Of a DNA stretch of 64,000 bases, positions 1 through 64,000 are shown in pieces. Within the stretch, counting starts at the first letter, position 1. Every line of letters starts with the position of its first letter. The stretch covers positions 2,643,501 to 2,707,500 of the forward strand of contig NZ_CP012945.1 in NCBI RefSeq assembly GCF_001402915.1, read 5' to 3'. A program made the position numbers and the translations under genes. Origin of the DNA: Devosia sp. A16 (lineage in GTDB: Bacteria; Pseudomonadota; Alphaproteobacteria; Rhizobiales; Devosiaceae). The notes under the pieces were generated by a model. The model worked only from the letters and a program-made list of their open reading frames with translations, had not been told where the DNA came from and made no database searches.

Positions 1-815
1 AGTGCTGCAGTGGAACGTATCGTTGCGTAGTACGGTTGGATCGCCGCCAACGTGTCGCGCTTCACAGCTCCTGTAAAAAACTCCGCTTCCAGCGCATAAA
101 GTTCCTTGGCAATGTTGTTATCGCGGTGGAAGTCGCCCTCATTAAAGACATGCGCAAAGATCTCTTCAGTCAAAATATGCTGAATCAACATCTCGCGCAC
201 ATCCGCTTCACCAAGCGTCGGGTTGATCGTGTCGCGGGCATGCGCCAGAAACCTGTTCGCTGCGGCCTTAAAGCCAGCGTTGCCCGAATACGCCACATCA
301 ATCTTGTCACGCAGAGCCGATAGTACGGCCGGCAGGTCGGTCTTGAACTGCTTTACCGCCTTGCGGAACTCAGCGATCTCCGCACGCTCGTGCGTGAAAA
401 ACAAGTTGAGGAGACGCAGCAATTCGTCCGCGTCGGTCATCCGGCACCGCATCACCTCTACGCGATCCTGGATCAACACGGCTACGCGCGAGTCCTCGAA
501 GACGATGTTGTCTTGTGGATAGCCCTTCCTAAGCTTTTTCTCGATCTCCACATCGAGGTCGTCTGCCTCGTCCTTGGCTTCCCAATACCCGAGGGGAACG
601 CGAAGGTCGTGTAGGATGGTGCCGTCCGGGCGAATCCGAGTTCTCTGCGCCGATACGAACTCGTATTGGGCGATGAACTGTAAATTCTTCTGGCGCGACC
701 AAGCCTTCAGGAGATCCTTGAAGGCCTCGCTGATAACGCCCTCGGTGTTACTCCCGGAGAATTTTCGCAGTCGATCAATTTCGTTGAAGTAGTCTTGTAC
801 CAGTTGCTTGCTCAT
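1..815 (-). CDS. Type ISP restriction-modification enzyme, N-terminal part (truncated by window edge)
   Basis: Reading the minus strand from the ATG at 815-813 gives an open frame of 271 codons that runs off the window, so the stop is not visible. A GGGGGA ribosome site precedes the start. Residues 62-81 carry a PD-(D/E)xK nuclease signature: PDG at 63-65, then WEAKD with E79 and K81. The text around it (LGYWEAKDE, then KGYPQDNIVFEDS) is what I know from the Mrr-like nuclease domain at the N-terminus of type ISP single-polypeptide enzymes such as LlaBIII. These are normally 1500-1600 residues long, with helicase, methyltransferase and target-recognition parts following. Those parts would lie left of this window, so the assignment rests on the N-terminus only. 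Base composition is clearly less GC-rich than the neighbouring genes, which suggests acquisition. Confidence 0.75.
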   Translation of the reverse strand, partial: MSKQLVQDYFNEIDRLRKFSGSNTEGVISEAFKDLLKAWSRQKNLQFIAQYEFVSAQRTRIRPDGTILHDLRVPLGYWEAKDEADDLDVEIEKKLRKGYPQDNIVFEDSRVAVLIQDRVEVMRCRMTDADELLRLLNLFFTHERAEIAEFRKAVKQFKTDLPAVLSALRDKIDVAYSGNAGFKAAANRFLAHARDTINPTLGEADVREMLIQHILTEEIFAHVFNEGDFHRDNNIAKELYALEAEFFTGAVKRDTLAAIQPYYATIRSTAA

Positions 816-921
816 GAAGTCCCCCGCCGCCAAAGTAGCGCCGCGGGGCCGCTTTGCAACCTTCCTTTCGCCCGCTGGCTACCCCATGGCTCACCCGTCA
901 GGCGCTTCAAGGGGGAGCAGG

Positions 922-1329
922 TCACTGTAGTGGCAGTCGGAACACCTGTTTGAATGCTGCCGTTCTCAGAACATCCGCCCAAGTGACGCCATGGTGCCCG
1001 ATCGTCCGGAGTGAAAAGAGCGGCTTAATTGGTGAGACATAAACGATGCAACGGCCATCGCCAAAGTCACGAAACATCATGATGTTGTCGCGAGCGTGCC
1101 ACTCTGACGATCCAAATTCATTATCGTCGCGATCAGGTGTGCTGATCATGGCGCCGTTGGTGTCAGTATAAGATGCGAAGTGACAAACGCCATAGGGAGG
1201 GAAGATGACCGTCCGCTCATCGACAGGTTCGATGCCGGGAAGGTTGGCTACCGCAAAGGCCATCGCCTTTTTCCGATTGGCCAATTGGTGTCCGTTACCC
1301 CTTTCGAGATACCAGCGTTCACCGGTCAC
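922..1329 (-). CDS. Conserved hypothetical protein, 135 aa, coupled to lepA
   Basis: The start is GTG, with its G shared with the TAG stop of lepA (the stop and start overlap by one base), so translation is probably coupled to lepA. The product is soluble, without signal peptide or membrane segment. I do not recognise the family. Visible features are an aromatic-rich middle (FPPYGVCHFASY near residues 43-54) and a C-terminal stretch with a GHHGVTW motif. The 106-bp gap between its stop and the restriction gene start marks the boundary between lepA-linked core DNA and the acquired gene. Lower GC than lepA hints that it may be part of the incoming segment rather than a conserved lepA partner. 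Confidence 0.6.
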   Translation of the reverse strand: MTGERWYLERGNGHQLANRKKAMAFAVANLPGIEPVDERTVIFPPYGVCHFASYTDTNGAMISTPDRDDNEFGSSEWHARDNIMMFRDFGDGRCIVYVSPIKPLFSLRTIGHHGVTWADVLRTAAFKQVFRLPLQ

Positions 1330-3134
1330 TACTCATCTCCCATCTTCAGCGCCTGAATAAACGCCTCCTGCGGGATCTCCACGCTGCCGAACTGCCGCAT
1401 GCGTTTCTTACCCGCCTTCTGCTTTTCCAAGAGTTTCCGCTTACGCGTCGCGTCGCCGCCATAACACTTCGCCGTCACGTCCTTGCGCAGGGCACGTACG
1501 GTTTCGCGGGCGATGATCTTGCCGCCGATGGCGGCCTGGATCGGGATGACGAACAGGTGCGGCGGGATCAGTTCCTTGAGCTTTTCGCACATCTGCCGGC
1601 CGCGGGATTCCGCGGCGTTGCGGTGCACCAGCATCGAGAGCGCGTCGACCGGCTCGGCATTGACCAGGATCGACAGTTTCACCAGGTCGCCTTCGCGGTA
1701 ATCGGCCAGCGTATAGTCGAAGCTGGCATAGCCCTTCGACATCGACTTCAGCCGATCGTAGAAATCGAACACCACCTCGTTGAGCGGCAGGTCGTATTCG
1801 ATCATCGCGCGGTTGCCGACATAGGTCATGTTGCGCTGGATGCCGCGCCGATCCTGGCAGAGCTTCAGGATCGAGCCGAGATATTCGTCGGGGGTGAGGA
1901 TGGTCGCCTTGATCCACGGCTCGCTGATGTGGTCGATCTTGACCACGTCGGGCAGGTCGGCCGGGTTGTGCAGCAGCACCATCTCGCCGTTGGTCATGTG
2001 GATCTCGTAGACCACGCTCGGCGCAGTGGCGATGAGATCGAGATCGAACTCGCGCGCCAGCCGCTCCTGGATGATCTCGAGGTGCAGCAGCCCCAGGAAC
2101 CCGCAGCGGAAGCCGAAGCCGAGCGCCGCGGAGGTTTCCATCTCGAACGAGAAGCTCGCGTCGTTGAGCCTCAGCTTGCCCATCGCCTCGCGCAGCACCT
2201 CGAAATCCGAGGCGTCGACGGGGAACAGCCCGCAGAACACCACCGGCTGCGCCGGGCGGAAGCCGGGGAGCGCCGTGGCGGTGGGCTTCCGGTCGTCGGT
2301 GATGGTGTCGCCGACATTGGTATCGGCCACCTGTTTGATCGAGGCGGTGAAAAAGCCGATCTCGCCCGGCCCGAGCTCGGCCACGTCGACCAGCTTGGGG
2401 GTGAACACGCCCACCCGGTCGAGCTCGTAGGTGGCGCCGGCATTCATCATCCGGATCTTCTGGCCCTTCTTCACCGTGCCGTCGATGACGCGGATCAGCA
2501 CCACGACGCCGAGATACGTGTCGTACCAGCTGTCGACCAGCAGCGCCTTCAGCGGCGCCTCGATATCGCCCTTCGGCGCCGGCAGGCGGTGGACGATCGC
2601 TTCGAGCACGGTGTCGATGCCGAGCCCGGTCTTGGCGCTGATCTGCAAGGCGTCCGAGGCATCGAGCCCGATCACGTCCTCGATCTGCTGCTTCACCCGA
2701 TCGACGTCGGCGGCGGGCAGGTCGACCTTGTTGAGCACGGGGACGATCTCGTGGTCGACCTCCATGGCATGGTAGACATTGGCCAGCGTCTGCGCCTCGA
2801 CGCCCTGCGACGCATCGACCACGAGGAGCGAACCCTCGACGGCGGCGAGCGAGCGGTTCACCTCATAGGCGAAGTCGACATGGCCGGGCGTGTCGATCAG
2901 GTTGAGCACGTAGGTCTCGCCGTTCTGCGCCTTGTAGTTCAGCCGGACGGTCTGCGCCTTGATGGTGATGCCGCGCTCGCGCTCGATATCCATCGAGTCG
3001 AGCACCTGCTCCTTCATCTCGCGCTGCTCCAGCCCGCCGGTGAGCTGGATCAGCCGGTCGGCGAGCGTCGATTTGCCATGGTCGATATGGGCGACGATGG
3101 AGAAATTGCGAATATGGTCGAGCGGTACGGACAT
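1329..3134 (-). CDS. lepA: Elongation factor 4 (LepA), ribosome-associated GTPase
   Basis: This is full-length LepA, 601 residues, a translational GTPase related to EF-G that acts on stalled or mistranslocated ribosomes. The GTPase motifs are all present: P-loop AHIDHGKST at residues 15-23, the switch region ERERGITI at 51-58, DTPGH at 81-85 and NKVD at 135-138. The C-terminus has the LepA-specific basic domain ([20 protein letters not shown]). The ATG at 3134 gives the normal N-terminus ([20 protein letters not shown]). No strong ribosome site is visible upstream. It is divergent from the gene at 3294, so 3135-3293 should hold both promoters. Confidence 0.98.
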
Positions 3135-3293
3135 GGGCCGCTGATACCAGAGCCGGGTGGCCCGGCAAAGATGGTTTATCTGCGGTTAACAGCGGCAGAT
3201 GCGTAGAGTCGGCGGGCGCGCGGCAAACCCTGACATCGGATGGCAGGCGATTGCGCTATCACCCTCGGGTCTGTCGGGCACAGAGGCAATGAG

Positions 3294-3761
3294 ATGGATA
3301 GCGAGACACGGCGCGGCTTCGCGTTCAACCATGGCGACTGGGTGGTGACCAACCGGCGGCTCAGGGCGCGCGGCGTCGGTTCGACCGAGTGGGAGGAGTT
3401 CACCTCCTACGAGACGGCGCAACTGATGCTGGGCGGCATGGTGTCGGTGGACGAGAGCGACTTTCCCACCAAGGGGTTCAAGGGCATGACGCTCAGGATC
3501 TACAATCCCGAGCGCGACCAGTGGGCGATCTACTGGATCAATTCGGCCAAAGGCGTGCTGGAGCCGCCGGTGTTCGGCCGCTTCGAAAACGGCCGCGGCA
3601 GCTTTGCCGGCGACGACATGGATGGCGACCGCCCGGTCAAGGTGTTGTTCGACTGGAGCGGCACCGACACCGAAACCCCGCGCTGGAGCCAGGCTTTCTC
3701 CTACGATGGCGGAGCGAGCTGGGAAACCAACTGGATCATGGAATTCCGTCGGCCGGCGTGA
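3294..3761 (+). CDS. Conserved hypothetical protein, DUF1579-like
   Basis: A 155-residue soluble protein. I chose ATG 3294 because GAGG at 3283 sits at good spacing. An upstream in-frame ATG at 3240 lacks a ribosome site and adds an unconvincing leader. The sequence pattern (HGDWVVTNRRL near the N-terminus, ending GGASWETNWIMEFRR) matches a widespread uncharacterised family of lipocalin-like proteins related to DUF1579, often annotated as small-molecule-binding or heme-binding-like without proof. It is followed after 70 bp by the methyltransferase fragment on the same strand and may be co-transcribed with it. Function is unknown. Confidence 0.75.
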   Translation: MDSETRRGFAFNHGDWVVTNRRLRARGVGSTEWEEFTSYETAQLMLGGMVSVDESDFPTKGFKGMTLRIYNPERDQWAIYWINSAKGVLEPPVFGRFENGRGSFAGDDMDGDRPVKVLFDWSGTDTETPRWSQAFSYDGGASWETNWIMEFRRPA

Positions 3762-3831
3762 AGCGCCCCGGCATTGCCTGTCGGCCGCGCCTGTACTACC
3801 CCCGGGCCGGCGGCGCGGGGAGGCAGGCACG

Positions 3832-4361
3832 ATGAGCAACGGTTGGGACGAGTCGGCGGCGGCCTGGATCACCGACCAGGGCGACGCGGGCGATTTCGGC
3901 CGCCGGTTCGTGCTCGATCCGCCCATGCTGGAGCGTGTCACCGGCCGCGGCTTTGCCACCGCGCTCGATGTCGGCTGCGGCGAGGGGCGGTTCTGCCGCA
4001 TGCTCCGGGCGCGCGGCATTGCGACCGTCGGCATCGATCCGACCGCGGCGCTGCTGGACGTAGCGCGCCGGCGTGATCCCGAGGGCGATTACCGGCTCGG
4101 ATGGGCCGAAGCGCTGGAGTTTGCCGATGCCACGTTCGACCTGGTGGTCAGCTACCTGACGCTGATCGACATCCCCGATATCGACGCCGCCATCCCCGAG
4201 ATGGCGCGGGTGCTGAAGCCGGGCGGCACCCTGCTGGTCGCCAATCTCGCGAGCTTCAACACCGCCGGCCAGCCGCGCGGCTGGCACGACGGGCCGGACG
4301 GCAGGCCGCAGTTCAACATCGACCACTACATGACCGAGCGAGCCGATTGGGTGGCGTGGCG
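3832..4361 (+). pseudogene. Class I SAM-dependent methyltransferase, C-terminally truncated
   Basis: It starts at ATG 3832 after GGGGAGG. Residues 44-52 give the SAM-binding motif LDVGCGEGR, followed by an acidic residue in GIDPTAALLD and the post-motif VLKPGG. The fold is clear for about 176 residues, up to NIDHYMTERADWVAWR. This family normally continues for another 60-80 residues. Instead, homology stops near 4361 and a DUF1203 sequence continues in a different reading frame. The methyltransferase frame has no stop until 5604, so translation would run through unrelated residues and then in frame into the extensin-like gene. I read this as a deletion or misassembly that removed the 3' end of this gene and the 5' end of the next one. 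Confidence 0.7.
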
Positions 4362-4727
4362 GTGCCCTGCCGGCATTGCCTCGAGAATGTCGCGGCGGGG
4401 GAGCCCTACCTCGTCCTTGCCTATCGCCCGTTCCCGGCGCCGCAGCCCTATGCCGAACTCGGGCCGATCTTTCTCCACGCCGAGGCCTGCCCGGCCTACG
4501 ATCCCGCCTCCGGGCTGCCGGTGCGCGAGCGGCGCGGCCGGAGCGGGCGCATCTTGCGCGGCTACGGCGCCGACGACAGGATCGTCTACGGAACCGGGAT
4601 CGTGGTGGCGAACGATGGCATCGAGGCAGCGGTCGAGGCGATCCTCGAGCGATCGGATGTGGCCTATGTGCATATGCGCTCGGCCACCAATAACTGCTTC
4701 ACCCTGCGCATCGACCGCGCAACCTGA
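4362..4727 (+). pseudogene. DUF1203 protein, N-terminally truncated
   Basis: From 4362, in the +1 frame relative to the methyltransferase, the sequence reads VPCRHCLENVAAGEPYLVL and continues to a TGA at 4725-4727. This matches the C-terminal two thirds of DUF1203 proteins: PCRxxLxDAxPGE-type segment, then PYAELGPIFLHA and DVAYVHMRSATNNCFTLRID. About 40-45 N-terminal residues are missing, including the start codon. Intact members are around 155-165 residues and of unknown function. No start codon with a ribosome site is apparent inside the remnant, so it is probably not expressed as a functional protein. Confidence 0.65.
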
Positions 4728-4752
4728 GGCGGGGTCGCCGCGTTCGGCAGGC

Positions 4753-5604
4753 ATGCGCTTCATCCTTGCCTGCCTTTTCGCGACCATGAGCTTTGCCGCC
4801 CTGGCGCAGGAGGGCGGCGACGCGACCGTGCCGCTGCCCAAGCCGCGGCCGGCTGAGCTGTCCTCCGAGCCGGCCGTGCAATTGCCGCGCCATCGCCCGG
4901 CAGCGCCGCCGGCGGCAGCCCCCGACAAGCCGGTGGAGGCCCCCGACACGCCGGCGGAAGCGCTTGCCACGCCGGACCCGATCGGCCCGCCGCTGCCGCC
5001 CGGCGAACACACGGCGGAACCGGCGGAGCCGACCGCGCCGCCCCGCATCTATCAGACCGCCTGCCCCGCCGTGCTGCTCGGCAAGGTGGAGGCCAAGGCG
5101 CTGCCGCCGATCGAAGACAAGCTCTGCGGCACTCAATCGCCGCTCTCGGTCACGGGCGTGCTGGCCAATGGCCGGATGGTGCCGATTTCCGGCGGCGTCG
5201 AAACCGATTGCGGCATCGCCTCGGCGCTGCCCGCCTGGATCGAATCCGTCGACAGCTACCTCAAGGCCCGCGACAACACCGAGATCGCCGAGGTGGTGGT
5301 CGGCACGTCCTACATGTGCCGCAACGTCAACAATGGCAGCGGCGGCAATCTCAGCTTCCACGCCTTTGCCGATGCCCTCGACGTGATCGGCTTCAAGCTC
5401 GCGGACGGGCGCTTCGTCACCGTGGAGCAGGGCTGGAGCGATGCGCAGTCATCGGAGGGGCGGTTGCTGCGCTTCGCCCACGATGCCGCCTGCGCGCATT
5501 TCACCACCGTGCTCGGGCCCGAAGCGAACGCGCTGCACCGCGACCACCTGCATGTCGACCTCGGCTGTCACGGCAAGACCTGCACGGCGCGGCTCTGCGA
5601 ATAA
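4753..5604 (+). CDS. Extensin-like secreted protein with proline-rich linker
   Basis: A 283-residue exported protein. Residues 1-18 form a signal peptide (MRFILACLFATMSFAALA). Residues 25-100 are a proline/alanine-rich linker with PKPRP and PRHRP repeats. Residues 105-283 are the extensin-like C-terminal domain (PF06904 type), with paired cysteines (TACPA, KLCGT, DCGIA, YMCRN, DLGCHGKTCTARLC) and the HRDHLHVDLG motif near the end that resembles the zinc-binding pattern of LAS-type peptidases. It is known in alphaproteobacteria as a periplasmic or envelope protein. A peptidoglycan-related role is plausible but unproven. It lies in the same frame as the truncated methyltransferase upstream, with no stop between them. 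Confidence 0.88.
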   Translation: MRFILACLFATMSFAALAQEGGDATVPLPKPRPAELSSEPAVQLPRHRPAAPPAAAPDKPVEAPDTPAEALATPDPIGPPLPPGEHTAEPAEPTAPPRIYQTACPAVLLGKVEAKALPPIEDKLCGTQSPLSVTGVLANGRMVPISGGVETDCGIASALPAWIESVDSYLKARDNTEIAEVVVGTSYMCRNVNNGSGGNLSFHAFADALDVIGFKLADGRFVTVEQGWSDAQSSEGRLLRFAHDAACAHFTTVLGPEANALHRDHLHVDLGCHGKTCTARLCE

Positions 5605-5630
5605 CACCGTGGGCCGGCGCGCTCGCCGGC

Positions 5631-5771
5631 TCAGAGCGCGTCGTCTTCGCGGCGCGGGTGGTGTGTCGGCAGGTCGGCCCAATCGCGCGGCGTCCAGCTG
5701 GTGCTCCAGTCGCGCGGCCGGGGCTTTGGCGCGCGGTGGCGCAGCTTCGAGAACAGGGTCTTCATCTTCAT
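5631..5771 (-). CDS. Small basic protein, 46 aa, with DLPTHHP motif
   Basis: A short frame starting at ATG 5771 with GGGAG eight bases upstream. The product begins MKMKTLFSKLRHR and ends with WADLPTHHPRREDDAL. The DLPxHHP ending is shared with the 52-residue protein at 7424-7582, which has ELADLPVHHPQFD. This suggests that both belong to one small family, perhaps related to the DUF1127/YjiS-like short basic proteins of alphaproteobacteria. It is convergent with the extensin-like gene (27 bp between stops) and divergent from the RNA methyltransferase gene. Function is unknown. Confidence 0.6.
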   Translation of the reverse strand: MKMKTLFSKLRHRAPKPRPRDWSTSWTPRDWADLPTHHPRREDDAL

Positions 5772-5888
5772 CTTGCTTCTCCCGGAAGGGGATCGGCGCC
5801 ATGGCGCCACGGGCGGCCGATCTAGGCGCGGGGCCCTGAACGGCCCATGAACTGGCCTGTCAGGAGGAAATGCTCTAGAGCAGCCCGC

Positions 5889-7034
5889 ATGTCGCACCTC
5901 CCCGATGCCCAGCCGCCCGCCTTCGATCCGGCCGCGCCGTTCGAGATCTTCCTCGTCGCCACCCCCGGGCTCGAGACGGCGTTGCGTGACGAAGCGGCGG
6001 CACTGGGATTTTCCCATGTGAAGCAGGTGGAGGGCGGGGTCGCCATCACTGGCCACTGGCCCGATGTCTGGCGCGCCAATCTCGAGCTGCGCGGCGCCAC
6101 CCGGGTGCTGGCCCGCTTCGCCAGCTTCCGCGCCATGCACCTGGCGCAGCTCGACAAGCGGGCGCGAAAACTCCCCTGGGCAGCAGTTCTCAGGCCCGAC
6201 GTGGCGGTGGCGGTCGAGGCCACCTGCCGCAAATCGAAGATCTATCACGCCGGCGCCGCCGCCCAGCGCGTCGCTACCGCCATCCGCGAGTCCCTCGGCG
6301 CCCCCATCGCCGACAAGGCGCCGCTGACCGTCATGGTGCGGATCGAGGATGACCTCGTCACCGTCAGCCTCGATAGCTCGGGCGAGCCGCTCTACAAGCG
6401 CGGCCACAAGGAGGCGGTGAACCGCGCCCCGATGCGCGAGACCATGGCGGCTTTGTTCCTCCGCCAGTGCGGGTTTACCGGCGACGAGCCGGTGCTCGAC
6501 CCGATGTGCGGCTCGGGCACCTTCGTCATCGAGGCGGCCGAGATCGCCGCCGGCCTGCAGGCAGGTCGCTCGCGCCACTTCGCCTTCGAGCAACTGGCAA
6601 CCTTCGATCGCGCCGGCTGGGAGGCGCTGCGCTCGACCGCCCGCCGCACCCCGGCGGTGCGCTTCCATGGCAGCGACCGCGATGCCGGCGCCATCGCCAT
6701 GAGCCGGGCCAATGCCGAGCGCGCCGGTATCGCCGACCTCACCGAGTTCCGGCAATTGCCGGTCGGCGAGCTCGAACGTCCGGCCGGGCCGCCGGGCCTC
6801 GTCATCGTCAACCCGCCCTTCGGCGCCCGCATCGGCGAGGGGGCTTCGCTCGGCCCGCTGTACCGCAGCCTCGGCAGCGTGCTGCGCGAGCGCTTCTCCG
6901 GCTGGCGCGTCGGGCTGATCACCACCGAGGTCGCCCTGGCGCGGGCAACGGCGCTGCCGTTCCTGCCCAACGGCGCCCCGGTGCTGCATGGCGGGCTGCG
7001 GGTAACGCTCTATCGCACGGATGTCTTGCCGTAA
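5889..7034 (+). CDS. THUMP-domain class I RNA methyltransferase (RlmL/TrmN-like)
   Basis: A 381-residue protein with an N-terminal ferredoxin-like/THUMP part (residues ~15-150: FEIFLVATPGLETALRDEA) and a C-terminal methyltransferase domain. Motifs are DPMCGSGTFVIEAAE (SAM site), SDRDAGAI, and NPPFG, the NPPY-type motif of enzymes that methylate exocyclic nitrogen of guanine. It resembles the family that modifies 23S rRNA or tRNA guanines. The exact target cannot be told from sequence. Start choice is uncertain: ATG 5889 gives MSHLPDAQ, ATG 5847 adds 14 residues. An AGGAGG at 5862-5867 lies 21 bases before 5889 and is followed by a minimal ATG-CTC-TAG reading frame at 5870. Confidence 0.88.
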   Translation: MSHLPDAQPPAFDPAAPFEIFLVATPGLETALRDEAAALGFSHVKQVEGGVAITGHWPDVWRANLELRGATRVLARFASFRAMHLAQLDKRARKLPWAAVLRPDVAVAVEATCRKSKIYHAGAAAQRVATAIRESLGAPIADKAPLTVMVRIEDDLVTVSLDSSGEPLYKRGHKEAVNRAPMRETMAALFLRQCGFTGDEPVLDPMCGSGTFVIEAAEIAAGLQAGRSRHFAFEQLATFDRAGWEALRSTARRTPAVRFHGSDRDAGAIAMSRANAERAGIADLTEFRQLPVGELERPAGPPGLVIVNPPFGARIGEGASLGPLYRSLGSVLRERFSGWRVGLITTEVALARATALPFLPNGAPVLHGGLRVTLYRTDVLP

Positions 7035-7060
7035 GATCGCACGACGCTTCCCCTAGCGTC

Positions 7061-7313
7061 CCCTCGCCCCCGCGGACGCTCTTGCGTCCGCCAAGAGAGG
7101 GCCAGGGTGAGGGGCAGCCAAGCACACCGGCAGTGCGGCTCATCCCTTCTCCCCTCAGGGGAGAAGGTGGCCGAAGGCCGGTTGAGGGGTGAAGCGGCAC
7201 AACACGCGCTCGTTGGGAAGCTGAACCCCTCACCCGAGTTCCGCTACGGACCTTCGGTCCTGGCTCCACTAGCCCTCTCCTAGCGGACGCAAGAGCGTCC
7301 GCGGGGGCGAGGG
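7061..7313. repeat. 253-bp element with 41-bp near-perfect inverted ends
   Basis: Positions 7061-7101 and 7273-7313 are inverted copies of each other with about two mismatches in 41 bases. Each arm also contains its own smaller palindrome (GCGGACGCTCTTGCGTCCGC). The interior has a further hairpin of the CTTCTCCCCTCAGGGGAGAAG kind and no plausible gene. It fills most of the 389-bp gene-free stretch after the RNA methyltransferase. The phrase GGGTGAGGGG-AGCCAAGCAC beside the left arm recurs at 9950-9972, so this is a repeat family and not a unique terminator. The structure is MITE-like, but no target-site duplication is evident. Confidence 0.75.
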
Positions 7314-7339
7314 GGCGATGGAACCGCGATGCCAGTGTG

Positions 7340-7384
7340 AGGATCTCCCTCCCCCTTGCGGGGAGGGGACAGGGGTGGGGGTCG
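7340..7384. repeat. Palindromic intergenic repeat (half copy of the GGGGACAGGGGTGGGGG family)
   Basis: CTCCCTCCCCCTTGCGGGGAGG followed by GGACAGGGGTGGGGGTCGG is the right half of the longer paired repeat seen complete at 8635-8738, 39407-39515 and 63657-63758. It contains a short hairpin around the CCTTGCGGGG core. Confidence 0.6.
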
Positions 7385-7423
7385 GCAACCACCGCAGCCG
7401 GCGGTTCAACTCAATCGCACCGT

Positions 7424-7582
7424 CTACGCCCCGACGCAGCGATCGAACTGCGGATGATGCACCGGCAGGTCCGCCAGTTCGCGCGCGCTCATCGTGCTGA
7501 GCGGGTCATGGCCCGTCTCGGCGCCGTCGCTCTCCAATAGCCGCGCCAGCCAGAGGCGCAATTCGCTGAACAGTCTGTACAT
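7424..7582 (-). CDS. Small protein, 52 aa, DUF1127-like, with DLPVHHP motif
   Basis: It starts at ATG 7582 with a strong GGAGGG site seven bases upstream. An in-frame upstream extension to 7651 lacks such a site. The protein begins with an amphipathic helix (MYRLFSELRLWLARLLES) and ends SARELADLPVHHPQFDRC. The tail motif matches the small protein at 5631-5771. It is divergent from the LysR gene at 7680 across 97 bp, the arrangement in which a LysR regulator often controls its neighbour. Short basic proteins of the DUF1127 type are linked to RNA turnover and phosphate or carbon metabolism in Agrobacterium, but membership here is only suggested. Confidence 0.65.
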   Translation of the reverse strand: MYRLFSELRLWLARLLESDGAETGHDPLSTMSARELADLPVHHPQFDRCVGA

Positions 7583-7665
7583 TTTGAAGCCCTCCTTGGG
7601 TGCGGGATATGCCGTAATATGGGCCGCCACGCGGCTGTCGCCAATCGACAAGAGTTCGGCAGGTG

Positions 7666-7680
7666 TATAGAAAATCTATA
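7666..7680. promoter_or_regulatory. Perfect palindrome TATAGAAAATCTATA overlapping the LysR start codon
   Basis: TATAGA-AAA-TCTATA is a perfect 6-3-6 inverted repeat whose last base is the A of the LysR ATG (7680). In a region of such high GC this AT-rich symmetric site stands out. It could be an autoregulatory operator, or the AT-rich half may form part of a -10 for a leaderless or divergent transcript. The exact function is inferred. Confidence 0.55.
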
Positions 7681-8597
7681 TGCCGAGCCCGTTCCCCATA
7701 CCGCTCAACGCCGTCCGCGCCATCGAGATCGTGGCGCGGCGCGGTGCCCTGGCGCCTGCCGCCGAAGAGCTCGGGGTGACGCCGGGCGCCGTCAGCCAGC
7801 ACCTGAGGCGCGCCGAGGAGCGGCTGGGGCTGGAGCTGTTCGAGCGCACTCCGCAGGGGTTGAAGCCGACCGCCGCCCTGCGCCAGATCCTGCCGCAGCT
7901 CAGCGCCGGCTTCACCGCCTTGGCCGATGCGGTGGGCGCGCTGAAACCGGGCAACGAAAACGTGCTGACCCTCACCGTCGGCAGCGTCTTCGCCTCGCGC
8001 TGGCTGATCTGGCGCATCGCCAAGTTCAACGGGCTGCATCCGGAAATCGAGGTGCGGCTGGTGGTCACCGGCACGATGATCGATCTCGTCCATTCCGACA
8101 TCGATTTCGGCATTCGCTTCGGCCGCGGCACCTGGCCGGGGCTGAAGGCGGAACTGATCGGCGGGGCGCGCTACAGCCCGGTGGCGGCGCCGCCGCTGGC
8201 GAAGTTGCTCAACTCGCCCGCCGACCTCGCCCATGTGCCGCTGATCCGCGACACCGCCTCGATGCTGCCCTGGGAGCCGTGGTTCGCCGCGGCCGGCATT
8301 CCCCCGATCGAGCCTTCGGGGCCGCTTTACGACGATCCGGCTTTGGCCTTCGACGCGGCCATCTCGGAGCAGGGCGTGCTGATGGCGGTGGAGATGATGT
8401 CGGCCGACGCGGTCAGCGACGGCCGCCTGGTCCGCCCCTTCGCCGCCGCCGTCGACAGTGAGCTCGGCTACTGGCTGGTCGTCGCCGAAGGCCGCCGCGA
8501 ACCGAAAAAGCTCCGCCTGTTCCGCGACTGGTTGCGCGCCGAAGTGCCGGATTCCGCCGAGGGCTATGTGGCGCAGGTGAAGCGGCGGGAGGGGTAG
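7680..8597 (+). CDS. LysR-family transcriptional regulator (GcvA-like)
   Basis: A 305-residue regulator. The N-terminal helix-turn-helix spans about residues 8-65 (IPLNAVRAIEIVARRGALAPAAEELGVTPGAVSQHLRRAEE). A type 2 periplasmic-binding-like effector domain follows, with FASRWLIWRI and DIDFGIRFGRGTWPG, the DxxIRxGxGxWPG pattern typical of the GcvA-like subgroup. It is divergent from the 52-residue protein gene, so that gene is the first candidate target. A palindrome overlaps its start codon, consistent with autoregulation. The inducer is unknown. Confidence 0.92.
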   Translation: MPSPFPIPLNAVRAIEIVARRGALAPAAEELGVTPGAVSQHLRRAEERLGLELFERTPQGLKPTAALRQILPQLSAGFTALADAVGALKPGNENVLTLTVGSVFASRWLIWRIAKFNGLHPEIEVRLVVTGTMIDLVHSDIDFGIRFGRGTWPGLKAELIGGARYSPVAAPPLAKLLNSPADLAHVPLIRDTASMLPWEPWFAAAGIPPIEPSGPLYDDPALAFDAAISEQGVLMAVEMMSADAVSDGRLVRPFAAAVDSELGYWLVVAEGRREPKKLRLFRDWLRAEVPDSAEGYVAQVKRREG

Positions 8598-8634
8598 GGG
8601 CATTTGCTGCGCAACGACAGCCCGGTGAGCGTTG

Positions 8635-8738
8635 CCCCCCACCCTTGATCCCTCCCCGCAAGGGGGAGGGAGACGCAGACTGAGATATCTGTCCGAGGGT
8701 CTCCCTCCCCCTCGCGGGGAGGGGACAGGGGTGGGGGG
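8635..8738. repeat. Paired palindromic intergenic repeat (CCCACCCTTGATCCCTCCCC family)
   Basis: Two inverted halves, one beginning CCCCCACCCTTGATCCCTCC and the other ending GGGGACAGGGGTGGGGGG, flank a central non-repeated spacer of about 30 bases. Each half has its own short hairpin. Complete copies are also at 39407-39515 and 63657-63758. It lies downstream of the LysR gene, between it and the mbfA promoter. Confidence 0.7.
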
Positions 8739-8829
8739 CGGCCCGCGCCGGCCATTGGTGGGCCACCACATCACTCCACCGTCGACGCCCATCCGCAGCT
8801 CAAGGGGCTTGTCCGACGCGCGCCAACGA

Positions 8830-8846
8830 TTTAGAATAATTCTAAA
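8830..8846. promoter_or_regulatory. Iron control element (Irr box) upstream of mbfA
   Basis: TTTAGAA-TAA-TTCTAAA is a perfect 7-3-7 inverted repeat ending 18 bases before the mbfA ATG. It has the form of the ICE motif recognised by the heme-responsive regulator Irr in Rhizobiales, known to repress mbfA under low iron. The position close to the start codon fits repression by blocking RNA polymerase. The irr gene is not in this window. Confidence 0.85.
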
Positions 8847-8864
8847 CTTGATGGCTATGGCGCT

Positions 8865-9848
8865 ATGCTTGCACGACTTCTTCACCCCAATCGGCGGGAG
8901 TTCATCTCGCTGGACGAACGCGAGATCCTGTCGCTCGCCGTCGCGGCCGAAGAGGAGGATGGCGCCATCTATGCCGAGATCGCGGAGCGCTTCGCCTCGC
9001 GCTACCCGGCGACCGCCAAGGTGTTCGAGGGGATGGCGGTCGAGGAGGATGGGCATCGCCGCCGGCTGCTCGATCTCTATGTCGAAAAGTTCGGCTCGCG
9101 CCTGGTGCCGATCCGCCGCGAGCATGTGCGCGGCTTCCTCGAGCGCAAGCCCGTCTGGCTGATGGAGACCATGAGTCTCGAAGCAGTGCGCCAGATGGCC
9201 TTCGAGATGGAGACGGCGGCGTCGCGCTTCTACGCCGAGGCGGCGGGCCGGGCGACCGACGTCAAGGTGCGCAAGCTGCTCGGCGACCTCGCCGTGGAAG
9301 AACGCGAGCACGCCAACCTCGCCGGCAAGCTCGAAGAGCAGGTGCTGGGCGTCGAGGAACGGGCCGCCGAAAAGAGCGAGGAGCACCGGCAGTTCCTGTT
9401 GACCTATGTGCAGCCCGGGCTCGCCGGACTGATGGATGGTTCGGTCTCGACCCTGGCGCCGGTCTTTGCCGCCGCCTTCGCCACCGGCAACACCTGGTCG
9501 ACCTTTCTTGTCGGCCTCGCCGCCGCGGTGGGCGCCGGCATCTCCATGGGCTTTACCGAAGCCGCCGCCGACGATGGCAGGCTGACGGGTCGGGGCTCGC
9601 CCCTCACCCGCGGCGTGGTCACCGGCGCGATGACCACCCTGGGCGGCCTGGGGCACGCCATGCCCTACCTGATCCCGCATTTCTGGACCGCCACCGGCGT
9701 CGCCGCCGCCGTGGTGATGATCGAGCTCTGGGCCATCGCCTTCATCCAGAACCGCTACATGCAGACCCCGTTCTGGCGCGCCGCCTTGCAGGTGGTGGTC
9801 GGCGGCGCCCTGGTGTTCGCCGCGGGGATCCTGATCGGCAGCGCCTAG
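8865..9848 (+). CDS. mbfA: Membrane-bound ferritin MbfA (ferritin-like + VIT1 domain)
   Basis: A 327-residue fusion. Residues ~15-150 are a rubrerythrin/ferritin-like diiron domain with E and ExxH ligands (VAAEEEDGAIYAEI, AVEEDGHRRR, ETAASRFYAEA, AVEEREHANLAG). Residues ~185-325 are a VIT1-like iron/manganese transporter domain with several membrane segments (SVSTLAPVFAAAFA, GAGISMGFTEAAADDG). MbfA exports iron across the inner membrane and protects against iron and peroxide stress in Agrobacterium and Bradyrhizobium. The start at ATG 8865 follows the Irr box directly and there is no clear ribosome site, so translation may be leaderless or weak. Length and domain order match the family. Confidence 0.93.
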   Translation: MLARLLHPNRREFISLDEREILSLAVAAEEEDGAIYAEIAERFASRYPATAKVFEGMAVEEDGHRRRLLDLYVEKFGSRLVPIRREHVRGFLERKPVWLMETMSLEAVRQMAFEMETAASRFYAEAAGRATDVKVRKLLGDLAVEEREHANLAGKLEEQVLGVEERAAEKSEEHRQFLLTYVQPGLAGLMDGSVSTLAPVFAAAFATGNTWSTFLVGLAAAVGAGISMGFTEAAADDGRLTGRGSPLTRGVVTGAMTTLGGLGHAMPYLIPHFWTATGVAAAVVMIELWAIAFIQNRYMQTPFWRAALQVVVGGALVFAAGILIGSA

Positions 9849-9924
9849 AGCGCGGGAAAAGGCCCCCTCATCCGGCCTTCGGACCGACCTCCTCCCAGTA
9901 TCGCGACGTCGATGGTCTCGCGTC

Positions 9925-10052
9925 CCCTCGCCCCTTTGGGGAGAGGGTCAGGGTGAGGGGTAGCCAAGCACGCGAATGCGGCGATGACCCTGGCCCAAAC
10001 TTTCTGTGCGCTTGGCGCCCCTCACCCCAGCCCTCTCCCCAAAGGGGCGAGG
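9925..10052. repeat. Inverted intergenic repeat related to the 7061-7313 element
   Basis: CCCTCGCCCCTTTGGGGAGAG near 9925-9947 is mirrored at 10031-10052. The sequence after the left arm (GGGTGAGGGG-AGCCAAGCAC) is the same as that beside the 7061-7101 arm. The element fills about half of the 273-bp gap between mbfA and the next gene and contains no gene I can support. Confidence 0.65.
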
Positions 10053-10121
10053 AGGCGCGGCAGCGGTGAACGCCGCAGAAGCGGCAGCCTCTCATCCCGG
10101 GCTGCCGGCTATGACCGTCGT

Positions 10122-10256
10122 TCAGTTGGCGACGACGAAGAACACCACCAGCACCAGCACGGCGAACAGCCCGACCAGGAATGGCCATGGCAACAAATGC
10201 AGTTCGTGCTGGGTTTCGAGGCCGTGATCGACGTTTTCGTGGCGGATACCCTGCAT
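10122..10256 (-). CDS. Small single-span membrane protein, 44 aa
   Basis: It starts at ATG 10256 with GGAGG six bases upstream. The first 20 residues are polar and histidine-rich (MQGIRHENVDHGLETQHELH). Residues 22-43 form one hydrophobic helix (LPWPFLVGLFAVLVLVVFFV), ending VAN. No family recognised. It stands alone between two repeat-filled gaps, convergent with mbfA. The histidines next to an iron exporter gene are suggestive but could be chance. Confidence 0.6.
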   Translation of the reverse strand: MQGIRHENVDHGLETQHELHLLPWPFLVGLFAVLVLVVFFVVAN

Positions 10257-10378
10257 AGGCAGCCTCCGGTCATGAACGCCGGCGCCAGTCGCGCACCGGC
10301 GGAGCGATGATAGCACCGATAGATGTGAGGCGGAACTGCTCACACCGGCAAGGGTGTCAGCCGAGATCGCTTCTCCCC

Positions 10379-11281
10379 TCAGGGGAGAGGGGTGGCCGCC
10401 GCCGGCGCGAACACGGTGATAGCCCGGGGACGGATGCGGAAATGCGCCGGGGTCTGGGTGACGATGTCGCCGTCGAGGTTCACCGGGCGCGGCTTGCGCG
10501 TGCGGATGTCGAACTCCACCGCCCGGGCGGTCCGCACCTCTTCCCAGGCGCCGTGCGTGCCGGAGCGGAAGGCGCGCAGCATCAGCGCCAGCTTCCAGAC
10601 ATTGTCGATCTCGAGGCTGTAGAGGTCGAGCGTGCCGTCCTCGATGCTGGCATTCTCCTCGATCACCGTGCCGCCGCCATAGTGCCGGCCGTTGCCCACC
10701 GCAATCTGGTAGGTCTTGACGTGCGAGCTGCCCACGCGGTTGACGATCGTGGCGCTGAACGGTCGGGCCTGCAGCAGCACCTTGAGCGCCCCGATGGCAT
10801 AGCCGAGCCGGCCCCAGCGCCGCTTGGTCTCCGCCGTCAGCCCCATGGCGAGATCGGCGCCCAGCCCGATGGTTGCGACATTGAAGAATGGGTGGCCGTT
10901 GACGTCGCCGAGGTCGACCTGGCGCTGGTGGCCGGCGACGATGATGTCGGCGGCGAGCTCGAGCTGGGTCGGGATCTCGAGGGTGCGGGCGAGGTCGTTG
11001 GCCGTGCCCATCGGCAGGATGCCCATCGGCAGTCCGGCCGCGACCACCCCATTGGCTGCGGCATTGATGGTGCCGTCGCCGCCGCAGACGATGGCCATGT
11101 CGGCCTCATGCCCGCGCCTGACGATATCGGCCGCCACCTCCCCCGGCGAGCTGAACCGCTCGATCACCACGTCGATGCCGCCGGCCTCCAGCCGGGCGAC
11201 GATCGGATCGAGGCTTTCCGCGCCGCGCCGCGCATTGGGATTGACCAGCATCAGCGCCCGGCGGCGCGCGGGAAGGCTCAT
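10379..11281 (-). CDS. Diacylglycerol kinase family lipid kinase (YegS-like)
   Basis: A 300-residue protein with the lipid kinase catalytic domain. Visible motifs are LMLVNPNARRG near the N-terminus, CGGDGTINAAANG (the GGDGT nucleotide-binding loop) and GILPMGTANDLARTL. A beta-sandwich C-terminal half has VDLGDVNG and DGTLDLYSLE. It phosphorylates diacylglycerol, phosphatidylglycerol or a related lipid. The substrate is not evident. I chose ATG 11281 (MSLPARRR). A TTG at 11338 would add an atypical leader. The stop region at 10379 abuts a short palindromic repeat (CTTCTCCCCTCAGGGGAGAG). Confidence 0.9.
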   Translation of the reverse strand: MSLPARRRALMLVNPNARRGAESLDPIVARLEAGGIDVVIERFSSPGEVAADIVRRGHEADMAIVCGGDGTINAAANGVVAAGLPMGILPMGTANDLARTLEIPTQLELAADIIVAGHQRQVDLGDVNGHPFFNVATIGLGADLAMGLTAETKRRWGRLGYAIGALKVLLQARPFSATIVNRVGSSHVKTYQIAVGNGRHYGGGTVIEENASIEDGTLDLYSLEIDNVWKLALMLRAFRSGTHGAWEEVRTARAVEFDIRTRKPRPVNLDGDIVTQTPAHFRIRPRAITVFAPAAATPLP

Positions 11282-11376
11282 GGAAGAGGGCTCACGTTGC
11301 GAAGCGCCGTAGGTGGAGAGCGGCCCGGTGCTCCGCAAGGGCGGCTAGACCATTCATGGTCAGTGCTGGCGCGAGC

Positions 11377-11480
11377 TCCCCTCCCCCTTGAGGGGAGGGG
11401 TTGGGGGTGGGGGTGGCGAGGAACGCTCGGTGCTGACTGCACCACCCCCTCCCTCAATCCCTCCCCTCAAGGGGGAGGGA
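11377..11480. repeat. Paired palindromic intergenic repeat
   Basis: Left half CCCCTCCCCCTTGAGGGGAG followed by GGGTTGGGGGTGGGGGTGG, right half the inverse with CACCCCCTCCCTCAATCCCT. It is related in layout to the 8635-8738 copy but with a distinct core. It sits between two minus-strand genes. Confidence 0.65.
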
Positions 11481-11523
11481 AGCGATCACTGCGGGTATCG
11501 AGGTCCGCGGCAGACTGTGCGAA

Positions 11524-12159
11524 CTACATGCCGCCCCGCGCCTTGACGAGGTCCCGCATGGCCGCCGCTTCGGCGTCGGTTTCCGCGGCCAGGCCGTGCA
11601 CGACGCCGACCCGGTCGCTTTCCGGCCGGTTCTGGCTCGCCTTGAACTTGGCCTCGATGGCGGCGATCTCGATCTCGATGCCGACAATGCCCTTGAGCTG
11701 GCTGGCGATGAAGGCGTCGGGCGCATCGGCCACCGCCCAGGGTTTCTGCCGGCTGCCTTCGTGCTGGTCGGTCAGGGCCGAGACATTGGCATGGAGCCAC
11801 GCCGCATCCTCGATGATCCGGGCCGTGCCGCGCACCTGGACGATCGCATAGTTCCAGGTCGGCACCACTTTGCCGTCGACCGCCTTCTGCGGGTACCAAC
11901 TGGGCGTGATGTAGTGTTCGGTTCCCTGGAACACCACCAGTGCATCGGGGCTCTGGCCCAGCGCTTTCCATTGCGGGTTGGCGCGTGACATGTGGCAGCG
12001 CAGCGTCCCCAGCGGGCCGTCGTCACGGTAGAGCAGGAACGGGATCGGGTTGGCCAGCAGCCCGTCGCCGGCCGAGATCAGCAATCCGAGCGGATGCGCG
12101 CCGATGAACGCCTGCTGCGTTTCGAGATCGGTCTCGCGGAAGGCTGGTGGCTGGTACAT
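11524..12159 (-). CDS. FMN-binding negative transcriptional regulator, PaiB family
   Basis: A 211-residue protein of the PaiB/FMN-binding split-barrel family. It starts MYQPPAFRETD, the typical N-terminus. Inner motifs are HPLGLLIS, LRCHMSRANPQWKAL (family hallmark HxARxNPQW), FQGTEHYITPSWYPQK and VPTWNYA. These proteins bind FMN. The Bacillus member affects sporulation and protease genes, but most relatives are uncharacterised flavoproteins and the regulator label is historical. It lies 42 bp from the GyrI-like gene on the same strand, probably in one transcript with it. Confidence 0.9.
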   Translation of the reverse strand: MYQPPAFRETDLETQQAFIGAHPLGLLISAGDGLLANPIPFLLYRDDGPLGTLRCHMSRANPQWKALGQSPDALVVFQGTEHYITPSWYPQKAVDGKVVPTWNYAIVQVRGTARIIEDAAWLHANVSALTDQHEGSRQKPWAVADAPDAFIASQLKGIVGIEIEIAAIEAKFKASQNRPESDRVGVVHGLAAETDAEAAAMRDLVKARGGM

Positions 12160-12201
12160 GAGCAGACCTCTGGAACGCTGTGCCGAAGGGGGGACTATCG
12201 T

Positions 12202-12645
12202 TCAGCCGAGGCGCAGCGGCTCGGGCTCGAGCGCCACATGCAGCTCGTGCCGGCCCGGCGGCAGCCCGGGAACGTAGCCGAAATCGAGCTTGTAGTCGGT
12301 GGCCTTCAGCCCCGCCACGGCGGCGTGGGCGTAGAGCTTCTCGAACCCACCGGCGATCCCGGCCAATGGCCCATCATGATGCAGTCGCAGGTAACGCTGC
12401 GCCGGGATGACGATCCGGACCATCCCATCGGGCACCTCGGTCTTTTTCGCCGCGAGATAGCCGACCAGTTCGCGGTAGATCCCGTTCTCGCGCGACAGCG
12501 ACACTTCGAGGAACGAGCTGGCGCCGGTATCGGTCTCGAACAGCCGGGTCCAGGCGGCAGGCACCGCCCTGGGCAGCGCATCCCATGGCGCCTCGACCAG
12601 CACGCCGATGGCGATCATCTCGGGCAGTTCGATCGTCTCGATCAT
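12202..12645 (-). CDS. GyrI-like / AraC effector-binding domain protein
   Basis: A 147-residue stand-alone small-molecule-binding domain (SHV2 fold). Typical features are the opening strand pattern IELPEMIAIGVLVEAP, GIYRELVGYLAAKKT, VIPAQRYLRLHHDGPLAGI and the closing GYVPGLPPGRHELHVALEP. Such domains occur as the ligand-binding half of MerR/AraC regulators or alone, where some act as cyclopropanoid hydrolases or gyrase inhibitors. No DNA-binding part is present. Its ATG overlaps the stop of the GMC oxidoreductase (ATGA), so the two are translationally coupled. Confidence 0.82.
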   Translation of the reverse strand: MIETIELPEMIAIGVLVEAPWDALPRAVPAAWTRLFETDTGASSFLEVSLSRENGIYRELVGYLAAKKTEVPDGMVRIVIPAQRYLRLHHDGPLAGIAGGFEKLYAHAAVAGLKATDYKLDFGYVPGLPPGRHELHVALEPEPLRLG

Positions 12646-14264
12646 CGATGGTCCTCAGCGAGCAGCGTTGCCGCCTTGGACCCGATGGCCATGGCGGCGG
12701 CATTGGTATTGGCCGACGGAATGGCCGGAATGATGGAGCAGTCGATCACCCGCAACCCCTCGATGCCGCGCACCCGAAGCCGGGCATCGACCACCGCCAT
12801 CGGATCGTCGTCGCGCCCCATCTTCAGCGAGCCCGAGGGGTGGTAATTGGTCTTCACCGTCTCCTGCGCAAAACGCGTCATGCCGGCAAGATCGGTCACG
12901 TCCTTGCCTGGCAGGATCTCTTCCTTGATCTTCGACAGGAACGGCTCGGTCTCCAGCAGCCGGCGCGCGTGCCGCATCGAGGCGAGGGTGAGCCGCAGGT
13001 CTTCCGGGTCGCCGAAGAAGTTGCAGTCGACCAGCGGCTGGGCCGCCGGATCGGCCGAGCGCAGCCGTACCGTGCCGCGCGCCTTAGGGCGGAGCAGGCA
13101 CGAGGTGAAGGTGACGCCCCAGGTCGGTTTGGCTTTCGATACGTCGCGGTCCTGGTAGACGATCGGCGCGCAGTAAAGCTGGATGGTCGGCCGGTCGCCA
13201 CCATCGGGATCGTAGAACAGGCAGGCCTCGATGCCGGTGGTGGTCACCGGGCCGGAGTTGAACAGCAGGTATTGCAGGCCGTTGCGCAGCATCGGCCAGC
13301 CCTTGTCCTGGCCGAAATAGCCCGACTTGCCCCTGGTGGTGGCGATCACCGGCACCTCGTGGTGGTCCTGCAGGTTCGCGCCGACCCCAGGGAGGTCGGC
13401 AATCACCGGGATCTGGAAATCGTCGAGATGGTCGGCCGGCCCGATGCCGCTCAGCATCAGCAGCTTGGCCGAGTTGTAGGTGCCGGCCGCCACCAGCACC
13501 TCGCGCGCCGCCCGCGCCTCGTGCGGGTCGCCATCGCGGCTATAGGCGACGCCGACGGCGCGGCCGTTCTCGATGAGGATGCGGTCGACCCGCGCCCCGG
13601 TGACGATGGTCAGCCGCCGGTCGCGCCGCAGCGGGTCGAGAAAGGCCGTCTTGGCGTCCGAGCGCCGCTTGTAGCGGCCCCATTGCCCGTAGGTGTGCTG
13701 CATGATGCCCACCCCGTTCTGCCGCTCGCCGTTGAAATCTGCGTTGTAGCGATGCCCGAGCCCCTGTGCCGCGAGCAGGAAATCCTCGGTGGTGTCGGAG
13801 ATATGGCCGGGGTCGGAGACGCGGAGGTTGCCCGAGATGCCGTGATACTGGTTGTTGAACCGGGTGTTGCGCTCGAGCCCGCGGAAATGCCCGAGCATGT
13901 CGTCATAGGACCACTCGGCGCCGTTGCCGAGCCCGGCGGCCCAGCCGTCGTAATCTTCCTTCTGACCGCGCATGTAGACCATCGCATTGACCGCGCTGCC
14001 GCCGCCGAGCGCCTTGGCCACCGGCACGATCGGCGCCCGCCCGCCCAGTTGCGGCTGCGGCACCGTCTTGTGCATTTCGAGGAAGGTGTCTTCGGCCAGG
14101 TACTTCATGTACCCCGCCGGCATTGCCATGATCCGGTTGGTCGAACGCGGTCCGCGCTCGATGATCAGCACCGAATAGCCGAACTCCTTGACCAGCCGCA
14201 TCGCCGCCACCGAGGCCGCCGAGCCGCCGCCGCAGATGATGAAATCGAAGCTCCGTTCGGCCAT
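12642..14264 (-). CDS. GMC family FAD-dependent oxidoreductase (choline dehydrogenase-like)
   Basis: A 540-residue flavoprotein oxidising an alcohol substrate. The FAD-binding loop is near residue 8 (IICGGGSAASVAAM), with GMC signature GGGSAVNAMVYMRG and the second signature AGTYNSAKLLMLSGIGP. The catalytic region has H475 in YHPSGSLKMG and Asn in SANTNAAAM at about 519-521. The start ATG 14264 follows AAGGGA. A longer frame upstream lacks a ribosome site. The FAD loop reads GGGSAA rather than GxGxxG, a known variation. The 3' end overlaps the GyrI-like gene. The substrate cannot be deduced. Confidence 0.92.
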   Translation of the reverse strand: MAERSFDFIICGGGSAASVAAMRLVKEFGYSVLIIERGPRSTNRIMAMPAGYMKYLAEDTFLEMHKTVPQPQLGGRAPIVPVAKALGGGSAVNAMVYMRGQKEDYDGWAAGLGNGAEWSYDDMLGHFRGLERNTRFNNQYHGISGNLRVSDPGHISDTTEDFLLAAQGLGHRYNADFNGERQNGVGIMQHTYGQWGRYKRRSDAKTAFLDPLRRDRRLTIVTGARVDRILIENGRAVGVAYSRDGDPHEARAAREVLVAAGTYNSAKLLMLSGIGPADHLDDFQIPVIADLPGVGANLQDHHEVPVIATTRGKSGYFGQDKGWPMLRNGLQYLLFNSGPVTTTGIEACLFYDPDGGDRPTIQLYCAPIVYQDRDVSKAKPTWGVTFTSCLLRPKARGTVRLRSADPAAQPLVDCNFFGDPEDLRLTLASMRHARRLLETEPFLSKIKEEILPGKDVTDLAGMTRFAQETVKTNYHPSGSLKMGRDDDPMAVVDARLRVRGIEGLRVIDCSIIPAIPSANTNAAAMAIGSKAATLLAEDHR

Positions 14265-14446
14265 CTGGAATCCCTTGCAACCGGCCCGTTTTAGCTGCCT
14301 GCCGGGGCGTTGGATAGGCCGGCGCGCGCTTGGGATTCTGCAGCAATTCGGCAACTGCGCTGCCCTAATCCACCAGTAAACCGATGAGTCTGCTTGCCAG
14401 AATTCTGTTGTGGTGCAAGTTTTTCGCTCAGTTGTGAGGGCGGACC

Positions 14447-15349
14447 ATGTCAGTTTTACGCGTGACGAAAGCAGCGCTGCTTGCCAGCGTGTTTACGATT
14501 CCCTTCGGTCTTGCGGCATCGGCCGCCGACCTGATCCTGTCGCCGGAGCCGATCGCCGACCAGTATGTCGACCTGGTGCTGCCCGCGGTTTCGGCGGTCA
14601 ACGGCAAGCTGGAACTCGATTTCGGCGGGGTGACCGATCCCGACAGCGCCATCTTCCGGGCCGCAGGCTCGATCTCGGTGCCGATCGGTGAGCGCTTCGG
14701 CGTGCAGGGCGACGTTGCCGTCGGCAGCATCGATGGCGAGTGGGCTTTCGGTGGGGCGCTGCATGCCTTCACCCGCGATCCTTCCTCCTATCTGCTCGGC
14801 GTCACTGCCGGCGTGGTGGTCGTCGATGGGGCGCGCCTCGCCGCAGTCGGTCCCGAGGCGGAACTCTACCTCGATCGGATCAGCCTCGAAGGCTGGGCCG
14901 GCTGGGCGGCGCTCGACTATGACGACGCGTTGCTGACCGATGAAAACGGCTTCTTCGCCATGGGCGATGTGGCCTGGTACCCGACCGACGACTGGCGCAT
15001 CAGCCTCGGCGGCGCCTCGATCCTGGGCCGCGAGTCGCTCAACCTCGCCACCGAATACCAGTTCAGCGACCTCGGCTTCCCGCTCTCGGGCGTCGGCGAA
15101 GTCCGCGCCTACGACACCGGTGCGTGGAGCGCCAGGATCGGCATCAAGGGCTACTTCGGCGAACCCGGCAAGAGCCTCATCGACCGCCACCGCCAGGACG
15201 ACCCGCGCAACCGCGCACTCGACCTGTTCAGCGCGGCGGGGGATCTGTTCACGGCGACGCCGGATGAGCCTGGACTGGTGTGCATGGACCCCGAGATCCC
15301 GGTACCCGATGGTGAGGGCGGCATGGTCTGCGGGTATCCGCCTGCCTGA
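14447..15349 (+). CDS. Exported beta-rich protein, probable outer-membrane or periplasmic, 300 aa
   Basis: Residues 1-26 are a signal peptide (ending LAASAA before DLIL). The rest alternates hydrophobic and polar residues with many glycines and aromatic turns (LELDFGGVTDPDSAIFRAAG, GFFAMGDVAWYPTDDWRISLGG). This pattern fits an outer-membrane beta-barrel, as in the opacity-protein-like class. The C-terminus carries a cysteine-containing tail (LVCMDPEIPVPDGEGGMVCG) after the barrel-like part. No specific family recognised. The 182 bp upstream separate it from the divergent GMC gene. It converges on the CoA-ligase-like gene with only two bases between stops. Confidence 0.7.
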   Translation: MSVLRVTKAALLASVFTIPFGLAASAADLILSPEPIADQYVDLVLPAVSAVNGKLELDFGGVTDPDSAIFRAAGSISVPIGERFGVQGDVAVGSIDGEWAFGGALHAFTRDPSSYLLGVTAGVVVVDGARLAAVGPEAELYLDRISLEGWAGWAALDYDDALLTDENGFFAMGDVAWYPTDDWRISLGGASILGRESLNLATEYQFSDLGFPLSGVGEVRAYDTGAWSARIGIKGYFGEPGKSLIDRHRQDDPRNRALDLFSAAGDLFTATPDEPGLVCMDPEIPVPDGEGGMVCGYPPA

Positions 15350-15351
15350 CC

Positions 15352-16677
15352 TCAGGTGCCAGCCTCGATCGACGACCATTCATTGATGTACTCGATGAAC
15401 TTGCCGGCGGCGGTCAGAGGTATGTCGCGGACGCGAACAAAGCGGACTTGGGCGTCTGAGAAAAAGCTGTCGCGGAACATTGCTATGGCCACGGCCTCAT
15501 CGGCCGTGGCTTGGGGGCTCTGCGGCACATAGCGAATCTCGAACTCCAGCGGTCCAACCTGCGCGATCTGCCAGAATGTCGCTTGCAAAGCCGAGCGCGC
15601 CTTTTCGCTTAACATGGTGGCAATACGTCGCCCGTCCGGATGAGTGAAGATGGCAATGGAGCGACCCTCGACCGCCGCGATGGTCTGAAGATGCCGTCCG
15701 CACTGACAGGGAGAACCAAAGCGGGCGATATCGCCCTGATCGTAGCGGATCAGTGGCTGTGCGGTGCTGACGAACGGCGTGACGATGACGCGCCCACTCT
15801 CGCCTCGTGGGACTGCCCGACCGTCGGCATCCACAATTTCCACGAGCACGCTTTCGGCATTGATATGCATGCCATTGCCGGTGGGGCAGGGGTAAGCAAT
15901 CTGCCCGGCCTCCTTTGAACTGTAGTGCTCGAGGGTGCGGGCGCCGAATACCCGCAAACAGGCAGCCTTGTCCTGGTCATCCGCGTGCCCGCCATGGGCC
16001 AGCACATAGTGCAGCTTGAGGTCGAGCCCCCTGCGCTCGACCTCAAGTGCCATGACATGCAGCGTCTTGGGGCCAGTGGAATAGTAGCGCGACGCCGTGC
16101 GCTGCAGGAACTCGATGTTCTGCTCCATGGACGCATTGCTGTGCAGTTCGATGACGCGGCCCAGCCGAGCCGAGGGGTCCCAAGGGGGGCCCCATGGGCC
16201 ACGCACCAGACCGTCTGGATAGTTCGCACGTTCATCGGAGCCGGCACGGGCCGTGTAGGTGGCCGACCAGTCGAGATCGTGCCAGCGATGGGCGCGCCAG
16301 CGATTGGCATTGGCAGCAAGAACGGTAAGCCGGTTGCTGGTGATCTGAATCGGACGCCCGGTGGAGCCGGAACTGGAGATGGTCCCGGCAGCGCCATGCC
16401 CTTTCGGCATTTCGCGTGCCAGCATCTCGTCGCGGTGGGCGCTCATATCGTGGCGGGTGACGATCGGCAGTTCTTCCCACCGATCCCAGTCGATATCGCC
16501 GGAAGCGGTGAACACCGGATCGAGTCGCTTCTCGTAGAACGGCACATTGGCTCGGGCGTGCCGCAGCAACTGCGCCAGCTGGCTGCGCTGATAGGCCCGC
16601 ATGGTCTCGGGGAGCCAATACTGGCTCTCCATCAGCATGTCGTAGAACTCGTGCTGTAAGTCGCGTGGCTGGGACAT
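15352..16677 (-). CDS. Phenylacetate-CoA ligase-like (PaaK/CapK) adenylate-forming enzyme
   Basis: A 441-residue member of the PaaK/CapK branch of AMP-forming enzymes. Motifs are ISSSGSTGRPIQ (ATP phosphate loop), YSSKEAGQIAYPCP, and RYDQGDIARFGSPCQCGR, where the cysteines match the CxCGR element. The C-terminal LTAAGKFIEYI supplies the catalytic-lysine region. It probably activates a carboxylic acid as adenylate or CoA ester. There is no phenylacetate pathway nearby, so the substrate is open. CapK relatives act in polysaccharide or secondary metabolism. No ribosome site is visible before ATG 16677. Confidence 0.85.
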   Translation of the reverse strand: MSQPRDLQHEFYDMLMESQYWLPETMRAYQRSQLAQLLRHARANVPFYEKRLDPVFTASGDIDWDRWEELPIVTRHDMSAHRDEMLAREMPKGHGAAGTISSSGSTGRPIQITSNRLTVLAANANRWRAHRWHDLDWSATYTARAGSDERANYPDGLVRGPWGPPWDPSARLGRVIELHSNASMEQNIEFLQRTASRYYSTGPKTLHVMALEVERRGLDLKLHYVLAHGGHADDQDKAACLRVFGARTLEHYSSKEAGQIAYPCPTGNGMHINAESVLVEIVDADGRAVPRGESGRVIVTPFVSTAQPLIRYDQGDIARFGSPCQCGRHLQTIAAVEGRSIAIFTHPDGRRIATMLSEKARSALQATFWQIAQVGPLEFEIRYVPQSPQATADEAVAIAMFRDSFFSDAQVRFVRVRDIPLTAAGKFIEYINEWSSIEAGT

Positions 16678-16740
16678 CAGGGGATTAAAGCCGAGCCGGA
16701 CGACGGGGGCAACGTCAGGTTAGTCGCCGGTGCTCCTGGC

Positions 16741-17123
16741 CCACCACCCTTGATCCCTCCCCACAAGGGGCAGGGCTATCGCATATGAACAGGCACCGGG
16801 CTCTCAGTGGTCCTCCACCGCGCAGCGGGGGAGGGGATGAGGCCGGAGGCCTCACCCCGGGGGGACCAGCGAAGCTGGTGGAGGGGGCGGTCCCAAATAC
16901 CGGCGTTTCCCGCCACCCCCTCCACCGCCTTCGGCGGTCCCCCTCCCCCGTTTCACGGTGGAGGAGCACGGAGAGGCTAGGGCGTAAGGCCATATGCGAT
17001 AGCCCTGCCACAAAGGGGCGTGAGTCCCGACTGCGAAGCTTCGGTTCCATCGTCTCCCTCCCCTTGATGGGGAGGGTAGCGCAGCTGGCCGCGTCAGCGG
17101 GCTAGCGGAGCTGGGTGGGGTGG
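16741..17123. repeat. Composite cluster of palindromic intergenic repeats
   Basis: This 500-bp gene-free stretch holds several nested palindromes. One is a CACCCTTGATCCCTCCCC half at 16744-16761. A GGGGACCAGCGAAGCTGGTGG element follows (also at 47247-47267). Inverted CCCCTCCACCGCCTTCGGCGG and CATATGCGATAGCCCTGCC/GGGCTATCGCATATG arms are present. The stretch ends with GGGGAGGGTAGCGCAGCTGG followed by CGGAGCTGGGTGGGG, which recurs at 49050-49106. No gene is supported here. The arrangement looks like repeats inserted into repeats. Confidence 0.7.
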
Positions 17124-17177
17124 GGCGGCACTCGGGTTGTGCGCGCACGTGCGCCGCGTTCGCCGCAGGTCGATCTC

Positions 17178-17663
17178 TCACGCATAGGCGATGCGCAGGC
17201 GAACTCCGGTGCGGCTGAGGGTGAGGAAAGCGAAGAACCCCGAGAGCAGCGCGGTGACGAAGTGGAAGACGTCGCCCGCGGCGATCGTCGGCGCGGCGAT
17301 CGAGACGACCGTGGTGACATAGCGGGTGGCAAAGATCGCCAGCAGCACGAAGAACGACACCCAGTCGCCCCTGAGGTGGACGAGGCCGCGTCGAACCTGC
17401 GTCGCGCCGGCGCGGCTTTCGAGCGCGAGGCCGGCGCCGGTCCCTGCGACGATGCCGAGGCCAAGCCCGGCCATCGCCGCCAGCGACCCGCCGAGCCCGG
17501 CGAGGTTCCAGCCGGCAAGGCCGAGGATGATCAGCGGCATCAGCACCAGTCGCGGGGCGCTGACGGTACGATCCTGGGTGCGCTTCAGCCCGATGACGAT
17601 GAGCAGCGCCAGAACCGGCCAGACCCAGAACGGCGTGTGGGTGATGATATCGAGAGGGGACAT
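17178..17663 (-). CDS. Integral membrane protein, DUF6622-like
   Basis: A 161-residue protein with four to five membrane helices. It starts at ATG 17663 with GAGG six bases upstream (MSPLDIITHTPFWVWPVLA). A longer upstream frame has no ribosome site. The opening THTPFWVWxxLALLIxxGL followed by SAPRLVLMPLI matches my memory of the DUF6622 family, also found near LytTR regulators. Function is unknown. It is divergent from the membrane-anchored LytTR regulator, with 111 bp between starts, which suggests that this regulator controls it. Confidence 0.7.
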   Translation of the reverse strand: MSPLDIITHTPFWVWPVLALLIVIGLKRTQDRTVSAPRLVLMPLIILGLAGWNLAGLGGSLAAMAGLGLGIVAGTGAGLALESRAGATQVRRGLVHLRGDWVSFFVLLAIFATRYVTTVVSIAAPTIAAGDVFHFVTALLSGFFAFLTLSRTGVRLRIAYA

Positions 17664-17774
17664 GGGAACCTCGAGAAAGGGTGTGTCGCGGCGGGCTGCC
17701 GTGACTTGCCAGCCCGAGATCATCCGCTTAGCTCTAGGTCGAAATCTCGACTGCGCCGAACGCCCGGGAAATTC

Positions 17775-18563
17775 GTGGAACGCCAGCCGCTGCATTTCGC
17801 GCTTCGTGAAATACGGGCGCATCTGACCGACCGGCGCGTGCTCGCGGCGATGCTGGTGATTGCCTTGCTGCTCGGCCTGGTCGGCCCGTTCGGCACCCTC
17901 GAGACGATGAGCCTGGTGCAGCGCCTCGCCTATTGGGCGGCGATCGTCGTCAGCTCCTATGGCCTCGCCTACGCCGTGGCGCGGATGCTCTCACGCAGCT
18001 TCGGCATCGGCCGGCGGCTGCGATCCAGCTGGTCCCGGATACTGGTGTTCGGAGCCATCGCCGGCCTGCCGGTAACCGTCGCCGTATCTGCCGTCGACCT
18101 CGTGGCGCTGGGCCGGCTGCCGACCGATCTGCCCATGCTCTACCTGCAATGCACGCTGATCGGGCTTTGCGTCATGGCGATGCTGGAGATCGTCGATACG
18201 TCGCTCGGTCAGGCCGCCGCTCAACCATCACCGGCCCCGGCCCCGCCGGGGCCGCCGCCGATCGTCGAGCGGTTGCCGCCGCCGCAGCGCGGCAGGCTGG
18301 TCTCGCTCTCGGTCGCCGACCACTATGTCGAAGTGGTCACCGAACGCGGCAGGGGCCTGGTGCTGATCCGGCTCGGCGATGCCATCGGCGAAACCACCGG
18401 CGTGCCGGGCCTGCAGATCCATCGCTCGCACTGGGTGGCGCTGAGCGCCATCCGGCGCCTCGTCCGGACTGAGGGCAAGCCGATGCTCGAACTCGCCGAC
18501 GGCCGCCGCCTGCCGGTCAGCCGCAGCTATATCGAGGCAGTACGCGAGGCGGGGTTCAGCTGA
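17775..18563 (+). CDS. Membrane-anchored LytTR-family transcriptional regulator
   Basis: 262 residues. Four predicted membrane helices lie between about residues 20 and 140 (AAMLVIALLLGLVGPFG, AAIVVSSYGLAYAVA, ILVFGAIAGLPVTVAVSAV, TLIGLCVMAMLEI). A proline-rich linker (SPAPAPPGPPP) follows, then a C-terminal LytTR DNA-binding domain (LVSLSVADHYVEVVTERG, IHRSHWVAL, LADGRRLPVSRSYIEAVRE). There is no response-regulator receiver domain, so the signal is probably sensed in the membrane. I chose GTG 17775 because it is the first start in frame before the conserved part. The ribosome site is weak. The divergent membrane protein gene is the obvious target. Confidence 0.85.
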   Translation: MERQPLHFALREIRAHLTDRRVLAAMLVIALLLGLVGPFGTLETMSLVQRLAYWAAIVVSSYGLAYAVARMLSRSFGIGRRLRSSWSRILVFGAIAGLPVTVAVSAVDLVALGRLPTDLPMLYLQCTLIGLCVMAMLEIVDTSLGQAAAQPSPAPAPPGPPPIVERLPPPQRGRLVSLSVADHYVEVVTERGRGLVLIRLGDAIGETTGVPGLQIHRSHWVALSAIRRLVRTEGKPMLELADGRRLPVSRSYIEAVREAGFS

Positions 18564-18655
18564 CGTGCCCTCGGATGAACGCGGAAAGCCCAGCGATCAC
18601 CGGGTGAGGGGTGGCGGGCACATGGCTACTCCACGGTGAATATCCACCACTTCGT

Positions 18656-19591
18656 CTACGCCGCGTTCGCCGCGGTCGGCGGCAGCAGCGTGGTTTCAAG
18701 GATGGTGCCGTTCTTCCGGCACTCCTCGGCAATCTCGGTGGCAAAATCCCTGAGCATCTCGCGGTCGAGCACGGCGGCGTTGCGCACCACCATGGCGATG
18801 TCGCGGTGCACCGGGTCGACATCGACCGGGGTGATCTCGGTCAGCCGCCCGGCGGCGATATCGTCTGCCACCGCCGAGTGGACGAAGAAGCCGATGCCTT
18901 CGCCGCGGATGGCGATGCGGCGGGCCGGCCCGGTGGGGAGTTCCACGGACACTGCGGCGCGGCGGAACAGCGCCAGCGCGGCGTCGGGGTAGACCTGCCA
19001 CCAGTTGATCGAAATCAGCCGCGGCACGCGCCTGAGCACGTCCTCGATCCTCGGCTCGAGGCCGAGTTCCGCCGCGATCTGCGGCGTCGTCACCATCGGC
19101 ACCCGCTCGCGCAACACCAATAGCGGCACGAGATCGGTGACCAGCGGATCGAGGTTGGGCCAGCACAGGATCCCCAGCTCGATGTCGCGCTCGCGCAGCA
19201 TGGCGGCGATCTGGCTCTGCCGCCCCTCGTGGATCACCACGTCGACGGAGGGGTATTTCTGCTGGAAGCGCAGCAGCGACTCGGTCACCAGCGGCGACAC
19301 GAGGCTGCGCAGCGAGCCGATCGAGACCCGGCCGCGCTCCACCCGGCGCAGTGCCTCCTTGGCCTCCTGCGCCGCCTGCAGGATGCGGCGCGCATAGGGC
19401 AGGAAGGTCATGCCCTGGTCGGTGAGCGCGATGTTGCGACCGCGATGGAACAACGGCACGCCCAAGAGATCCTCGAGCGCCCGCATCCGCATCGACACCG
19501 TCGCCTGCGTGACGTTGAGCCTCGCTGCCGCTTTGGTGAAGCTCAGATCCTGCGCGATCCGGTCGAAGGTTCTGATCTGGTCGAGGTCCAT
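18656..19591 (-). CDS. LysR-family transcriptional regulator
   Basis: 311 residues. The winged helix-turn-helix is at residues 1-60 (MDLDQIRTFDRIAQDLSFTKAAARLNVTQATVSMRMRALE), then a periplasmic-binding-like effector domain. ATG 19591 gives a standard LysR start. A GTG twelve bases upstream is an alternative. It has no obvious divergent partner, because a repeat-bearing gap and the 3' end of trhO lie upstream. The regulated genes cannot be guessed from position. Confidence 0.9.
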   Translation of the reverse strand: MDLDQIRTFDRIAQDLSFTKAAARLNVTQATVSMRMRALEDLLGVPLFHRGRNIALTDQGMTFLPYARRILQAAQEAKEALRRVERGRVSIGSLRSLVSPLVTESLLRFQQKYPSVDVVIHEGRQSQIAAMLRERDIELGILCWPNLDPLVTDLVPLLVLRERVPMVTTPQIAAELGLEPRIEDVLRRVPRLISINWWQVYPDAALALFRRAAVSVELPTGPARRIAIRGEGIGFFVHSAVADDIAAGRLTEITPVDVDPVHRDIAMVVRNAAVLDREMLRDFATEIAEECRKNGTILETTLLPPTAANAA

Positions 19592-19722
19592 GATAGGCGA
19601 CACTTATCGAATTGCACCACAAGGCCCCGGATGAGGCCGTTGCATTGGACATGCTGATAACGACGCCCGGCGAATGTCAACCGAAATATGTCAGTAATGC
19701 TGACCAATGTGGGTCGCGCCTA

Positions 19723-19855
19723 AAGGCCTCCTCACCCGGCGCTGCGCGCCGACCTCTCCCCCAACGGAGAGGTGAAGGGGGCACAATCTCACAGCCTGCG
19801 TCACCTCTCCCTGGGGGGAGAGGTCGGACCGCGTAGCGGTCCGGGTGAGGGGGCC
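19723..19855. repeat. Inverted intergenic repeat invading the 3' end of trhO
   Basis: The two arms contain GGCCTCCTCACCCGGCG-type and GTCCGGGTGAGGGGGCC ends around ACCTCTCCCCCAACGGAGAGG and CACCTCTCCCTGGGGGGAGA. A second copy of the same family is at 26493-26655. Positions 19801-19853 of this copy are translated as the last residues of TrhO, including its stop codon. Confidence 0.75.
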
Positions 19856-20847
19856 TTCCGTGATGCCTCCCGCCGCGCCAGTCTCGCTGCCTTGTTGCGC
19901 GCCGCGGCCGCCGCAGCGTCATCGCCCAGATGCGCTTCGCCGCGCGCCCGCGCCAGTTCCATCTGCCGCTCGCGCTCGCTGGCCCCGGCGGGCGCCGCCT
20001 CGGCGCAACTGGCGCAGAGCGAACCCACCGCTTCGTCCGGCAGCATCGGGTTGCGGCAGGCCCGGCAGAGCACCGCCTCGCCTTCGCGGAGGCCATGCAC
20101 CACCGAGACCCGCTCATCGAACACGAAGCACTCGCCGTTGAAGCGGCTGTCGCTCTCTGGCACCGTTTCGAGATATTTGAGGATGCCGCCCCTCAAATGG
20201 AACACCTCCTTGAACCCCTGCTGCAGCATATAGGCCGAGGCCTTCTCGCAGCGGATGCCGCCGGTGCAGAACATCGCGACCTTGGGGTGCTGCGCCGGGT
20301 CGAGTTTCGCCACGTAATCCTTGAACTCGGTAAAGCTCTGCGTCCCGGGATCGCGGGCATTGCTGAACGTGCCGAGCTTCACTTCGTAGTCGTTGCGGGT
20401 ATCGATCAGCGTCACGTCGTTGCGGCTGATCAGCTTGTTCCAGTCCCGCGCCTCGACATAGGTGCCGCTGAGCCTGCTCGGGTCGGCCTCCGGCGCGCGC
20501 AAGGTGACGATCTCTGGTTTCAGCCGCACCTTCATCCTGAGGAACGGCATCTCGGTCGCCGTCGAGAACTTCGCCTCGGCGCCAGCCAGCCGGCCGGCCC
20601 AGAGCGGTGCGGTCTCGAACCACGCCATCAGCTCGTCGATCGCGCCGGGCGCGCCGGCGACCGTGCCGTTGATCCCTTCAGGCGCCAGGATGAAGGTGCC
20701 GCGAATACCGCGGGCGCAGCAGAACAGCGCCAGCTCCGGCTGCAGCGCCGCGCAATCTTTGAAATCCGCAAACTTGTAGAGCGCCAGCACCTTGAAACGG
20801 TTCAGGCGTTCGGACAGATTGGCGGCGGTTTCTTGAGGCTCGATCAT
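19801..20847 (-). CDS. trhO: tRNA uridine(34) hydroxylase TrhO, rhodanese family
   Basis: 348 residues. TrhO hydroxylates uridine 34 of tRNA with molecular oxygen. It has the N-terminal YceA domain (FKVLALYKFADF, RGIRGTFILAPEGINGTVAG), a rhodanese domain with the active-site loop CTGGIRCEK (Cys194 by my numbering) and a C-terminal cysteine cluster (CRACRNPMLPDEAVGSLCASC). I chose ATG 20847 (MIEPQETAA). ATG 20865 adds six residues. Ribosome sites are weak for both. The last ~16 residues (PSPGPLRGPTSPPRER) are encoded by the intergenic repeat and are not part of the family, so the original stop appears to have been lost. Confidence 0.95.
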   Translation of the reverse strand: MIEPQETAANLSERLNRFKVLALYKFADFKDCAALQPELALFCCARGIRGTFILAPEGINGTVAGAPGAIDELMAWFETAPLWAGRLAGAEAKFSTATEMPFLRMKVRLKPEIVTLRAPEADPSRLSGTYVEARDWNKLISRNDVTLIDTRNDYEVKLGTFSNARDPGTQSFTEFKDYVAKLDPAQHPKVAMFCTGGIRCEKASAYMLQQGFKEVFHLRGGILKYLETVPESDSRFNGECFVFDERVSVVHGLREGEAVLCRACRNPMLPDEAVGSLCASCAEAAPAGASERERQMELARARGEAHLGDDAAAAAARNKAARLARREASRKAPSPGPLRGPTSPPRER

Positions 20848-20909
20848 TGCGGGCGGGTGTAGCATCCGCCGATGGCAACGGGCAAATCGGACAGGATTGG
20901 GAGGATGAG

Positions 20910-21938
20910 ATGACCTATCGGGCCAACGACGCTCGCTATGGCAGCGGCATGCAGTATCGCTATACCGGACGTTCCGGGTTGAAGCTGCCGGTGATCAGCC
21001 TGGGGCTGTGGCAGAATTTCGGCGGCACGCGCGACTATCCCAGCGCCTTCGAGATGCTGAGCTACGCCTTCGACAAGGGCGTCACCCATTTCGACCTCGC
21101 CAACAATTATGGCCCCCCGCCGGGCGCCGCCGAAGAGCTGTTCGGCGACGTGATGGCGCGAGATTTCCGCCCCTATCGCGACGAGATGATCATCTCGTCC
21201 AAGGCCGGCTGGACCATGTGGGAGGGCCCCTACGGCGATCGCGGCTCGCGCAAATACATCATTGCTTCCGCCGACCAGAGCCTCAAGCGCATGGGGCTCG
21301 ACTATGTCGATATCTTCTATTCGCACCGCTACGATCCCGAGACCCCGCTCGAAGAGACGATGGGGGCGCTGGCCCAGCTGCACCGGCAGGGCAAGGCGCT
21401 CTATGTCGGCATCTCGATGTACCCGGAACAGCAGACCCGCGAGGCGGTGCGGATTTTGAAGGACATGGGCGTGCCCTGCCTGATCCACCAGCCGAACTAC
21501 TCGATCCTCAACCGCTGGATCGAAGAAGACGGCACCATGGCTGCCTGCGACGAGCTGGGCGTCGGCATCATCGCCTTCTCGCCGCTGCAGCAGGGGATCC
21601 TGTCGGGCAAGTACAACAGCCTCAAGGGCGACCTGAGCGGCACCCGCGCCTCGGAGAACTACTCGCTCTCGGCCAACCGGCTGGAGCCGCGCATCCTCGA
21701 AGCGGTGGACAAGCTCGGCGCCATTGCCAAGGCCCGCAGGCAGACCATGGTGCAGCTGGCGCTCGCCTGGGTGCTGCGCAGGAAAGAAGTCACCTCGGCG
21801 CTGATCGGCATTCGCACCCTCGAGCAGCTCAAGGATTGCCTCGGCGTGCTCGACAATCTCGAGCTGTCCGATGAGGAAATCGCCGCCATCGACGTGGCGG
21901 CCAAAGGCGGCCTGATCGACAGCCGGCCCGGGCGCTAG
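20910..21938 (+). CDS. Aldo/keto reductase, YghZ (L-glyceraldehyde 3-phosphate reductase) family
   Basis: 342 residues, NADPH-dependent carbonyl reductase. The start ATG 20910 has GGGAGG at ideal spacing. The N-terminus QYRYTGRSGLKLPVISLGLW is characteristic of the YghZ/KvAP-beta-like group. The catalytic tetrad is visible as Asp and Tyr in FDLANNYGPP, Lys in IISSKAGW and His in IFYSHRYDP. The end INxS-type NADP contacts appear as LIGIRTLEQLKDCLG. It is divergent from trhO with 62 bp between starts. The physiological substrate is likely an aldehyde or methylglyoxal-type compound, inferred from family only. Confidence 0.93.
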   Translation: MTYRANDARYGSGMQYRYTGRSGLKLPVISLGLWQNFGGTRDYPSAFEMLSYAFDKGVTHFDLANNYGPPPGAAEELFGDVMARDFRPYRDEMIISSKAGWTMWEGPYGDRGSRKYIIASADQSLKRMGLDYVDIFYSHRYDPETPLEETMGALAQLHRQGKALYVGISMYPEQQTREAVRILKDMGVPCLIHQPNYSILNRWIEEDGTMAACDELGVGIIAFSPLQQGILSGKYNSLKGDLSGTRASENYSLSANRLEPRILEAVDKLGAIAKARRQTMVQLALAWVLRRKEVTSALIGIRTLEQLKDCLGVLDNLELSDEEIAAIDVAAKGGLIDSRPGR

Positions 21939-21948
21939 GTGGCGTACT

Positions 21949-22083
21949 GACAGAGACGGCCCCCTCCCGGCCTCCCCCATAAAGGGGGAGGTGAAGAGTC
22001 GAGGTTCGGTCTTCGATCGCGCCAAATACTCGATGCGGCACCTCCCCCTTTATGGGGGAGGATGGGAGGGGGCCGTCTCTATC
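21949..22083. repeat. MITE-like intergenic repeat with GATAGAGACGGCCCCCTCCC ends, copy 1
   Basis: About 135 bp with inverted ends (GACAGAGACGGCCCCCTCCC at left, the inverse ending CCGTCTCTATC at right), internal hairpin arms CCTCCCCCATAAAGGGGGAGG and CACCTCCCCCTTTATGGGGG, and a shared middle (GTGAAGAGTCGAGG). It lies between the convergent stops of the aldo/keto reductase and the O-antigen-ligase-like gene. Related copies are at 29410-29545 and 32551-32685. Confidence 0.8.
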
Positions 22084-22097
22084 GGTCTTTCGCCGCC

Positions 22098-23402
22098 CTA
22101 AGCCCGCTCATCCCGGCAATAGTTCAGCAGCACCGCCGTCAGCACCACATAGAGCGTGTTGTGCAGCGGAAAGCTCAGCATGGTGTCGGGCAGCCCCAGC
22201 ACCAGGTAGCTGACCGACAACAGGCTGCAGCCATAGAGCCGGGTGCGGTACTGGCTGTCGCGCGGGCTGAAGATGCAGCTGACGATCGGCAGCACCAGCA
22301 GCAACAGGTAGACGACGAGGCCGAACAGGCCGGACGCGACGGCGAAGTTCAGCGCGTCGTTATGCAGATGCGGCAGCTGCGCGTGCACCAGTTCGTAGAC
22401 CGCCAGGTAGGGGATGATTGCCGTCATCAACTGCCCCCAGCCATGCCCGAACAGCGGCGCATCGGTGAAGGCCTGCGCTCCCGCGCGGTAGAGGATGAAG
22501 CGGATGGTGGTGCCCAGGTCCGCCGGGTTATCGCCGCCGGCCAGCCGGCTGAGAATATCGAACATCGACGACGAGCGGGCGCCGGCGAGATCGGCGACAT
22601 AGGCAACGAGGGCGAAGGCCGCGAGCACCGCGACGCTGACCGCTGCCGCCAGCAGCTTGTGCCGCACCAGCAGCAGCGCCGCGACGAACAGCAGCACCGG
22701 GAAGGCCACCAGCGCGGCGCGTGAGCCGGATGCGAAGATCACCGCCAGCGCCATCAGCGGTCCGAGCAGATAGATGAAGCGCTGTCGGCCCGTCGCCGCG
22801 GCTGCCCCGATCATGGCGAAAAAGCCCAATAGCAGCGCGGTGTTGGAGAGCCGGATCGGATCGGTGATGGGCGAGCCGAGCCCGGCCCGCTGCATGCCCT
22901 CGACATAGTTGAAATAGAGCGCCATCAGCAGGCCCGCGGCGCTGCCGAACAGCGCGAAATCGGCGAGCTTGCGGCTGTTCACCGGCGCCGCGGCGCGCCG
23001 GAACAGCAGCGCCAGTGGTGCATAGAGCAGCATGGCCGAAAAGTTGAGCGTCAGCAGCAGGTCCGATGGCTGCCGCATCGTCACCACGGCGCTGACGAAC
23101 AGCAGCGTGAAGGCGCCGAGGAACAGCTTGGCGGGCAGGTCGAAACCGATCTTCACCGTCGCGCGCCGCACCGCGAAGAAGGCGAACACCGCCAGCGAAA
23201 TCACCAGCAGCGCGTAGGTGGTGAGATAGCCCAGGATACAGCTGAGCCCGATCGCCACCACCAGCATGGCGCGCCGCAGCAGCGCCTCGCTGGCGGCGGC
23301 CGGGCTGAGCGGCGCCAGCGGCAACTCCGCGACCGGCAGCGGCAGCTCAGCGCCCTCGGGCGCCGCCTTGCCGATCGTCTCGCCTTTGCCGTCAGCCGTC
23401 AT
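22098..23402 (-). CDS. O-antigen ligase/polymerase-like membrane protein (Wzy/WaaL type)
   Basis: 434 residues with about eleven membrane helices and a large loop between the last ones, the layout of the Wzy_C/O-antigen ligase family. The conserved loop shows ASGSRAALVAFPV and, further on, GHGWGQLMTAIIPYL with HNDALNFAVASG, containing the loop His and the typical HNxxL motif. It probably joins or polymerises surface polysaccharide at the periplasmic side. It starts at ATG 23402 with GAGG seven bases upstream, eight bases after pheT ends, so it is likely the last gene of the pheS-pheT transcript. Confidence 0.85.
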   Translation of the reverse strand: MTADGKGETIGKAAPEGAELPLPVAELPLAPLSPAAASEALLRRAMLVVAIGLSCILGYLTTYALLVISLAVFAFFAVRRATVKIGFDLPAKLFLGAFTLLFVSAVVTMRQPSDLLLTLNFSAMLLYAPLALLFRRAAAPVNSRKLADFALFGSAAGLLMALYFNYVEGMQRAGLGSPITDPIRLSNTALLLGFFAMIGAAAATGRQRFIYLLGPLMALAVIFASGSRAALVAFPVLLFVAALLLVRHKLLAAAVSVAVLAAFALVAYVADLAGARSSSMFDILSRLAGGDNPADLGTTIRFILYRAGAQAFTDAPLFGHGWGQLMTAIIPYLAVYELVHAQLPHLHNDALNFAVASGLFGLVVYLLLLVLPIVSCIFSPRDSQYRTRLYGCSLLSVSYLVLGLPDTMLSFPLHNTLYVVLTAVLLNYCRDERA

Positions 23403-23410
23403 TGCCCGCC

Positions 23411-25819
23411 TCAGGTTCGGAGCACGCCGCCCGTCGCCTTGCTCACTGCCGCGACGACACTCGCCGCGACCTTCTCGATGTCCTCGTCGGTCAGTGTCTT
23501 GTCGCTCGGCTGCAGCGTCACCGCGATGCCGACCGACTTCTTGTCTTCGGCGATGCCCTTGCCCTCGAACACGTCGAACACCGACACTTCCGTGATCAGC
23601 GTTTTGTCGGCGTTCTTGGCGGCGCGCAGGATCGTTGCCGCCGGCACCGAGCGGTCGACGAGGAAGGCGAAATCCCGGCTCAGCGGCATCAGGTCGCTGA
23701 GTTTCAGCGCCGGCTTCGAACGGGTCGGCTTCTTGCGCGGTTCCGGAATGGCGTCGAGGTCGAGCTCGAATGCCGCGATCGGACCGGTAAGGTCGAACGC
23801 CTCCAGCTCGCTGGGGTGAACTTCGCCGAACCAGCCGATGGTGAGCTTGGGGCCGAGCTGGATACGCCCGCCGCGGCCCGGATGGCTCCACGCAGCGGGT
23901 TCGGCGACCAGCTGCAGCTTGTCGATGTCATGGCCCATGGCGTCGAGCAGCGCCGCGATATCGGCCTTGGCGTCGAACACCGAAACCTTGCCGGCGCCCG
24001 CCTGCCAGTGGCGCACCGCGCCGAGCCGGATGCCCGACGCATAAGTGCGCTGCCCCTCGGGCTGCACCGAGTGGAACACCTGGCCGACCTCGAACAGCTT
24101 CAGTTCGCTGACGCCACGATTGGTGTTGCGGCTAGCGGCGCCGAGCAGCCCCGGCAACAGCGACGGCCGCATGTCGGTGAGTTCCGAGGCGATCGGGTTG
24201 GCGAGCTTCAGCTCAGGCGCGCCGCCGCCGAAACGTCGGGCCTCGGCTTCGGGAATGAACGACCAGGTCACCGCCTCGTCGAGCCCGCGCGCCGCCAGCG
24301 TGCGGCGGGCAAGGCGGCGGCGGTTCTGCAATGTCGTCAGCATGCGCGGCGCCACGTGGTTGAGCCGCGGCAGCGGGTCCACCGGCACGTTGTCGACTCC
24401 CACCATGCGCATCACTTCCTCGGCGAGGTCGGCCTTCATTGTGACGTCAGGGCGCCACGATGGCACATGCACCTTGCGAGTGAGGCCGGTCCCCTCGAGC
24501 CTGAAGCCGAGCCGGCTGAGGATCGCTTCGATTTCGCTGGCCGAAGTCTCGAGGCCGGTCAGGCGCTCGACTTCGCTGAGCGGGAACTCGATAACGGTGT
24601 TGGGGAACACGTCCTCCCCGGAGATCACCGGCTGCATGGCTTCGCCGCCCACCAGCTCCAGCATCAGCCGGGTGGCGAGCTCGAGGCCGGGCTCGGTGAG
24701 CGCCGGATCGACCGAACGCTCCAGCCGATAGCGGGCGTCCGAGACGATGCCGGTCTTGCGGCCGGTCTGGGCGATGAGGTCAGGGTCCCAGCTGGCGCAT
24801 TCCATCAGCACGTTCACCGTTTCTTCGGTCGTGCCCGAGCGGATGCCGCCCATCACGCCGCCGAGGCAGAGCGGGCCCAGCTCGTCGGCGATCACCGTCA
24901 TGGTCTCGTCGAGCGCATAGACCTTGTTGTCGAGCGCGTCGAATTCTTCGCCCGGCCTGGCATTGCGCAGCACGGCCTGGCCGACGATCTTGTCGGCGTC
25001 ATAGGCGTGCAGCGGCCGGCCCCAGCCGAGCGACACCAGGTTGGTGATATCGACCACTTTATTGATCGGCCTCAGCCCTACGGCGCGCAGCCGCTGCTTC
25101 AGCCAATCGGGCGACGGGCCGTTCTTGATGCCCTTGAAGTAGCGCCCGGCAAACTTGCGGATCGCCTTGGGCTCGCCGGCCGCGAACTGGTGCGGCAGCG
25201 GCGGGATCGGGCTCGGGCCCCTGGAGGGCACCGGCGACATGTCGGTCGGCTTCAGCTTGCCGATGCCGAACGCCGCGAGGTCGCGCGCCACCCCGTAGAC
25301 GCCGGTAGCGTCGCCGCGGTTGGGGGTGATCGAGATATCGATCAGCGTGCTGCCGAGCTTGGCGTAATCGACATAGGCCATGCCGACCGGCGCGTCGGCG
25401 GGGAGCTCGATGATGCCGTCATGGTCGTTCGACAGCTCGAGTTCGGCGGCAGAACAGAGCATGCCGTTCGACGGCGCGCCGCGGATCACCACCCCGGCCT
25501 TCAGGGTGAAATCCTTGCCCGGGATATAGGTGTCGGGGAAAGCGAACACCGACTTCATCCCGGTCCGGGCATTGGGCGCGCCGCACACCACGTCGATCAG
25601 CGTGCCGCTACCCGCATCGACCTTGCAGAGGTTGAGATGATCAGAGTTGGGATGGGACTTGGCTTCCACCACGTGCGCCACCACGAACGGGCGCAGCTTT
25701 TCGGCGGTGTCGACGATCTCCTCGACCTCGAGCCCGACCATGGTCAGCGCCTTGCCGATCTCTTCGGCCGAGGCGGTGGTGTCGAGATGTTCTTTCAGCC
25801 AGTCGAGAGTGAACTTCAT
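23411..25819 (-). CDS. pheT: Phenylalanine-tRNA ligase beta subunit
   Basis: 802 residues, the normal bacterial length. The start MKFTLDWLKEHL is canonical. The N-terminal EMAP-like tRNA-binding domain (residues ~40-150, VAHVVEAKSHPNSDHLNLCKVDAG) is followed by B3/B4, B5 and the C-terminal anticodon-binding FDX-ACB domain (LSRDFAFLVDRSVPAATIL, SVGIAVTLQPSDKTLTDEDI). With PheS it forms the alpha2beta2 enzyme charging tRNA-Phe. The B3/B4 editing region is present. Its ATG overlaps the stop of the exonuclease gene by four bases. Confidence 0.98.
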   Translation of the reverse strand: MKFTLDWLKEHLDTTASAEEIGKALTMVGLEVEEIVDTAEKLRPFVVAHVVEAKSHPNSDHLNLCKVDAGSGTLIDVVCGAPNARTGMKSVFAFPDTYIPGKDFTLKAGVVIRGAPSNGMLCSAAELELSNDHDGIIELPADAPVGMAYVDYAKLGSTLIDISITPNRGDATGVYGVARDLAAFGIGKLKPTDMSPVPSRGPSPIPPLPHQFAAGEPKAIRKFAGRYFKGIKNGPSPDWLKQRLRAVGLRPINKVVDITNLVSLGWGRPLHAYDADKIVGQAVLRNARPGEEFDALDNKVYALDETMTVIADELGPLCLGGVMGGIRSGTTEETVNVLMECASWDPDLIAQTGRKTGIVSDARYRLERSVDPALTEPGLELATRLMLELVGGEAMQPVISGEDVFPNTVIEFPLSEVERLTGLETSASEIEAILSRLGFRLEGTGLTRKVHVPSWRPDVTMKADLAEEVMRMVGVDNVPVDPLPRLNHVAPRMLTTLQNRRRLARRTLAARGLDEAVTWSFIPEAEARRFGGGAPELKLANPIASELTDMRPSLLPGLLGAASRNTNRGVSELKLFEVGQVFHSVQPEGQRTYASGIRLGAVRHWQAGAGKVSVFDAKADIAALLDAMGHDIDKLQLVAEPAAWSHPGRGGRIQLGPKLTIGWFGEVHPSELEAFDLTGPIAAFELDLDAIPEPRKKPTRSKPALKLSDLMPLSRDFAFLVDRSVPAATILRAAKNADKTLITEVSVFDVFEGKGIAEDKKSVGIAVTLQPSDKTLTDEDIEKVAASVVAAVSKATGGVLRT

Positions 25820-26469
25820 TTGTAGATGCTTTCGGTCGCTTCGATCCTGGGCAGCTGCCCACTGATCTCGAAGAGTTTGGCGAGGACATTGGCAAAGCCG
25901 CGCGCATCGTCGATGGCGCGGTGGGTGTGTTCGATATGGCCGTACCAGGCCGGCGGTACACGCTGCATGCCCCACTTGGTGTACTCGGCGCCGCGCAGGG
26001 TGCCGGCCATGGTGTAGAGGCAGATGCCGCCGCCGCGGAAAATCTGCCGGCTCTTGTACGGCCCGCCCAGCACGCGGGTGCCGGCGAACACCGACAGGTA
26101 GTGGTCCATCCACAACCCGTCGAAGATCATCGGCGCCGCCGCGAAGACGCGGAAGCCGGGCAGGCTCTCCACCCAGTCGGCATAGCGCGGCATCACCGAT
26201 GCCGGATCCTCCGGGTTGTGCGTGGCATGCGTCCACGCTTCGGGCTGCGTCTGCCACCACGCCATGGTGTTGGGATCGGGCGTCCTGTCGATGCGTGGTG
26301 TCAGCACTGCCTCGAACTCATCGAGCACCTTGCCCGAGATATCGACCGCCACCGAGGCAAAGCTCAGCATCGAGCTTTCGAGCGGATTGTGCCCGTCGGA
26401 CTCGATGTCGGTGACGACGAAGGTGCAGAGCTCGGACTGCCCCGGCGCGATGGGTGGCTGCAGGCTCAT
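25816..26469 (-). CDS. 3'-5' exoribonuclease of DEDDh type, between pheS and pheT
   Basis: 217 residues. The exonuclease motifs are Exo I with TDIESDGHNP (residues ~21-30), Exo II region with AAPMIFDGLWMDHYL, and Exo III with EHTHRAIDDARGFANVL giving the H-x4-D of DEDDh enzymes. It resembles the Rv2179c-like/polyadenylate-specific exoribonuclease group. I chose ATG 26469. A GTG at 26478 is also possible. The 3' end overlaps the pheT start (ATGA), so it is expressed from the pheS-pheT operon. The target RNA is unknown. Confidence 0.85.
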   Translation of the reverse strand: MSLQPPIAPGQSELCTFVVTDIESDGHNPLESSMLSFASVAVDISGKVLDEFEAVLTPRIDRTPDPNTMAWWQTQPEAWTHATHNPEDPASVMPRYADWVESLPGFRVFAAAPMIFDGLWMDHYLSVFAGTRVLGGPYKSRQIFRGGGICLYTMAGTLRGAEYTKWGMQRVPPAWYGHIEHTHRAIDDARGFANVLAKLFEISGQLPRIEATESIYK

Positions 26470-26492
26470 CGGCGACACCGGCTGGGCAAGAA

Positions 26493-26655
26493 AGGCCCCC
26501 TCACCCGGGCGGAGCCTGCCCTCGGGCGCAAAGCGACCCGGGGGGCCGACCTCTCCCCCCAGGGAGAGGTGTCCGCGTGGCGCGATCGTGCCACAGCTTC
26601 ACCTCTCCCTCTGGGGGAGAGGTCGCCGCGCAGCGGCGGGTGAGGGGGCCTTTTG
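26493..26655. repeat. Inverted intergenic repeat, same family as 19723-19855
   Basis: Ends GGCCCCCTCACCCGGGCGG and CGGGTGAGGGGGCC face each other, with paired hairpins CCTCTCCCCCCAGGGAGAGG and CACCTCTCCCTCTGGGGGAG. It lies within the pheS-exonuclease-pheT operon, between the pheS stop and the exonuclease start, so its hairpins will be transcribed. Confidence 0.75.
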
Positions 26656-26668
26656 TGCGCCGCCAGCA

Positions 26669-27799
26669 TCAGCTGCTGAGCCCCCCGAACAGCGTCGGCA
26701 GGTCCAGCGGCCGGAAGCCATAGTGATCGAGCCAGCGCTTGTCGGCGTCGAAGAAGGCGCGGAGGTCATTCATGCCGTATTTGAGCATGGCGATGCGATC
26801 GATGCCCATGCCCCAGGCAAAGCCCTGGTAGACATCGGGATCGAGCCCGCAATTGCGCAGGACGTTGGGATGCACCATCCCGCAGCCCAGGATCTCCAGC
26901 CAATCGCTGCCTTCGCCGATCTTCACCTCGGCACCCGAGCGGTCGCACTGCACATCGACTTCCATCGACGGCTCGGTGAACGGGAAGAAGCTCGGCCGGA
27001 AGCGGAGCGTCACGTTGTCGACCTCGAAGAAGGCCTTGAGGAACTCCTCCAGCACCCAGCGCAACTGGCCGATATGGCTGGATTTGTCGATGACGAGGCC
27101 CTCGACCTGGTGGAACATCGGCGTGTGCGTCTGGTCGGAGTCGTGCCGATAGGTGCGGCCGGGCATCACCACGCGGATCGGCGGATCGATCGCCGGCGTG
27201 AGGTAGGGCGCGGCGGGCTTCTCGTTGCTCTTCAGCATGGTGCGGATCTGCACCGGCGAGGTGTGGGTGCGCAGTACCCGCTTCACCCCATCCGGCGACG
27301 GCGCCATGAAGAAGGTGTCGTGCATCTCGCGCGCCGGGTGCCCCTCGGGGAAGTTGAGCGCGGTGAAGTTGTACCAGTCGGTTTCGATATCGGGCCCTTC
27401 GGCGATCGAGAATCCCATGTCGGAGAAGATCGCGGTGATCTCGTCGATCACCTGGCTGACCGGATGGATGCGGCCCTCGGCGGTGGGCGAGGGGCGAACC
27501 GGCAGGGTGACGTCGACCCGCTCGGACGCCAGGCGGGCATCGAGCGCGGCCTTGCCCAGTTCCGCCGCGCGGGCCTCGATCAGCGCCGTCACTTCGGTTT
27601 TCAGCCCGTTGATGGCGGCACCGGCCGATTTGCGTTCCTCCGGTGCGATGCCGCCGAGGGTGGCGAGGAGGGCGGAGACCGAGCCCTTCTTGCCGAGCGC
27701 TGCGACGCGCACGGCTTCGATGGCGCCTTCGTCGGCCGCGGCCGCGACGGCGGCGCCGATGTCGGCGCGGAGGGTGGCGATCTGAGCGTCGAGAGACAT
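26669..27799 (-). CDS. pheS: Phenylalanine-tRNA ligase alpha subunit
   Basis: 376 residues. Class II synthetase motifs are present: motif 1/2 region with [14 protein letters not shown] and [21 protein letters not shown], motif 3 with [17 protein letters not shown]. The N-terminal coiled coil (residues 1-85) binds tRNA. Start ATG 27799 gives [15 protein letters not shown]. It is preceded by an intrinsic-terminator-like hairpin at 27836-27872 just 40 bases upstream, which either ends the rpmI-rplT transcript or acts as an attenuator for pheS. I found no leader peptide rich in phenylalanine. Confidence 0.98.
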
Positions 27800-27835
27800 T
27801 TGAGAGTTCCGAGAATTGTGTTTCAGGGCCAAATG

Positions 27836-27872
27836 AAAAAGCCCCGCGCCATCCCCGGTTTCGGGGCGGCGC
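27836..27872 (-). terminator. Intrinsic terminator between rplT and pheS
   Basis: On the minus strand GCGCC and CCCC pair with GGGG and GGCGC around a GAAACC loop, followed by GGGGC and TTTTTC. It sits 49 bp after the rplT stop. It ends the rpmI-rplT transcript at least partly. Position before pheS also allows attenuation. Confidence 0.75.
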
Positions 27873-27921
27873 AAGGCTTAGCTTAGGGCCTCAGAAAAGG
27901 CGAGGGTGGTCTTACCGGCGC

Positions 27922-28323
27922 TTACGCGGAAACGCGCTGGTGCGTGGTGGTCTCGAGGTTCTCGAGATACCCCAGGGCCTTCTTGGCCTGGGCAACCAGC
28001 ACGGCGAACGCTGCGGGCTCGGTGATCGCGAGATCGGAGAGCACCTTGCGGTCGACGGCAATCTCGGCCTTGCTGAGGCCGTCGATAAATCGACCGTAGG
28101 TCAGGCCGTGGTCGCGCACCGCGGCGTTGATGCGCTGGATCCAGAGCGCGCGGAAGTTGCGCTTCTTGACCCGGCGATCGCGGTACGCGTACTGGCCGGC
28201 CTTGTCGACGGCGGCCTTGGCGGTGCGGATGGTGTTCTTGCGGCGACCGTAAAAACCGGAGGCGGCCTTGAGAACTTTCTTGTGACGGGCGTGGGCGGTA
28301 ACGCCTCTTTTAACGCGTGACAT
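27922..28323 (-). CDS. rplT: 50S ribosomal protein L20
   Basis: 133 residues. The typical start [19 protein letters not shown] and the RNA-binding [22 protein letters not shown] motif are present. Slightly long C-terminus ([14 protein letters not shown]), as is common in Hyphomicrobiales. It starts 13 bp after rpmI with TTAAGGAG as ribosome site. L20 is needed for early 50S assembly. Confidence 0.98.
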
Positions 28324-28336
28324 CTATCGGCGCTCC

Positions 28337-28537
28337 TTAACGGTTATACGGCATGTACCACTTGACCAGGCTTTCATCGCCCTTCTTGAGGATCTTGGTC
28401 CCCCGATGCGAGCGAATGTAGTCGGCGTCGTGGCTAAGGAGACGGTGCCGCTTGCCCGCGACGCCAGCCTTGACGCGGCCGGTCGCGGTCATCTTGAAGC
28501 GCTTCTTGGCGCCCGATTTAGTCTTCATCTTTGGCAT
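28337..28537 (-). CDS. rpmI: 50S ribosomal protein L35
   Basis: 66 residues, full length: [20 protein letters not shown] at the N-terminus and [20 protein letters not shown] near the end. AGGA stands seven bases before the ATG. It is first gene of the rpmI-rplT pair. The infC gene that usually precedes it is about 4.2 kb away at 32753, so rpmI must have its own promoter in 28538-28751. Confidence 0.98.
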
Positions 28538-28751
28538 TTTGCTGTCCTGGTTAGAGGCGGCTCAGATGAGCCCGCATTCGGGATCGCCACGGCATGCCTT
28601 TTGGCCGGGCGGCCCGTCGAGAAGGCGGGTGTATAGGGGGAAAGCGGTGCTGACGCAAGGGGAGTCAGCGCCGCTGTCATCGCGGCGTAATATCGCTCTG
28701 CAGTGATCGGGACAAGCGCCCGCCGAGGCGCGACGATCCGGGAGGCGTTCG

Positions 28752-28919
28752 ATGCGTGATCTGTTTGCGCCGAGGCCGGCAAACCGCCGGCAGTTCTCCA
28801 TCAGCAAGGCGCAGTTGCGCGGCGCCATCTGGCTGACGGCGCTCGCCGTCTTCGTGCTGCTGCCCAAGCCGTTCGCCGACACGGCGCCGTCGGCGGCCCA
28901 GGTGGCGGCGGAACGTTAG
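28752..28919 (+). CDS. Small membrane protein, 55 aa
   Basis: It starts at ATG 28752 with GGAGG six bases upstream and ends with TAG 28917-28919. The first 25 residues are basic (MRDLFAPRPANRRQFSISKA), then one membrane helix (AIWLTALAVFVLLPKPFA) and a short alanine-rich tail. The stop overlaps the TAA of the convergent MarR gene. Codon use and ribosome site support a real gene. No family recognised. Confidence 0.55.
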   Translation: MRDLFAPRPANRRQFSISKAQLRGAIWLTALAVFVLLPKPFADTAPSAAQVAAER

Positions 28920-29338
28920 CCGCGGTTGGCGGCAGCCAGCTCGCTGAGGCCGTCGATCAGGTGCGCCGCCTCGGTCTTGGACAGGCTCGCCAGCGCCTTG
29001 CGGTCGGCGCGGGCGGCGGCGCTCGCCGCCTCGGGCAGCACGCTCTTGGCCTTGCTGCTGAGATACAGCCCCTGCGCCCGCCCCTTGCCGATCGAGGCCT
29101 TCTCGATCCAGCCATCTGCTTCAAGGCCACTGAGCGTACGGGCGACACCGGGTTGTTCGAGATCGAGGCGGGCCACCAGTTCGGCCTGCGTCAACCCTTC
29201 GCGCTCGGCGATTTCGCTGAGCGCGGTGAACTGCGCCGGGTGCAGCCCGAACGGCTCGAGCGCCTCGCGCAGATGGTTGGCCAGCCGGCGGGTCAGCTGG
29301 CTGGCGACGTGGAACAAGGTTTCCTTGTGGTCGAACAC
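28916..29338 (-). CDS. MarR-family transcriptional regulator
   Basis: 140 residues. The winged helix core reads LHPAQFTALSEIAEREGLTQAELVARLDLEQPGVARTLSGLEADGWIEK, the standard MarR recognition helix and wing. The start is GTG 29338, supported by GGGAGGG six bases upstream. It is downstream of the CD-NTase-like gene, but a repeat lies between, so co-transcription is uncertain. MarR proteins usually answer to phenolic ligands or oxidants and repress adjacent genes. No target is obvious. Confidence 0.9.
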   Translation of the reverse strand: MFDHKETLFHVASQLTRRLANHLREALEPFGLHPAQFTALSEIAEREGLTQAELVARLDLEQPGVARTLSGLEADGWIEKASIGKGRAQGLYLSSKAKSVLPEAASAAARADRKALASLSKTEAAHLIDGLSELAAANRG

Positions 29339-29409
29339 GGATCCCTCCCGGGAGCTGAGGGGGCATCATAGCGTGTTGTGACTTAAGGGGAGATTGCTGG
29401 GGGCCCACC

Positions 29410-29545
29410 GATAGTGACGGCCCCCTCCCGGCCTCCCCCATGAAGGGGGAGGTGAAGAGTCGAGGCTCTGTCTCCTATCGTGCCCGACGCACCGATGGGG
29501 CACCTCCCCCCTTGTGGGGGAGGATGGGAGGGGGCCGTCTCTATC
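29410..29545. repeat. MITE-like intergenic repeat with GATAGAGACGGCCCCCTCCC ends, copy 2
   Basis: Same structure as 21949-22083: ends GATAGTGACGGCCCCCTCCC and the inverse ending CCGTCTCTATC, hairpins CCTCCCCCATGAAGGGGGAG and CACCTCCCCCCTTGTGGGGG, middle GTGAAGAGTCGAGGC. It lies between MarR and the CD-NTase-like gene. Confidence 0.8.
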
Positions 29546-29555
29546 AGTATGCACC

Positions 29556-30338
29556 CTACCGCACGATCTCCGACCACGGCCGCCCGCTGCGCGCCGCGCC
29601 GGCGGCGAGTGCAACCGAGCGCTTCTGCGCCGCGGTCAGTTCGTCCGAGACGATATTGGCGGCGTTTGCCGGATCGAGCATGGCGCGCGGGACCAGCAGC
29701 CGCTCAAAAAACCCCAGCGCCGCCCAGACATTGTCGGCCAGCGCCCCGGCCGGGCGGCGGCGCAGGGCCGCCCGGGTGGCGAGCTCGAGATAGTAGGATG
29801 GAAAATCCAGCCGGTTCTGGTCGCGCCAGAGCTTGAGCACCCGCACTTCCTCCTGCCAGCCGGCCTCATGGCTGTCGAGCACGTGCTGATGGAGGTTCGT
29901 GGTGATGGCGAGGCCGCGGCGGGCCGAGTAGATCTCGTGGATGTCGGAGATCATCGATAGCCGTTTGGCCGGCAGCAGGTCGACCACCAGATGTCCGAGG
30001 TTGAGCGCCAAGGTCACATCCCGGCGGGTCGGCGCGAGGCCCAGCCGCTGAAACGTCGTGAACATCGACTCGTAGATGTCCCCGATGCGGCGCGCCGACC
30101 GGGCGTGGATCCACACCACGCAGTCGATGCTGATGCCGCTGCGATTGGCCATCGCCTTCTCGAAGCTGCCGCCGGGCGTTACGTCGACGATGTCGCGGCT
30201 GCCCCAGGCATGGCACAGCGCCGCGATCTTGCTGTCGGGGCGCGCCAGATCGGCGATCGTCTCACGCGCAACCGCCTCGCGCGCCAGGATGCCGCGCAGG
30301 TAGTCGGATGCCGATACGGTACGCTCTGCCACACTCAT
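29556..30338 (-). CDS. CD-NTase/OAS-like nucleotidyltransferase with altered active site
   Basis: 260 residues with the fold signature of the nucleotidyltransferase group that includes CBASS cyclases and OAS. GGS at 56-58 starts the active-site helix. The metal motif reads GISID (69-72 region): D72 is present, but the first Asp of the usual DxD is Ser70. The third acidic residue is D120 in LVVDLLPAKR. The C-terminal helical part has VRVLKLWRDQNRLDFPSYYLEL and DPANAANIVSDELTAAQ, which I know from this family. No CBASS effector, E1/E2 or HORMA gene is adjacent. A TAAAAT hexamer ends six bases before the ATG and there is no ribosome site, so the message may be leaderless. Catalytic activity is uncertain. 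Confidence 0.72.
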   Translation of the reverse strand: MSVAERTVSASDYLRGILAREAVARETIADLARPDSKIAALCHAWGSRDIVDVTPGGSFEKAMANRSGISIDCVVWIHARSARRIGDIYESMFTTFQRLGLAPTRRDVTLALNLGHLVVDLLPAKRLSMISDIHEIYSARRGLAITTNLHQHVLDSHEAGWQEEVRVLKLWRDQNRLDFPSYYLELATRAALRRRPAGALADNVWAALGFFERLLVPRAMLDPANAANIVSDELTAAQKRSVALAAGAARSGRPWSEIVR

Positions 30339-30414
30339 GCTGGCATTTTACAAGAATGCGCTGCATCGGGCCAGTATTGCGACCGGTCCGATTCAGGTGT
30401 GGTTACCGAGAACA

Positions 30415-30434
30415 GTTCTTCGGGCACGAAGAAC
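30415..30434 (-). terminator. Hairpin between two minus-strand genes
   Basis: GTTCTTCG-GGCA-CGAAGAAC is a perfect 8-bp-arm palindrome ten bases after the stop of the LysR gene at 30444. The run after it on the minus strand (TGTTCT) is only weakly U-rich. It probably ends LysR transcription before the CD-NTase-like gene. Confidence 0.5.
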
Positions 30435-30443
30435 AGTATTGGC

Positions 30444-31340
30444 TCAGGCCGAGCTGTCCTTGAGGCCGCTGGCGATCGCTTCCATGAAAGCGCTCAATCG
30501 GCGGGGCACCAGCCGGCGCGACGGATAGACCAGGTGGATCGGCAGCGTCATGCGCTGCCAGTGCGGCAGCACCTCGACCAGCCGGCCGGTGCGGAGCGGC
30601 TCGGTGACGAGGTCCACGGGCAGGTAGACGATGCCGGCGCCTTCCAGCGCCGCCGCCAGTTGCGCCTCGCCATTGTCGATCTGCAGCCCGCCCTCGACCT
30701 CGGCGATCAGCGCGGTGCCGCCCGGGCCGATGAACGGCCAGCGGTTGCGCGGGCTCATGTTGAGGTTGAGGATGCAGCGGTGCTGCCGGAGTTCGTCCGG
30801 CGTCGCCGGCAGCCCGAACGCCGCCGCGTAGGCCGGCGAGGCGACGCAGCGGAAGCGATAGGTGCCGATGCGGCGGGCGATCATCGTCGAGGCCTGCAAC
30901 TCACCGACCCGGATGGCGACGTCAAAGCCCTCGGCAATCAGGTCGGCGCGGCGATCGTTGAGACTGAGCTCGACTGTCACGGCGGGGTTCTCTTCGCAGA
31001 ACCGCGCCACGATGCCGGCAAGCCGATGGATGCCGAGCGTCGCAGGACCCGTGGCGCGAATGCGGCCCGAGAGTTTGCCGGGTTCGGTCCGGGTGAGGTC
31101 ATCGAGCTCGGCCACCGCCTCGAGCACCGTCTCGGCCTGGGCAAAGAAGCTCTCGCCCAGTTCCGTCAGCCGCTGTGCCCGCGTGGTGCGCTCGATCAGC
31201 CGGGCGCCATGATCTTCCTCCAGCGCCTGGATGCGGCGGCCGACCATGGCGGGCGAGATGCCGAGCAGCCGCGCCGCCCCGGCAAAGCTCCCGGCCTTGA
31301 CCGTTGCAACGAAGGTTTCGAGGTTGCTGAGCTCGGCCAT
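30444..31340 (-). CDS. LysR-family transcriptional regulator
   Basis: 298 residues. HTH at 1-60 (MAELSNLETFVATVKAGSFAGAARLLGISPAMVGRRIQALEE), effector domain with FDVAIRVGELQASTMIARRI. Start ATG 31340 has GGAG six bases upstream. It is divergent from the F420-reductase-like NAD(P)-binding protein at 31445 across 104 bp, the classical layout for a LysR regulator and its target. Confidence 0.92.
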   Translation of the reverse strand: MAELSNLETFVATVKAGSFAGAARLLGISPAMVGRRIQALEEDHGARLIERTTRAQRLTELGESFFAQAETVLEAVAELDDLTRTEPGKLSGRIRATGPATLGIHRLAGIVARFCEENPAVTVELSLNDRRADLIAEGFDVAIRVGELQASTMIARRIGTYRFRCVASPAYAAAFGLPATPDELRQHRCILNLNMSPRNRWPFIGPGGTALIAEVEGGLQIDNGEAQLAAALEGAGIVYLPVDLVTEPLRTGRLVEVLPHWQRMTLPIHLVYPSRRLVPRRLSAFMEAIASGLKDSSA

Positions 31341-31444
31341 TCGATACTCCGGCGCAACAGTGAAGCGCAATCGGCGGTAATTCTATACCTTCCGACCCGG
31401 GCGTAGATAGAGGGCATCGCAATCGCAGCAGGGAGTTTTCTCCA

Positions 31445-32068
31445 ATGACCACCACCGCAATTCTCGGTCTCGGCAATATGGGCAAGGGTCTCGCCAAGCG
31501 CCTGAGCGGCAAGACGCAGCTGGTCCTCGGCGCCTCCAACCCGGCCGCCGCCGCCGACTTCGCCACCTCGGTCGGCGCTTCCGTCACCGACTACAAGAAC
31601 GCCGTCCTCGCCGCCGACATCGTCATCCTGGCGCTGCCCTATGGCGCCGCGCTCGAGCTCGCCGGCAAGCTGCCGCTCAACGGCAAGATCGTCGTCGACA
31701 TCTCCAACCCGATAAAGGCCGATTTCTCCGGCCTCGCCATCGGTCACACCACGTCGGCGGCTGAGGAACTGCAGGCCGCGGCGCCTTCGGCCAAACTGGT
31801 CAAGGGCTACAACACCATCTTCGCGAGCCTGTTCGACAGCCCGGTCAGCACCACCCAGAATGTCCCGGTCTTCCTTGCCGGCAACGATGCCGCCGCGGTC
31901 GATGCCGTCGCCGAACTGGTGACGGCCTCGGGCTTTGCGGTCGAAAAGGTCGGCGGCCTCGATGGCGCCCGCCTGGTCGAGCCGGTCGGCATGCTGAACA
32001 TCCGCTTCGGCTATGGCCTCGGCCAGGGCACCGCCATCGCCCCGACCTGGCTGAAGCTCGCCGCGTAA
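31445..32068 (+). CDS. NAD(P)-binding protein of the NADPH-dependent F420 reductase family
   Basis: 207 residues, single Rossmann fold with ILGLGNMGKGLAKRLSG (GxGxxG) at the N-terminus. The middle DIVILALPYGAALELAG and DISNPIKADFSG, then KLVKGYNTIFASLF, are the pattern of the COG2085 family. In bacteria lacking F420 these proteins serve as oxidoreductases of unknown substrate, so the F420 label should not be taken literally. AGGGAG precedes the ATG. It is likely controlled by the divergent LysR gene. A perfect hairpin at 32100-32123 follows its stop. Confidence 0.85.
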   Translation: MTTTAILGLGNMGKGLAKRLSGKTQLVLGASNPAAAADFATSVGASVTDYKNAVLAADIVILALPYGAALELAGKLPLNGKIVVDISNPIKADFSGLAIGHTTSAAEELQAAAPSAKLVKGYNTIFASLFDSPVSTTQNVPVFLAGNDAAAVDAVAELVTASGFAVEKVGGLDGARLVEPVGMLNIRFGYGLGQGTAIAPTWLKLAA

Positions 32069-32099
32069 GCCTCAGCTCTTCTCCGAGATCTGAATAGCA

Positions 32100-32123
32100 G
32101 CAGGGCGCCATCTGGCGCCCTGC
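32100..32123 (+). terminator. Strong hairpin after the F420-reductase-like gene
   Basis: GCAGGGCGCCA and TGGCGCCCTGC are perfect inverted arms of eleven bases starting 32 bp after the stop. A short TTG follows, not a full U-run. It separates this gene from the DUF423 gene. Confidence 0.6.
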
Positions 32124-32186
32124 TTGCATCGTCATCGCAATCAGCGCGTAACGCTGCGACAGTCTCGGATCAGCCCGGAGCAGCCA

Positions 32187-32552
32187 ATGTCGAATCCTAC
32201 CCTCGCCTCCCGCCTGCTGCTGGTCGCCGCTGGCCTTTGCGGCGCGCTTGGCGTCGCCGCGGCCGCCCGCGCCAGCCATGCCGGCGACGATAACCTCGGC
32301 ATCGCCGCAAACTTCCTCTTGCTGCATGCACCGGTGCTGATCGGGCTGAGCCTCATGGCGACGCGCATGGCTATTGCGGCGGGGGGCGTTCTGCTCGTCG
32401 GGTTGCTGCTGTTTGCCGGCGATCTCGCGGCGCGCTCGTTGCTCGGTGGGGCGCTGTTCCCGCTGGCCGCGCCGCTCGGTGGCGGCGGGCTGATCGTCGG
32501 CTGGCTGCTGGTGGTGCTGGCTGGAGTGGTGGGGTGGCGGCGCGCTGACTGA
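32187..32552 (+). CDS. DUF423 family membrane protein
   Basis: 121 residues with four membrane helices. Start ATG 32187 has GGAG eight bases upstream. The first helix (LLLVAAGLCGALGVAAAARA) followed by NFLLLHAPVLIGLSL and the closing APLGGGGLIVGWLLVVLAG are the DUF423 pattern (E. coli YgdD family). Function unknown. The stop is followed at once by the left end of the third MITE-like repeat. Confidence 0.82.
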   Translation: MSNPTLASRLLLVAAGLCGALGVAAAARASHAGDDNLGIAANFLLLHAPVLIGLSLMATRMAIAAGGVLLVGLLLFAGDLAARSLLGGALFPLAAPLGGGGLIVGWLLVVLAGVVGWRRAD

Positions 32553-32685
32553 TAGAGACGACCCCCTCCCATCCTCCCCCATGAAGGGGGAGGTGCCGGC
32601 CGGCGCGTCAGGCACGACCGAAGACCGAGCCTCGACTCTTCACCTCCCCCTTCATGGGGGAGGCCGGGAGGGGGCCGTCTGTTTC
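32551..32685. repeat. MITE-like intergenic repeat with GATAGAGACGGCCCCCTCCC ends, copy 3 (inverted)
   Basis: Same family as 21949-22083 and 29410-29545 but in the opposite orientation: the GTGAAGAGTCGAGG middle appears as CCTCGACTCTTCAC. The left end starts directly at the last bases of the DUF423 stop region. Confidence 0.8.
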
Positions 32686-32697
32686 GGCTCAATCCCC

Positions 32698-32728
32698 AAA
32701 AACAAAGGGCGACCCGCAGGCCGCCCTT
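32698..32728 (-). terminator. Intrinsic terminator of infC
   Basis: On the minus strand AAGGGCG pairs with CGCCCTT around a GCCTGCGGGT loop, followed by TGTTTTT. It begins 24 bp after the infC stop, so infC is the last gene of its transcript and rpmI is not read from it. Confidence 0.8.
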
Positions 32729-32752
32729 GTTCAACTCATGCTGCTGTCGCCC

Positions 32753-33289
32753 TCACTTCGGCGCCAGCACCATCACCATCTGGCGACCTTCCGAGCGCGG
32801 CGCGGATTCGACCTTGGCCTTGTCCTCGAGCTCGGCCTGCACCTTGACCAGCAACTGCATGCCCAGTTCTTGGTGCGCCATCTCGCGGCCGCGGAAGCGC
32901 ATCGTCACCTTGACCCGATCGCCGTCCTCGAGGAAGCGGTGCACCGCCTTCATCTTGGTCTCGTAATCGTGCGTGTCGATGTTCGGACGCAGCTGGATTT
33001 CCTTGACCTCGATCACCTTCTGCTTCTTGCGCGCCTCGGCGGCCTTCTTCTGGGCAGCATATTTGAAGCGCCCAAGATCGAGCATCTTGGCGACCGGCGG
33101 GACCGAATTCGGGGAAATGATGACGAGATCGAGTCCCTGCTCCTGCGCCTCGGCCAAGGCCTCACGCGTCCGCACGACGCCACGGTTGGCGCCTTCGGCA
33201 TCGATCAGCTGGACATCGGGGGAGGAGATATCTTCGTTGGATTGCGGCCCATCTTTCTGGGGCGCGACGGGTCTCATGGGACGACGAAT
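32753..33289 (-). CDS. infC: Translation initiation factor IF-3, with AUU start codon
   Basis: 178 residues from ATT 33289, or 174 from ATG 33277. I chose ATT because it gives the family N-terminus [15 protein letters not shown] and has GAAGGA nine to ten bases upstream. The ATG has no ribosome site. AUU starts in infC are known to let IF-3 repress its own synthesis by rejecting non-canonical codons. Conserved parts are [47 protein letters not shown] and [15 protein letters not shown], ending [11 protein letters not shown]. It is separated from rpmI-rplT by eight accessory genes. Confidence 0.97.
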
Positions 33290-33474
33290 GGGAGGCGATC
33301 CTTCGATTGTTACCGGAGCGGCGGGAAATCGCGGCTAAAATCGTGCTGCGTCGGCCATAAGTCAACACCGGCAGAGACAAGAAACAGCACCGAGGCGCGG
33401 TTTGGTGACAAACTGTTGCCGCGAAGGCTAACGCAAGGCAAAACGCCGGCAACCGAGAGATGGAGTCGGCAGGC

Positions 33475-34278
33475 ATGGAACCCGCGGTTGAGTATCTGGA
33501 GGTGGGCGAAGGCAGCGCGGCGCGCCGCATCGCCATGCTGCGCCGCCCCGGCAGATCCCCCGGCATCTTCTGGCTCAACGGCTACCGCTCGGACATGCGG
33601 GGCACCAAGGCCACTGCGCTCGATACGTTCGGCGCCGAAAAGGGGCTTGCCGTCACCCGCCTCGATCATTCCGGCAATGGCCTGTCGGGTGGCGATTTTC
33701 TCGATGGCACGGTAAGCCGCTGGCTCGAGGAATCGCTGGCGGTGTTCGCGACGACCTCCGGGCCGCAGGTGATCGTCGGCTCCTCGCTCGGCGGCTGGCT
33801 GGCGCTGCTGCTGGCGCGCCAGCTGCGTCGGCAAGGGCAGGGCGACCGGATCAAGGCGCTGGTGCTGATCGCCCCGGCGGTGGATGCCACGGCCGAGCTG
33901 ATGACCAAGCGGATGACGAAGGCGCAACTGGCGGCGCTGAAGCGCGACGGCGTGGTGCAGCGGTCCTCGCAATATTCCACCGAACCATATCCCTATACGG
34001 CGAGGCTGATCGAGGATGGCAACCAGCATCACCTGATGTTCGGTCGCGGCATCGATGTCGGCGCGCCGGTGACCATCCTGCAGGGTGGCAAGGACCCTGA
34101 CGTGCCGCGCGAGCACGCCATGCGGCTGGTGCAGCACCTGCTCACCGACCCGGTGACCTTCACCCTGATCCCCGATGGCGATCATCGCCTGAGCCGGCCG
34201 GAGGACCTCGAGCTGCTGAAGGCAGCGGTAGAACGCGAAATCACCGCGCCGCCCGAGCAATTGGTGCTGGCGCTCTAG
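33475..34278 (+). CDS. Alpha/beta hydrolase
   Basis: 267 residues. The serine nucleophile is in GSSLGGWLALLLARQ, Asp in GGKDPDVPREHA and His in IPDGDHRLSRPED, giving the complete triad. FWLNGYRSDMRGTKA near the N-terminus supplies the oxyanion side, and DHSGNGLSGGDF follows. It resembles the palmitoyl-protein thioesterase-like/YheT-unrelated hydrolases of alphaproteobacteria. Substrate unknown. ATG 33475 has GGAG nine bases upstream. ATG 33460 adds five residues. Confidence 0.88.
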   Translation: MEPAVEYLEVGEGSAARRIAMLRRPGRSPGIFWLNGYRSDMRGTKATALDTFGAEKGLAVTRLDHSGNGLSGGDFLDGTVSRWLEESLAVFATTSGPQVIVGSSLGGWLALLLARQLRRQGQGDRIKALVLIAPAVDATAELMTKRMTKAQLAALKRDGVVQRSSQYSTEPYPYTARLIEDGNQHHLMFGRGIDVGAPVTILQGGKDPDVPREHAMRLVQHLLTDPVTFTLIPDGDHRLSRPEDLELLKAAVEREITAPPEQLVLAL

Positions 34279-34319
34279 CTGCCGACGCGCCAACCTCGGT
34301 ATAACGAGGGAAATCCGCA

Positions 34320-34658
34320 ATGACCGAGATCACCGACGATTACATGCGCGACATGCTGGGCAAAGCGCACCCATACAGTGTGCTGGTGCTGAAGAAGGGC
34401 CCGAACTACCAGACTGAGGGCGACCGCAGCATCATCTGGGAACACGGCCGCCGCAATTTTGCGCTGCGCGCCGCCGGCCAGCTTGCCGTGGTGGTACCTC
34501 TCGCCACCGAAACCGAAATGGCGGGGATCGGGCTCTTTACCACCGGCGTCGAGGAAACCCGTGCGCTGATGCTCGACGATCCCGCCGTCAAAACCGGCTG
34601 GCTAACTTTCGAAGTCTATGCGGGTCGCAGCTTTCCTGGTGACAGCCTGCCCGGTTAG
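34320..34658 (+). CDS. YciI-like small protein
   Basis: 112 residues. The pattern MRDMLGKAHPYSVLVLKKGPNY, IWEHGRRNFALRAAG, then ETRALMLDDPAVKTGWLTFEV fits the YciI ferredoxin-like fold, with the conserved His in EHGRRN and Asp in DDPAVK. It follows the hydrolase by 41 bp on the same strand and probably shares its transcript. Enzymatic role unproven. Confidence 0.75.
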   Translation: MTEITDDYMRDMLGKAHPYSVLVLKKGPNYQTEGDRSIIWEHGRRNFALRAAGQLAVVVPLATETEMAGIGLFTTGVEETRALMLDDPAVKTGWLTFEVYAGRSFPGDSLPG

Positions 34659-34694
34659 CTGGCTTACTTCAGGAAATCCTGCCGGGAGGCGCGC

Positions 34695-34994
34695 ATGTGC
34701 GGACTTGTCGATGACGAGATGACCTTCTGGGGCAGCACGAACTCGTCCCTATTCCTTACCGCGGCGGCCGCAAGGGCAGTGTGCGCCACGGCAACTAGGA
34801 AAGGGCGTGTGGTGTGGCGCATTGAGGGGGGCATCTGGCATCGCCCTGGGTTCGAGGCGCGGTTGGATGCGATCTGGGACAGCAAGTCGGACTTGGATAC
34901 TGCGTCGAACAACCGACTGGCCAGCCAGATGATCGCCGACGAAAACGAAGGCTGCGACACCTTCGTCATAACGCTGGAGCCGCTAGGGATCTAG
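34695..34994 (+). CDS. Hypothetical protein, 99 aa
   Basis: It starts at ATG 34695 with GGGAGG six bases upstream. The protein is soluble. Its middle reads GRVVWRIEGGIWHRPGFEARLDAIWDSKSD, rich in Trp and acidic residues, followed by IADENEGCDTFVITLEP. I do not recognise the family. Its composition recalls small immunity-type proteins, but no toxin gene is adjacent. The 3' end overlaps the convergent GNAT gene by four bases. GC content is lower than that of its neighbours. Confidence 0.5.
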   Translation: MCGLVDDEMTFWGSTNSSLFLTAAAARAVCATATRKGRVVWRIEGGIWHRPGFEARLDAIWDSKSDLDTASNNRLASQMIADENEGCDTFVITLEPLGI

Positions 34995-35644
34995 GCCGCG
35001 TTCAGCGGCGTCCTCTGCCGTCCGTCCGCATCGAAATTGCCCGGAGCGAGCCAGCGCTCGAATTCGGCCTTCCTCGCCGGCCATTCGCTGTCAAGCATCG
35101 AGAACCACGCCGTATCGCGGTTCTCGCCCTTCATGATCATGTGCTGGCGGAACAAACCTTCGTAGCTGAAGCCGAAGCGTCTGGCGGCGCGCTTCGACGG
35201 TTCGTTCCGGTCGTTGCACTTCCACTCGAAGCGGCGATAGCCGAGCTCATCGAAAATGTGGCGGGCGAACAGGTAGAGCGCTTCGGTGGCGCGCGGCGTG
35301 CGGGCGATCGCCGGTCCCCAGTAGATCGAGCCGATCTCGATGACGCCATGCTCCGGCACGATGCGCATCAGCGCCTGGCGGCCACCGGCCTTGCCGGTCG
35401 ATTTGTCGATGACGGCGAACAGCATCGGGTCGGCCTTACCCTCGACGCTCCGGATGAACGCCTCGGTGTCGGCCTGCGCCTTGGGCGCATAGTCGCCCAG
35501 ATAGGCGAAACGCTCGTCGCCATCGACGACGTTCGAAGCTTCGAACAGGTCCGGCGCGTGCGCCATCGTCAGCGGCTCGAGCCGCACGTAGCGGCCCTCC
35601 AGCACCACGCGCTGCGGTGCAGCAGCAGGCTTTGGAGCGCTCAT
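34991..35644 (-). CDS. GNAT family N-acetyltransferase (RimJ/RimL-like)
   Basis: 217 residues. RYVRLEPLTMAHAPDLFEA opens the fold, EIGSIYWGPAIARTPRATEALYLFARHIFDELGYRRFEWKCNDRNEPSKRAARRFGFSYEG gives the acetyl-CoA site and the NxPS/RAARRFGF pattern of the RimJ/RimL group. The ATG overlaps the stop of the upstream epimerase-like gene (ATGA), so it is in one operon with it and queG. Substrate unknown. Confidence 0.9.
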   Translation of the reverse strand: MSAPKPAAAPQRVVLEGRYVRLEPLTMAHAPDLFEASNVVDGDERFAYLGDYAPKAQADTEAFIRSVEGKADPMLFAVIDKSTGKAGGRQALMRIVPEHGVIEIGSIYWGPAIARTPRATEALYLFARHIFDELGYRRFEWKCNDRNEPSKRAARRFGFSYEGLFRQHMIMKGENRDTAWFSMLDSEWPARKAEFERWLAPGNFDADGRQRTPLNAA

Positions 35645-36513
35645 TGCCGGCCTTTCCAGATGGCGTCGAGACCTTCGCGATAAGTCGGATAGAGCAGGTC
35701 TGCGCCGAGCGCGGCCAGCACTTTCTTCGACGAAACGCGCTTGTTATCGGAATAAAAACTCCGCGCCATCGGCGTCATCTCGGCCGTCTCGAACGGCACT
35801 TCGGGCGGCGGCTCGATCCCCATGATATGCGCGGCATAGGTGACCAGATCCTGCGGTGGCGCCGGCTCGGTATCGGCGAGGTTGTAGGTGCCGTCGAGGT
35901 CGCTGAGCGCGGCGCGCGCCGTGATGCGGCCGATATCGGCGACATGAATGCGGTTGAACACCTGCCCGGCCTTGACGATCCGGCGCGCCGTGCCTTCGCG
36001 CAGCTTGTCGAAGGCCGAGCGGCCGGGCCCGTAAATGCCGGCCAGCCGCACGATGAACAGCGGCACCCCGCGTTCCCTCGCGTAGGCGCGCCATGCCGCC
36101 TCGGCCTCGACCCGCTGCTTGGAGCGGATGTTGATGGGGCGGGTGGGCGCGTCTTCATCGATCCATTCGCCGCCGAAATCGCCGTACACTCCGACCGTGG
36201 AGAAATAGCCGATCCATTCGAGGTTTGGCGCCGCGTCGAGGTCGGCGCGATGCAGGTTCAGCGCTGCGTCGCCGCGCTCGTCCGGCGGGATCGAGAGGAT
36301 GACGTGCGTCGCCGCCCGCAGGTCTTCGCTCAGCGTCGTGCCCGGCACTTCGCCGTCGAATACGTGGATGCGGTAGGCCGAGTCGGCTTCCGACTCGGCG
36401 GCTTCGGCGCTGCGGGTGGTGCCGGCGACAGGAATTTCGGGATCAGCCAGCAGGTGCAGGGCGCGGGCAGTGGCGCGTGAAGAATATCCCATGCCGAAAA
36501 AGAACAGGCGCAT
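35641..36513 (-). CDS. NAD-dependent epimerase/dehydratase-like protein (YeeZ type)
   Basis: 290 residues, atypical short-chain dehydrogenase. The nucleotide loop reads FFGMGYSSRATAR, then YFSTVGVYGDFGGEWIDEDAP with the catalytic-type Tyr followed by SKQRVEAEAAW. It ends VLAALGADLLYPTYREGLDAIW, as in the YeeZ/COG0451 group. I chose ATG 36513, 13 bases after the queG stop. It is the second gene of queG-SDR-GNAT. Function unknown. Confidence 0.85.
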   Translation of the reverse strand: MRLFFFGMGYSSRATARALHLLADPEIPVAGTTRSAEAAESEADSAYRIHVFDGEVPGTTLSEDLRAATHVILSIPPDERGDAALNLHRADLDAAPNLEWIGYFSTVGVYGDFGGEWIDEDAPTRPINIRSKQRVEAEAAWRAYARERGVPLFIVRLAGIYGPGRSAFDKLREGTARRIVKAGQVFNRIHVADIGRITARAALSDLDGTYNLADTEPAPPQDLVTYAAHIMGIEPPPEVPFETAEMTPMARSFYSDNKRVSSKKVLAALGADLLYPTYREGLDAIWKGRQ

Positions 36514-36526
36514 CTCGGACGTAACT

Positions 36527-37678
36527 CTAGTTTGCGCGCGCCGGCTGGACGACCGCGCTCCACTCTGCCTGGACGCTGATGTCGCCTTCATCGGGCAAAA
36601 ACGCAAGCGCCAGTGCGTCCGCGCGCGCTTTCGTCACAAGCCGCCTGACCGCCCACACCGCGGCGCCGCGGATCAGCGGCTCGGGGTCGCGCAGTCGCGC
36701 CTCGGCCAGCGGGGCCAACGCCGAGTCGCCGGAATTGCCGATGGCGATAAGCACGTTCCTCAGGAACCGGGCATGCCCGATGCGCTTGATTGGCGAGCCG
36801 GCGAACAGGCTGCGGAAGCCGGCATCGTCGAGCTGCACCAGATCGGCAAGGGCAGGCGACTTGAGCTCCTCGCGGGCCCTGAGTTTCATCTCATGGGTCG
36901 CCGAGGCGAACTTGTTCCACGGGCAGACCGCGAGGCAATCGTCGCAGCCATAGATGCGGTTACCCATCGGCGCGCGGAATTCCAGCGGGATCGGGCCGGG
37001 ATGCTCGATATTGAGGTAGCTGAGGCAGCGCCGGGCATCGAGCTGGAACGGCGCCGGGAAGGCGCTGGTGGGGCAGATATCGAGGCAGCGCCGACAACTG
37101 CCGCAGCTCTCGGCATGCGGCGCGTCGGCCGGCAGCTCGGCGGCGGTGAAGATGGCGCCGAGAAACAGCCACGAGCCGTGCTCGCGACTGACCAGCACCG
37201 TATGCTTGCCCTGCCAGCCGATGCCCGCTGCCTCGCCCAGCGGCTTTTCCATCACCGGGGCAGTGTCGACGAACACCTTCACTTCGGCGCCGGTGCGGCG
37301 GTTCAACAGCCCCGCCAGCTCCTTGAGCTTGCCCTTGATGATGTCGTGGTAGTCGCGGTTGCGGGCATAGACCGAGATGTTGCCCGCCGAGCGCTGCTTC
37401 AGGTCGGCGATCGGGTCGCTGTCCGGCCCGTAGTTCATCCCGACCACGATCACCGACCGTGCCTCCGGCCACAAGGCCTCGGGCGAGCCGCGTCGCTCGG
37501 CGGTCTCGGCCATCCACGCCATCTCGCCGTGCCAGTCGCGCTGGAGAGCGATGTCGAGCTTTTCCGGCAGGTCGGGGCGTGCGTCGGCGCGCGCCACGCC
37601 GAAAGCTTCGAAACCCAGGGCTCTGGCGCGGTTCCGCAGTTCGGCGAGGAGGGGGATCTGGTCGTGCGCTGCTCTCAC
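36527..37678 (-). CDS. queG: Epoxyqueuosine reductase QueG
   Basis: 383 residues. This is the cobalamin- and Fe-S-dependent enzyme that makes the last step to queuosine in tRNA. The double [4Fe-4S] ferredoxin part is visible: CGSCRRCLDICPTSAF and CDDCLAVCPWNKFA. The HEAT-like C-terminal repeat (LRDPEPLIRGAAVWAVRRL) is also typical. The catalytic Asp lies in VDTAPVMEKPLGEAAGIGW. The start GTG 37678 (VRAAHDQIPLLAE) is preceded by GGGGATGACCCT, which belongs to the intergenic repeat at 37680-37757, so the repeat may supply its ribosome site. Confidence 0.95.
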   Translation of the reverse strand: MRAAHDQIPLLAELRNRARALGFEAFGVARADARPDLPEKLDIALQRDWHGEMAWMAETAERRGSPEALWPEARSVIVVGMNYGPDSDPIADLKQRSAGNISVYARNRDYHDIIKGKLKELAGLLNRRTGAEVKVFVDTAPVMEKPLGEAAGIGWQGKHTVLVSREHGSWLFLGAIFTAAELPADAPHAESCGSCRRCLDICPTSAFPAPFQLDARRCLSYLNIEHPGPIPLEFRAPMGNRIYGCDDCLAVCPWNKFASATHEMKLRAREELKSPALADLVQLDDAGFRSLFAGSPIKRIGHARFLRNVLIAIGNSGDSALAPLAEARLRDPEPLIRGAAVWAVRRLVTKARADALALAFLPDEGDISVQAEWSAVVQPARAN

Positions 37679-37679
37679 A

Positions 37680-37757
37680 GGGTCATCCCCGCGACAGCGG
37701 GTATCTCCGTTTGCGGCGTCGCGGGAAAGCCGAGGTTCCCGCCTCTGCGGGGAACGA
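37680..37757. repeat. Inverted repeat of the CCCGCGAAAGCGGG family, copy 1
   Basis: GGTCATCCCCGCGACAGCGGG at left and CGAGGTTCCCGCCTCTGCGGG at right flank TCCGTTTGCGGCGTCGCGGG. Related copies are at 42288-42371 and 47338-47420, sharing the (C)CCGCGAAAGCGGGGCCTCCGTTTGC core. Confidence 0.7.
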
Positions 37758-37788
37758 CACCTGCCGCAAGGATAGCACAGGGATGGGG

Positions 37789-38466
37789 CTAGAAGTCCAA
37801 GTCCGCATATCCCGCGGCGGCCGGCATGCCGACGACGCGATCGTTGAGCAGCGTGCGGAAGGCCGGGCGCGACTTGATGCGGGCGTACCATTGCCGGGTT
37901 TCCGGCGAGGTGTCCCATTGCACGTCGCCCAGGTAATCGAGGCTGGAGAGGTGCGCCGCGAGAGCGAAGTCGGCGAGCGTCATGGCGCTGCCCGCCATCC
38001 AGTGCCGGGTCGCGAACAGCCAGTTGAAATAGTGCAGGTGCTCGGCGAGGTTGGCCTTGGCGACCCGCAGCACGCCGGGTTCCGGGGTCATGCCGCGCTG
38101 GTCGCGCTTGACGATCTTTTCCTCGAGAATGTAGCGCGTCACCTCGTCATTGAGCTTGACCAGCACCCATTCGAGCAGCCGCCACATCTCGTTGCGGTCG
38201 GCCACGTGGGTAGGGAACAACCCGTCCACCGCTGCCGGCACATAGCGGTCCTCGATCGCATGGATCACCGCCAGGGTGCCGACCACCGGCAGTTCACCGT
38301 TCTCCAGCAGGATCGGCACCGTCGCTGCCGGGTTGATCTCCAACAGCCCGGGATCGCGCGTCCAGGGTTTGATGTCCTCGAGGTCGACGCTGACGCCGTA
38401 TTCGGCAAACATCAGCCGGGCGAGGCGGGAGGAGGGGTCTAGCCTGTGCTGGAGCAACCGGGGCAT
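37789..38466 (-). CDS. fzlA: FtsZ-localised protein FzlA, glutathione S-transferase-like
   Basis: 225 residues. N-terminal thioredoxin-like GST domain (HRLDPSSRLARLMFAEYGVSVDLEDIKPW, NPAATVPILLENG), C-terminal helical domain, and the end GYADLDF that marks the FzlA group of alphaproteobacteria. FzlA binds FtsZ filaments and is needed for constriction in Caulobacter and for polar growth and division in Agrobacterium. It is divergent from uppP, whose product supplies the lipid carrier for peptidoglycan, a sensible neighbour. Gene order uppP/fzlA/queG is common in Hyphomicrobiales by my recollection. Confidence 0.9.
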   Translation of the reverse strand: MPRLLQHRLDPSSRLARLMFAEYGVSVDLEDIKPWTRDPGLLEINPAATVPILLENGELPVVGTLAVIHAIEDRYVPAAVDGLFPTHVADRNEMWRLLEWVLVKLNDEVTRYILEEKIVKRDQRGMTPEPGVLRVAKANLAEHLHYFNWLFATRHWMAGSAMTLADFALAAHLSSLDYLGDVQWDTSPETRQWYARIKSRPAFRTLLNDRVVGMPAAAGYADLDF

Positions 38467-38563
38467 GCGGTGAAACGATCCTTGCCGATCCTTGGCGGGC
38501 CGGGGCAAATCGCGCTAGATGCGACGCTTGCCGCCCTTCTGGTGAGATGAGTTAGGGGATCAG

Positions 38564-39376
38564 ATGAACGCCGATCAAGGTCTTTTTGTGCCGCTGATCC
38601 TTGGGATTATCGAGGGCCTTACCGAATTCCTACCGGTCTCCTCGACCGCCCATATCCTGCTGGCCGGGCACTTCCTGGGCTTCAACAGTCCGGGCCGGGT
38701 GTTCGAGGTGCTGATCCAGTTGGGCGCCATCCTCGCCATCCTGGTGGTATATTTCCAGCGCCTGCTCGGCATCGCCAAAGATGCCATCGCCAGGAAACCC
38801 GGGGCTCTGCGCTTCATTCTCGGGGTCGTCCTCGCCTCGTTCCCGGCGGCCATCGCCGGCGTGCTGCTGCACGATTTCATCAAGACGGTAATCTACGAGA
38901 CCCCGGTAGTGTTCTGCGTCTCGCTGATCGTCGGCGGCATCATCCTGCTCTATGTCGACCAGCTCAAGCTCACCCCGAAGTACACCGATATCTACAATTA
39001 TCCGCCGCTGCTCTGCCTCTATATCGGGCTGTTCCAGATGCTGGCGCTGATCCCCGGGGTGTCGCGTTCGGGCTCGACCATCGTCGGCGCGCTGCTGCTC
39101 GGCACCGACAAGCGCTCGGCGGCCGAGTTCACCTTCTTCATCGCCATGCCGATCATGGGCGGGGCGTTTCTCTACGATCTCTACAAGAGCCGCGAGTTCA
39201 TCACCGCCGAACTCGGCGCCGCGGTGATCATCGGCTTCGCCGCCGCCTTCGTCACCGCATTCTTCGTGGTGCGGTACCTGCTCGACTACATCTCCCGGCA
39301 CGGCTTCGCCATCTTCGCCTACTGGCGCATCTTCGTCGGCGCCATCGGGCTATGGGGGATTTTGCTGTTTGGGTGA
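38564..39376 (+). CDS. uppP: Undecaprenyl-diphosphatase UppP (BacA)
   Basis: 270 residues with eight membrane helices. Catalytic motifs are [16 protein letters not shown] (residues 16-30) and [20 protein letters not shown]. It dephosphorylates undecaprenyl diphosphate to recycle the lipid carrier for peptidoglycan and other envelope polymers at the inner membrane. A pair of palindromic repeats follows the stop after 30 bp. Confidence 0.97.
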
Positions 39377-39406
39377 GCCTTGACCTCTTGGGCCGGTGCG
39401 GGCTGA

Positions 39407-39515
39407 CCCCCACCCCTGTCCCCTCCCCCTAAGAATGGGGAGGGGGACCAAGACACGGATGTCAGTGCAGGCGTCTCCCTCCCCCTGTTTGAGGGGGAGG
39501 GGACAGGGGTGGGGG
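39407..39515. repeat. Paired palindromic intergenic repeat (CCCCACCCCTGTCCCCTCCC family)
   Basis: CCCCCACCCCTGTCCCCTCC at left is the inverse of GGGGACAGGGGTGGGGG at right, around hairpins and the CTCCCTCCCCCTGTTTGAGG block. Same family as 8635-8738 and 63657-63758. It separates convergent uppP and cutC. Confidence 0.7.
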
Positions 39516-39531
39516 CAGCCCGCACCGGATC

Positions 39532-40257
39532 TCATGTAAGCGCCAGCGCCGCCTTGAACGCCCGCACCACGGCCCGGTCGGTGCGCCGGCGGGTTTCCGC
39601 GGCAAAGCCCAGCCGCACCGCCGGGGCACTGCTGGCCGGACCCGGTGAGGCGCATGAGCTGTGCACCTCGTCGACGGGGACCGCGGCGAGCAGCGCTTCG
39701 ACATTGTCGGGCGTCAGCCCCGAGCCGGCCATGACCTTGATCCGGCCACGCGCCGTGGCGAGCACGGTCGCGATGTTGTCGACCCCGTCGAGCGCCACAT
39801 GCACGCCGCCCGAGGTGAGGATGCGCTCGAACCCCAGCGCGAACGCCGCTTCCGTCGCCTCGGCGAAATCCGGCACCAGGTCGATGGCGCGGTGCAGCGT
39901 CGAGCCGAGCCCCTCCGCCTGCTGCATCAGCCGGCCCAGCACCTTGAGGTCGAGCTCACCGTTCGGCCGCGACGCGCCCAGCACCACGCCGGCAAGACCG
40001 GCGGCGCGGATCGCGTCGATGTCGCCGAGCATGGCGTCCACATCGGCATCGTCCGAGACGAAGTCGCCGCTGCGCGGCCGGACAATGGCATAGACCGGGA
40101 TCGGCGCGGCCGCCGCGAGCCGCATCAGCCCGGCGGACGGGGTCAGCCCGCCCAGTTCGAGCCCGGAACACAGTTCGATCCGGTCGCCGCCGCCGGCAAT
40201 GGCGGCTTTGAGGCTCTGCGGATCGGCGACGCAGACTTCAAGCAGGCGACGGGTCAC
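39532..40257 (-). CDS. cutC: CutC family protein
   Basis: 241 residues, TIM-barrel of the CutC family. The N-terminus LLEVCVADPQSLKAAIAGGGDRIELCSGLELGGLTPS is diagnostic. MVGADHRVxxHRAID-type elements appear as LGSTLHRAIDLVPDF, then ILTSGG and KVMAGSGLTPDNV. CutC was named for copper homeostasis in E. coli, but the evidence is weak and an enzyme role is possible. The GTG start overlaps the stop of the ROK kinase gene (GTGA), so the two are translated together. That coupling points to amino-sugar metabolism rather than copper. Confidence 0.92.
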   Translation of the reverse strand: MTRRLLEVCVADPQSLKAAIAGGGDRIELCSGLELGGLTPSAGLMRLAAAAPIPVYAIVRPRSGDFVSDDADVDAMLGDIDAIRAAGLAGVVLGASRPNGELDLKVLGRLMQQAEGLGSTLHRAIDLVPDFAEATEAAFALGFERILTSGGVHVALDGVDNIATVLATARGRIKVMAGSGLTPDNVEALLAAVPVDEVHSSCASPGPASSAPAVRLGFAAETRRRTDRAVVRAFKAALALT

Positions 40258-41168
40258 GCGGCATTCTCCACAAAACCGAGGATCGCAGCCCCGACGAGGC
40301 CGGGCTCTAGCGTGAGTCGCGAAGGCACCACCAGCGGCGCGTCGAGCCGGCGCAGGATGCGCTGGCGCACCGCTCTGTCGAGCAGCGCGATGAACTCGGG
40401 CACTTTGCCAAGGCCGCCTCCGACCGGGACGATGCCGGCGCCGACCACATTGATCACCAGCGCCAGCGGGCCGGCGAGCAGGTCGATCTGCACCTCGATG
40501 GTGCGCGCCGCCCGGGCGTCGCCGGCCAGCCAAGCTTCGACGATGGCGGTGCTGGGGAGCTCGACGCCGAAGAGGTGCTTGTGCAGCCGCTCCGTGCCGC
40601 GCGCCGCGCCGACCGTGTCGACGCAGCCGGTCTGGCCGCACCCGCAGGCAAAGCGCGGGATGGCGACGGGCGGCTCGCCTGCGGAGGTGGCGGCGACCGG
40701 CCCGTGTCCCCACTCGCCCGCAAAGCCGCCGGCGCCGTTGACGATCCGCCCGTCGATCACGATGCCGCCGCCCACCCCGGTGCCCAAGATGGCGCCGAAG
40801 ACGATGCGGTGGCCACGCCCGGCGCCTTCCACCGCCTCGGCCAGCGCGAAGCAGTCAGCATCGTTGGCGACGAATACCGGTCGGCCGAGCGCCATGGCGA
40901 GTTCGGGGCCGAGCTTGCGGCCATCGGCGCAAGGGATGTTGGCGACGGTGATGACCTCGGTGGCCGGATCGACCACCCCGGTGATCGAGATGGCGATCGG
41001 CGTGCCCTGCGGCGCGCCGGCCCGGTCGACCACGCCACGCATCGCGGCGACGAAGGCGGCGAAATCGTCGAGCGGCGTCGGCACGCGGCCGAGCGGGGTC
41101 AGTTCCGAAGCGCTGCGGGCCAGCGCCGCCTTGATCCCGGAACCGCCAATATCGAAGCAGATAATCAT
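40254..41168 (-). CDS. ROK family sugar kinase, probable N-acetylglucosamine kinase
   Basis: 304 residues. It has the ATP phosphate motif FDIGGSGIKAALA at the N-terminus, the GTGVGGGIVIDG loop, and the zinc-binding motif GHGPV...CGCGQTGCVDT, as in NagK and ManK-type ROK kinases. The catalytic Asp is in FVANDADCFALAEA. No DNA-binding domain is present, so it is an enzyme rather than a ROK repressor. In this locus the most fitting substrate is GlcNAc. The start is ATG 41168. Divergent from the LacI gene by 86 bp. Confidence 0.88.
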   Translation of the reverse strand: MIICFDIGGSGIKAALARSASELTPLGRVPTPLDDFAAFVAAMRGVVDRAGAPQGTPIAISITGVVDPATEVITVANIPCADGRKLGPELAMALGRPVFVANDADCFALAEAVEGAGRGHRIVFGAILGTGVGGGIVIDGRIVNGAGGFAGEWGHGPVAATSAGEPPVAIPRFACGCGQTGCVDTVGAARGTERLHKHLFGVELPSTAIVEAWLAGDARAARTIEVQIDLLAGPLALVINVVGAGIVPVGGGLGKVPEFIALLDRAVRQRILRRLDAPLVVPSRLTLEPGLVGAAILGFVENAA

Positions 41169-41254
41169 CACTGTTGAGTGCTTTCCAACAAGCAGGCATC
41201 TACCTTCGGCAAACGCCCCCGACTCGGTCGGCGCGAAAGGTGCGATGACGGACA

Positions 41255-42256
41255 ATGGTTGAACAGGCCCGGCAGCAGGCGACGCCCACCATCGACGATG
41301 TCGCGGCTCTCGCCGGAGTGTCCCGCGCCGTGGCCTCGCGCGCCCTGTCGGCCGAAAAACGTCCGGTTTCGGCGGAAAAGCGCGAGCGGGTGCTGCAGGC
41401 GGCGGCCGAACTCGGCTACCGCGTCAACCTCTTGGCGCAGAGCCTCACGACCAAGACGGTCAACCTCGTGGCCGTGGTGGTTAACCACATCCACGACCTC
41501 TCCGATCTCGACCTGTTCGACCAGTTGCTGGCCGAGACCCAGGCCATCGGCAAGCAGGTGATTCTCATCCGCGTCGGCTCGGTCGACAAGGTCGAAGAAT
41601 TTCTGCGCCAGGGCGTCGCCTATCATGTCGATGCGGCGCTGGTGTTTTCCGATTTCGCCGATGCCGAAACGGTACGCAGGATGTTCCGCTCCGACCTGGT
41701 GGTGATGCTCAACGGCCGGCACGACCAGCTGTCTCCGACGGTGATCCCCGACGAGGCCATGGGCATCGGCCAGGCGGTCGCCGATGCGGCGCAGCACGGA
41801 GTGAAGACCGCGGCACTGGTCACCGGACGCGCCTCGTCGCTGGTCGAGGAAGCCCGCATAGCCTCTTACCTCGCAGCGTTTCAGCGGCACGGCATAGATC
41901 TCGTCCAGACGGTCCAGGGCGACTACTCCTATCAGAGCGGCCATGCCGCAGCGGCAGCGGTGGCGGGTTTCGACTGCCCCGACGCGGTGTTCTGCACTTC
42001 CGACGCCATGGCGATGGGCATTCTAGACGTCTGCCGCGAGGACTTTCCGGGCAACCGCCCGACCCGCTTCCGGCTCTACGGCTTCGACAACCTGTCGCTC
42101 ACCGATTTCGATGCCTACCCGATCTCGTCCATCGGCTACGACAAGGCCGATTACGTGCGCCAGATGGTCCGCTTCCTTGCCGATCCCACGGCGTTTACGC
42201 CGGGCCAGGCCCCGGTGACGATCCCGACGCGGTTCGTGCCGAGAAAGACCAGTTGA
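41255..42256 (+). CDS. LacI-family transcriptional regulator of the adjacent locus
   Basis: 333 residues. The HTH and hinge are clear: TIDDVAALAGVSRAVASRALSAEKRPVSAEKRERVLQAAAELGYRVN, with a LacI-type hinge helix (NLLAQSLTTKTVNLVAVVV). A periplasmic-binding-like sensor domain follows. It is divergent from the ROK-cutC pair and lies 258 bp from the end of the ABC operon. The perfect palindrome GTGAAACCGGTTTCAC before the transporter operon has the symmetry of a LacI-family operator and is the natural target. Ligand unknown, perhaps GlcNAc or a glycosyl-asparagine. Confidence 0.92.
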   Translation: MVEQARQQATPTIDDVAALAGVSRAVASRALSAEKRPVSAEKRERVLQAAAELGYRVNLLAQSLTTKTVNLVAVVVNHIHDLSDLDLFDQLLAETQAIGKQVILIRVGSVDKVEEFLRQGVAYHVDAALVFSDFADAETVRRMFRSDLVVMLNGRHDQLSPTVIPDEAMGIGQAVADAAQHGVKTAALVTGRASSLVEEARIASYLAAFQRHGIDLVQTVQGDYSYQSGHAAAAAVAGFDCPDAVFCTSDAMAMGILDVCREDFPGNRPTRFRLYGFDNLSLTDFDAYPISSIGYDKADYVRQMVRFLADPTAFTPGQAPVTIPTRFVPRKTS

Positions 42257-42287
42257 AGTCTTCCACCCGCGTCCACCCCATCCTCGG

Positions 42288-42371
42288 TGTCACCCCGCGA
42301 AAGCGGGGCCTCCGTTTGCGATGGTGCCTCCGGCGGGAAAACAGAGGTTCCCGCTTTCGCGGGAGTGACCC
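42288..42371. repeat. Inverted repeat of the CCCGCGAAAGCGGG family, copy 2
   Basis: GTCACCCCGCGAAAGCGGGG and CCCGCTTTCGCGGGAGTGAC form the ends. The core CCTCCGTTTGCGATGGTGCC is shared with 47338-47420. Located between LacI and the ABC operon end. The rest of this 258-bp gap holds the hairpin at 42438-42463. Confidence 0.75.
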
Positions 42372-42437
42372 GGTGAGTGGCGCAAATATCTGAGGTAGTG
42401 GAGATGGCGGCTGCCACCACCACCCCCACAAATGGTT

Positions 42438-42463
42438 CCGGGCCGCCTTGGGGGACGGCCCGG
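42438..42463 (-). terminator. Hairpin downstream of the ABC transporter operon
   Basis: CCGGGCCG and CGGCCCGG are perfect 8-bp arms with a ten-base loop, 52 bp after the SBP stop. It lacks a strong U-run, so it may serve as an mRNA 3' stabiliser or weak terminator. Confidence 0.55.
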
Positions 42464-42514
42464 CAGTCGGCATGGGCGGCGGCAAAGGGAGAAGGACGCC
42501 GCCCGGCCGGTGTC

Positions 42515-43306
42515 TTACCAGAGCGCGGTCAGCGCCGGCGGGTTGGCGGTCTCGCCCCACCACTTCTTGTAGTTCGCCGCATAGGCGCCCGACTGGATGT
42601 AATCGGACACGAACATGTCGAGCCAGCGCACGAATTCCGGATCGCCCTTGGCCACGGCAATGCCGATCGGGTCGTTCGAATAGAGGCCCGGGAGGGTCAC
42701 GAGGCTCGGGTTCTTGGTGGCGAGATAGTCGAGCAGCGACGAATCCTCGATCGCCGCGTCGACGCGCTTCTGCTGCAGCTGCAGCACGCCGTCGGGCGCG
42801 AACTGGTCGACATAAACCAGCTCGGCAGTCGGTACGGCGGTCTTGATGAACGTTTCGCCGGTGGTGCCGCGGCCGACCACGATCTTCTTGCCGGCGAGGC
42901 CGGCGAGGTCGGTGATGCCCGAGTCGGCCTGGACGATGATGCGCAGTCCCGCACGGTTGTAGGGAATGGTGAAGTTCACCGACTTGGCGCGCTCGAGCGT
43001 CGCCGAGGTGTTGGCGACAACGATGTCGAGCTGGCCCGAGACCAGCATCGAGATGCGGGCGTCGCCCGACACGTCGGTGAATTCCACCGGCACGCCGAGT
43101 TTGGTGGCGATCATGTTGGCGACGTCGACGTCGTAGCCGACCGGGTTGTTCTGGTCGTCGCGGAAGCCGATCGGCTCGCCGCCCAGCGACACGCCGATGC
43201 GCACCACGTTGCGGCCGCGGATGTCGTCGAGCATGCCGGCAAAGGCCGGAACGGCCGTGGTGGCGACGAGCGCCAGCGCGGCAATTGCAGTCAGAATACG
43301 CTTCAT
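42515..43306 (-). CDS. ABC transporter substrate-binding protein (polar amino acid type)
   Basis: 263 residues. Signal peptide at 1-23 (MKRILTAIAALALVATTAVPAFA), then a family 3 solute-binding fold: RIGVSLGGEPIGFRDDQNNPVGYDVDVANMIA, ARISMLVSGQLDIVVANTSAT, GRGTTGETFIKTAVP and AYAANYKKWWG. It captures an amino-acid-like ligand in the periplasm. It is last in the operon, 19 bp after the glycosylasparaginase gene, an unusual position for a binding protein, since it usually comes first. The context suggests a ligand such as GlcNAc-asparagine. Confidence 0.92.
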   Translation of the reverse strand: MKRILTAIAALALVATTAVPAFAGMLDDIRGRNVVRIGVSLGGEPIGFRDDQNNPVGYDVDVANMIATKLGVPVEFTDVSGDARISMLVSGQLDIVVANTSATLERAKSVNFTIPYNRAGLRIIVQADSGITDLAGLAGKKIVVGRGTTGETFIKTAVPTAELVYVDQFAPDGVLQLQQKRVDAAIEDSSLLDYLATKNPSLVTLPGLYSNDPIGIAVAKGDPEFVRWLDMFVSDYIQSGAYAANYKKWWGETANPPALTALW

Positions 43307-43325
43307 GGGTTGTTCCTCTCCTTGA

Positions 43326-44243
43326 TCAGATAGTCTTCGCTGCCCGGAGTTCTGCCTCCGGCATCGAGTCGTCCCAGAGCCAGTAGCGGATCTCGCCCTG
43401 GCACCTGAAGTTCACCACCTCGTGGTTTCCCTTGGCGTCGACGGCGTGGATCACCACACCGCCCAGGAACCCCTCGGTGAGTTCATCGAGCTCGTCGACC
43501 GCGAGCTTGACTGCGTCGCTGAGCGAGTAGCCGAGCTTCATGGCGAGGACGATCGTGCGGCTGGTCGAACAGCGCATCGTCATCTCGCCGGTGTGGGTGC
43601 AGGCGGCCGCGCCATAACGGCTGTCGGCGTAGAAGCCGGCGCCGGGGATCGGGCTGTCGCCCAGCCGGCCCGGATATTTCCAGGCCCAGCCGGAGGTCGA
43701 GGTCGCCGCGTGAATGCCGCGCGTCGCGTCGGCGCTGAGATACACCGTGGTGTCCCGCACCCGCTCGGGGTCGGTGATGGTCTTCAAGAGCGGCGCCAGC
43801 GGGGTGTTGGGGAAGGCCGCCTTCTGCTCGGGCGTCATTTCCTGTTCGAGTCGTTCCCACCAGACGCGCCTGGAATCCTCGAGCAGCACGTCGTCGACCG
43901 AGAAACCGGTTTCAGTAGCGAAGCGGCGCGCCCCGGCGCCGGTCAGCATGACGTGCGGCAGCGCCTTCATCACCTCGTGGGCGAGGCGGGCCACCGGGAT
44001 GGTATCGGGCACCGCGCCGACGCTGCCGACATTGCGCGTCGTGCCGTCCATCACCGCGGCATCGCACTCCATCACGCCCAGCATGTTGGGCCAGCCGCCA
44101 TGGCCGACGCTGCGCACCTTCGTCTCGGCCTCGACCCTGGAAATGCCGGCTACCATGGCCGTCAGGCTGTCGGTTCCCTCGCGCAGCATCTCGACGGTGG
44201 TCGGGATGCCGGGCCAGCCTTCGGCATTGGCGATGAACAACAT
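43326..44243 (-). CDS. N4-(beta-N-acetylglucosaminyl)-L-asparaginase (glycosylasparaginase)
   Basis: 305 residues, Ntn-hydrolase that cleaves GlcNAc-Asn to aspartate and the sugar. Family landmarks: RSVGHGGWPNM, AAVMDGTTRNVGSVGAV, WWERLEQE, and the precursor cleavage site D164-T165 (Thr165 becomes the N-terminal nucleophile). STSGWAWKYPGRLGDSPIPG and THTGEMTMR give the substrate pocket. No signal peptide is visible, whereas many bacterial relatives are secreted, so it should act in the cytoplasm on imported substrate. It is in the ABC operon with five bases to the ATPase gene. Confidence 0.9.
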   Translation of the reverse strand: MLFIANAEGWPGIPTTVEMLREGTDSLTAMVAGISRVEAETKVRSVGHGGWPNMLGVMECDAAVMDGTTRNVGSVGAVPDTIPVARLAHEVMKALPHVMLTGAGARRFATETGFSVDDVLLEDSRRVWWERLEQEMTPEQKAAFPNTPLAPLLKTITDPERVRDTTVYLSADATRGIHAATSTSGWAWKYPGRLGDSPIPGAGFYADSRYGAAACTHTGEMTMRCSTSRTIVLAMKLGYSLSDAVKLAVDELDELTEGFLGGVVIHAVDAKGNHEVVNFRCQGEIRYWLWDDSMPEAELRAAKTI

Positions 44244-44248
44244 GATGG

Positions 44249-44983
44249 TCAGTCTTTCCGCATCTTGGAGAGAAACTGCGCGACGCGCGGCTGTGCGAGG
44301 CCGCCATCGTCGGCGAAGAACTTGTCGGTCGGCAGGTCGACCAGCAGCACGCCCTTTTCGAGAAAGACGATGCGGTTGGAGATCTGCCGCGCAAACTCGA
44401 TCTCGTGCGTGACGAACACCATGGTGGTGCCGTCCTTGGCGAGCTTGGCGAGGATATCGAGCACTTCGGCAGTCATCTCGGGGTCGAGCGCGCTGGTGAC
44501 TTCGTCGAGCAAGAGGTAACGCGGTTTCATCGCCAGCGCCCGGCAGATGCCGACGCGCTGCCGCTGTCCGCCCGAAAGCTGCGCCGGGTAGGCGTCGGCG
44601 CGATCGCCCAGGCCCACCTGCGCGAGCAGTGCCCGGCCTTCGGCCTCGGCCTCCGCCTTACCCCGCTTCAGCACCTCGACCGGCGCGAGCGTGATGTTCT
44701 GCAGCGCCGTCATGTGCGGGTAGAGGTTGAACAGCTGGAACACCGTGCCGCTGCGCTTGCGCGCCTCGGCCAGTTCCCTGGGCTTCGACACATCGAAATC
44801 GTCGACGGTGATCTTGCCGGCATTGAGCTTTTCGAGCCCGTTGATGCAGCGGATCAGCGTCGACTTGCCCGAACCGGACGAGCCCAGGATCGACACCACT
44901 TCCCCCGGGTTCACCGTCAGGTTCACCCCGTCGAGGACGGTGACCGGGCCAAAGGCCTTCTTGACGTTTTCGACTTTCAGCAT
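44249..44983 (-). CDS. Amino acid ABC transporter ATP-binding protein
   Basis: 244 residues. Walker A GSSGSGKST, signature LSGGQRQRVGIC, Walker B YLLLDEVTSALDPE (DEV where the family mostly has DEP), and the H-loop VFVTHEI. Highly similar in layout to GlnQ/HisP-type ATPases. Three bases separate it from the permease gene. It powers the two permeases on the cytoplasmic side. Confidence 0.95.
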   Translation of the reverse strand: MLKVENVKKAFGPVTVLDGVNLTVNPGEVVSILGSSGSGKSTLIRCINGLEKLNAGKITVDDFDVSKPRELAEARKRSGTVFQLFNLYPHMTALQNITLAPVEVLKRGKAEAEAEGRALLAQVGLGDRADAYPAQLSGGQRQRVGICRALAMKPRYLLLDEVTSALDPEMTAEVLDILAKLAKDGTTMVFVTHEIEFARQISNRIVFLEKGVLLVDLPTDKFFADDGGLAQPRVAQFLSKMRKD

Positions 44984-44986
44984 GCT

Positions 44987-45658
44987 TCAGAGGCCCCGGA
45001 AGGCGCTGTGCGCCCGCAGACGTTTTTCGGCCCAGGCGCCCAGCGAGGCGACCGCCTTGGCGGCGAGGTAGTAGAGGATGCCGACCGCCGTCCACACGAT
45101 GAACGGCTTCAGCGTCCTCAGGTTGAGCGTCGCGCCGATCTTGGCGAGGTCGAGCACCCCGATCACCGAAATCAGCGAGGTGACCTGCAACTGGTTGACC
45201 AGCAGCGCCGTCAGCGGCCCGATCGAGAAGGCGGCCGCCTGCGGCGCGATCACGTGGCGCAGCACCTGCCAGCGGCTGAGCCCGAACACCCGGGCCGCCT
45301 CGACCTGGTCGCGGCCGATGGATTCGATCGACGACACCGCGATGACGTAGACGAACGCCGCGGTATTGGCCGAGAGCGTCACGATCGCCGCTTGCACCGG
45401 CGTCACGTTGACGTGGAAGAATGCCGGAAAGCCGAAGAACACCAGGAACAGCTGCACCAGCACCGGCGAGTTCTTGAGTACTTCGGCGACGAAGGTGATG
45501 ATCTGCATCAATACCGGTACGCGGTAGAAGCGGACGATGCCCCAGATCACCCCGATGGCGAGCCCGATCAGCGAAGTGACGAGGAACAGCCCGACTGTGA
45601 CCCCGAGGCCCTGCAGCAACAGCACGATGTCGTAAGGGGTGAACTCGGCGTAACGCAT
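44987..45658 (-). CDS. Amino acid ABC transporter permease, second subunit
   Basis: 223 residues with about five membrane helices and the EAA loop QVEAARVFGLSRWQVLRHVIAPQA. Start ATG 45658 overlaps the TGA stop of the preceding permease by one base (TGATG). HisMQ family (LKNSPVLVQLFLVFFG). Confidence 0.95.
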   Translation of the reverse strand: MRYAEFTPYDIVLLLQGLGVTVGLFLVTSLIGLAIGVIWGIVRFYRVPVLMQIITFVAEVLKNSPVLVQLFLVFFGFPAFFHVNVTPVQAAIVTLSANTAAFVYVIAVSSIESIGRDQVEAARVFGLSRWQVLRHVIAPQAAAFSIGPLTALLVNQLQVTSLISVIGVLDLAKIGATLNLRTLKPFIVWTAVGILYYLAAKAVASLGAWAEKRLRAHSAFRGL

Positions 45659-46329
45659 CAGCTCACCTGGGGCTGGAGGTCGCGGTTGAGGCGACGATGG
45701 AGCAGGGTGACGCCAAGCGACACCAGGTAGGTGAGCGCGGCATAGACCACCAGCAGCACCACATAGACCTCGAACGGCCGGAAGGTGTCGGAGGCGACGA
45801 TCTTGGCCTGGCCGGTCAGCTCGTTGAGGGTGATGGTCGACAGGATCGACGAGGTGAGGATCATGTTGATCAGCACCGAGCCGAGCGGCCGCACCGAGGT
45901 GCGGAGCGCGATCGGCAAGACGATACGGGTGAAGGTGATGCGCCTCGACAGCCCGCTGACCTCGGCGGCTTCGAGAATGCCGTTGTCGATGGCGAGGATA
46001 CCGGCGCGGATCGCATCGGAGGCATAGGCGCCGCCGGCGATGGAGAGCGCGATCACCCCGGTGGTGAAGGCGTCGATATAGATGCCGATCTCGGGCAGGC
46101 CGTAATAGAAGAAGAACAGCTGCACGATGAACGGAATGTTGCGGAACAGGTCGACATAGAGGAAGGCCAGCCGGCCGATCCACTTGTTCGCCGAGGTGCG
46201 GGCGATGGCGACCAGCATACCCAGGATCACGCTGCCCACGAGCGCCAGGGCGCAGGCTTCGAGCGTCAATAGCGCCCCCTCGGCGAGGAAGCCGAGATGC
46301 GGAATGAGAATGGTGAGATCGAGCAGCAC
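45658..46329 (-). CDS. Amino acid ABC transporter permease, first subunit
   Basis: 223 residues, HisMQ family, with five membrane helices. DLFRNIPFIVQLFFFYYGLPEIG and the EAA loop EAAEVSGLSRRITFTRIVLPIA are typical. It is the first gene of the operon permease-permease-ATPase-glycosylasparaginase-binding protein. The promoter and LacI-type operator lie within 57 bp of its ATG. A GGAGGG site overlaps the end of the leader. Confidence 0.95.
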   Translation of the reverse strand: MLLDLTILIPHLGFLAEGALLTLEACALALVGSVILGMLVAIARTSANKWIGRLAFLYVDLFRNIPFIVQLFFFYYGLPEIGIYIDAFTTGVIALSIAGGAYASDAIRAGILAIDNGILEAAEVSGLSRRITFTRIVLPIALRTSVRPLGSVLINMILTSSILSTITLNELTGQAKIVASDTFRPFEVYVVLLVVYAALTYLVSLGVTLLHRRLNRDLQPQVS

Positions 46330-46344
46330 GTGCCCTCCCGCCGA

Positions 46345-46360
46345 GTGAAACCGGTTTCAC
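46345..46360. promoter_or_regulatory. LacI-type operator, perfect palindrome GTGAAACCGGTTTCAC
   Basis: The 16-base sequence is fully symmetric about a central CG, with GTGAAACC half-sites. LacI-family operators have this form (AAACC-CG-type centres). It begins 15 bp upstream of the permease ATG and directly follows the -10 region, so a bound repressor would block transcription. The nearest candidate is the LacI gene at 41255-42256. Confidence 0.85.
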
Positions 46361-46386
46361 ATTATGTCACGGTTCGGCGATGTCAA
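46361..46386 (-). promoter_or_regulatory. Sigma-70-type promoter of the ABC operon
   Basis: On the minus strand TTGACA (46386-46381) is a perfect -35. CATAAT (46366-46361) resembles a -10 at 14 bp spacing. A shift of the -10 to TAATGT gives 16 bp with a poorer match. The operator follows immediately. Confidence 0.6.
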
Positions 46387-46553
46387 GCGGCCTCTGCGAC
46401 CTTTCCGGGGCGGGAGTTGGCTCGGCGGGGACCGGCGCACACGCCGCCGTGATCGGCATTGGCCGCCAAGTGTGACCGCAATGCACTCGACAAGTGCCAT
46501 GGCTTTTTGCTGGTAGACACCTTGATATTGCCACCCTTGTTGCGAGACCCGTT

Positions 46554-47213
46554 TTGACCACCCGCCGCCTGTTCCTGATCGGGAGTGCCGCTCTGGCGCT
46601 CAGTGCCTGTTCCTCCACCGGCAAGCGCGACCTCAGCGCGCGGACCAACGTCATCCAGGTCGATGAGCCGTGGGCCAGCTATTACTCGATGAAGACCGAC
46701 GAGCCGTTTCCGGTGCCGGGCATAGATATCCGCAAGATCCCGCAGCAGTTCTGGCGCCAGGAGGTCGATTATGCCGGCGGCGAGAAGCCGGGCACCATCG
46801 TCGTCAACACCACCGAGCGTTTCCTCTACCTGGTGCAGCCGGGCGGCCGGGCGCTGCGTTACGGCGTCGGCGTCGGGCGCGAGGAAGGGCTCAACTTCCG
46901 CGGCTCGGCGGTAATCGCCCGCAAGGCCGAGTGGCCGCGCTGGACCCCGACCGCCAACATGATCAAGACCCAGCCCGAGCGCTACGGCCCGGTGGCCGGC
47001 GGCCTCGAGCCTGGCCTCAAGAACCCGCTCGGCCCGCGCGCCCTCTATCTCTACCGCAACGGCAAGGACACGCATTTCCGCCTGCACGGCACGCTCGAGC
47101 CTTACACCATCGGCCAGTCGGTCTCGTCGGGCTGCATTCGCCTGATCAACCAGGACATCATCGACCTCTACAGCCGCGTCCCCACCGGCACCCGGGTGAT
47201 CGTCACCGGGTGA
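46554..47213 (+). CDS. L,D-transpeptidase lipoprotein (YkuD domain)
   Basis: 219 residues from TTG 46554 (MTTRRLFLIGSAALALSAC), a lipoprotein signal with lipobox LSAC, Cys19. An ATG at 46494 in the same frame adds 20 residues that look non-native. The YkuD domain shows HGTLEPYTIGQSVSSGCIRL, with the catalytic His and the Cys in SGCIR. It cross-links peptidoglycan or attaches proteins to it in the periplasm. It has a divergent promoter region shared with the ABC operon. Confidence 0.9.
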   Translation: MTTRRLFLIGSAALALSACSSTGKRDLSARTNVIQVDEPWASYYSMKTDEPFPVPGIDIRKIPQQFWRQEVDYAGGEKPGTIVVNTTERFLYLVQPGGRALRYGVGVGREEGLNFRGSAVIARKAEWPRWTPTANMIKTQPERYGPVAGGLEPGLKNPLGPRALYLYRNGKDTHFRLHGTLEPYTIGQSVSSGCIRLINQDIIDLYSRVPTGTRVIVTG

Positions 47214-47222
47214 CCTCTTGAT

Positions 47223-47275
47223 CCTCCCCCGCGTGGCGGGGGAGGGGGACCAGCGAAGCTGGTGGAGGGGGCGGC
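47223..47275. repeat. Palindromic repeat with GACCAGCGAAGCTGGTGGAG core
   Basis: ATCCTCCCCCGCGTGGCGGG followed by GGAGGGGGACCAGCGAAGCT and GGTGGAGGGGGCGG. The CCAGCGAAGCTGG hairpin is shared with the cluster at 16741-17123. It follows the L,D-transpeptidase stop. Confidence 0.65.
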
Positions 47276-47337
47276 CAGGACCTCGTCGTGTGCGCGTTCG
47301 CTCCAATCGAGCAAAGTGGCTGCCGCTACCCACCGAG

Positions 47338-47420
47338 TCATTCCCGCGAAAGCGGGAACCTCTGTTTTCTTGGCCTCATGCACCACCGCAAACGGTCCCC
47401 GCTTTTCGCGGGGATGACCC
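47338..47420. repeat. Inverted repeat of the CCCGCGAAAGCGGG family, copy 3
   Basis: GTCATTCCCGCGAAAGCGGG and CCCCGCTTTTCGCGGGGATG are the ends, with CCTCTGTTTTCTTGGCCTCA between. Together with 47223-47275 it fills most of the 363-bp stretch before the acetyltransferase. The remaining ~150 bp show nothing recognisable. Confidence 0.75.
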
Positions 47421-47576
47421 CGAGCCTGGCCGGGCCGCTGAGCGGACTCGCAACCCCGACGCTGATGATCGGGGTTTGCACCGCCCCCACCTCGCCATCC
47501 GGGCAGTCCTCTCCACGCCGGGGTGACAAATGCCGTTCCGCTCAGCATTATGGCCCTCCCGGAATCAGCGGTGGGG

Positions 47577-48404
47577 ATGTCCGTGGCAGCAAAGGCCAAT
47601 ATCGATGCCTGGTTCGAGCGCATCGGCTTTGCCGGCTCGATCGCTCCGTCGCTGGAGACCCTGAGCCAGTTGCATCAGCTGCATCCGGCGGCGATTCCGT
47701 ATGAGAACCTCGATCCGCTGATGGGCGTGCCGATCCGGCTCGACCTCGCCAACCTGCAGCAGAAGCTGCTGTTCGACCGGCGCGGCGGCTATTGCTTCGA
47801 ACACAACCTGCTGTTCAAGGCCATGCTCGAGGAGCTGGATTACGAAGTGAAGATGCACGGCGCCCGGGTGCTGTGGGGGCTCGAGGAGGGCGAGGAGCCG
47901 CCGCTGCGCCATCTGGTGCTGACCGTCGAAGTGGCGGGCGTTACCTACCTCGCCGATGTCGGCTTCGGCGGCCAGACCGCCACTGCGCCACTCCGCCTGC
48001 GCGCCGACCAGCCGCAGGCGACCCCGCTCGACACCTTCCGGCTGCTCGAGTCGGAAGGCACCTGGCAAGTCGATATCGACATCGGAGGGGAGTGGCGCGC
48101 CCTCTACAGCTTCGAGCGCACCGAACGCAGCATGGATGAGCTGCTGGCACTGAACGAGGCCGCCGCCTCGTCGGCATTCTTCACCCGGAACCTGCTGGTT
48201 ACGAGGGTCGAGAAGACCCGCCGCCTGGCGCTGTTCAATACCAAGCTCAACATCCACACCGTCGGGGCTCCGAGCGAGGGCCGGCTGATCGGTTCGGTCG
48301 CCGAGCTGCGGGACCTGCTCACCGGCACCTTCGGGCTGCAACTGCCCAATGACGAACGGCTCGAGCCGGCGCTGCTCAGAATCATCGAGCGCGAGCCCGA
48401 CTGA
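47577..48404 (+). CDS. nat: Arylamine N-acetyltransferase
   Basis: 275 residues. The Cys-His-Asp triad is intact: Cys73 in FDRRGGYCFEHN, His112 in PPLRHLVLTV and Asp127 in YLADVGFGG. It transfers acetyl from acetyl-CoA to aromatic amines or hydrazines. Start ATG 47577 follows GGTGGGG. Two upstream in-frame ATGs (47550, 47523) are possible. Its stop overlaps the next start by one base (TGATG). Confidence 0.93.
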   Translation: MSVAAKANIDAWFERIGFAGSIAPSLETLSQLHQLHPAAIPYENLDPLMGVPIRLDLANLQQKLLFDRRGGYCFEHNLLFKAMLEELDYEVKMHGARVLWGLEEGEEPPLRHLVLTVEVAGVTYLADVGFGGQTATAPLRLRADQPQATPLDTFRLLESEGTWQVDIDIGGEWRALYSFERTERSMDELLALNEAAASSAFFTRNLLVTRVEKTRRLALFNTKLNIHTVGAPSEGRLIGSVAELRDLLTGTFGLQLPNDERLEPALLRIIEREPD

Positions 48405-49012
48405 TGGCGCCGGTCCATGTCGACCCGGCCAAGGTGCTGGAATTCAAGGACGAGCAGGCGTTCTACGACTGGTTGTCGAAGCACCACGACGATGACCGCT
48501 GGGACGAGGTGTGGATCAAGATCCATAAGGTCGGCTCGGGTTTGCCTTCGATCACCGCCAAGGAGGCGATCGACGTCATTCTCTGCTGGGGCTGGATCGA
48601 CGCCGTCCGCAAGGGTTTTGACGACAAGAGCTTCCTGCAGCGCTACACTCGCCGCGGCAGAAAAAGCATCTGGAGCAAGATCAACGTCGACAACGTCGCC
48701 CGCCTGATCAAGTCCGGCCGGATGACCGAGCACGGCCTGAAGCATGTCGAGGCTGCCAAGGCCGATGGCCGCTGGGACCGCGCCTATGGCGCCGGCAAGG
48801 ACCTGAAGATCCCCGATGATCTCCAGGCCGCGATCGACGCCGAGCCCGCGGCCAAGGAAATGCTGGGCAAGCTCAGCGAGCAGAACCGCTTCGCCCTCGC
48901 GTTCCGCGTGCACAATCTCAAGACCGAGGCCGGCCGCAAGAAGAAGATCGAAAGCTTCGTCGAGATGCTGAAGCGCGGCGAGACCGTCTATCCCCAGGGC
49001 AAGCAGAAGTGA
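48404..49012 (+). CDS. YdeI/OmpD-associated family protein
   Basis: 202 residues. LEFKDEQAFYDWLSKHHDD and VILCWGWIDAVRKGFDDKSFLQRYTRRGRKSIWSKIN are the family core, followed by the helical C-terminus ending KKKIESFVEMLKRGETVYPQ. Members are stand-alone or linked to stress response, and the biochemical role is unknown. Coupled to nat by overlapping stop and start. Confidence 0.88.
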   Translation: MAPVHVDPAKVLEFKDEQAFYDWLSKHHDDDRWDEVWIKIHKVGSGLPSITAKEAIDVILCWGWIDAVRKGFDDKSFLQRYTRRGRKSIWSKINVDNVARLIKSGRMTEHGLKHVEAAKADGRWDRAYGAGKDLKIPDDLQAAIDAEPAAKEMLGKLSEQNRFALAFRVHNLKTEAGRKKKIESFVEMLKRGETVYPQGKQK

Positions 49013-49034
49013 CCCGCGACCTTTGCAGTCGGCA

Positions 49035-49185
49035 CACCCTTCCCCTCGTGGGGAGGGTAGCGCAGCCAGGAGCAAACCGACTTGGCGGAGCTGGGGTGGG
49101 GGGAGAAGCACGCTCCCTGCCTGTGTCGCCCGCCACCCTTGATCCCTCCCCGGGGGACGACAAGCGGTCGCCCCGAGGGGGAGAG
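49035..49185. repeat. Two palindromic repeats between YdeI-like and DUF1697 genes
   Basis: The first (49035-49106) has GTGGGGAGGGTAGCGCAGCC and GGCGGAGCTGGGGTGGGGGG, as in 17070-17123. The second (49134-49185) has CACCCTTGATCCCTCCCCGG and CCCCGAGGGGGAGA halves of the 8635 family. Confidence 0.65.
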
Positions 49186-49211
49186 TGTCGACTGCTGAAT
49201 GCGGGGCACCA

Positions 49212-49730
49212 ATGACCGTCTGGGTGGCGTTCCTGCGCGCCGTCAATGTCGGCAAGCGCCAGATGAAGATGGCCGAGTTGAAGGCGCTCTGCGAAGAACT
49301 CGGCTACACCGGCATCAAGACCATCCTCGCCAGCGGCAATGTGCGTTTCGAGTGCCCGCACGATCCCAAGGCCGAGCTGGAAGCGGCCATCGAAAAGCGC
49401 TGGGGCTATCTCGCCGAGGCGGTGATGCGCTCGGGCGCCGAGATCGAGGCGATGCTGGCGGCAGGACCGTTCGCCGGATATCCCGACGAGGGCAGCTTCC
49501 ACCGCTACGTCATGCTGTTCGACAAGCCGCTGCCTGGCGGCGCAAACTATACCGGCGTCCCCGACGACTACGACGTGGTGCGGGTCGACGCGCGCGAAAT
49601 CTACCTCGTCGGCTATCGCCAGCCAGACGGTCGGCACGGTCCGGGACTGGACAAGTTCGACCGGCAGTTGGAGAAGGGCGCAGTCGCTACCATGCGCAAC
49701 TGGAACACCATCCCCAAGGTCCTCAATTGA
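49212..49730 (+). CDS. DUF1697 family protein
   Basis: 172 residues. The opening VWVAFLRAVNVGKRQMKMAELKALCEELGY and TILASGNVRFE are diagnostic, and the end TMRNWNTIPKVL (TxRNWxTxxKL) is the family closing motif. Function unknown. Its stop TGA overlaps the TTG start of the ribokinase. Confidence 0.93.
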   Translation: MTVWVAFLRAVNVGKRQMKMAELKALCEELGYTGIKTILASGNVRFECPHDPKAELEAAIEKRWGYLAEAVMRSGAEIEAMLAAGPFAGYPDEGSFHRYVMLFDKPLPGGANYTGVPDDYDVVRVDAREIYLVGYRQPDGRHGPGLDKFDRQLEKGAVATMRNWNTIPKVLN

Positions 49731-50620
49731 TCACTGTCCTCGGCTCCACCAATCTCGACCTGATCGGCACCGTCAGCCGTATCCCGAAGCCCGGCGAGAC
49801 CGTGCCGGGGGAGGAGTTTTCGATGGCCGCCGGCGGCAAGGGCGCTAACCAGGCGCTGGCCGCCCGCCGCGCCGGCGCCGAGGTGCGCATGTTCGCCGCT
49901 GCCGGGTCCGACAGCTTCGCCGATGAAGCGCTGAAACTCCTGCGCGCCGACGGCGTCGACCTCAGCCACGTGCGCACCGTCGAAGGCGCGACCGGCATCG
50001 CCATGATCTTCGTCGACGAGGCGGGCGAGAACGTGATCGCCATCCTCCCCGGCGCCAACGGCACCATGGGGCCGCCCGACGCCGATGCGGCGCTTGCGGG
50101 GCTCGGCATCGGCTCGGTGCTGATGCTGCAGCAGGAAATCCCGCAGGCGGCAACCGAGCGGGCGCTGCAACTCGCCAAGGCCCAGGGGGTCGTCTCCATC
50201 CTCAACACCGCGCCGTTCCTCAAGACCACCAGGGCGGTGGCCGAACAGGCTTCGATCGTCATCGCCAACGAAACCGAGTTCGAACTCTTGACCGGCGCTG
50301 GCATCGACCGGCTCGACGCGGCGATGACCGATTGGGCCAGGTCGCAGAACCAGACGGTGATCGTCACGCTGGGTCCCGATGGCGCCCGTGCCGCCACCCC
50401 CACCGGCAGCTTTGCCGTCCCGGCCATGAAGGTCGATCCGGTCGACACCGTCGGCGCCGGCGACACCTTCTGCGGCTACCTCGCCGCCGGCCTTGATCGC
50501 GGGCTGGACCTCGAAGCCGCGATGCGCCGCGCGGCAGTGGCCGCCAGCCTGGCCGTATTGAAGCCCGGCGCACAGCCGGCGGTGCCGTATCTCAAAGATG
50601 TCGAAGCGGCGCTGAAGTAG
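49727..50620 (+). CDS. rbsK: Ribokinase, PfkB family, TTG start
   Basis: 297 residues. The sugar-site motif AAGGKGANQALAARR and the C-terminal DTVGAGDTFCGYLAAGL (GAGD with catalytic Asp) are the ribokinase signature. ITVLGSTNLDLIG opens the fold. The start must be TTG 49727 because it gives the expected N-terminus and overlaps the DUF1697 stop (TTGA). There is no ribose transporter nearby, so the substrate could be ribose or another nucleoside-derived sugar. Confidence 0.9.
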   Translation: MITVLGSTNLDLIGTVSRIPKPGETVPGEEFSMAAGGKGANQALAARRAGAEVRMFAAAGSDSFADEALKLLRADGVDLSHVRTVEGATGIAMIFVDEAGENVIAILPGANGTMGPPDADAALAGLGIGSVLMLQQEIPQAATERALQLAKAQGVVSILNTAPFLKTTRAVAEQASIVIANETEFELLTGAGIDRLDAAMTDWARSQNQTVIVTLGPDGARAATPTGSFAVPAMKVDPVDTVGAGDTFCGYLAAGLDRGLDLEAAMRRAAVAASLAVLKPGAQPAVPYLKDVEAALK

Positions 50621-50661
50621 GGTCGCGTGGAGGGCTCGCACAACATGTTGGCGGGTCGTCC

Positions 50662-51873
50662 ATGACGCGGCGGATCGCCGTGCTCGGCGCGGGCGTGCTT
50701 GGTGCTTGCGTCGCCATGCTCCTTGCCCGTCGCGGGCATCGGGTCACGGTCTACGACAAGGAAGCGACGCCGGTCACGTGCGCCAGTCGCTGGCACGAGG
50801 GGCGCATCCACCTGGGCTATGTCTATGGCGCCGACCGGACCCTCAACACCGCGCGCCTGCTGATCGATGGTGCCGTGCGGTTCAGCCCGGTGATGAGCGA
50901 ACTCCTGTCGTGCAGCCTCGAGCCGTACATGACCCCGCTCAACGATATCATCGCGGTGCACCGTCGCTCGGTCGTCGATGCGGCGACCCTCGCCGACACC
51001 TTCGCCCAGATTGATGCGGTGGTGCGGCAGCACCCCGGCGCGGCGCGTTATCTCACCGATGTCTCGTCGGCGCGGACCAGACGGCTGTCGCGTACGGAAA
51101 TGGCGGCGCTCAGCAGCTCGGATGATATCGTTGCGGCTTTCGAGATTCCGGAGCGCTCGTTCAATACCCAGGCCGTGGCCGACCTGCTGGCAGCCGCCCT
51201 GTTTGCACAACCGGGTGTCGAGCTGCGGCTCGGGACGACGGTCACCGCGGCCCGTCCGCTCGACAGCGGGGGTGGTCGTTGGCAGGTCGAGACCGCCGGC
51301 GGGTCGGCCGAGAGTTTCGACGTCGTGGTGAATGCGCTTTGGGAAGGGCGGCTGGCGATCGACAGCACGGCGGGCGTGGCGCTGCCGACCGCGTGGTCTC
51401 ACCGTTATCGGCTGGGCCTGTTCCTCCGCACCGGCCGCGTTCTCGACACACCCAGTGCTCTGGTGTCGGTCGGGCCCTTCGGGGACGTCAAGAACTACAA
51501 CGGCCGCGATTTCTACCTCTCTTGGTACCCTGTGGGGAAGTTAGCCGAGGGCGATGATCTCATACTGCGCCAGCCGCCTTCACCTGAAGGTCCCGATGCC
51601 GCTCGGTTCATCGCCGCGGTTCGAGCCGCCATGGGCGATCTGTTTCCTGGCGTCCACGATATTCTCGACGCCGCTCAGACGGTGCAGTTGCGCGGCGGCT
51701 TCGTCTACGCCGAGGAAACCGGAGCGCTGGACGACCCACGTGCCAGTATCCATCGGCGCGATCGTTTCGGCATCCGTCGCAAGGGCAGTTACTTCTCGGT
51801 CGATACGGGCAAATACTCGACAGCGCCGCTGCTGGCGGAGCGGGTTGTCGCGGCCGTGGGAGCGAGCGCGTGA
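50662..51873 (+). CDS. FAD-dependent oxidoreductase (DAO-like)
   Basis: 403 residues. IAVLGAGVLGACVAMLLARRGHRVTVYDKE is the N-terminal FAD loop. RWHEGRIHLGYVYG, FNTQAVADLLAAAL and a C-terminal FGIRRKGSYFSVDTGKYSTAPLLAERV complete a D-amino-acid-oxidase-like fold. It is followed by a glycosyltransferase gene with overlapping GTGA, so a role in modifying a surface sugar or lipid is possible. Substrate unknown. Confidence 0.85.
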   Translation: MTRRIAVLGAGVLGACVAMLLARRGHRVTVYDKEATPVTCASRWHEGRIHLGYVYGADRTLNTARLLIDGAVRFSPVMSELLSCSLEPYMTPLNDIIAVHRRSVVDAATLADTFAQIDAVVRQHPGAARYLTDVSSARTRRLSRTEMAALSSSDDIVAAFEIPERSFNTQAVADLLAAALFAQPGVELRLGTTVTAARPLDSGGGRWQVETAGGSAESFDVVVNALWEGRLAIDSTAGVALPTAWSHRYRLGLFLRTGRVLDTPSALVSVGPFGDVKNYNGRDFYLSWYPVGKLAEGDDLILRQPPSPEGPDAARFIAAVRAAMGDLFPGVHDILDAAQTVQLRGGFVYAEETGALDDPRASIHRRDRFGIRRKGSYFSVDTGKYSTAPLLAERVVAAVGASA

Positions 51874-52722
51874 GCTCCATGTCGCAGTGGCGGCCCACGG
51901 TCACGGCGCTGTTGCCCTGCTACAACTCGGCAGCGTTCATCGGCCGCACGCTTGACAGCCTGGCCGCCCCAGACCTGGCCCGATCTCGAAATCCTGATCG
52001 GCGAAGACTGTTCGACCGATAACACGTTCGAGCTGGTCTCGGCCTTCGCAGCGACGCAAAGCAATGTGCGCATCCTCAGGCGCGACGCCAATCTGGGCTG
52101 GCTGCGGAACTCCAATGACCTGATGGCCAACGCCGCCGGCGAATTGATGTTCTTTGCTTTCCATGACGACCTCATCGCGCCGACTTACGTCGAAAAGCTG
52201 GTCGAGGCCCTGCGTCACCGACCGGATGCCATGCTCGCCTTCACCGATGTCGAGCTCGTCCATCTGGATGGCAGGAGCGAGATCATCGCCTTCGACACGC
52301 TGTCGAAGGTCCGCAGTCCGTTGCGGCGCGGGCTGCTGATGGGCGGCCACACAGGCCACTGGTGGATCCCCAATCGCGGCCTGTTTCGCGCCGAAGCCGT
52401 TCGCCGGGTGGGTGGCATCAGGCCCAATGCGGCAGGGGAGTTCTCGGCGGACTGGACCTGGTTGCTGCACCTCGCCCTGCTCGGCGCCTTCGTTCGAGTC
52501 CCGGAGACGCTGTGCCGAAAATACTTCCGCAAGGAGGGCGTCAGCCGCAACTGGGCCTTCAGTCGCGCTCAGTGGCGCGCGCTGCGGCGGGCCGGCATGC
52601 GCGAGGTATGGAACAGCCCCCTGCACCTGCCTGGACGCGCTTTCCTTGCAGCCTACATCGGACTCAACCTCGCGCGGCTGGGAACACTGTGGCAGCGAGC
52701 CGTCAGCCGTCCGCGCCGGTAA
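51870..52722 (+). pseudogene. Glycosyltransferase family 2, broken by a frameshift in a C4 run
   Basis: The N-terminal frame from GTG 51870 (or ATG 51879) reads MSQWRPTVTALLPCYNSAAF and on to DSLAA, a perfect GT2 start, then turns into PDLARSRNPDRR and stops at about 52023. The other frame carries QTWPDLEILIGEDCSTDNTF (with the DxSxD metal motif) and continues to 52722. The two join smoothly if one C is removed from CCCC at 51967-51970. With that repair the protein would be about 283 residues. The rest includes FFAFHDDLIAP, the GT2 ED/DD site, and a C-terminal helix. Either a real disruption, a slip-prone on/off switch, or a sequencing error. Confidence 0.8.
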
Positions 52723-52728
52723 GGCAGC

Positions 52729-53595
52729 TCAGTCCAGCTTCACCCGCGCCTCATACGCCCTCAGCATCGGCTCGAGATGATCCTCGAACAACAGTCCCGG
52801 CCGCTCATCGAGCGCCATGGGATAGGCGGCTTCCGCAGCCAGCGACAAGCCGAGAAAGGCAATGAGTCCCTCCGCGGCGCCGGGCGCCGCGAAGCGGTAG
52901 GCGCCGGTCTCCAGTCGCTGCAGCAGCGCTTTCTTCGAGGCGATCATCTTCTCGGTGAAGCCGGCGCCGTTGCTCATTGAGGTCGAGACCTTCACATAGT
53001 CGTGCTGGGGCGTGCCGAGTTGGTGCACCGTCTCGGCGCTGCGCCATAGCTGCATCAGCAGTTCGAGGTCGGTCATGTTGCTGAGCCCGAGATCGTAGCG
53101 CGCATCGCAGCGCCGCCGATCCCACACGATCATCGAATCCATCGACAGGTTGACGAACTTGTAGGCCCCGGGCGTCAGCACCCGGTCCGGGCCGACACCG
53201 ACGAGGCGCAGCCGGTCATAACGGTCGTTCATCACGTCGAGCGCCGAGGCTACGATGGGCTGCTCGGCCAGCGCCGCCACCGCCAGTTCGAGCTTTTGCG
53301 GTTTCATGCGATCGTCGGCATCCAGGATCGCCACATAGGGTGCCTCGATACGGTCGAGCGCCAGGTTGCGGGCCCGCGAGGCTCCGGCGCCGACCCGCCC
53401 GGTGCTGAGGAAACGGAAACGTTTATCGACGAGGCCGGCGTGGCCCAACAGCTCTTCGTAATCTTCCCCGTCGTCGGTGACGACCCAAACTTCCCAATCG
53501 GTATGGGTCTGCTTGCGCAGGCTGCCGACCGCCTCTGCGATGAAGCCTTCCGCCTTGTAGGCGGGGATCACCACCGCCACCGTCTTGTCGGTCAA
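52729..53595 (-). CDS. Glycosyltransferase family 2
   Basis: 288 residues. VAVVIPAYKAEGFIAEAVGSL and VVTDDGED form the nucleotide-sugar half, and YVAILDADDRMKPQKLELA carries the DxD metal motif. It is convergent with the broken glycosyltransferase, with only six bases between stops. It adds a sugar to an unknown acceptor, probably part of surface polysaccharide. Confidence 0.9.
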   Translation of the reverse strand: MTDKTVAVVIPAYKAEGFIAEAVGSLRKQTHTDWEVWVVTDDGEDYEELLGHAGLVDKRFRFLSTGRVGAGASRARNLALDRIEAPYVAILDADDRMKPQKLELAVAALAEQPIVASALDVMNDRYDRLRLVGVGPDRVLTPGAYKFVNLSMDSMIVWDRRRCDARYDLGLSNMTDLELLMQLWRSAETVHQLGTPQHDYVKVSTSMSNGAGFTEKMIASKKALLQRLETGAYRFAAPGAAEGLIAFLGLSLAAEAAYPMALDERPGLLFEDHLEPMLRAYEARVKLD

Positions 53596-53720
53596 AGTCC
53601 TGCTCCCCGCCGGGCGGCGGTCTTGATTGGGAAGGGTCCCAGACCCATATCACGGGCATGGAACGGCGCCACTGAAACTCGGGCCGCTCCACACCGTTGC
53701 TTGGAACAAGGACGATCCGG

Positions 53721-54140
53721 ATGTCGCGCGTCTCCATGTTTTCGGCGCCCTTCCTGCTCGGCTTCGACGCGTTCGAGGAACGTATCGACAGGTTGAGCAA
53801 AGCCGCCGATGGCTATCCGCCCTACAATATCGAGCGCTCGCTCGATGCCGAGGGCGTGGAGACGTTCCTGATTTCCATCGCCGTCGCGGGGTTCGCACAG
53901 GCCGACCTCGAGGTGTCGGTGGAGGACAACCAGTTGCTGGTCAGAGGCCGGCAGCGGGACGACGCCAGCCGGGAGTACCTGCATCGCGGCATTGCCGCGC
54001 GGCAGTTTCAGCGAAACTTCCTCCTCGCCGACGGCATGGTGGTCAAAGACGCGATATTACGGAACGGCATGCTGATGATCGCAGTTGTCCGTCCGAGAGC
54101 CGAAAAGATCGCCCGCCGTATCGAGATCCGTTCTGCCTAG
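53721..54140 (+). CDS. Small heat shock protein, Hsp20/alpha-crystallin family
   Basis: 139 residues. AAGGA lies eight bases before ATG 53721. PPYNIERSLDAEGVETFLISIAVAGFAQADLEVSVEDNQLLVRGRQ is the alpha-crystallin domain, and YLHRGIAARQFQRNFLLADG gives the second half of the sandwich. An ATP-independent chaperone that holds unfolded proteins. It is in the IbpA-like class of alphaproteobacteria, typically followed by DUF1150, as here (15 bp gap). Confidence 0.94.
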   Translation: MSRVSMFSAPFLLGFDAFEERIDRLSKAADGYPPYNIERSLDAEGVETFLISIAVAGFAQADLEVSVEDNQLLVRGRQRDDASREYLHRGIAARQFQRNFLLADGMVVKDAILRNGMLMIAVVRPRAEKIARRIEIRSA

Positions 54141-54155
54141 AAAGGGGAACATGAA

Positions 54156-54428
54156 GTGCAAGAGAACAGAGAACATCCAATCGACAATCCCCTGCGGAAC
54201 CTGACCCCGGCCCAGTTCATGGCGCTTGGCGGCAACGCGGTGGTCTACGTCAAGCACGTCAAGGGCGCGGACATGGGTCCGATCCTGCCCGACAGTGAAT
54301 TCAACGAAGACTCCGACTTCCACATCGTGGTCTCGGCCGACGGCTCGCCGCTGATGGTCGGCGACAGCGAGGAAGCCGTTGCGGAATGGCTGAGCGACAA
54401 GTCGTTCGGCATCGTCACGCTGCACTGA
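54156..54428 (+). CDS. DUF1150 family protein
   Basis: 90 residues. LTPAQFMALGGNAVVYVKHVKG and LMVGDSEEAVAEWLSDKSFGIVTLH are the DUF1150 hallmarks, including the final VxLH. Start GTG 54156 follows AAGGGG. An ATG at 54151 is in another frame. The family is restricted to alphaproteobacteria and co-occurs with Hsp20. Function unknown, likely a heat-shock co-factor. Confidence 0.92.
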   Translation: MQENREHPIDNPLRNLTPAQFMALGGNAVVYVKHVKGADMGPILPDSEFNEDSDFHIVVSADGSPLMVGDSEEAVAEWLSDKSFGIVTLH

Positions 54429-54462
54429 ACGAAAGCTCCGGTGGCGCAGGCCGGGCTCCGCG

Positions 54463-55422
54463 CTACGGCTGCCACCACCTGAGAACGCGTAGCGCCCTGA
54501 GCGTGATCCACGCCGATGGCCGGCCCACGCCGTCGTCCATCTCGAACCACACGCGTCCGCCCGGCTTCCAGTCGAGCGGCCAGCGACCATCGTCGAGCTG
54601 CCGGGCTCGCAACTGTTCGATGGCCAGGTCGAGCCGGGGATCGGGAGGGCAGTCGTCCAGCAATCCCGCCGCCCGGAAGTAGTCGAGCGCCCGCAGCAGG
54701 TCGTAGCGCCAGCGATTGGGGTAGGTGAGCCGCAGGAACTGCTCGTCCGCCGGCTCTCCCGTACTGAGGCGCCGGAAGAGACGTCGTTCCAGCAGGTACT
54801 CCTCGCCCGATCTGCGGGCCGCACGTACATCGTCCGAGCCGCCAGTTGCCCGTTCGTACTCAAGCAGGCCTTCAAGCACGTTGATGGTCGTGGCAAACGA
54901 TGAGCGTTGCGAGCCATTGGCCCGCTCGCAGTTCCAGCCGCCATCGTCGAGCCGCTGGCCCAACAGGCGCTCGACGATACCTGCGACGTCGACACCGAAA
55001 TAGGCGCCGTCTGCCACCGTGCGGCCGTTGATGCACTCCTCGGTTTCGCCGTCCCAGAATGGCTGACCGCCTTCGTCCCAGCGGGCGTTGCGGCCCACCA
55101 TCAAGGCTGTCCATTGCGCCCGGTCGGACCGCGGATCGAGGCCGAACTCCCTGAGTTGGGTCAGCGCGAAGCAGGTTGCGGTGAAGGGCTGTCCGCGCTC
55201 TTGCCACTCGGCCCAGTCGAAGCCGGCGGGGACGAACGCGCCACCCGCCCACTGGCCGTCATCATCCTGGCACGAGAGAAGTCGGGCGCCCCAGCCCTGG
55301 GTTTCCACCTTACGGCGCTCCGCCCGCCAGGCGGCCTCGGGAGCGTCGGTCAGGTCGCGCATCACCTGCCAGGCAATGGCCGGATCGGTATCGAGCAACC
55401 AGTCGATTACCGAGGGCAGCAT
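54463..55422 (-). CDS. Terpene-cyclase-fold protein with QW-type repeats
   Basis: 319 residues. Three repeats of the QxxDDGxW kind are visible: CQDDDGQWAGG, LDDGGWNCERANG and LDDGRWPLDW. These belong to the (alpha/alpha)6 barrel of squalene/prenyltransferase-like proteins. The catalytic DxDD of squalene-hopene cyclase is absent, and the N-terminus is short, so this is a scaffold-like relative of unknown function. No signal peptide. It follows ptsN by 11 bp on the same strand. Confidence 0.75.
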   Translation of the reverse strand: MLPSVIDWLLDTDPAIAWQVMRDLTDAPEAAWRAERRKVETQGWGARLLSCQDDDGQWAGGAFVPAGFDWAEWQERGQPFTATCFALTQLREFGLDPRSDRAQWTALMVGRNARWDEGGQPFWDGETEECINGRTVADGAYFGVDVAGIVERLLGQRLDDGGWNCERANGSQRSSFATTINVLEGLLEYERATGGSDDVRAARRSGEEYLLERRLFRRLSTGEPADEQFLRLTYPNRWRYDLLRALDYFRAAGLLDDCPPDPRLDLAIEQLRARQLDDGRWPLDWKPGGRVWFEMDDGVGRPSAWITLRALRVLRWWQP

Positions 55423-55433
55423 GGCTCACCGCG

Positions 55434-55901
55434 CTATGCGGCCCGGGTGGCTTCGAGCGGCTGGGTCAGGATACCGTAAAGCTCGCCGGCATCGTCGGAG
55501 CGGCGCAACCGCGCCACCACCGAGTCGGTGCGGAGGATCCGCGCAACGCGCGCCAGCGCCTTGAGATGGTCGGCGCCGGCGCCCATGGGCGCCAGCAACA
55601 GCATCACCAGGTCGACCGGTTGATCGTCCACCGCTTCGAACTCCACCGGCTGTTCGAGCTTGGCGAACACCGCCGTCACCGCGCCCAGCCCGGCAAACTT
55701 GCCGTGCGGGATGGCGATGCCGTTGCCCAGGCCGGTCGAGCCCAGCTGTTCGCGGTGGTTAACCGCCTCGAAGATCGTCGCGCTGTCCTGGCCCGAGATC
55801 GTCGCGGCGCGTTCGGAGAGCCGCTGCAGCACGTCCAGCTTGGTCTTGATCCCTGAGCAAACAAGCACCGAGTCCTCCGAGAGGATGTCAGCCAATTCCA
55901 T
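55434..55901 (-). CDS. ptsN: PTS IIA-like nitrogen regulatory protein PtsN
   Basis: 155 residues. IGTGIAIPHGK-type site GLGNGIAIPHGKFAG has the phosphorylated His66. The domain starts LADILSEDSVLVCSGIKTKLDVL. It is the terminal phosphoacceptor of the nitrogen PTS and regulates K+ uptake, amino sugar and nitrogen metabolism in related bacteria. Start ATG 55901. It is 48 bp downstream of hpf, in the common rpoN-hpf-ptsN order. Confidence 0.96.
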   Translation of the reverse strand: MELADILSEDSVLVCSGIKTKLDVLQRLSERAATISGQDSATIFEAVNHREQLGSTGLGNGIAIPHGKFAGLGAVTAVFAKLEQPVEFEAVDDQPVDLVMLLLAPMGAGADHLKALARVARILRTDSVVARLRRSDDAGELYGILTQPLEATRAA

Positions 55902-55949
55902 CAAGAAGTTCCCATCGTGGATGCGGAAAGACCAAGCTTTTCCGGAGCC

Positions 55950-56516
55950 CTAGTTCGGCTTGAGGGCTGGATCGATCCAGCCAATATTGCCGTCGGCGCG
56001 GCGGTAGACCACATTTAGGCCACCATGTCCAGCATGCCGGAATACGACCACTTCCGCCTGGGTCAGATCAAGCTGCATCACCGCCTCACCCACAGACATC
56101 TGCCGGAGGCTGGAGGTCGCCTCGGCGATCACCGGCGGCGAATAGTCCTCCATCAGTTCATCCTCGTCGGGTGCGGCGAGCACATAGGATGCCGCTTCCT
56201 CGCCCGCGCCGTTGGGGCCGCGGCGGTGCGCCTTGAGCTTGCGGTTGTAGCGGCGCAGCCGCTTCTCGATGGTGTCGGCCATGCCCTGGTAGGCCGACAG
56301 GGCATCCCCGCCATAGGAGCTGGATTGCAGCACGGCCCCTGAATCGAGGTGCACCATGCACTGGGCGTTGAACCCCGAGCCCTCGGGCTCGAGCGTGAGG
56401 TGGCCGGTGTAGTTGCCGTCGAAATACTTCTTCACCACCGTGTCGAAATGGCCCTGCGCCTTGATCCGCAGCGCATCGCCGACATCCATGTTCTTTCCCG
56501 AGACGCGCAGTGTCAT
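55950..56516 (-). CDS. hpf: Ribosome hibernation promoting factor, long form
   Basis: 188 residues. N-terminal S30AE/YfiA domain (residues 1-100, MTLRVSGKNMDVGDALRIKAQGHFDTVVKKYF, with IEKRLRRYNRKLKAHR) and a C-terminal dimerisation domain (residues ~130-188, RQMSVGEAVMQLDLTQAEVVVFRHAGHGGLNVVYRRADGNIGWIDP). The long form makes 100S ribosome dimers in stationary phase. The spacing to rpoN is 161 bp. Confidence 0.96.
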   Translation of the reverse strand: MTLRVSGKNMDVGDALRIKAQGHFDTVVKKYFDGNYTGHLTLEPEGSGFNAQCMVHLDSGAVLQSSSYGGDALSAYQGMADTIEKRLRRYNRKLKAHRRGPNGAGEEAASYVLAAPDEDELMEDYSPPVIAEATSSLRQMSVGEAVMQLDLTQAEVVVFRHAGHGGLNVVYRRADGNIGWIDPALKPN

Positions 56517-56677
56517 GGAGGTCCTCTTTCTCTTTGGTCAGGTCGGCCGGAGTAAGCCGCCACCAAGAGATGTGGTCACCCCGGTGGAGCGAGTCTAGAC
56601 CGCCCCAATCCGAGGGGCAATGCGCGGATCGGCTTTGGGTTCAAATGCCGGGTGTCGACACCGATTACCCGAAGGCG

Positions 56678-58186
56678 CTATCGTGCCGCCGCCGCGACCG
56701 CGCGCTTCTGGCGGCGCCGGATCACCGAGGAGGGGATGTTCATCCCCTCGCGATATTTTGCCACGGTGCGGCGGGCCACCTCGATCCCGCGCTCTTTCTG
56801 CAGCATTTCGGCGATGGTGTCGTCCGACAGGATATCGGTGGGCTGCTCGGCATCGATGAGTTGCCGGATGCGGTGCCGCACCGCCTCGGCCGAGTGATCG
56901 CCCTCGCCGGTCGAGGAGCCGAGCGCGGTGGTGAAGAAGTACTTCATCTCGAACAGCCCGCGCGGCGTCGAGACATACTTGTTCGAGGTGACGCGGCTGA
57001 CCGTCGACTCGTGCATCTCGATGGCGTCGGCAACCGCCTTGAGCGTCATCGGTCTGAGATGGGTGATGCCGTGGACGAGGAACCCGTGCTGCTGCTTCAC
57101 GATCTCGGCCGTGACCTTGAGGATGGTCTGGGCCCGCTGGTCGAGGCTCTTGGCCAGCCAGTTGGCAGTGGCGAGGCAATCGGTGAGGAAGCTCTTCTCG
57201 GCGCTGTCGCGGGTCTTCCTCGTCACCGCGGCATAGTAGGTCCGGTTGACCAGCACGCGCGGCAGCACATCGGGGTTGAGCTCGATCTGCCATTCCCCAC
57301 CGGAGCCCGGTCGCACGAACACGTCCGGCACCACCGATTCCACCGGGCCCGCCTCGAAGGCGCGGCCGGGGCGGGGGTCGAGCTGGCGCAATTCGGCCAG
57401 CATGTCGGCAAGGTCCTCGCGATCGGCGCCGACGGCCCGCGCCAGCGCGGCCAGATCGTGCTGGGCGATCAGTTCGAGATTGTCGAGCAGGCGCAGCATC
57501 AGCGGGTCGAGCCGGTCCAGCTCGCGCAGTTGCAGCGCGAGGCACTCGCGTACATCGCGGGCGAAGACGCCCACCGGATCGCAGCCCTGGAGCTTGTCGA
57601 GCACCGCCTCGATCGTCGCGAGGGGGGCGCCGAGCAGTTCGGCCACCGTTTCCAGTTCCACCACCAGGTAGCCGGCTTCGTTGACGCTATCGATCAGGAA
57701 CTGCGCGATCAGCCGTTCGACCGGATCGCCGATGATCAGGCCGGCCTGCGCCGCGAGGTGATCGGCGAGCGTCGGGCGCGCGGCGACGAACTGGTCGATA
57801 TCGGCTGCCTCGCCCTCGCCGCCGCCGCGCTCGTTCCACTGCGTCGCGTCGGTCTGCCGCTCCGGCGCCGACTGGTCGGGAAAGACGTTCTCCACTTCGG
57901 TGTCATAGCCGTTGGCGATCGAATCGGCCGACTGGATGCGTTCGGAATAGTCGACGGTGTCTTCCGCCGCGTTGAGCTCGGCCGGGCGCTCCGGCGCCTC
58001 CGCTGCCTCCTCGGCCGGCTCCGCGCCGTCCTCGCGCTCGAGCAGCGGATTGCGCAGCAACTCGGCCTCGACGAAGCTCTGAAGCTCGAGGTGGCTGAGC
58101 TGCAGCAGCCGGATCGACTGCATCAATTGCGGCGTGAGCGTCAGGCCCTGGCTCTGACGAACCTCGAGCCGTGGCGACAAGGCCAT
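56678..58186 (-). CDS. rpoN: RNA polymerase sigma-54 factor
   Basis: 502 residues. Region I is glutamine/leucine-rich (VRQSQGLTLTPQLMQSIRLLQLSHLELQSFVEAEL). The core-binding part follows. The C-terminus contains the HTH (TLKAVADAIEMHESTVSRVTSNKYVSTPRG) and the RpoN box ARRTVAKYREG at about residue 477. It directs transcription from -24/-12 promoters with enhancer-binding proteins. A matching promoter stands before its own gene. It is followed by hpf and ptsN. Confidence 0.98.
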   Translation of the reverse strand: MALSPRLEVRQSQGLTLTPQLMQSIRLLQLSHLELQSFVEAELLRNPLLEREDGAEPAEEAAEAPERPAELNAAEDTVDYSERIQSADSIANGYDTEVENVFPDQSAPERQTDATQWNERGGGEGEAADIDQFVAARPTLADHLAAQAGLIIGDPVERLIAQFLIDSVNEAGYLVVELETVAELLGAPLATIEAVLDKLQGCDPVGVFARDVRECLALQLRELDRLDPLMLRLLDNLELIAQHDLAALARAVGADREDLADMLAELRQLDPRPGRAFEAGPVESVVPDVFVRPGSGGEWQIELNPDVLPRVLVNRTYYAAVTRKTRDSAEKSFLTDCLATANWLAKSLDQRAQTILKVTAEIVKQQHGFLVHGITHLRPMTLKAVADAIEMHESTVSRVTSNKYVSTPRGLFEMKYFFTTALGSSTGEGDHSAEAVRHRIRQLIDAEQPTDILSDDTIAEMLQKERGIEVARRTVAKYREGMNIPSSVIRRRQKRAVAAAAR

Positions 58187-58255
58187 ACGCGCGTTTCCCC
58201 TAAGGCACTGCTATGAGGCTTCCGGCGCCATCCATGCATGATTGACGCGCCTAGG

Positions 58256-58270
58256 GCAAGAAGCGTGCCA
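58256..58270 (-). promoter_or_regulatory. Sigma-54 (-24/-12) promoter upstream of rpoN
   Basis: On the minus strand TGGCACG-CTTC-TTGC matches the sigma-54 consensus TGGCACG-N4-TTGC completely, with the required ten bases between GG and GC. The predicted start lies near 58244, giving a leader of about 58 bases before the rpoN ATG at 58186. It implies that sigma-54 drives its own synthesis, as reported for some rhizobial rpoN genes. Confidence 0.75.
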
Positions 58271-58336
58271 GAAATCAGCGAGTAGCAATTAGCGAGTAGG
58301 GTGCGGCCGGTCGACCCTGGCTCCTCGCCATGCCCC

Positions 58337-59104
58337 TCAAACCTCGAACGTATCGCCCAGATACACCCGCCTGGCCTCCGGATCCGCGGCGATCACCTCC
58401 GGCTTGCCCTGGATCATCACGTGGCCCTCGTGGATGACATAGGCGCGGTCGACCAGCGACAGCGTCTCGCGCACCGAGTGGTCGGTGATCAAGACGCCGA
58501 TGCCGCGCCGGGTGAGGTGCTTGACCAGTGTTTTCACTTCGCTGACGGCGATCGGATCGACGCCGGCGAAGGGCTCGTCGAGCAGCATGAACAGCGGGTC
58601 GGTGGCCACCGCCCGGGCGATCTCGACACGCCGCCGTTCGCCCCCCGACAGCGCCATGGCGTTGGACCTGGCGATGTGGCCGATGCCGAACTCGGACAGC
58701 AGCTCATTGAGCCGCACCATTCGGTCGGCCTTTCTCGGCACATGTCCTTCCAGCACCGCCAGGATGTTGCCTTCGACGCTGAGCCCGCGAAAGATCGAGC
58801 TTTCCTGCGGCAGGTAGCCGATGCCGAGCCGCCCGCGCTGGAACAGCGGCAGGTTCGTGATCGGCCGCCCGTCGACCAGGATCTTGCCCTTGTCGGGCTT
58901 CACCAGCCCCATGATCATGGTGAAGACCGTGGTCTTGCCGGCGCCGTTCGGGCCGAGCAGGCCCACTGCCTCGCCGCGCCGCACCGCCAGGCTGACGTTC
59001 TCGACCACGGTGCGCTTGCCGAAGCTCTTGTTGAGCCCGTGCGCCACCAGCCAGCCGGTCTGGTCGACCGCGGTTCTGGTCGTCGTTGTCTCCGCCTCGG
59101 TCAT
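58337..59104 (-). CDS. lptB: LPS export ABC transporter ATPase LptB
   Basis: 255 residues. Walker A GPNGAGKTTVF, Q-loop YLPQESSIF, signature LSGGERRRVEIARA, Walker B LFMLLDEPFAGVDP and switch His in LITDHSVRETL. The LptB hallmark is the text LPQESSIFRGLSVEGNI. It powers the Lpt machine moving LPS to the outer surface. Its ATG overlaps the lptA stop (ATGA). Confidence 0.97.
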   Translation of the reverse strand: MTEAETTTTRTAVDQTGWLVAHGLNKSFGKRTVVENVSLAVRRGEAVGLLGPNGAGKTTVFTMIMGLVKPDKGKILVDGRPITNLPLFQRGRLGIGYLPQESSIFRGLSVEGNILAVLEGHVPRKADRMVRLNELLSEFGIGHIARSNAMALSGGERRRVEIARAVATDPLFMLLDEPFAGVDPIAVSEVKTLVKHLTRRGIGVLITDHSVRETLSLVDRAYVIHEGHVMIQGKPEVIAADPEARRVYLGDTFEV

Positions 59105-59556
59105 TGCGGGGTGAAGACACCGGTGACCCGGCCCCCCTTGTTGCCTTTGAACACCGAGTTGTTGGTCTTGAGGTTGATGGTGAGCTCCGGACCGTTGAGC
59201 TTGCCCTGCGCGTTGACCACCGTGACGTTGCCGCTGAGCTTGAGGATCAGCGTGTCGGGATCGAAGGTCGCCTTGGCGCCCGTGGCGTCCTGGCTATCGG
59301 TTTTGATCCGGACGTTGCCGGTAGCGGTCAGGCTGTCGATATCGCTCTGCCCGCCACTGCCGTAGAGCACCAGCACCTTGTCGGCCCACAGTTTGAGCCC
59401 GGTGCGGGTGATCACCACATTGCCGGCGAACGTAGCGGAGTTGCTGGTCTGGTCGATGGTGAAGTCGTCCGCCGATACGTTCACCGGCTCGGCCGCCTGC
59501 GCCGCCAGAACGGACAGTGCCATCGTGACCACGATGGCGGCGATAAGCTGCTTCAT
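59101..59556 (-). CDS. lptA: LPS transport periplasmic protein LptA
   Basis: 151 residues. Signal peptide at 1-21 (MKQLIAAIVVTMALSVLAAQA), then a beta-jellyroll OstA domain (SATFAGNVVITRTGLKLWADKVLVLY). It bridges LptC and LptD in the periplasm. Overlaps lptC by four bases. Confidence 0.93.
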   Translation of the reverse strand: MKQLIAAIVVTMALSVLAAQAAEPVNVSADDFTIDQTSNSATFAGNVVITRTGLKLWADKVLVLYGSGGQSDIDSLTATGNVRIKTDSQDATGAKATFDPDTLILKLSGNVTVVNAQGKLNGPELTINLKTNNSVFKGNKGGRVTGVFTPQ

Positions 59557-60191
59557 TCCGTTTCCCCCGGAGTCGCGCCCAGTGTCACCCTGGCGTTCTT
59601 GAAGGTGTAGATGCCGGTCTCGCGGTCGTAGGTCATGCCGTCCGAGACGATGTGCGAGCCGCCCGGCATGGTGATGTCGACATTGCCGCTCGCCACCAGC
59701 TTCCAGTTCATCAGGTCGGCGAACACCCCCTCGAGCGTGCCGTCGAGGCCTTCGGTGCTGGTGACCCGGGCGACGCCCGGCACGTTCAGCAACTGATCGT
59801 TGGTCTGGAACTGAGCCGCCGCCGCCACCGCCTGCATCGCCGCGCCCGTCGGCGGCGTCATGGTGAAAACGGCGTCTTCCATGTCGATCAGGTCGGTCTG
59901 CGTCGGCGCCACCTTGGCGGCGCGGGCCGACAATGCGTAGAGCGTACCGTCATCGCCGGTCGAGGTGAGCCGCGGCGTTTCCACCACCAGGTTGTCGCGG
60001 TCGATCCGGATGTTGGAGTAGCCGAAGTTCTGGCCGAGATTGTCGATGACGATCATCACCAGCAGACCCATGAACAGCGCCACCCCGGCCGCCGGGACCA
60101 GCCAGCGCAACAGCCCGACCAGCCGGTTGCGCCGCATCAGCCGCCGGTACAACGCGGCGCGATCGTCCAGTGGGGCGGCCAGCGACGCCAT
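59553..60191 (-). CDS. lptC: LPS export protein LptC
   Basis: 212 residues. One membrane anchor near residue 30-50 (LLRWLVPAAGVALFMGLLVMIVI) and a periplasmic beta-sheet domain (RLTSTGDDGTLYALSARAAKVAPTQTDLIDMEDA). The long N-terminal cytoplasmic part (DDRAALYRRLMRRNRLVG) is usual in alphaproteobacteria. Start overlaps the rnd stop by one base (TGATG). Confidence 0.92.
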   Translation of the reverse strand: MASLAAPLDDRAALYRRLMRRNRLVGLLRWLVPAAGVALFMGLLVMIVIDNLGQNFGYSNIRIDRDNLVVETPRLTSTGDDGTLYALSARAAKVAPTQTDLIDMEDAVFTMTPPTGAAMQAVAAAAQFQTNDQLLNVPGVARVTSTEGLDGTLEGVFADLMNWKLVASGNVDITMPGGSHIVSDGMTYDRETGIYTFKNARVTLGATPGETE

Positions 60192-60805
60192 CAGCTATGG
60201 GCGAAGATGTCGGTCTCGTCCCAGCCCATCAGGTCGAGATCGATCCGGTGCTTGAGGAATTCGAAACAGGCCTGGGCCAGTTCCGTCCGCCCCTCGCGAC
60301 GCAGCATGCGGTCGAGATGGCGCTTCAGGTCGTGCAGGTACAGCACGTCCGACGCGGCATAATCGAGCTGCGCCTCGGAAATCTTCTCGGCGCCCCAGTC
60401 CGAGCTCTGCTGCTGCTTGGACATGTCGATATTGAGCAGTTCGCGCGCCAGGTCCTTGAGGCCGTGCCGGTCGGTATAGGTGCGCACCAGCTTCGAAGCG
60501 ATCTTGGTGCAGTAGACCGGGCCGGTGACGATGCCGAAGCGGTGCTTCAGCACGGCCATGTCGAAGCGCGCATAGTGGAAGATCTTGGTGACGGCCGGGT
60601 CGCTCAGCAGCTTGACCAGGTTCGGCGCTTCCTTCAGGTCCTGCGGAATCTGCACCACGTCGGCGCTGCCGTCGCCCGGCGACAGCTGCACTACGCAAAG
60701 CCGGTCGCGGCGCGGGTCGAGCCCCATGGTTTCGGTGTCGATCGCCACCTCCCGGCCATAGCGCGAGAGGTCGGGCAGGTCGCCCCGGTGCAGTCTGATC
60801 GTCAT
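60191..60805 (-). CDS. rnd: Ribonuclease D-type 3'-5' exonuclease
   Basis: 204 residues. DEDDy motifs: VAIDTETMGLDP (Exo I), HYARFDMAVLKHRFG (Exo II) and YAASDVLYLHDLKRHLD (Exo III with Tyr). It lacks the HRDC domains of E. coli RNase D, as is normal for the short alphaproteobacterial form, and may process tRNA 3' ends. Start ATG 60805 (MTIRLHRGDLPDL) with AGGA seven bases upstream. A further ATG at 60844 lies upstream. It leads the lptC-lptA-lptB cluster. Confidence 0.93.
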   Translation of the reverse strand: MTIRLHRGDLPDLSRYGREVAIDTETMGLDPRRDRLCVVQLSPGDGSADVVQIPQDLKEAPNLVKLLSDPAVTKIFHYARFDMAVLKHRFGIVTGPVYCTKIASKLVRTYTDRHGLKDLARELLNIDMSKQQQSSDWGAEKISEAQLDYAASDVLYLHDLKRHLDRMLRREGRTELAQACFEFLKHRIDLDLMGWDETDIFAHS

Positions 60806-60934
60806 GTCGAAATCCTGGTTCGGCGATTTGGGCTGTGATGCCATAGCATAAAGGCGTTGGAAAGACTGGCCGGCATCGTTACAAAACCGGGGGGCAGCTG
60901 GCCACGCGGCCCGTTGCGGGTGGGTTTTCTATAG

Positions 60935-62788
60935 ATGACGTTGAGCAAGCTTCGCGACGGGCTGAGCGGTTTGCCCCGCCGCTGGAAGCAGGCCATCCTG
61001 ATCGGCTTCGACACCTTGGCGTTGCTCGGCGTGCTGTGGCTCAGCTTCACCATTCGCCTGGGCGGCTCCTTCACGCCGACCAATGCGCACCTGCTGCTGA
61101 TGCTGCTGGCGCCGGTGCTCGCCGTTCCGGTTTTCATTCGCCTCGGGCTCTATCGCGCCGTCATCCGCTACCTGCCGGAGCGAGCCTTGTGGACCATCAT
61201 CCAGGCGATGATGCTGGCAACGCTGCTCTGGGTGTTCGCCCTGTTTCTCGCCGAGGCGACCCGGCTGGCAATTTTCCCGCGCACCGTGCCGCTGTTCTAT
61301 TTCATCTTCGGCACCGTGGTGGTCGCCGGCTCGCGTTTTCTCGCCAAGGCGCTGCTCTGGCTTCCCGAGCGTCAGGTCGGCCACGGCGGTGGCGTGGTGA
61401 TCTACGGCGCCGGCTCGGCCGGCACGCAACTCGCCGAAGCGCTCAGGGCCCACCGCGCCAGCTATGTCGTCGCCTTCCTCGATGACGACGCCAACCTGTG
61501 GGGGCGTGACGTCGCCGGCATCCGCGTCGATCCGCCGAGCAAGCTCGGCGAGCTGATCCGCAACCGCGGCGTCAGCGAGGTGATCCTGTCGATCCCCTCC
61601 GCCGAGGCCACCCGCCGCGCCCAGATCGTCGCCGAACTCAATCACCACCCGATCAAGATCCGGGCGCTGCCGGCCATTACCGACCTGGTCTCCGGCAAAT
61701 ACCTGATCAGTCAGTTGCGCGAGATCGACATCGACGATCTGCTGGGCCGCTCCGCCGTGCCGGCCGACCCCGAACTGATGCGCGAAATCCTCGCCGACCG
61801 GGTGATTCTGGTCACCGGCGCCGGCGGCTCCATCGGCTCGGAACTGACCCGTCTGATCGTGCAGCGGGCGCCCAGAAAGCTGGTGCTGCTCGAGGCCAAC
61901 GAGTTCGCGCTCTACGAGATCGATCGCCATCTGCGCACCCTTGCCGATGTCGAGATCGTCCCGATTCTCGGCTCGATCGCCGACGCCGCATTGGTGCGCC
62001 GTACGCTCGTGCAGCAGGGCGTCGAGGTGATCTTCCATGCCGCGGCGCACAAGCACGTTCCGCTGGTCGAGGCCAATCCGCTCGAGGGGGTGCGCAACAA
62101 CGTCATCGGCACCCGGGTGCTGGTGGAGGCAGCGGTCGCCGCTGGGGTCGCCCGTTTCGTGCTGATCTCGTCCGACAAGGCGGTGCGCCCCTCCAGCGTC
62201 ATGGGCGCCAGCAAGCGCTGGGCCGAGTTGATCGTCCGCCACTACGGCAAGGGCAGTGGCCTGCGCTATTGCTCGGTCCGCTTCGGCAACGTGCTCGGCT
62301 CCAACGGCTCGGTCGTGCCGCTGTTTCGCGAGCAGATAGCGGCCGGCGGGCCGGTCACCCTCACCGACAGCCGCATGACCCGCTACTTCATGTCGATCCA
62401 CGAAGCGGCCGAACTGATCGTGCAGGCCGGCGCCATGGCCGAGGGCGGCGATATCTTCCTGCTCGAGATGGGCCAGCCGGTGCGCATCCGCGACCTCGCC
62501 GAGAACATGATCCGCCTCGCCGGCCTGTCGGTGAGGTCGGCCGCCAATCCCAGCGGCGACATCGCGATTGTCGAAACCGGCGCCCGTCCGGGCGAGAAAC
62601 TGACCGAGGAGCTGTTCTTCGATCCCGCCAACGCCGTCCGCACCAGCCAGCCCAAGATCCTGCGCGCCCCACGCAGCGGGCGCCCCACCGACGACCTGAC
62701 GACCGCGCTTGCCGCGCTTGCCGCCGCGCTCGAGGCCGAGGACGTCCCCCAGTTGCGCCGCGTGCTGTTCGATTTCGTCAAGGGTTGA
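60935..62788 (+). CDS. UDP-sugar 4,6-dehydratase/epimerase, CapD/FlaA1-PglF family
   Basis: 617 residues. Four membrane helices (residues ~18-130), a first Rossmann fold (VVIYGAGSAGTQLAEALRAH) and a second catalytic one (ILVTGAGGSIGSELTRLIV). The active site is ISSDKAVRPSSVMGASKRW, in which the usual Tyr of SDRs is replaced by Met (MGASK), typical for PglF/CapD-type C4,C6-dehydratases. It converts UDP-GlcNAc to the 4-keto-6-deoxy sugar for glycan synthesis at the membrane. Divergent from rnd. Confidence 0.93.
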   Translation: MTLSKLRDGLSGLPRRWKQAILIGFDTLALLGVLWLSFTIRLGGSFTPTNAHLLLMLLAPVLAVPVFIRLGLYRAVIRYLPERALWTIIQAMMLATLLWVFALFLAEATRLAIFPRTVPLFYFIFGTVVVAGSRFLAKALLWLPERQVGHGGGVVIYGAGSAGTQLAEALRAHRASYVVAFLDDDANLWGRDVAGIRVDPPSKLGELIRNRGVSEVILSIPSAEATRRAQIVAELNHHPIKIRALPAITDLVSGKYLISQLREIDIDDLLGRSAVPADPELMREILADRVILVTGAGGSIGSELTRLIVQRAPRKLVLLEANEFALYEIDRHLRTLADVEIVPILGSIADAALVRRTLVQQGVEVIFHAAAHKHVPLVEANPLEGVRNNVIGTRVLVEAAVAAGVARFVLISSDKAVRPSSVMGASKRWAELIVRHYGKGSGLRYCSVRFGNVLGSNGSVVPLFREQIAAGGPVTLTDSRMTRYFMSIHEAAELIVQAGAMAEGGDIFLLEMGQPVRIRDLAENMIRLAGLSVRSAANPSGDIAIVETGARPGEKLTEELFFDPANAVRTSQPKILRAPRSGRPTDDLTTALAALAAALEAEDVPQLRRVLFDFVKG

Positions 62789-62795
62789 GCGGCCG

Positions 62796-63593
62796 ATGTT
62801 GATCGCCCAGCTCTCCGATCCGCACCTGTGCGCCCCCGGCACGCTGTACCAGGGGCTGGTCGATTCCAACGCCATGTTCGCTGCCGCCATCCGCCGGCTG
62901 GCGACGCTCGATCCCTCGCCCGAGCTGGTGCTGATCTCGGGCGATGTCACGGAGCACGCGACGCCCGAGGAATACCGGCTCGCCCGGCTGCTGATGGCTG
63001 ACATTCGTCAGCCCGTGCTCGCCATTCCCGGCAATCACGACGAGCGCGAAGCGTTCCGGGCAGCCTTCGCCGATGCCGGTTACCTGCCGGCCGCCGGCCC
63101 GCTGCATTTCGTCGCCGGCGATCATGGTCCGGTCCGGGTGATCGGGCTCGATATCAGCGTGCCCGGCCAGCATCACGGCGATTTCGACGCTGCCGCCGCC
63201 GGCTGGCTGGAAGCGGCGCTGGCTGCCGAGCCGGATCGGCCCACGCTGATCATGCTGCACCAGCCGCCGATCGAAACCGGCATCGGCTTCATCGACGCCT
63301 ATCGCTGCTTCAACGGCGAGCGGCTAGAGGCCATCGTCGCCCGTTATCCGGTGGTGGAGCGGGTGCTTTGTGGCCATGTTCACCGCCACATGTCGCTGCG
63401 CTTCGGCGGGACCCTGCTGCAGATCGCCCCGAGCACCACCACCGCCATCGCGTTACGGCTGGCGCCCGGCGCCGAGCCCGCCTCGTTCGTCGAACCGCCG
63501 GCACTGCTGTTGCACCATTGGCGGCCGGACGTGGGCATGGTCACCCATCACGTGCCGATCGAACCCGGCGAGGGGCCTTTGGCGTTCTTCTGA
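62796..63593 (+). CDS. Metallophosphoesterase, CpdA-like phosphodiesterase
   Basis: 265 residues. The five metal motifs are present: AQLSDPHLC, LISGDVTEH, AIPGNHDERE, IMLHQPP and LCGHVHRHM. This is the class III cyclic nucleotide phosphodiesterase type (cAMP) or a related phosphodiesterase. It follows the dehydratase gene by seven bases (AAGGG as possible ribosome site). Substrate not determined. Confidence 0.92.
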   Translation: MLIAQLSDPHLCAPGTLYQGLVDSNAMFAAAIRRLATLDPSPELVLISGDVTEHATPEEYRLARLLMADIRQPVLAIPGNHDEREAFRAAFADAGYLPAAGPLHFVAGDHGPVRVIGLDISVPGQHHGDFDAAAAGWLEAALAAEPDRPTLIMLHQPPIETGIGFIDAYRCFNGERLEAIVARYPVVERVLCGHVHRHMSLRFGGTLLQIAPSTTTAIALRLAPGAEPASFVEPPALLLHHWRPDVGMVTHHVPIEPGEGPLAFF

Positions 63594-63656
63594 AGCATTT
63601 CAGGAACGCGCAGACAGAGTGCCTTTCCCCCCAACAGATCTTCCGGCGCGAGCCGA

Positions 63657-63758
63657 CCCCAACCCTTGATCCCTCCCCCTAAACAAGGGGAGGGAGACAC
63701 GTACTCGGAAGCCAGCGTTCTGGTCTCCCTCTCAGGGGGAGGGGACAGGGGTGGGGGT
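63657..63758. repeat. Paired palindromic intergenic repeat (CCCAACCCTTGATCCCTCCC family)
   Basis: CCCCAACCCTTGATCCCTCC at left and GGGGACAGGGGTGGGGGTCG at right, with a GGTCTCCCTCTCAGGGGGAG hairpin. Same family as 8635-8738 and 39407-39515. It fills half of the gap between convergent genes. Confidence 0.7.
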
Positions 63759-63810
63759 CGGTCAACCGCCAGGTAAGAAACTGAGCGCTGTCCCGCGCCG
63801 AGCGCACGTA

Positions 63811-64000
63811 TCAGGCCTGCTCGGGCGCCTCGTCACCCGCCCGGATCGGCTTCACCTGCCCGAGATCCTCGCCGCGGAACTGCGCGATGCGCAGGCGGAA
63901 ATTGTAGCCGATGCGCTCAGCGCGTTCGAGGAACAACGCTGCAATCTCCGGCGGGCAGAGCTCTTCCACCGTCTCGCGGAACAGCTTCAGCCAGCGGGCG
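63811..64000 (-). CDS. Group III truncated haemoglobin, C-terminal part (window edge)
   Basis: The minus strand reads ARWLKLFRETVEELCPPEIA, then ALFLERAERIGYNFRLRIAQFRGED, and ends APEQA before TGA at 63811. This is the distal half of a group III truncated haemoglobin (WLxLFxETxxExxPPExAxxFxxRAxxIAxSLRxG). The start and the proximal heme-binding His lie right of the window. Role would be oxygen or NO handling. Confidence 0.75.
   Translation of the reverse strand, partial: ARWLKLFRETVEELCPPEIAALFLERAERIGYNFRLRIAQFRGEDLGQVKPIRAGDEAPEQA

What the first reader, a model, noticed from the sequence alone, without database searches (positions are those of the whole stretch)
39532..46386. Predicted GlcNAc-asparagine uptake and breakdown locus
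One operon encodes two HisMQ permeases, an ATPase, a cytoplasmic glycosylasparaginase (D164-T165 cleavage site) and a binding protein. Nearby are a zinc-motif ROK kinase, CutC translated with it, and a LacI regulator. The set fits import of GlcNAc-Asn (from glycoprotein turnover), cleavage to Asp and GlcNAc, and phosphorylation of GlcNAc. The absence of a signal peptide on the asparaginase agrees with intracellular cleavage. I know of no described system joining these parts.
Basis: inference. Interest (0 to 1): 0.8.

Follow-up and report, generated by a model that had tools for sequence, protein, structure and literature searches.

The report
Sugar-asparagine uptake operon with CutC
Soil bacteria related to Devosia carry a conserved set of genes that most likely imports the sugar-asparagine stub left when glycoproteins are digested and splits it for food, and the set hints at a real job for CutC, a widespread protein long labelled as a copper protein.

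Summary
Two HisMQ-type permeases, an ATPase, a leaderless glycosylasparaginase-like Ntn-hydrolase (D164-T165) and a family-3 binding protein form one operon in a Devosia genome; a LacI gene and a ROK-CutC pair follow. In 67 of 69 loci with enough flank the enzyme sits with all four transporter genes, in alpha- and betaproteobacteria. A perfect palindrome, TGAAACCGGTTTCA, lies just upstream and occurs exactly once in the 5.03 Mb genome. Of 78 assessable loci 73 keep it with at most one mismatch; the five that do not show no LacI gene (one of those contigs ends early).

The GlcNAc-Asn reading is the best available but unproven. Support: AGA-type motifs, an amino-acid anchor in the binding protein, a NagK-like ROK, and one relative lineage with the enzyme beside nagA, GH20 and NagK genes. 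The enzyme is a sister subfamily, not canonical AGA. A GlcNAc-Asn pathway with AGA plus ROK kinase is published (Lactobacillus casei alf-2); the ABC route, LacI control and CutC were not found in print here.

New: CutC repeatedly adjoins glycosylasparaginases across Pseudomonadota (11 of 19 genomes with both).

The parts
46346..46359 (.). TGAAACCGGTTTCA, predicted LacI-family operator; its first base lies 30 bp before the PermA start codon
   Evidence: perfect 14-bp palindrome; one exact copy in 5.03 Mb; at most one mismatch in 73 of 78 assessable loci, window included
45658..46329 (-). PermA, HisMQ-type ABC permease
   Evidence: PF00528; TIGR01726 105.7 bits, cut-off 42.2
44987..45658 (-). 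PermB, HisMQ-type ABC permease
   Evidence: PF00528; TIGR01726 63.7 bits, cut-off 42.2 (scanned from its second codon)
44249..44983 (-). ABC ATPase, GlnQ/HisP type
   Evidence: PF00005; best NCBIfam GlnQ 273 bits, below its cut-off 379
43326..44243 (-). cytoplasmic glycosylasparaginase-like Ntn-hydrolase, predicted autocleavage between D164 and T165
43901..43914 (.). operator-like 14-mer inside the asparaginase gene (one mismatch), possible auxiliary operator
   Evidence: not corrected for relatedness
42515..43306 (-). periplasmic family-3 solute-binding protein with amino-acid anchor residues R106 and D188
   Evidence: PF00497 117 bits; R106 and D188 in 79 of 79
41255..42256 (+). LacI-family regulator
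   Evidence: PF00356, PF13377; its presence tracks the operator
40254..41168 (-). ROK sugar kinase, NagK-like, zinc motif C175-G-C177-GQTG-C182
   Evidence: PF00480 161 bits; best NCBIfam PRK13310 NagK 194.6 bits, below cut-off 380 (scanned with three more residues); GlcNAc kinases among the three best solved relatives
39532..40257 (-). CutC family protein, overlapping ROK by four bases
   Evidence: PF03932 227 bits; present in all 38 of 69 loci that hold this ROK

Best explanation
The operon is a dedicated uptake and breakdown route for N4-GlcNAc-asparagine or a very similar N-glycosyl-asparagine, the stub left after glycoprotein digestion. The SBP grips the alpha-amino-acid end (inferred from R106 and D188) and HisMQP brings the compound in. 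The cytoplasmic hydrolase, activated by cleavage before T165, releases aspartate and 1-amino-GlcNAc. That loses ammonia to give GlcNAc, which ROK phosphorylates; GlcNAc-6-P then enters the genome's NagA and NagB-II. LacI represses the operon through TGAAACCGGTTTCA and is released by an intermediate. CutC most likely works on the sugar product between cleavage and phosphorylation. Shown here: gene content, conservation, operator, motifs and gene associations. Inferred: the substrate, every reaction, repression by LacI and the role of CutC.
Against: No ligand or activity was tested. The enzyme is only 32% identical on average to canonical AGAs, and 29% to isoaspartyl-peptidase types. The STW motif is absent, and the Gly after the oxyanion Thr is His in 14 of 19. 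This ROK and CutC are absent from 30 of the 69 loci. No operator (up to 3 mismatches, 260 bp) was counted upstream of ROK in any locus, so shared regulation is not shown. ROK scores below the NagK equivalog cut-off. The SBP evidence says amino acid, not sugar. The active-site stretch 187-198 of the model is low in confidence.
Confidence: 0.65

Rival explanations
1. The substrate is another N4-substituted asparagine or a beta-aspartyl dipeptide, such as the beta-Asp-Arg of cyanophycin, and the operon is a nitrogen-scavenging route; ROK-CutC is an unrelated neighbour for free GlcNAc.
For: The transporter is of the polar amino acid type. The SBP keeps the amino-acid anchor. The same protein superfamily holds isoaspartyl peptidases. 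This ROK and CutC are missing from 30 of 69 loci and no operator was found before ROK.
Against: Cleavage and TSTSG motifs are AGA-like, not isoaspartyl-peptidase-like. In one relative lineage the enzyme lies with nagA, GH20 and NagK-like genes and a sugar transporter. ROK-CutC sits with the operon in two different arrangements.
Confidence: 0.2
2. The route takes up a different sugar-amino acid conjugate, for example Asn bearing glucose, GalNAc or a short oligosaccharide, or small glycopeptides.
For: Family-3 SBPs for sugar-amino acid conjugates exist: the deoxyfructosyl-amino-acid binding protein 5l9o is among the matches, E 5e-18. The active-site neighbourhood differs from canonical AGA. L. 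casei AlfH needs a fucose on its substrate (PMC6960285).
Against: The kinase and the neighbours in L040 are GlcNAc-type.
Confidence: 0.12
3. A loose neighbourhood kept together by inheritance, with no joint pathway.
For: Most of the 80 named loci come from Rhizobiales.
Against: The set recurs in Massilia and Duganella with ROK-CutC moved to the front of the operon. The operator is kept where LacI is present and is not found in the five loci without a detected LacI.
Confidence: 0.03

Closest known systems
Lactobacillus casei alf-2 cluster (PMC6960285; abstract and passages seen)
   Same: glycosylasparaginase AsnA2, ROK GlcNAc kinase SugK, a permease and a transcriptional regulator; GlcNAc-Asn split inside the cell to Asp and 1-amino-GlcNAc, then GlcNAc to the kinase
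   Different: MFS permease that needs a fucosyl group, fucosidase AlfC, GntR regulator, aspartate decarboxylase; the paper's main text holds neither 'ABC transporter' nor 'CutC'; GlcNAc-Asn itself did not support growth
Flavobacterium glycosylasparaginase (PDB 9gaf, 1p4k, 2gl9) and human AGA (1apy)
   Different: 24-26% identical in the structural alignment; no STW motif; Gly to His after the oxyanion Thr; no export signal
Loci with canonical AGA beside CutC in other families (L161-L170)
   Same: glycosylasparaginase and CutC side by side, often with a sugar kinase; GH85 and a GH2 enzyme in L161, GH92 in L168
   Different: the seven such enzymes aligned all carry a twin-arginine-like leader; no HisMQ permease match among the called genes; a TonB-dependent receptor lies near in L170
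Polar amino acid ABC importers (GlnHPQ, HisJQMP) and deoxyfructosyl-amino-acid or opine binding proteins
   Same: two HEQRo permeases, GlnQ-type ATPase, family-3 SBP with the same anchor residues
   Different: an intracellular hydrolase gene sits between ATPase and SBP

Membership tests
Ntn-hydrolase T2 / Asparaginase_2 (PF01112) | profile match over the gathering score | tested here: met
   181.2 bits, cut-off 27
Glycosylasparaginase (AGA) | Asp-Thr autocleavage site and T-S-G motif | tested here: met
   (R/K)DT and TSTSG
Glycosylasparaginase (AGA) | substrate-anchor Arg and Asp, and oxyanion Thr-Gly (roles recalled) | tested here: inconclusive
   R193, D196 and T216 invariant; the Gly is His in 14 of 19 and Gly in 5
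Glycosylasparaginase (AGA) | N-terminal STW motif | tested here: not met
   ANxE or similar in its place; so filed as an AGA-like sister subfamily, not as canonical AGA
Glycosylasparaginase (AGA) | hydrolysis of GlcNAc-Asn | not testable with these tools
   needs an assay
Isoaspartyl peptidase / L-asparaginase (IaaA) | Gly-Thr cleavage site and TSTGG motif | tested here: not met
   DT and TSTSG; NCBIfam PRK10226 102 bits, cut-off 567
Polar amino acid (HisMQP-type) ABC importer | two HEQRo-type permeases, family-3 SBP and GlnQ/HisP-type ATPase in one operon | tested here: met
   TIGR01726 over cut-off in both permeases, PF00497, PF00005
GlcNAc kinase NagK (ROK, PRK13310) | curated equivalog score | tested here: not met
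   194.6 bits, cut-off 380, though it is the best family; that it works like NagK remains likely
ROK family (PF00480) | profile match and zinc motif | tested here: met
   161.3 bits, cut-off 22.9; cysteines conserved
CutC family (PF03932) | profile match over the gathering score | tested here: met
   227.4 bits, cut-off 23.3
L. casei alf-2 type 6'-fucosyl-GlcNAc-Asn system | AlfH-type MFS permease and AlfC fucosidase in the cluster | tested here: not met
   neither is among the eight genes scanned; the locus may work like it, but is not one

The most novel reading that the evidence does not exclude
CutC is not, or not only, a copper protein. It is an amino-sugar catabolic enzyme that acts between glycosylasparaginase and the sugar kinase, most simply by hydrolysing the glycosylamine 1-amino-GlcNAc, or by interconverting anomers, in a neutral cytoplasm where the spontaneous step is slow. 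On the CutC tree the link to AGA changed several times, and the kinase beside the pair belongs to three different families (ROK, NagK_SO3507-type, Glk-type).
Probability: 0.4. Interest if true: 0.85.

Novelty: new variant of a known kind. Interest (0 to 1): 0.6.

Why it matters
If right, it gives many soil and plant-associated alpha- and betaproteobacteria a route for eating the sugar-asparagine stubs of plant, fungal and animal glycoproteins. It supplies a binding protein whose ligand can be tested directly, and a LacI regulator with a predicted site. The recurring trio of sugar kinase, glycosylasparaginase and CutC also makes an old question testable: what CutC, found from bacteria to humans (recalled) and named for copper, really does.

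Tried and rejected
Isoaspartyl-peptidase identity: rejected on motifs and on the ranking of sequence and fold matches, but 3 Z units is not decisive. The first tree had six wrongly extracted rows and was discarded; one search replaced it, with a quick method that itself warns of long branches meeting. The first gene maps picked antisense ORFs in many loci, and the second missed the enzyme in some (L038, L040, L045, L093, L096, L107, L113); the tallies therefore rest on tblastn. The L082 operator row is a coordinate artefact (no upstream DNA on that contig) and was dropped, so 78 of 79 loci count. An operator upstream of ROK was looked for within 260 bp, up to 3 mismatches: none counted; upstream of LacI 8 loci had such a match (the number of loci tested for each was not printed). 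No absence from a fold list is used as evidence. Structure prediction of SBP, ROK or CutC was not run.

Literature for a CutC-asparaginase or CutC-amino-sugar link. Searches listed only 20 of 330 and 15 of 150 papers. Of one search's 19 papers I opened passages of three and judged 16 by title and abstract start. PMC5700972: a predicted network links VirK with CutC and an asparaginase, and an asparaginase lies near the Xanthomonas nix N-glycan cluster. PMC7593943 names CutC and asparaginases separately. PMC4082486 has no CutC in its main text. The Xanthomonas N-glycan papers PMC2832512 and PMC4358245 are not held.

The test of CutC neighbourhoods is partly circular: the query panel came in part from tested loci (window, L161, L162, L165, L168, L199, L206). 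The last 38 test loci gave panel matches in only 2. The 40 control regions were placed by hand at other positions of 40 of the 69 genomes.
Full report
WHAT IS THERE. The window is part of one 5.03 Mb contig. Its nearest named relatives by this enzyme are Devosia, 96% identical. On the minus strand lie PermA, PermB, an ATPase, an Asparaginase_2 protein and a family-3 binding protein; a LacI gene lies on the plus strand; then, again on the minus strand, ROK and CutC, overlapping by four bases. Inside the five-gene run the spacing goes from a one-base overlap to 19 bases.

HOW CONSERVED. A search of 297 genomes of the order found matches in 37. In 19 of these, the window's own included, the best match had E of 6e-92 or better; the next best genome had 1e-24. 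A scan of a collection of 84,980 species genomes confirmed 461 relatives, of which only the best 80 were kept, so the counts below describe the nearest part of the family. Over the window plus these 80 loci, 69 have enough flank on both sides. Components were counted within 7 kb above set identities (ROK 45%, CutC 35%, others 45-65%). In 67 of 69 the enzyme sits with both permeases, ATPase and SBP; in 63 of 69 LacI is there too; ROK and CutC are both there in 38; CutC alone in one (L084); ROK alone in none; neither in 30. Three of those 30 loci or their close kin (L087, L088, L094) carry a different, 26-28% identical ROK-like gene past LacI. The exceptions are L091 (LacI, ROK and CutC but no transporter) and L129 (a sugar ABC transporter and a GH20-like gene instead). 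In Massilia and Duganella the order is ROK-CutC-PermA-PermB-ATPase-enzyme-SBP; in Devosia and many other alphaproteobacteria ROK-CutC follows a convergent LacI. The set has been rearranged and kept.

REGULATION. TGAAACCGGTTTCA lies at 46346-46359, its first base 30 bases before the PermA start codon. It occurs once, exactly, in the genome; with one mismatch it occurs twice more, one copy inside the enzyme's own gene at 43901-43914; the reversed-pattern control gave none. In 79 loci with PermA (window included), 64 have an exact copy within 150 bp upstream and 9 have one mismatch. L082 cannot be judged. L104 has two mismatches, L110 three, and L099, L103 and L125 six. These five are also loci without a detected LacI gene, though the L125 contig ends 1.8 kb downstream; L054 has the site but its contig ends before LacI would come. 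The intragenic site is unusual: the Gly113 codon is GGT in 43 of 80, against 248 of 2295 other glycines of the same genes. But only 12 of 81 loci come within one mismatch there and 27 within two, and relatedness was not corrected for.

SUBSTRATE EVIDENCE. (a) The SBP keeps the Arg and Asp (R106, D188; 79 of 79) that hold the alpha-carboxylate and alpha-amino groups in this protein family (roles recalled); GlcNAc-Asn has both groups free. (b) Of the ROK's three best solved relatives two are named GlcNAc kinase (7p7i, 4db3) and one putative regulator protein (2ap1). (d) The own genome has a GntR gene, a nagB-II-like gene (302 bits, below its cut-off of 430) and nagA (302 bits, over its cut-off) together elsewhere, and a second nagA-like gene over the cut-off, so released GlcNAc-6-P has somewhere to go.

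CUTC. In 398 Pseudomonadota genomes CutC occurs in 69 and Asparaginase_2 in 104. I took matches that start at profile positions 28-33 as AGA-type; partial and half matches (G525, G248 and others) were left out, and the list ends with 'more matches are not listed'. By that cut 25 genomes have one. Of these, 19 also have CutC (Fisher p 3e-11, relatedness ignored), and in 11 of the 19 the two matches lie within 5 kb, in 9 within 320 bases. The 11 come from five families, five of them from one (f89). Eight of the 19 have the genes apart, and 6 of the 25 have no CutC. Neighbours in the 11 loci: a NagK_SO3507-like kinase, then AGA, then CutC (L162); CutC, a GH85 endo-N-acetylglucosaminidase, AGA and a NagK_SO3507-like kinase, with a GH2 enzyme bearing mannosidase-type domains (L161); Glk-type kinase, AGA and CutC (L165-L169), with a GH92 in L168. 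With the window's ROK, three kinase families take the same place. On a quick CutC tree of 57 chosen rows (21 near AGA) the label 'near AGA' needs 7 changes, at least 4 forced by starred branches; the L084 CutC belongs to another lineage (68% identical to a gene of family f23) and so was probably recruited separately. Beyond AGA, four loci hold AgaS, NagA, ROK and CutC, three of them also GatZ (L195, L197, L199, L247), which looks like GalNAc or GlcNAc breakdown. Overall 22 of 69 CutC loci have a panel gene within 6 kb, against 3 of 40 control regions (p 0.004); the panel is partly circular, and 36 of the last 38 loci had none. So the link is strong in some lineages and absent in others.

WHY CUTC MIGHT BE NEEDED (inference). 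Glycosylasparaginase releases 1-amino-GlcNAc. The L. casei paper says that this compound is not metabolizable and is unstable at acidic pH, which suits lactobacilli (PMC6960285, passages). A neutral-cytoplasm bacterium may need help. In E. coli, removing cutC also removes the MicL small RNA promoter (PMC8216713, passages), so mutant phenotypes there say little about the protein. No paper that I opened gives CutC an amino-sugar role; the listings showed none by title or abstract start, and subscription papers are mostly not held.

VERDICT. The locus is real and conserved, and its transporter-enzyme operon appears to be regulated as a unit. It is a new variant of a known kind, the L. casei GlcNAc-Asn pathway. 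The most surprising thread is CutC.

Noticed in passing
L195, L197, L199, L247: CutC in a cluster with AgaS, a NagK-like ROK and NagA, and with GatZ in three of the four, without a glycosylasparaginase within 6 kb; suggests a wider amino-sugar role for CutC.
   Followed up: partly
window 43901-43914: Operator-like 14-mer inside the asparaginase gene; the rarer Gly codon GGT is enriched there in relatives (43 of 80 against 248 of 2295), perhaps an auxiliary LacI site 2.4 kb from the main one.
   Followed up: partly
L084: Mesorhizobium sp. LHD-90 carries a CutC of another lineage between SBP and LacI, without ROK: probably a separate recruitment of CutC into this operon.
   Followed up: yes
L129: Mesorhizobium albiziae: the enzyme lies with a sugar ABC transporter, a Gfo/Idh gene and a GH20-like gene instead of HisMQP.
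   Followed up: no
L046, L047, L048: A more distant clade of the enzyme (about 50% identical) is followed by a family-3 binding protein gene (28-29% identical to the window SBP) with no PermA or PermB match in the stretch.
   Followed up: no
L040:6743-7993: Gfo/Idh oxidoreductase gene at the head of the sugar transporter genes beside ROK and the enzyme; role unknown.
   Followed up: no
L208 (own genome 2163799-2163812): Another near-copy (one mismatch) of the operator elsewhere in the genome; neighbouring genes not examined.
   Followed up: no
L087, L088, L094: Aureimonas loci have a different ROK-like gene (26-28% identical to the L040 ROK) downstream of LacI; it could be a regulator or a replacement kinase.
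   Followed up: no
window 38564-39376 and 46494-47213: UppP and an L,D-transpeptidase-like gene flank the locus; among the mapped relatives this flank was seen in Devosia loci; taken as unrelated neighbours.
   Followed up: partly
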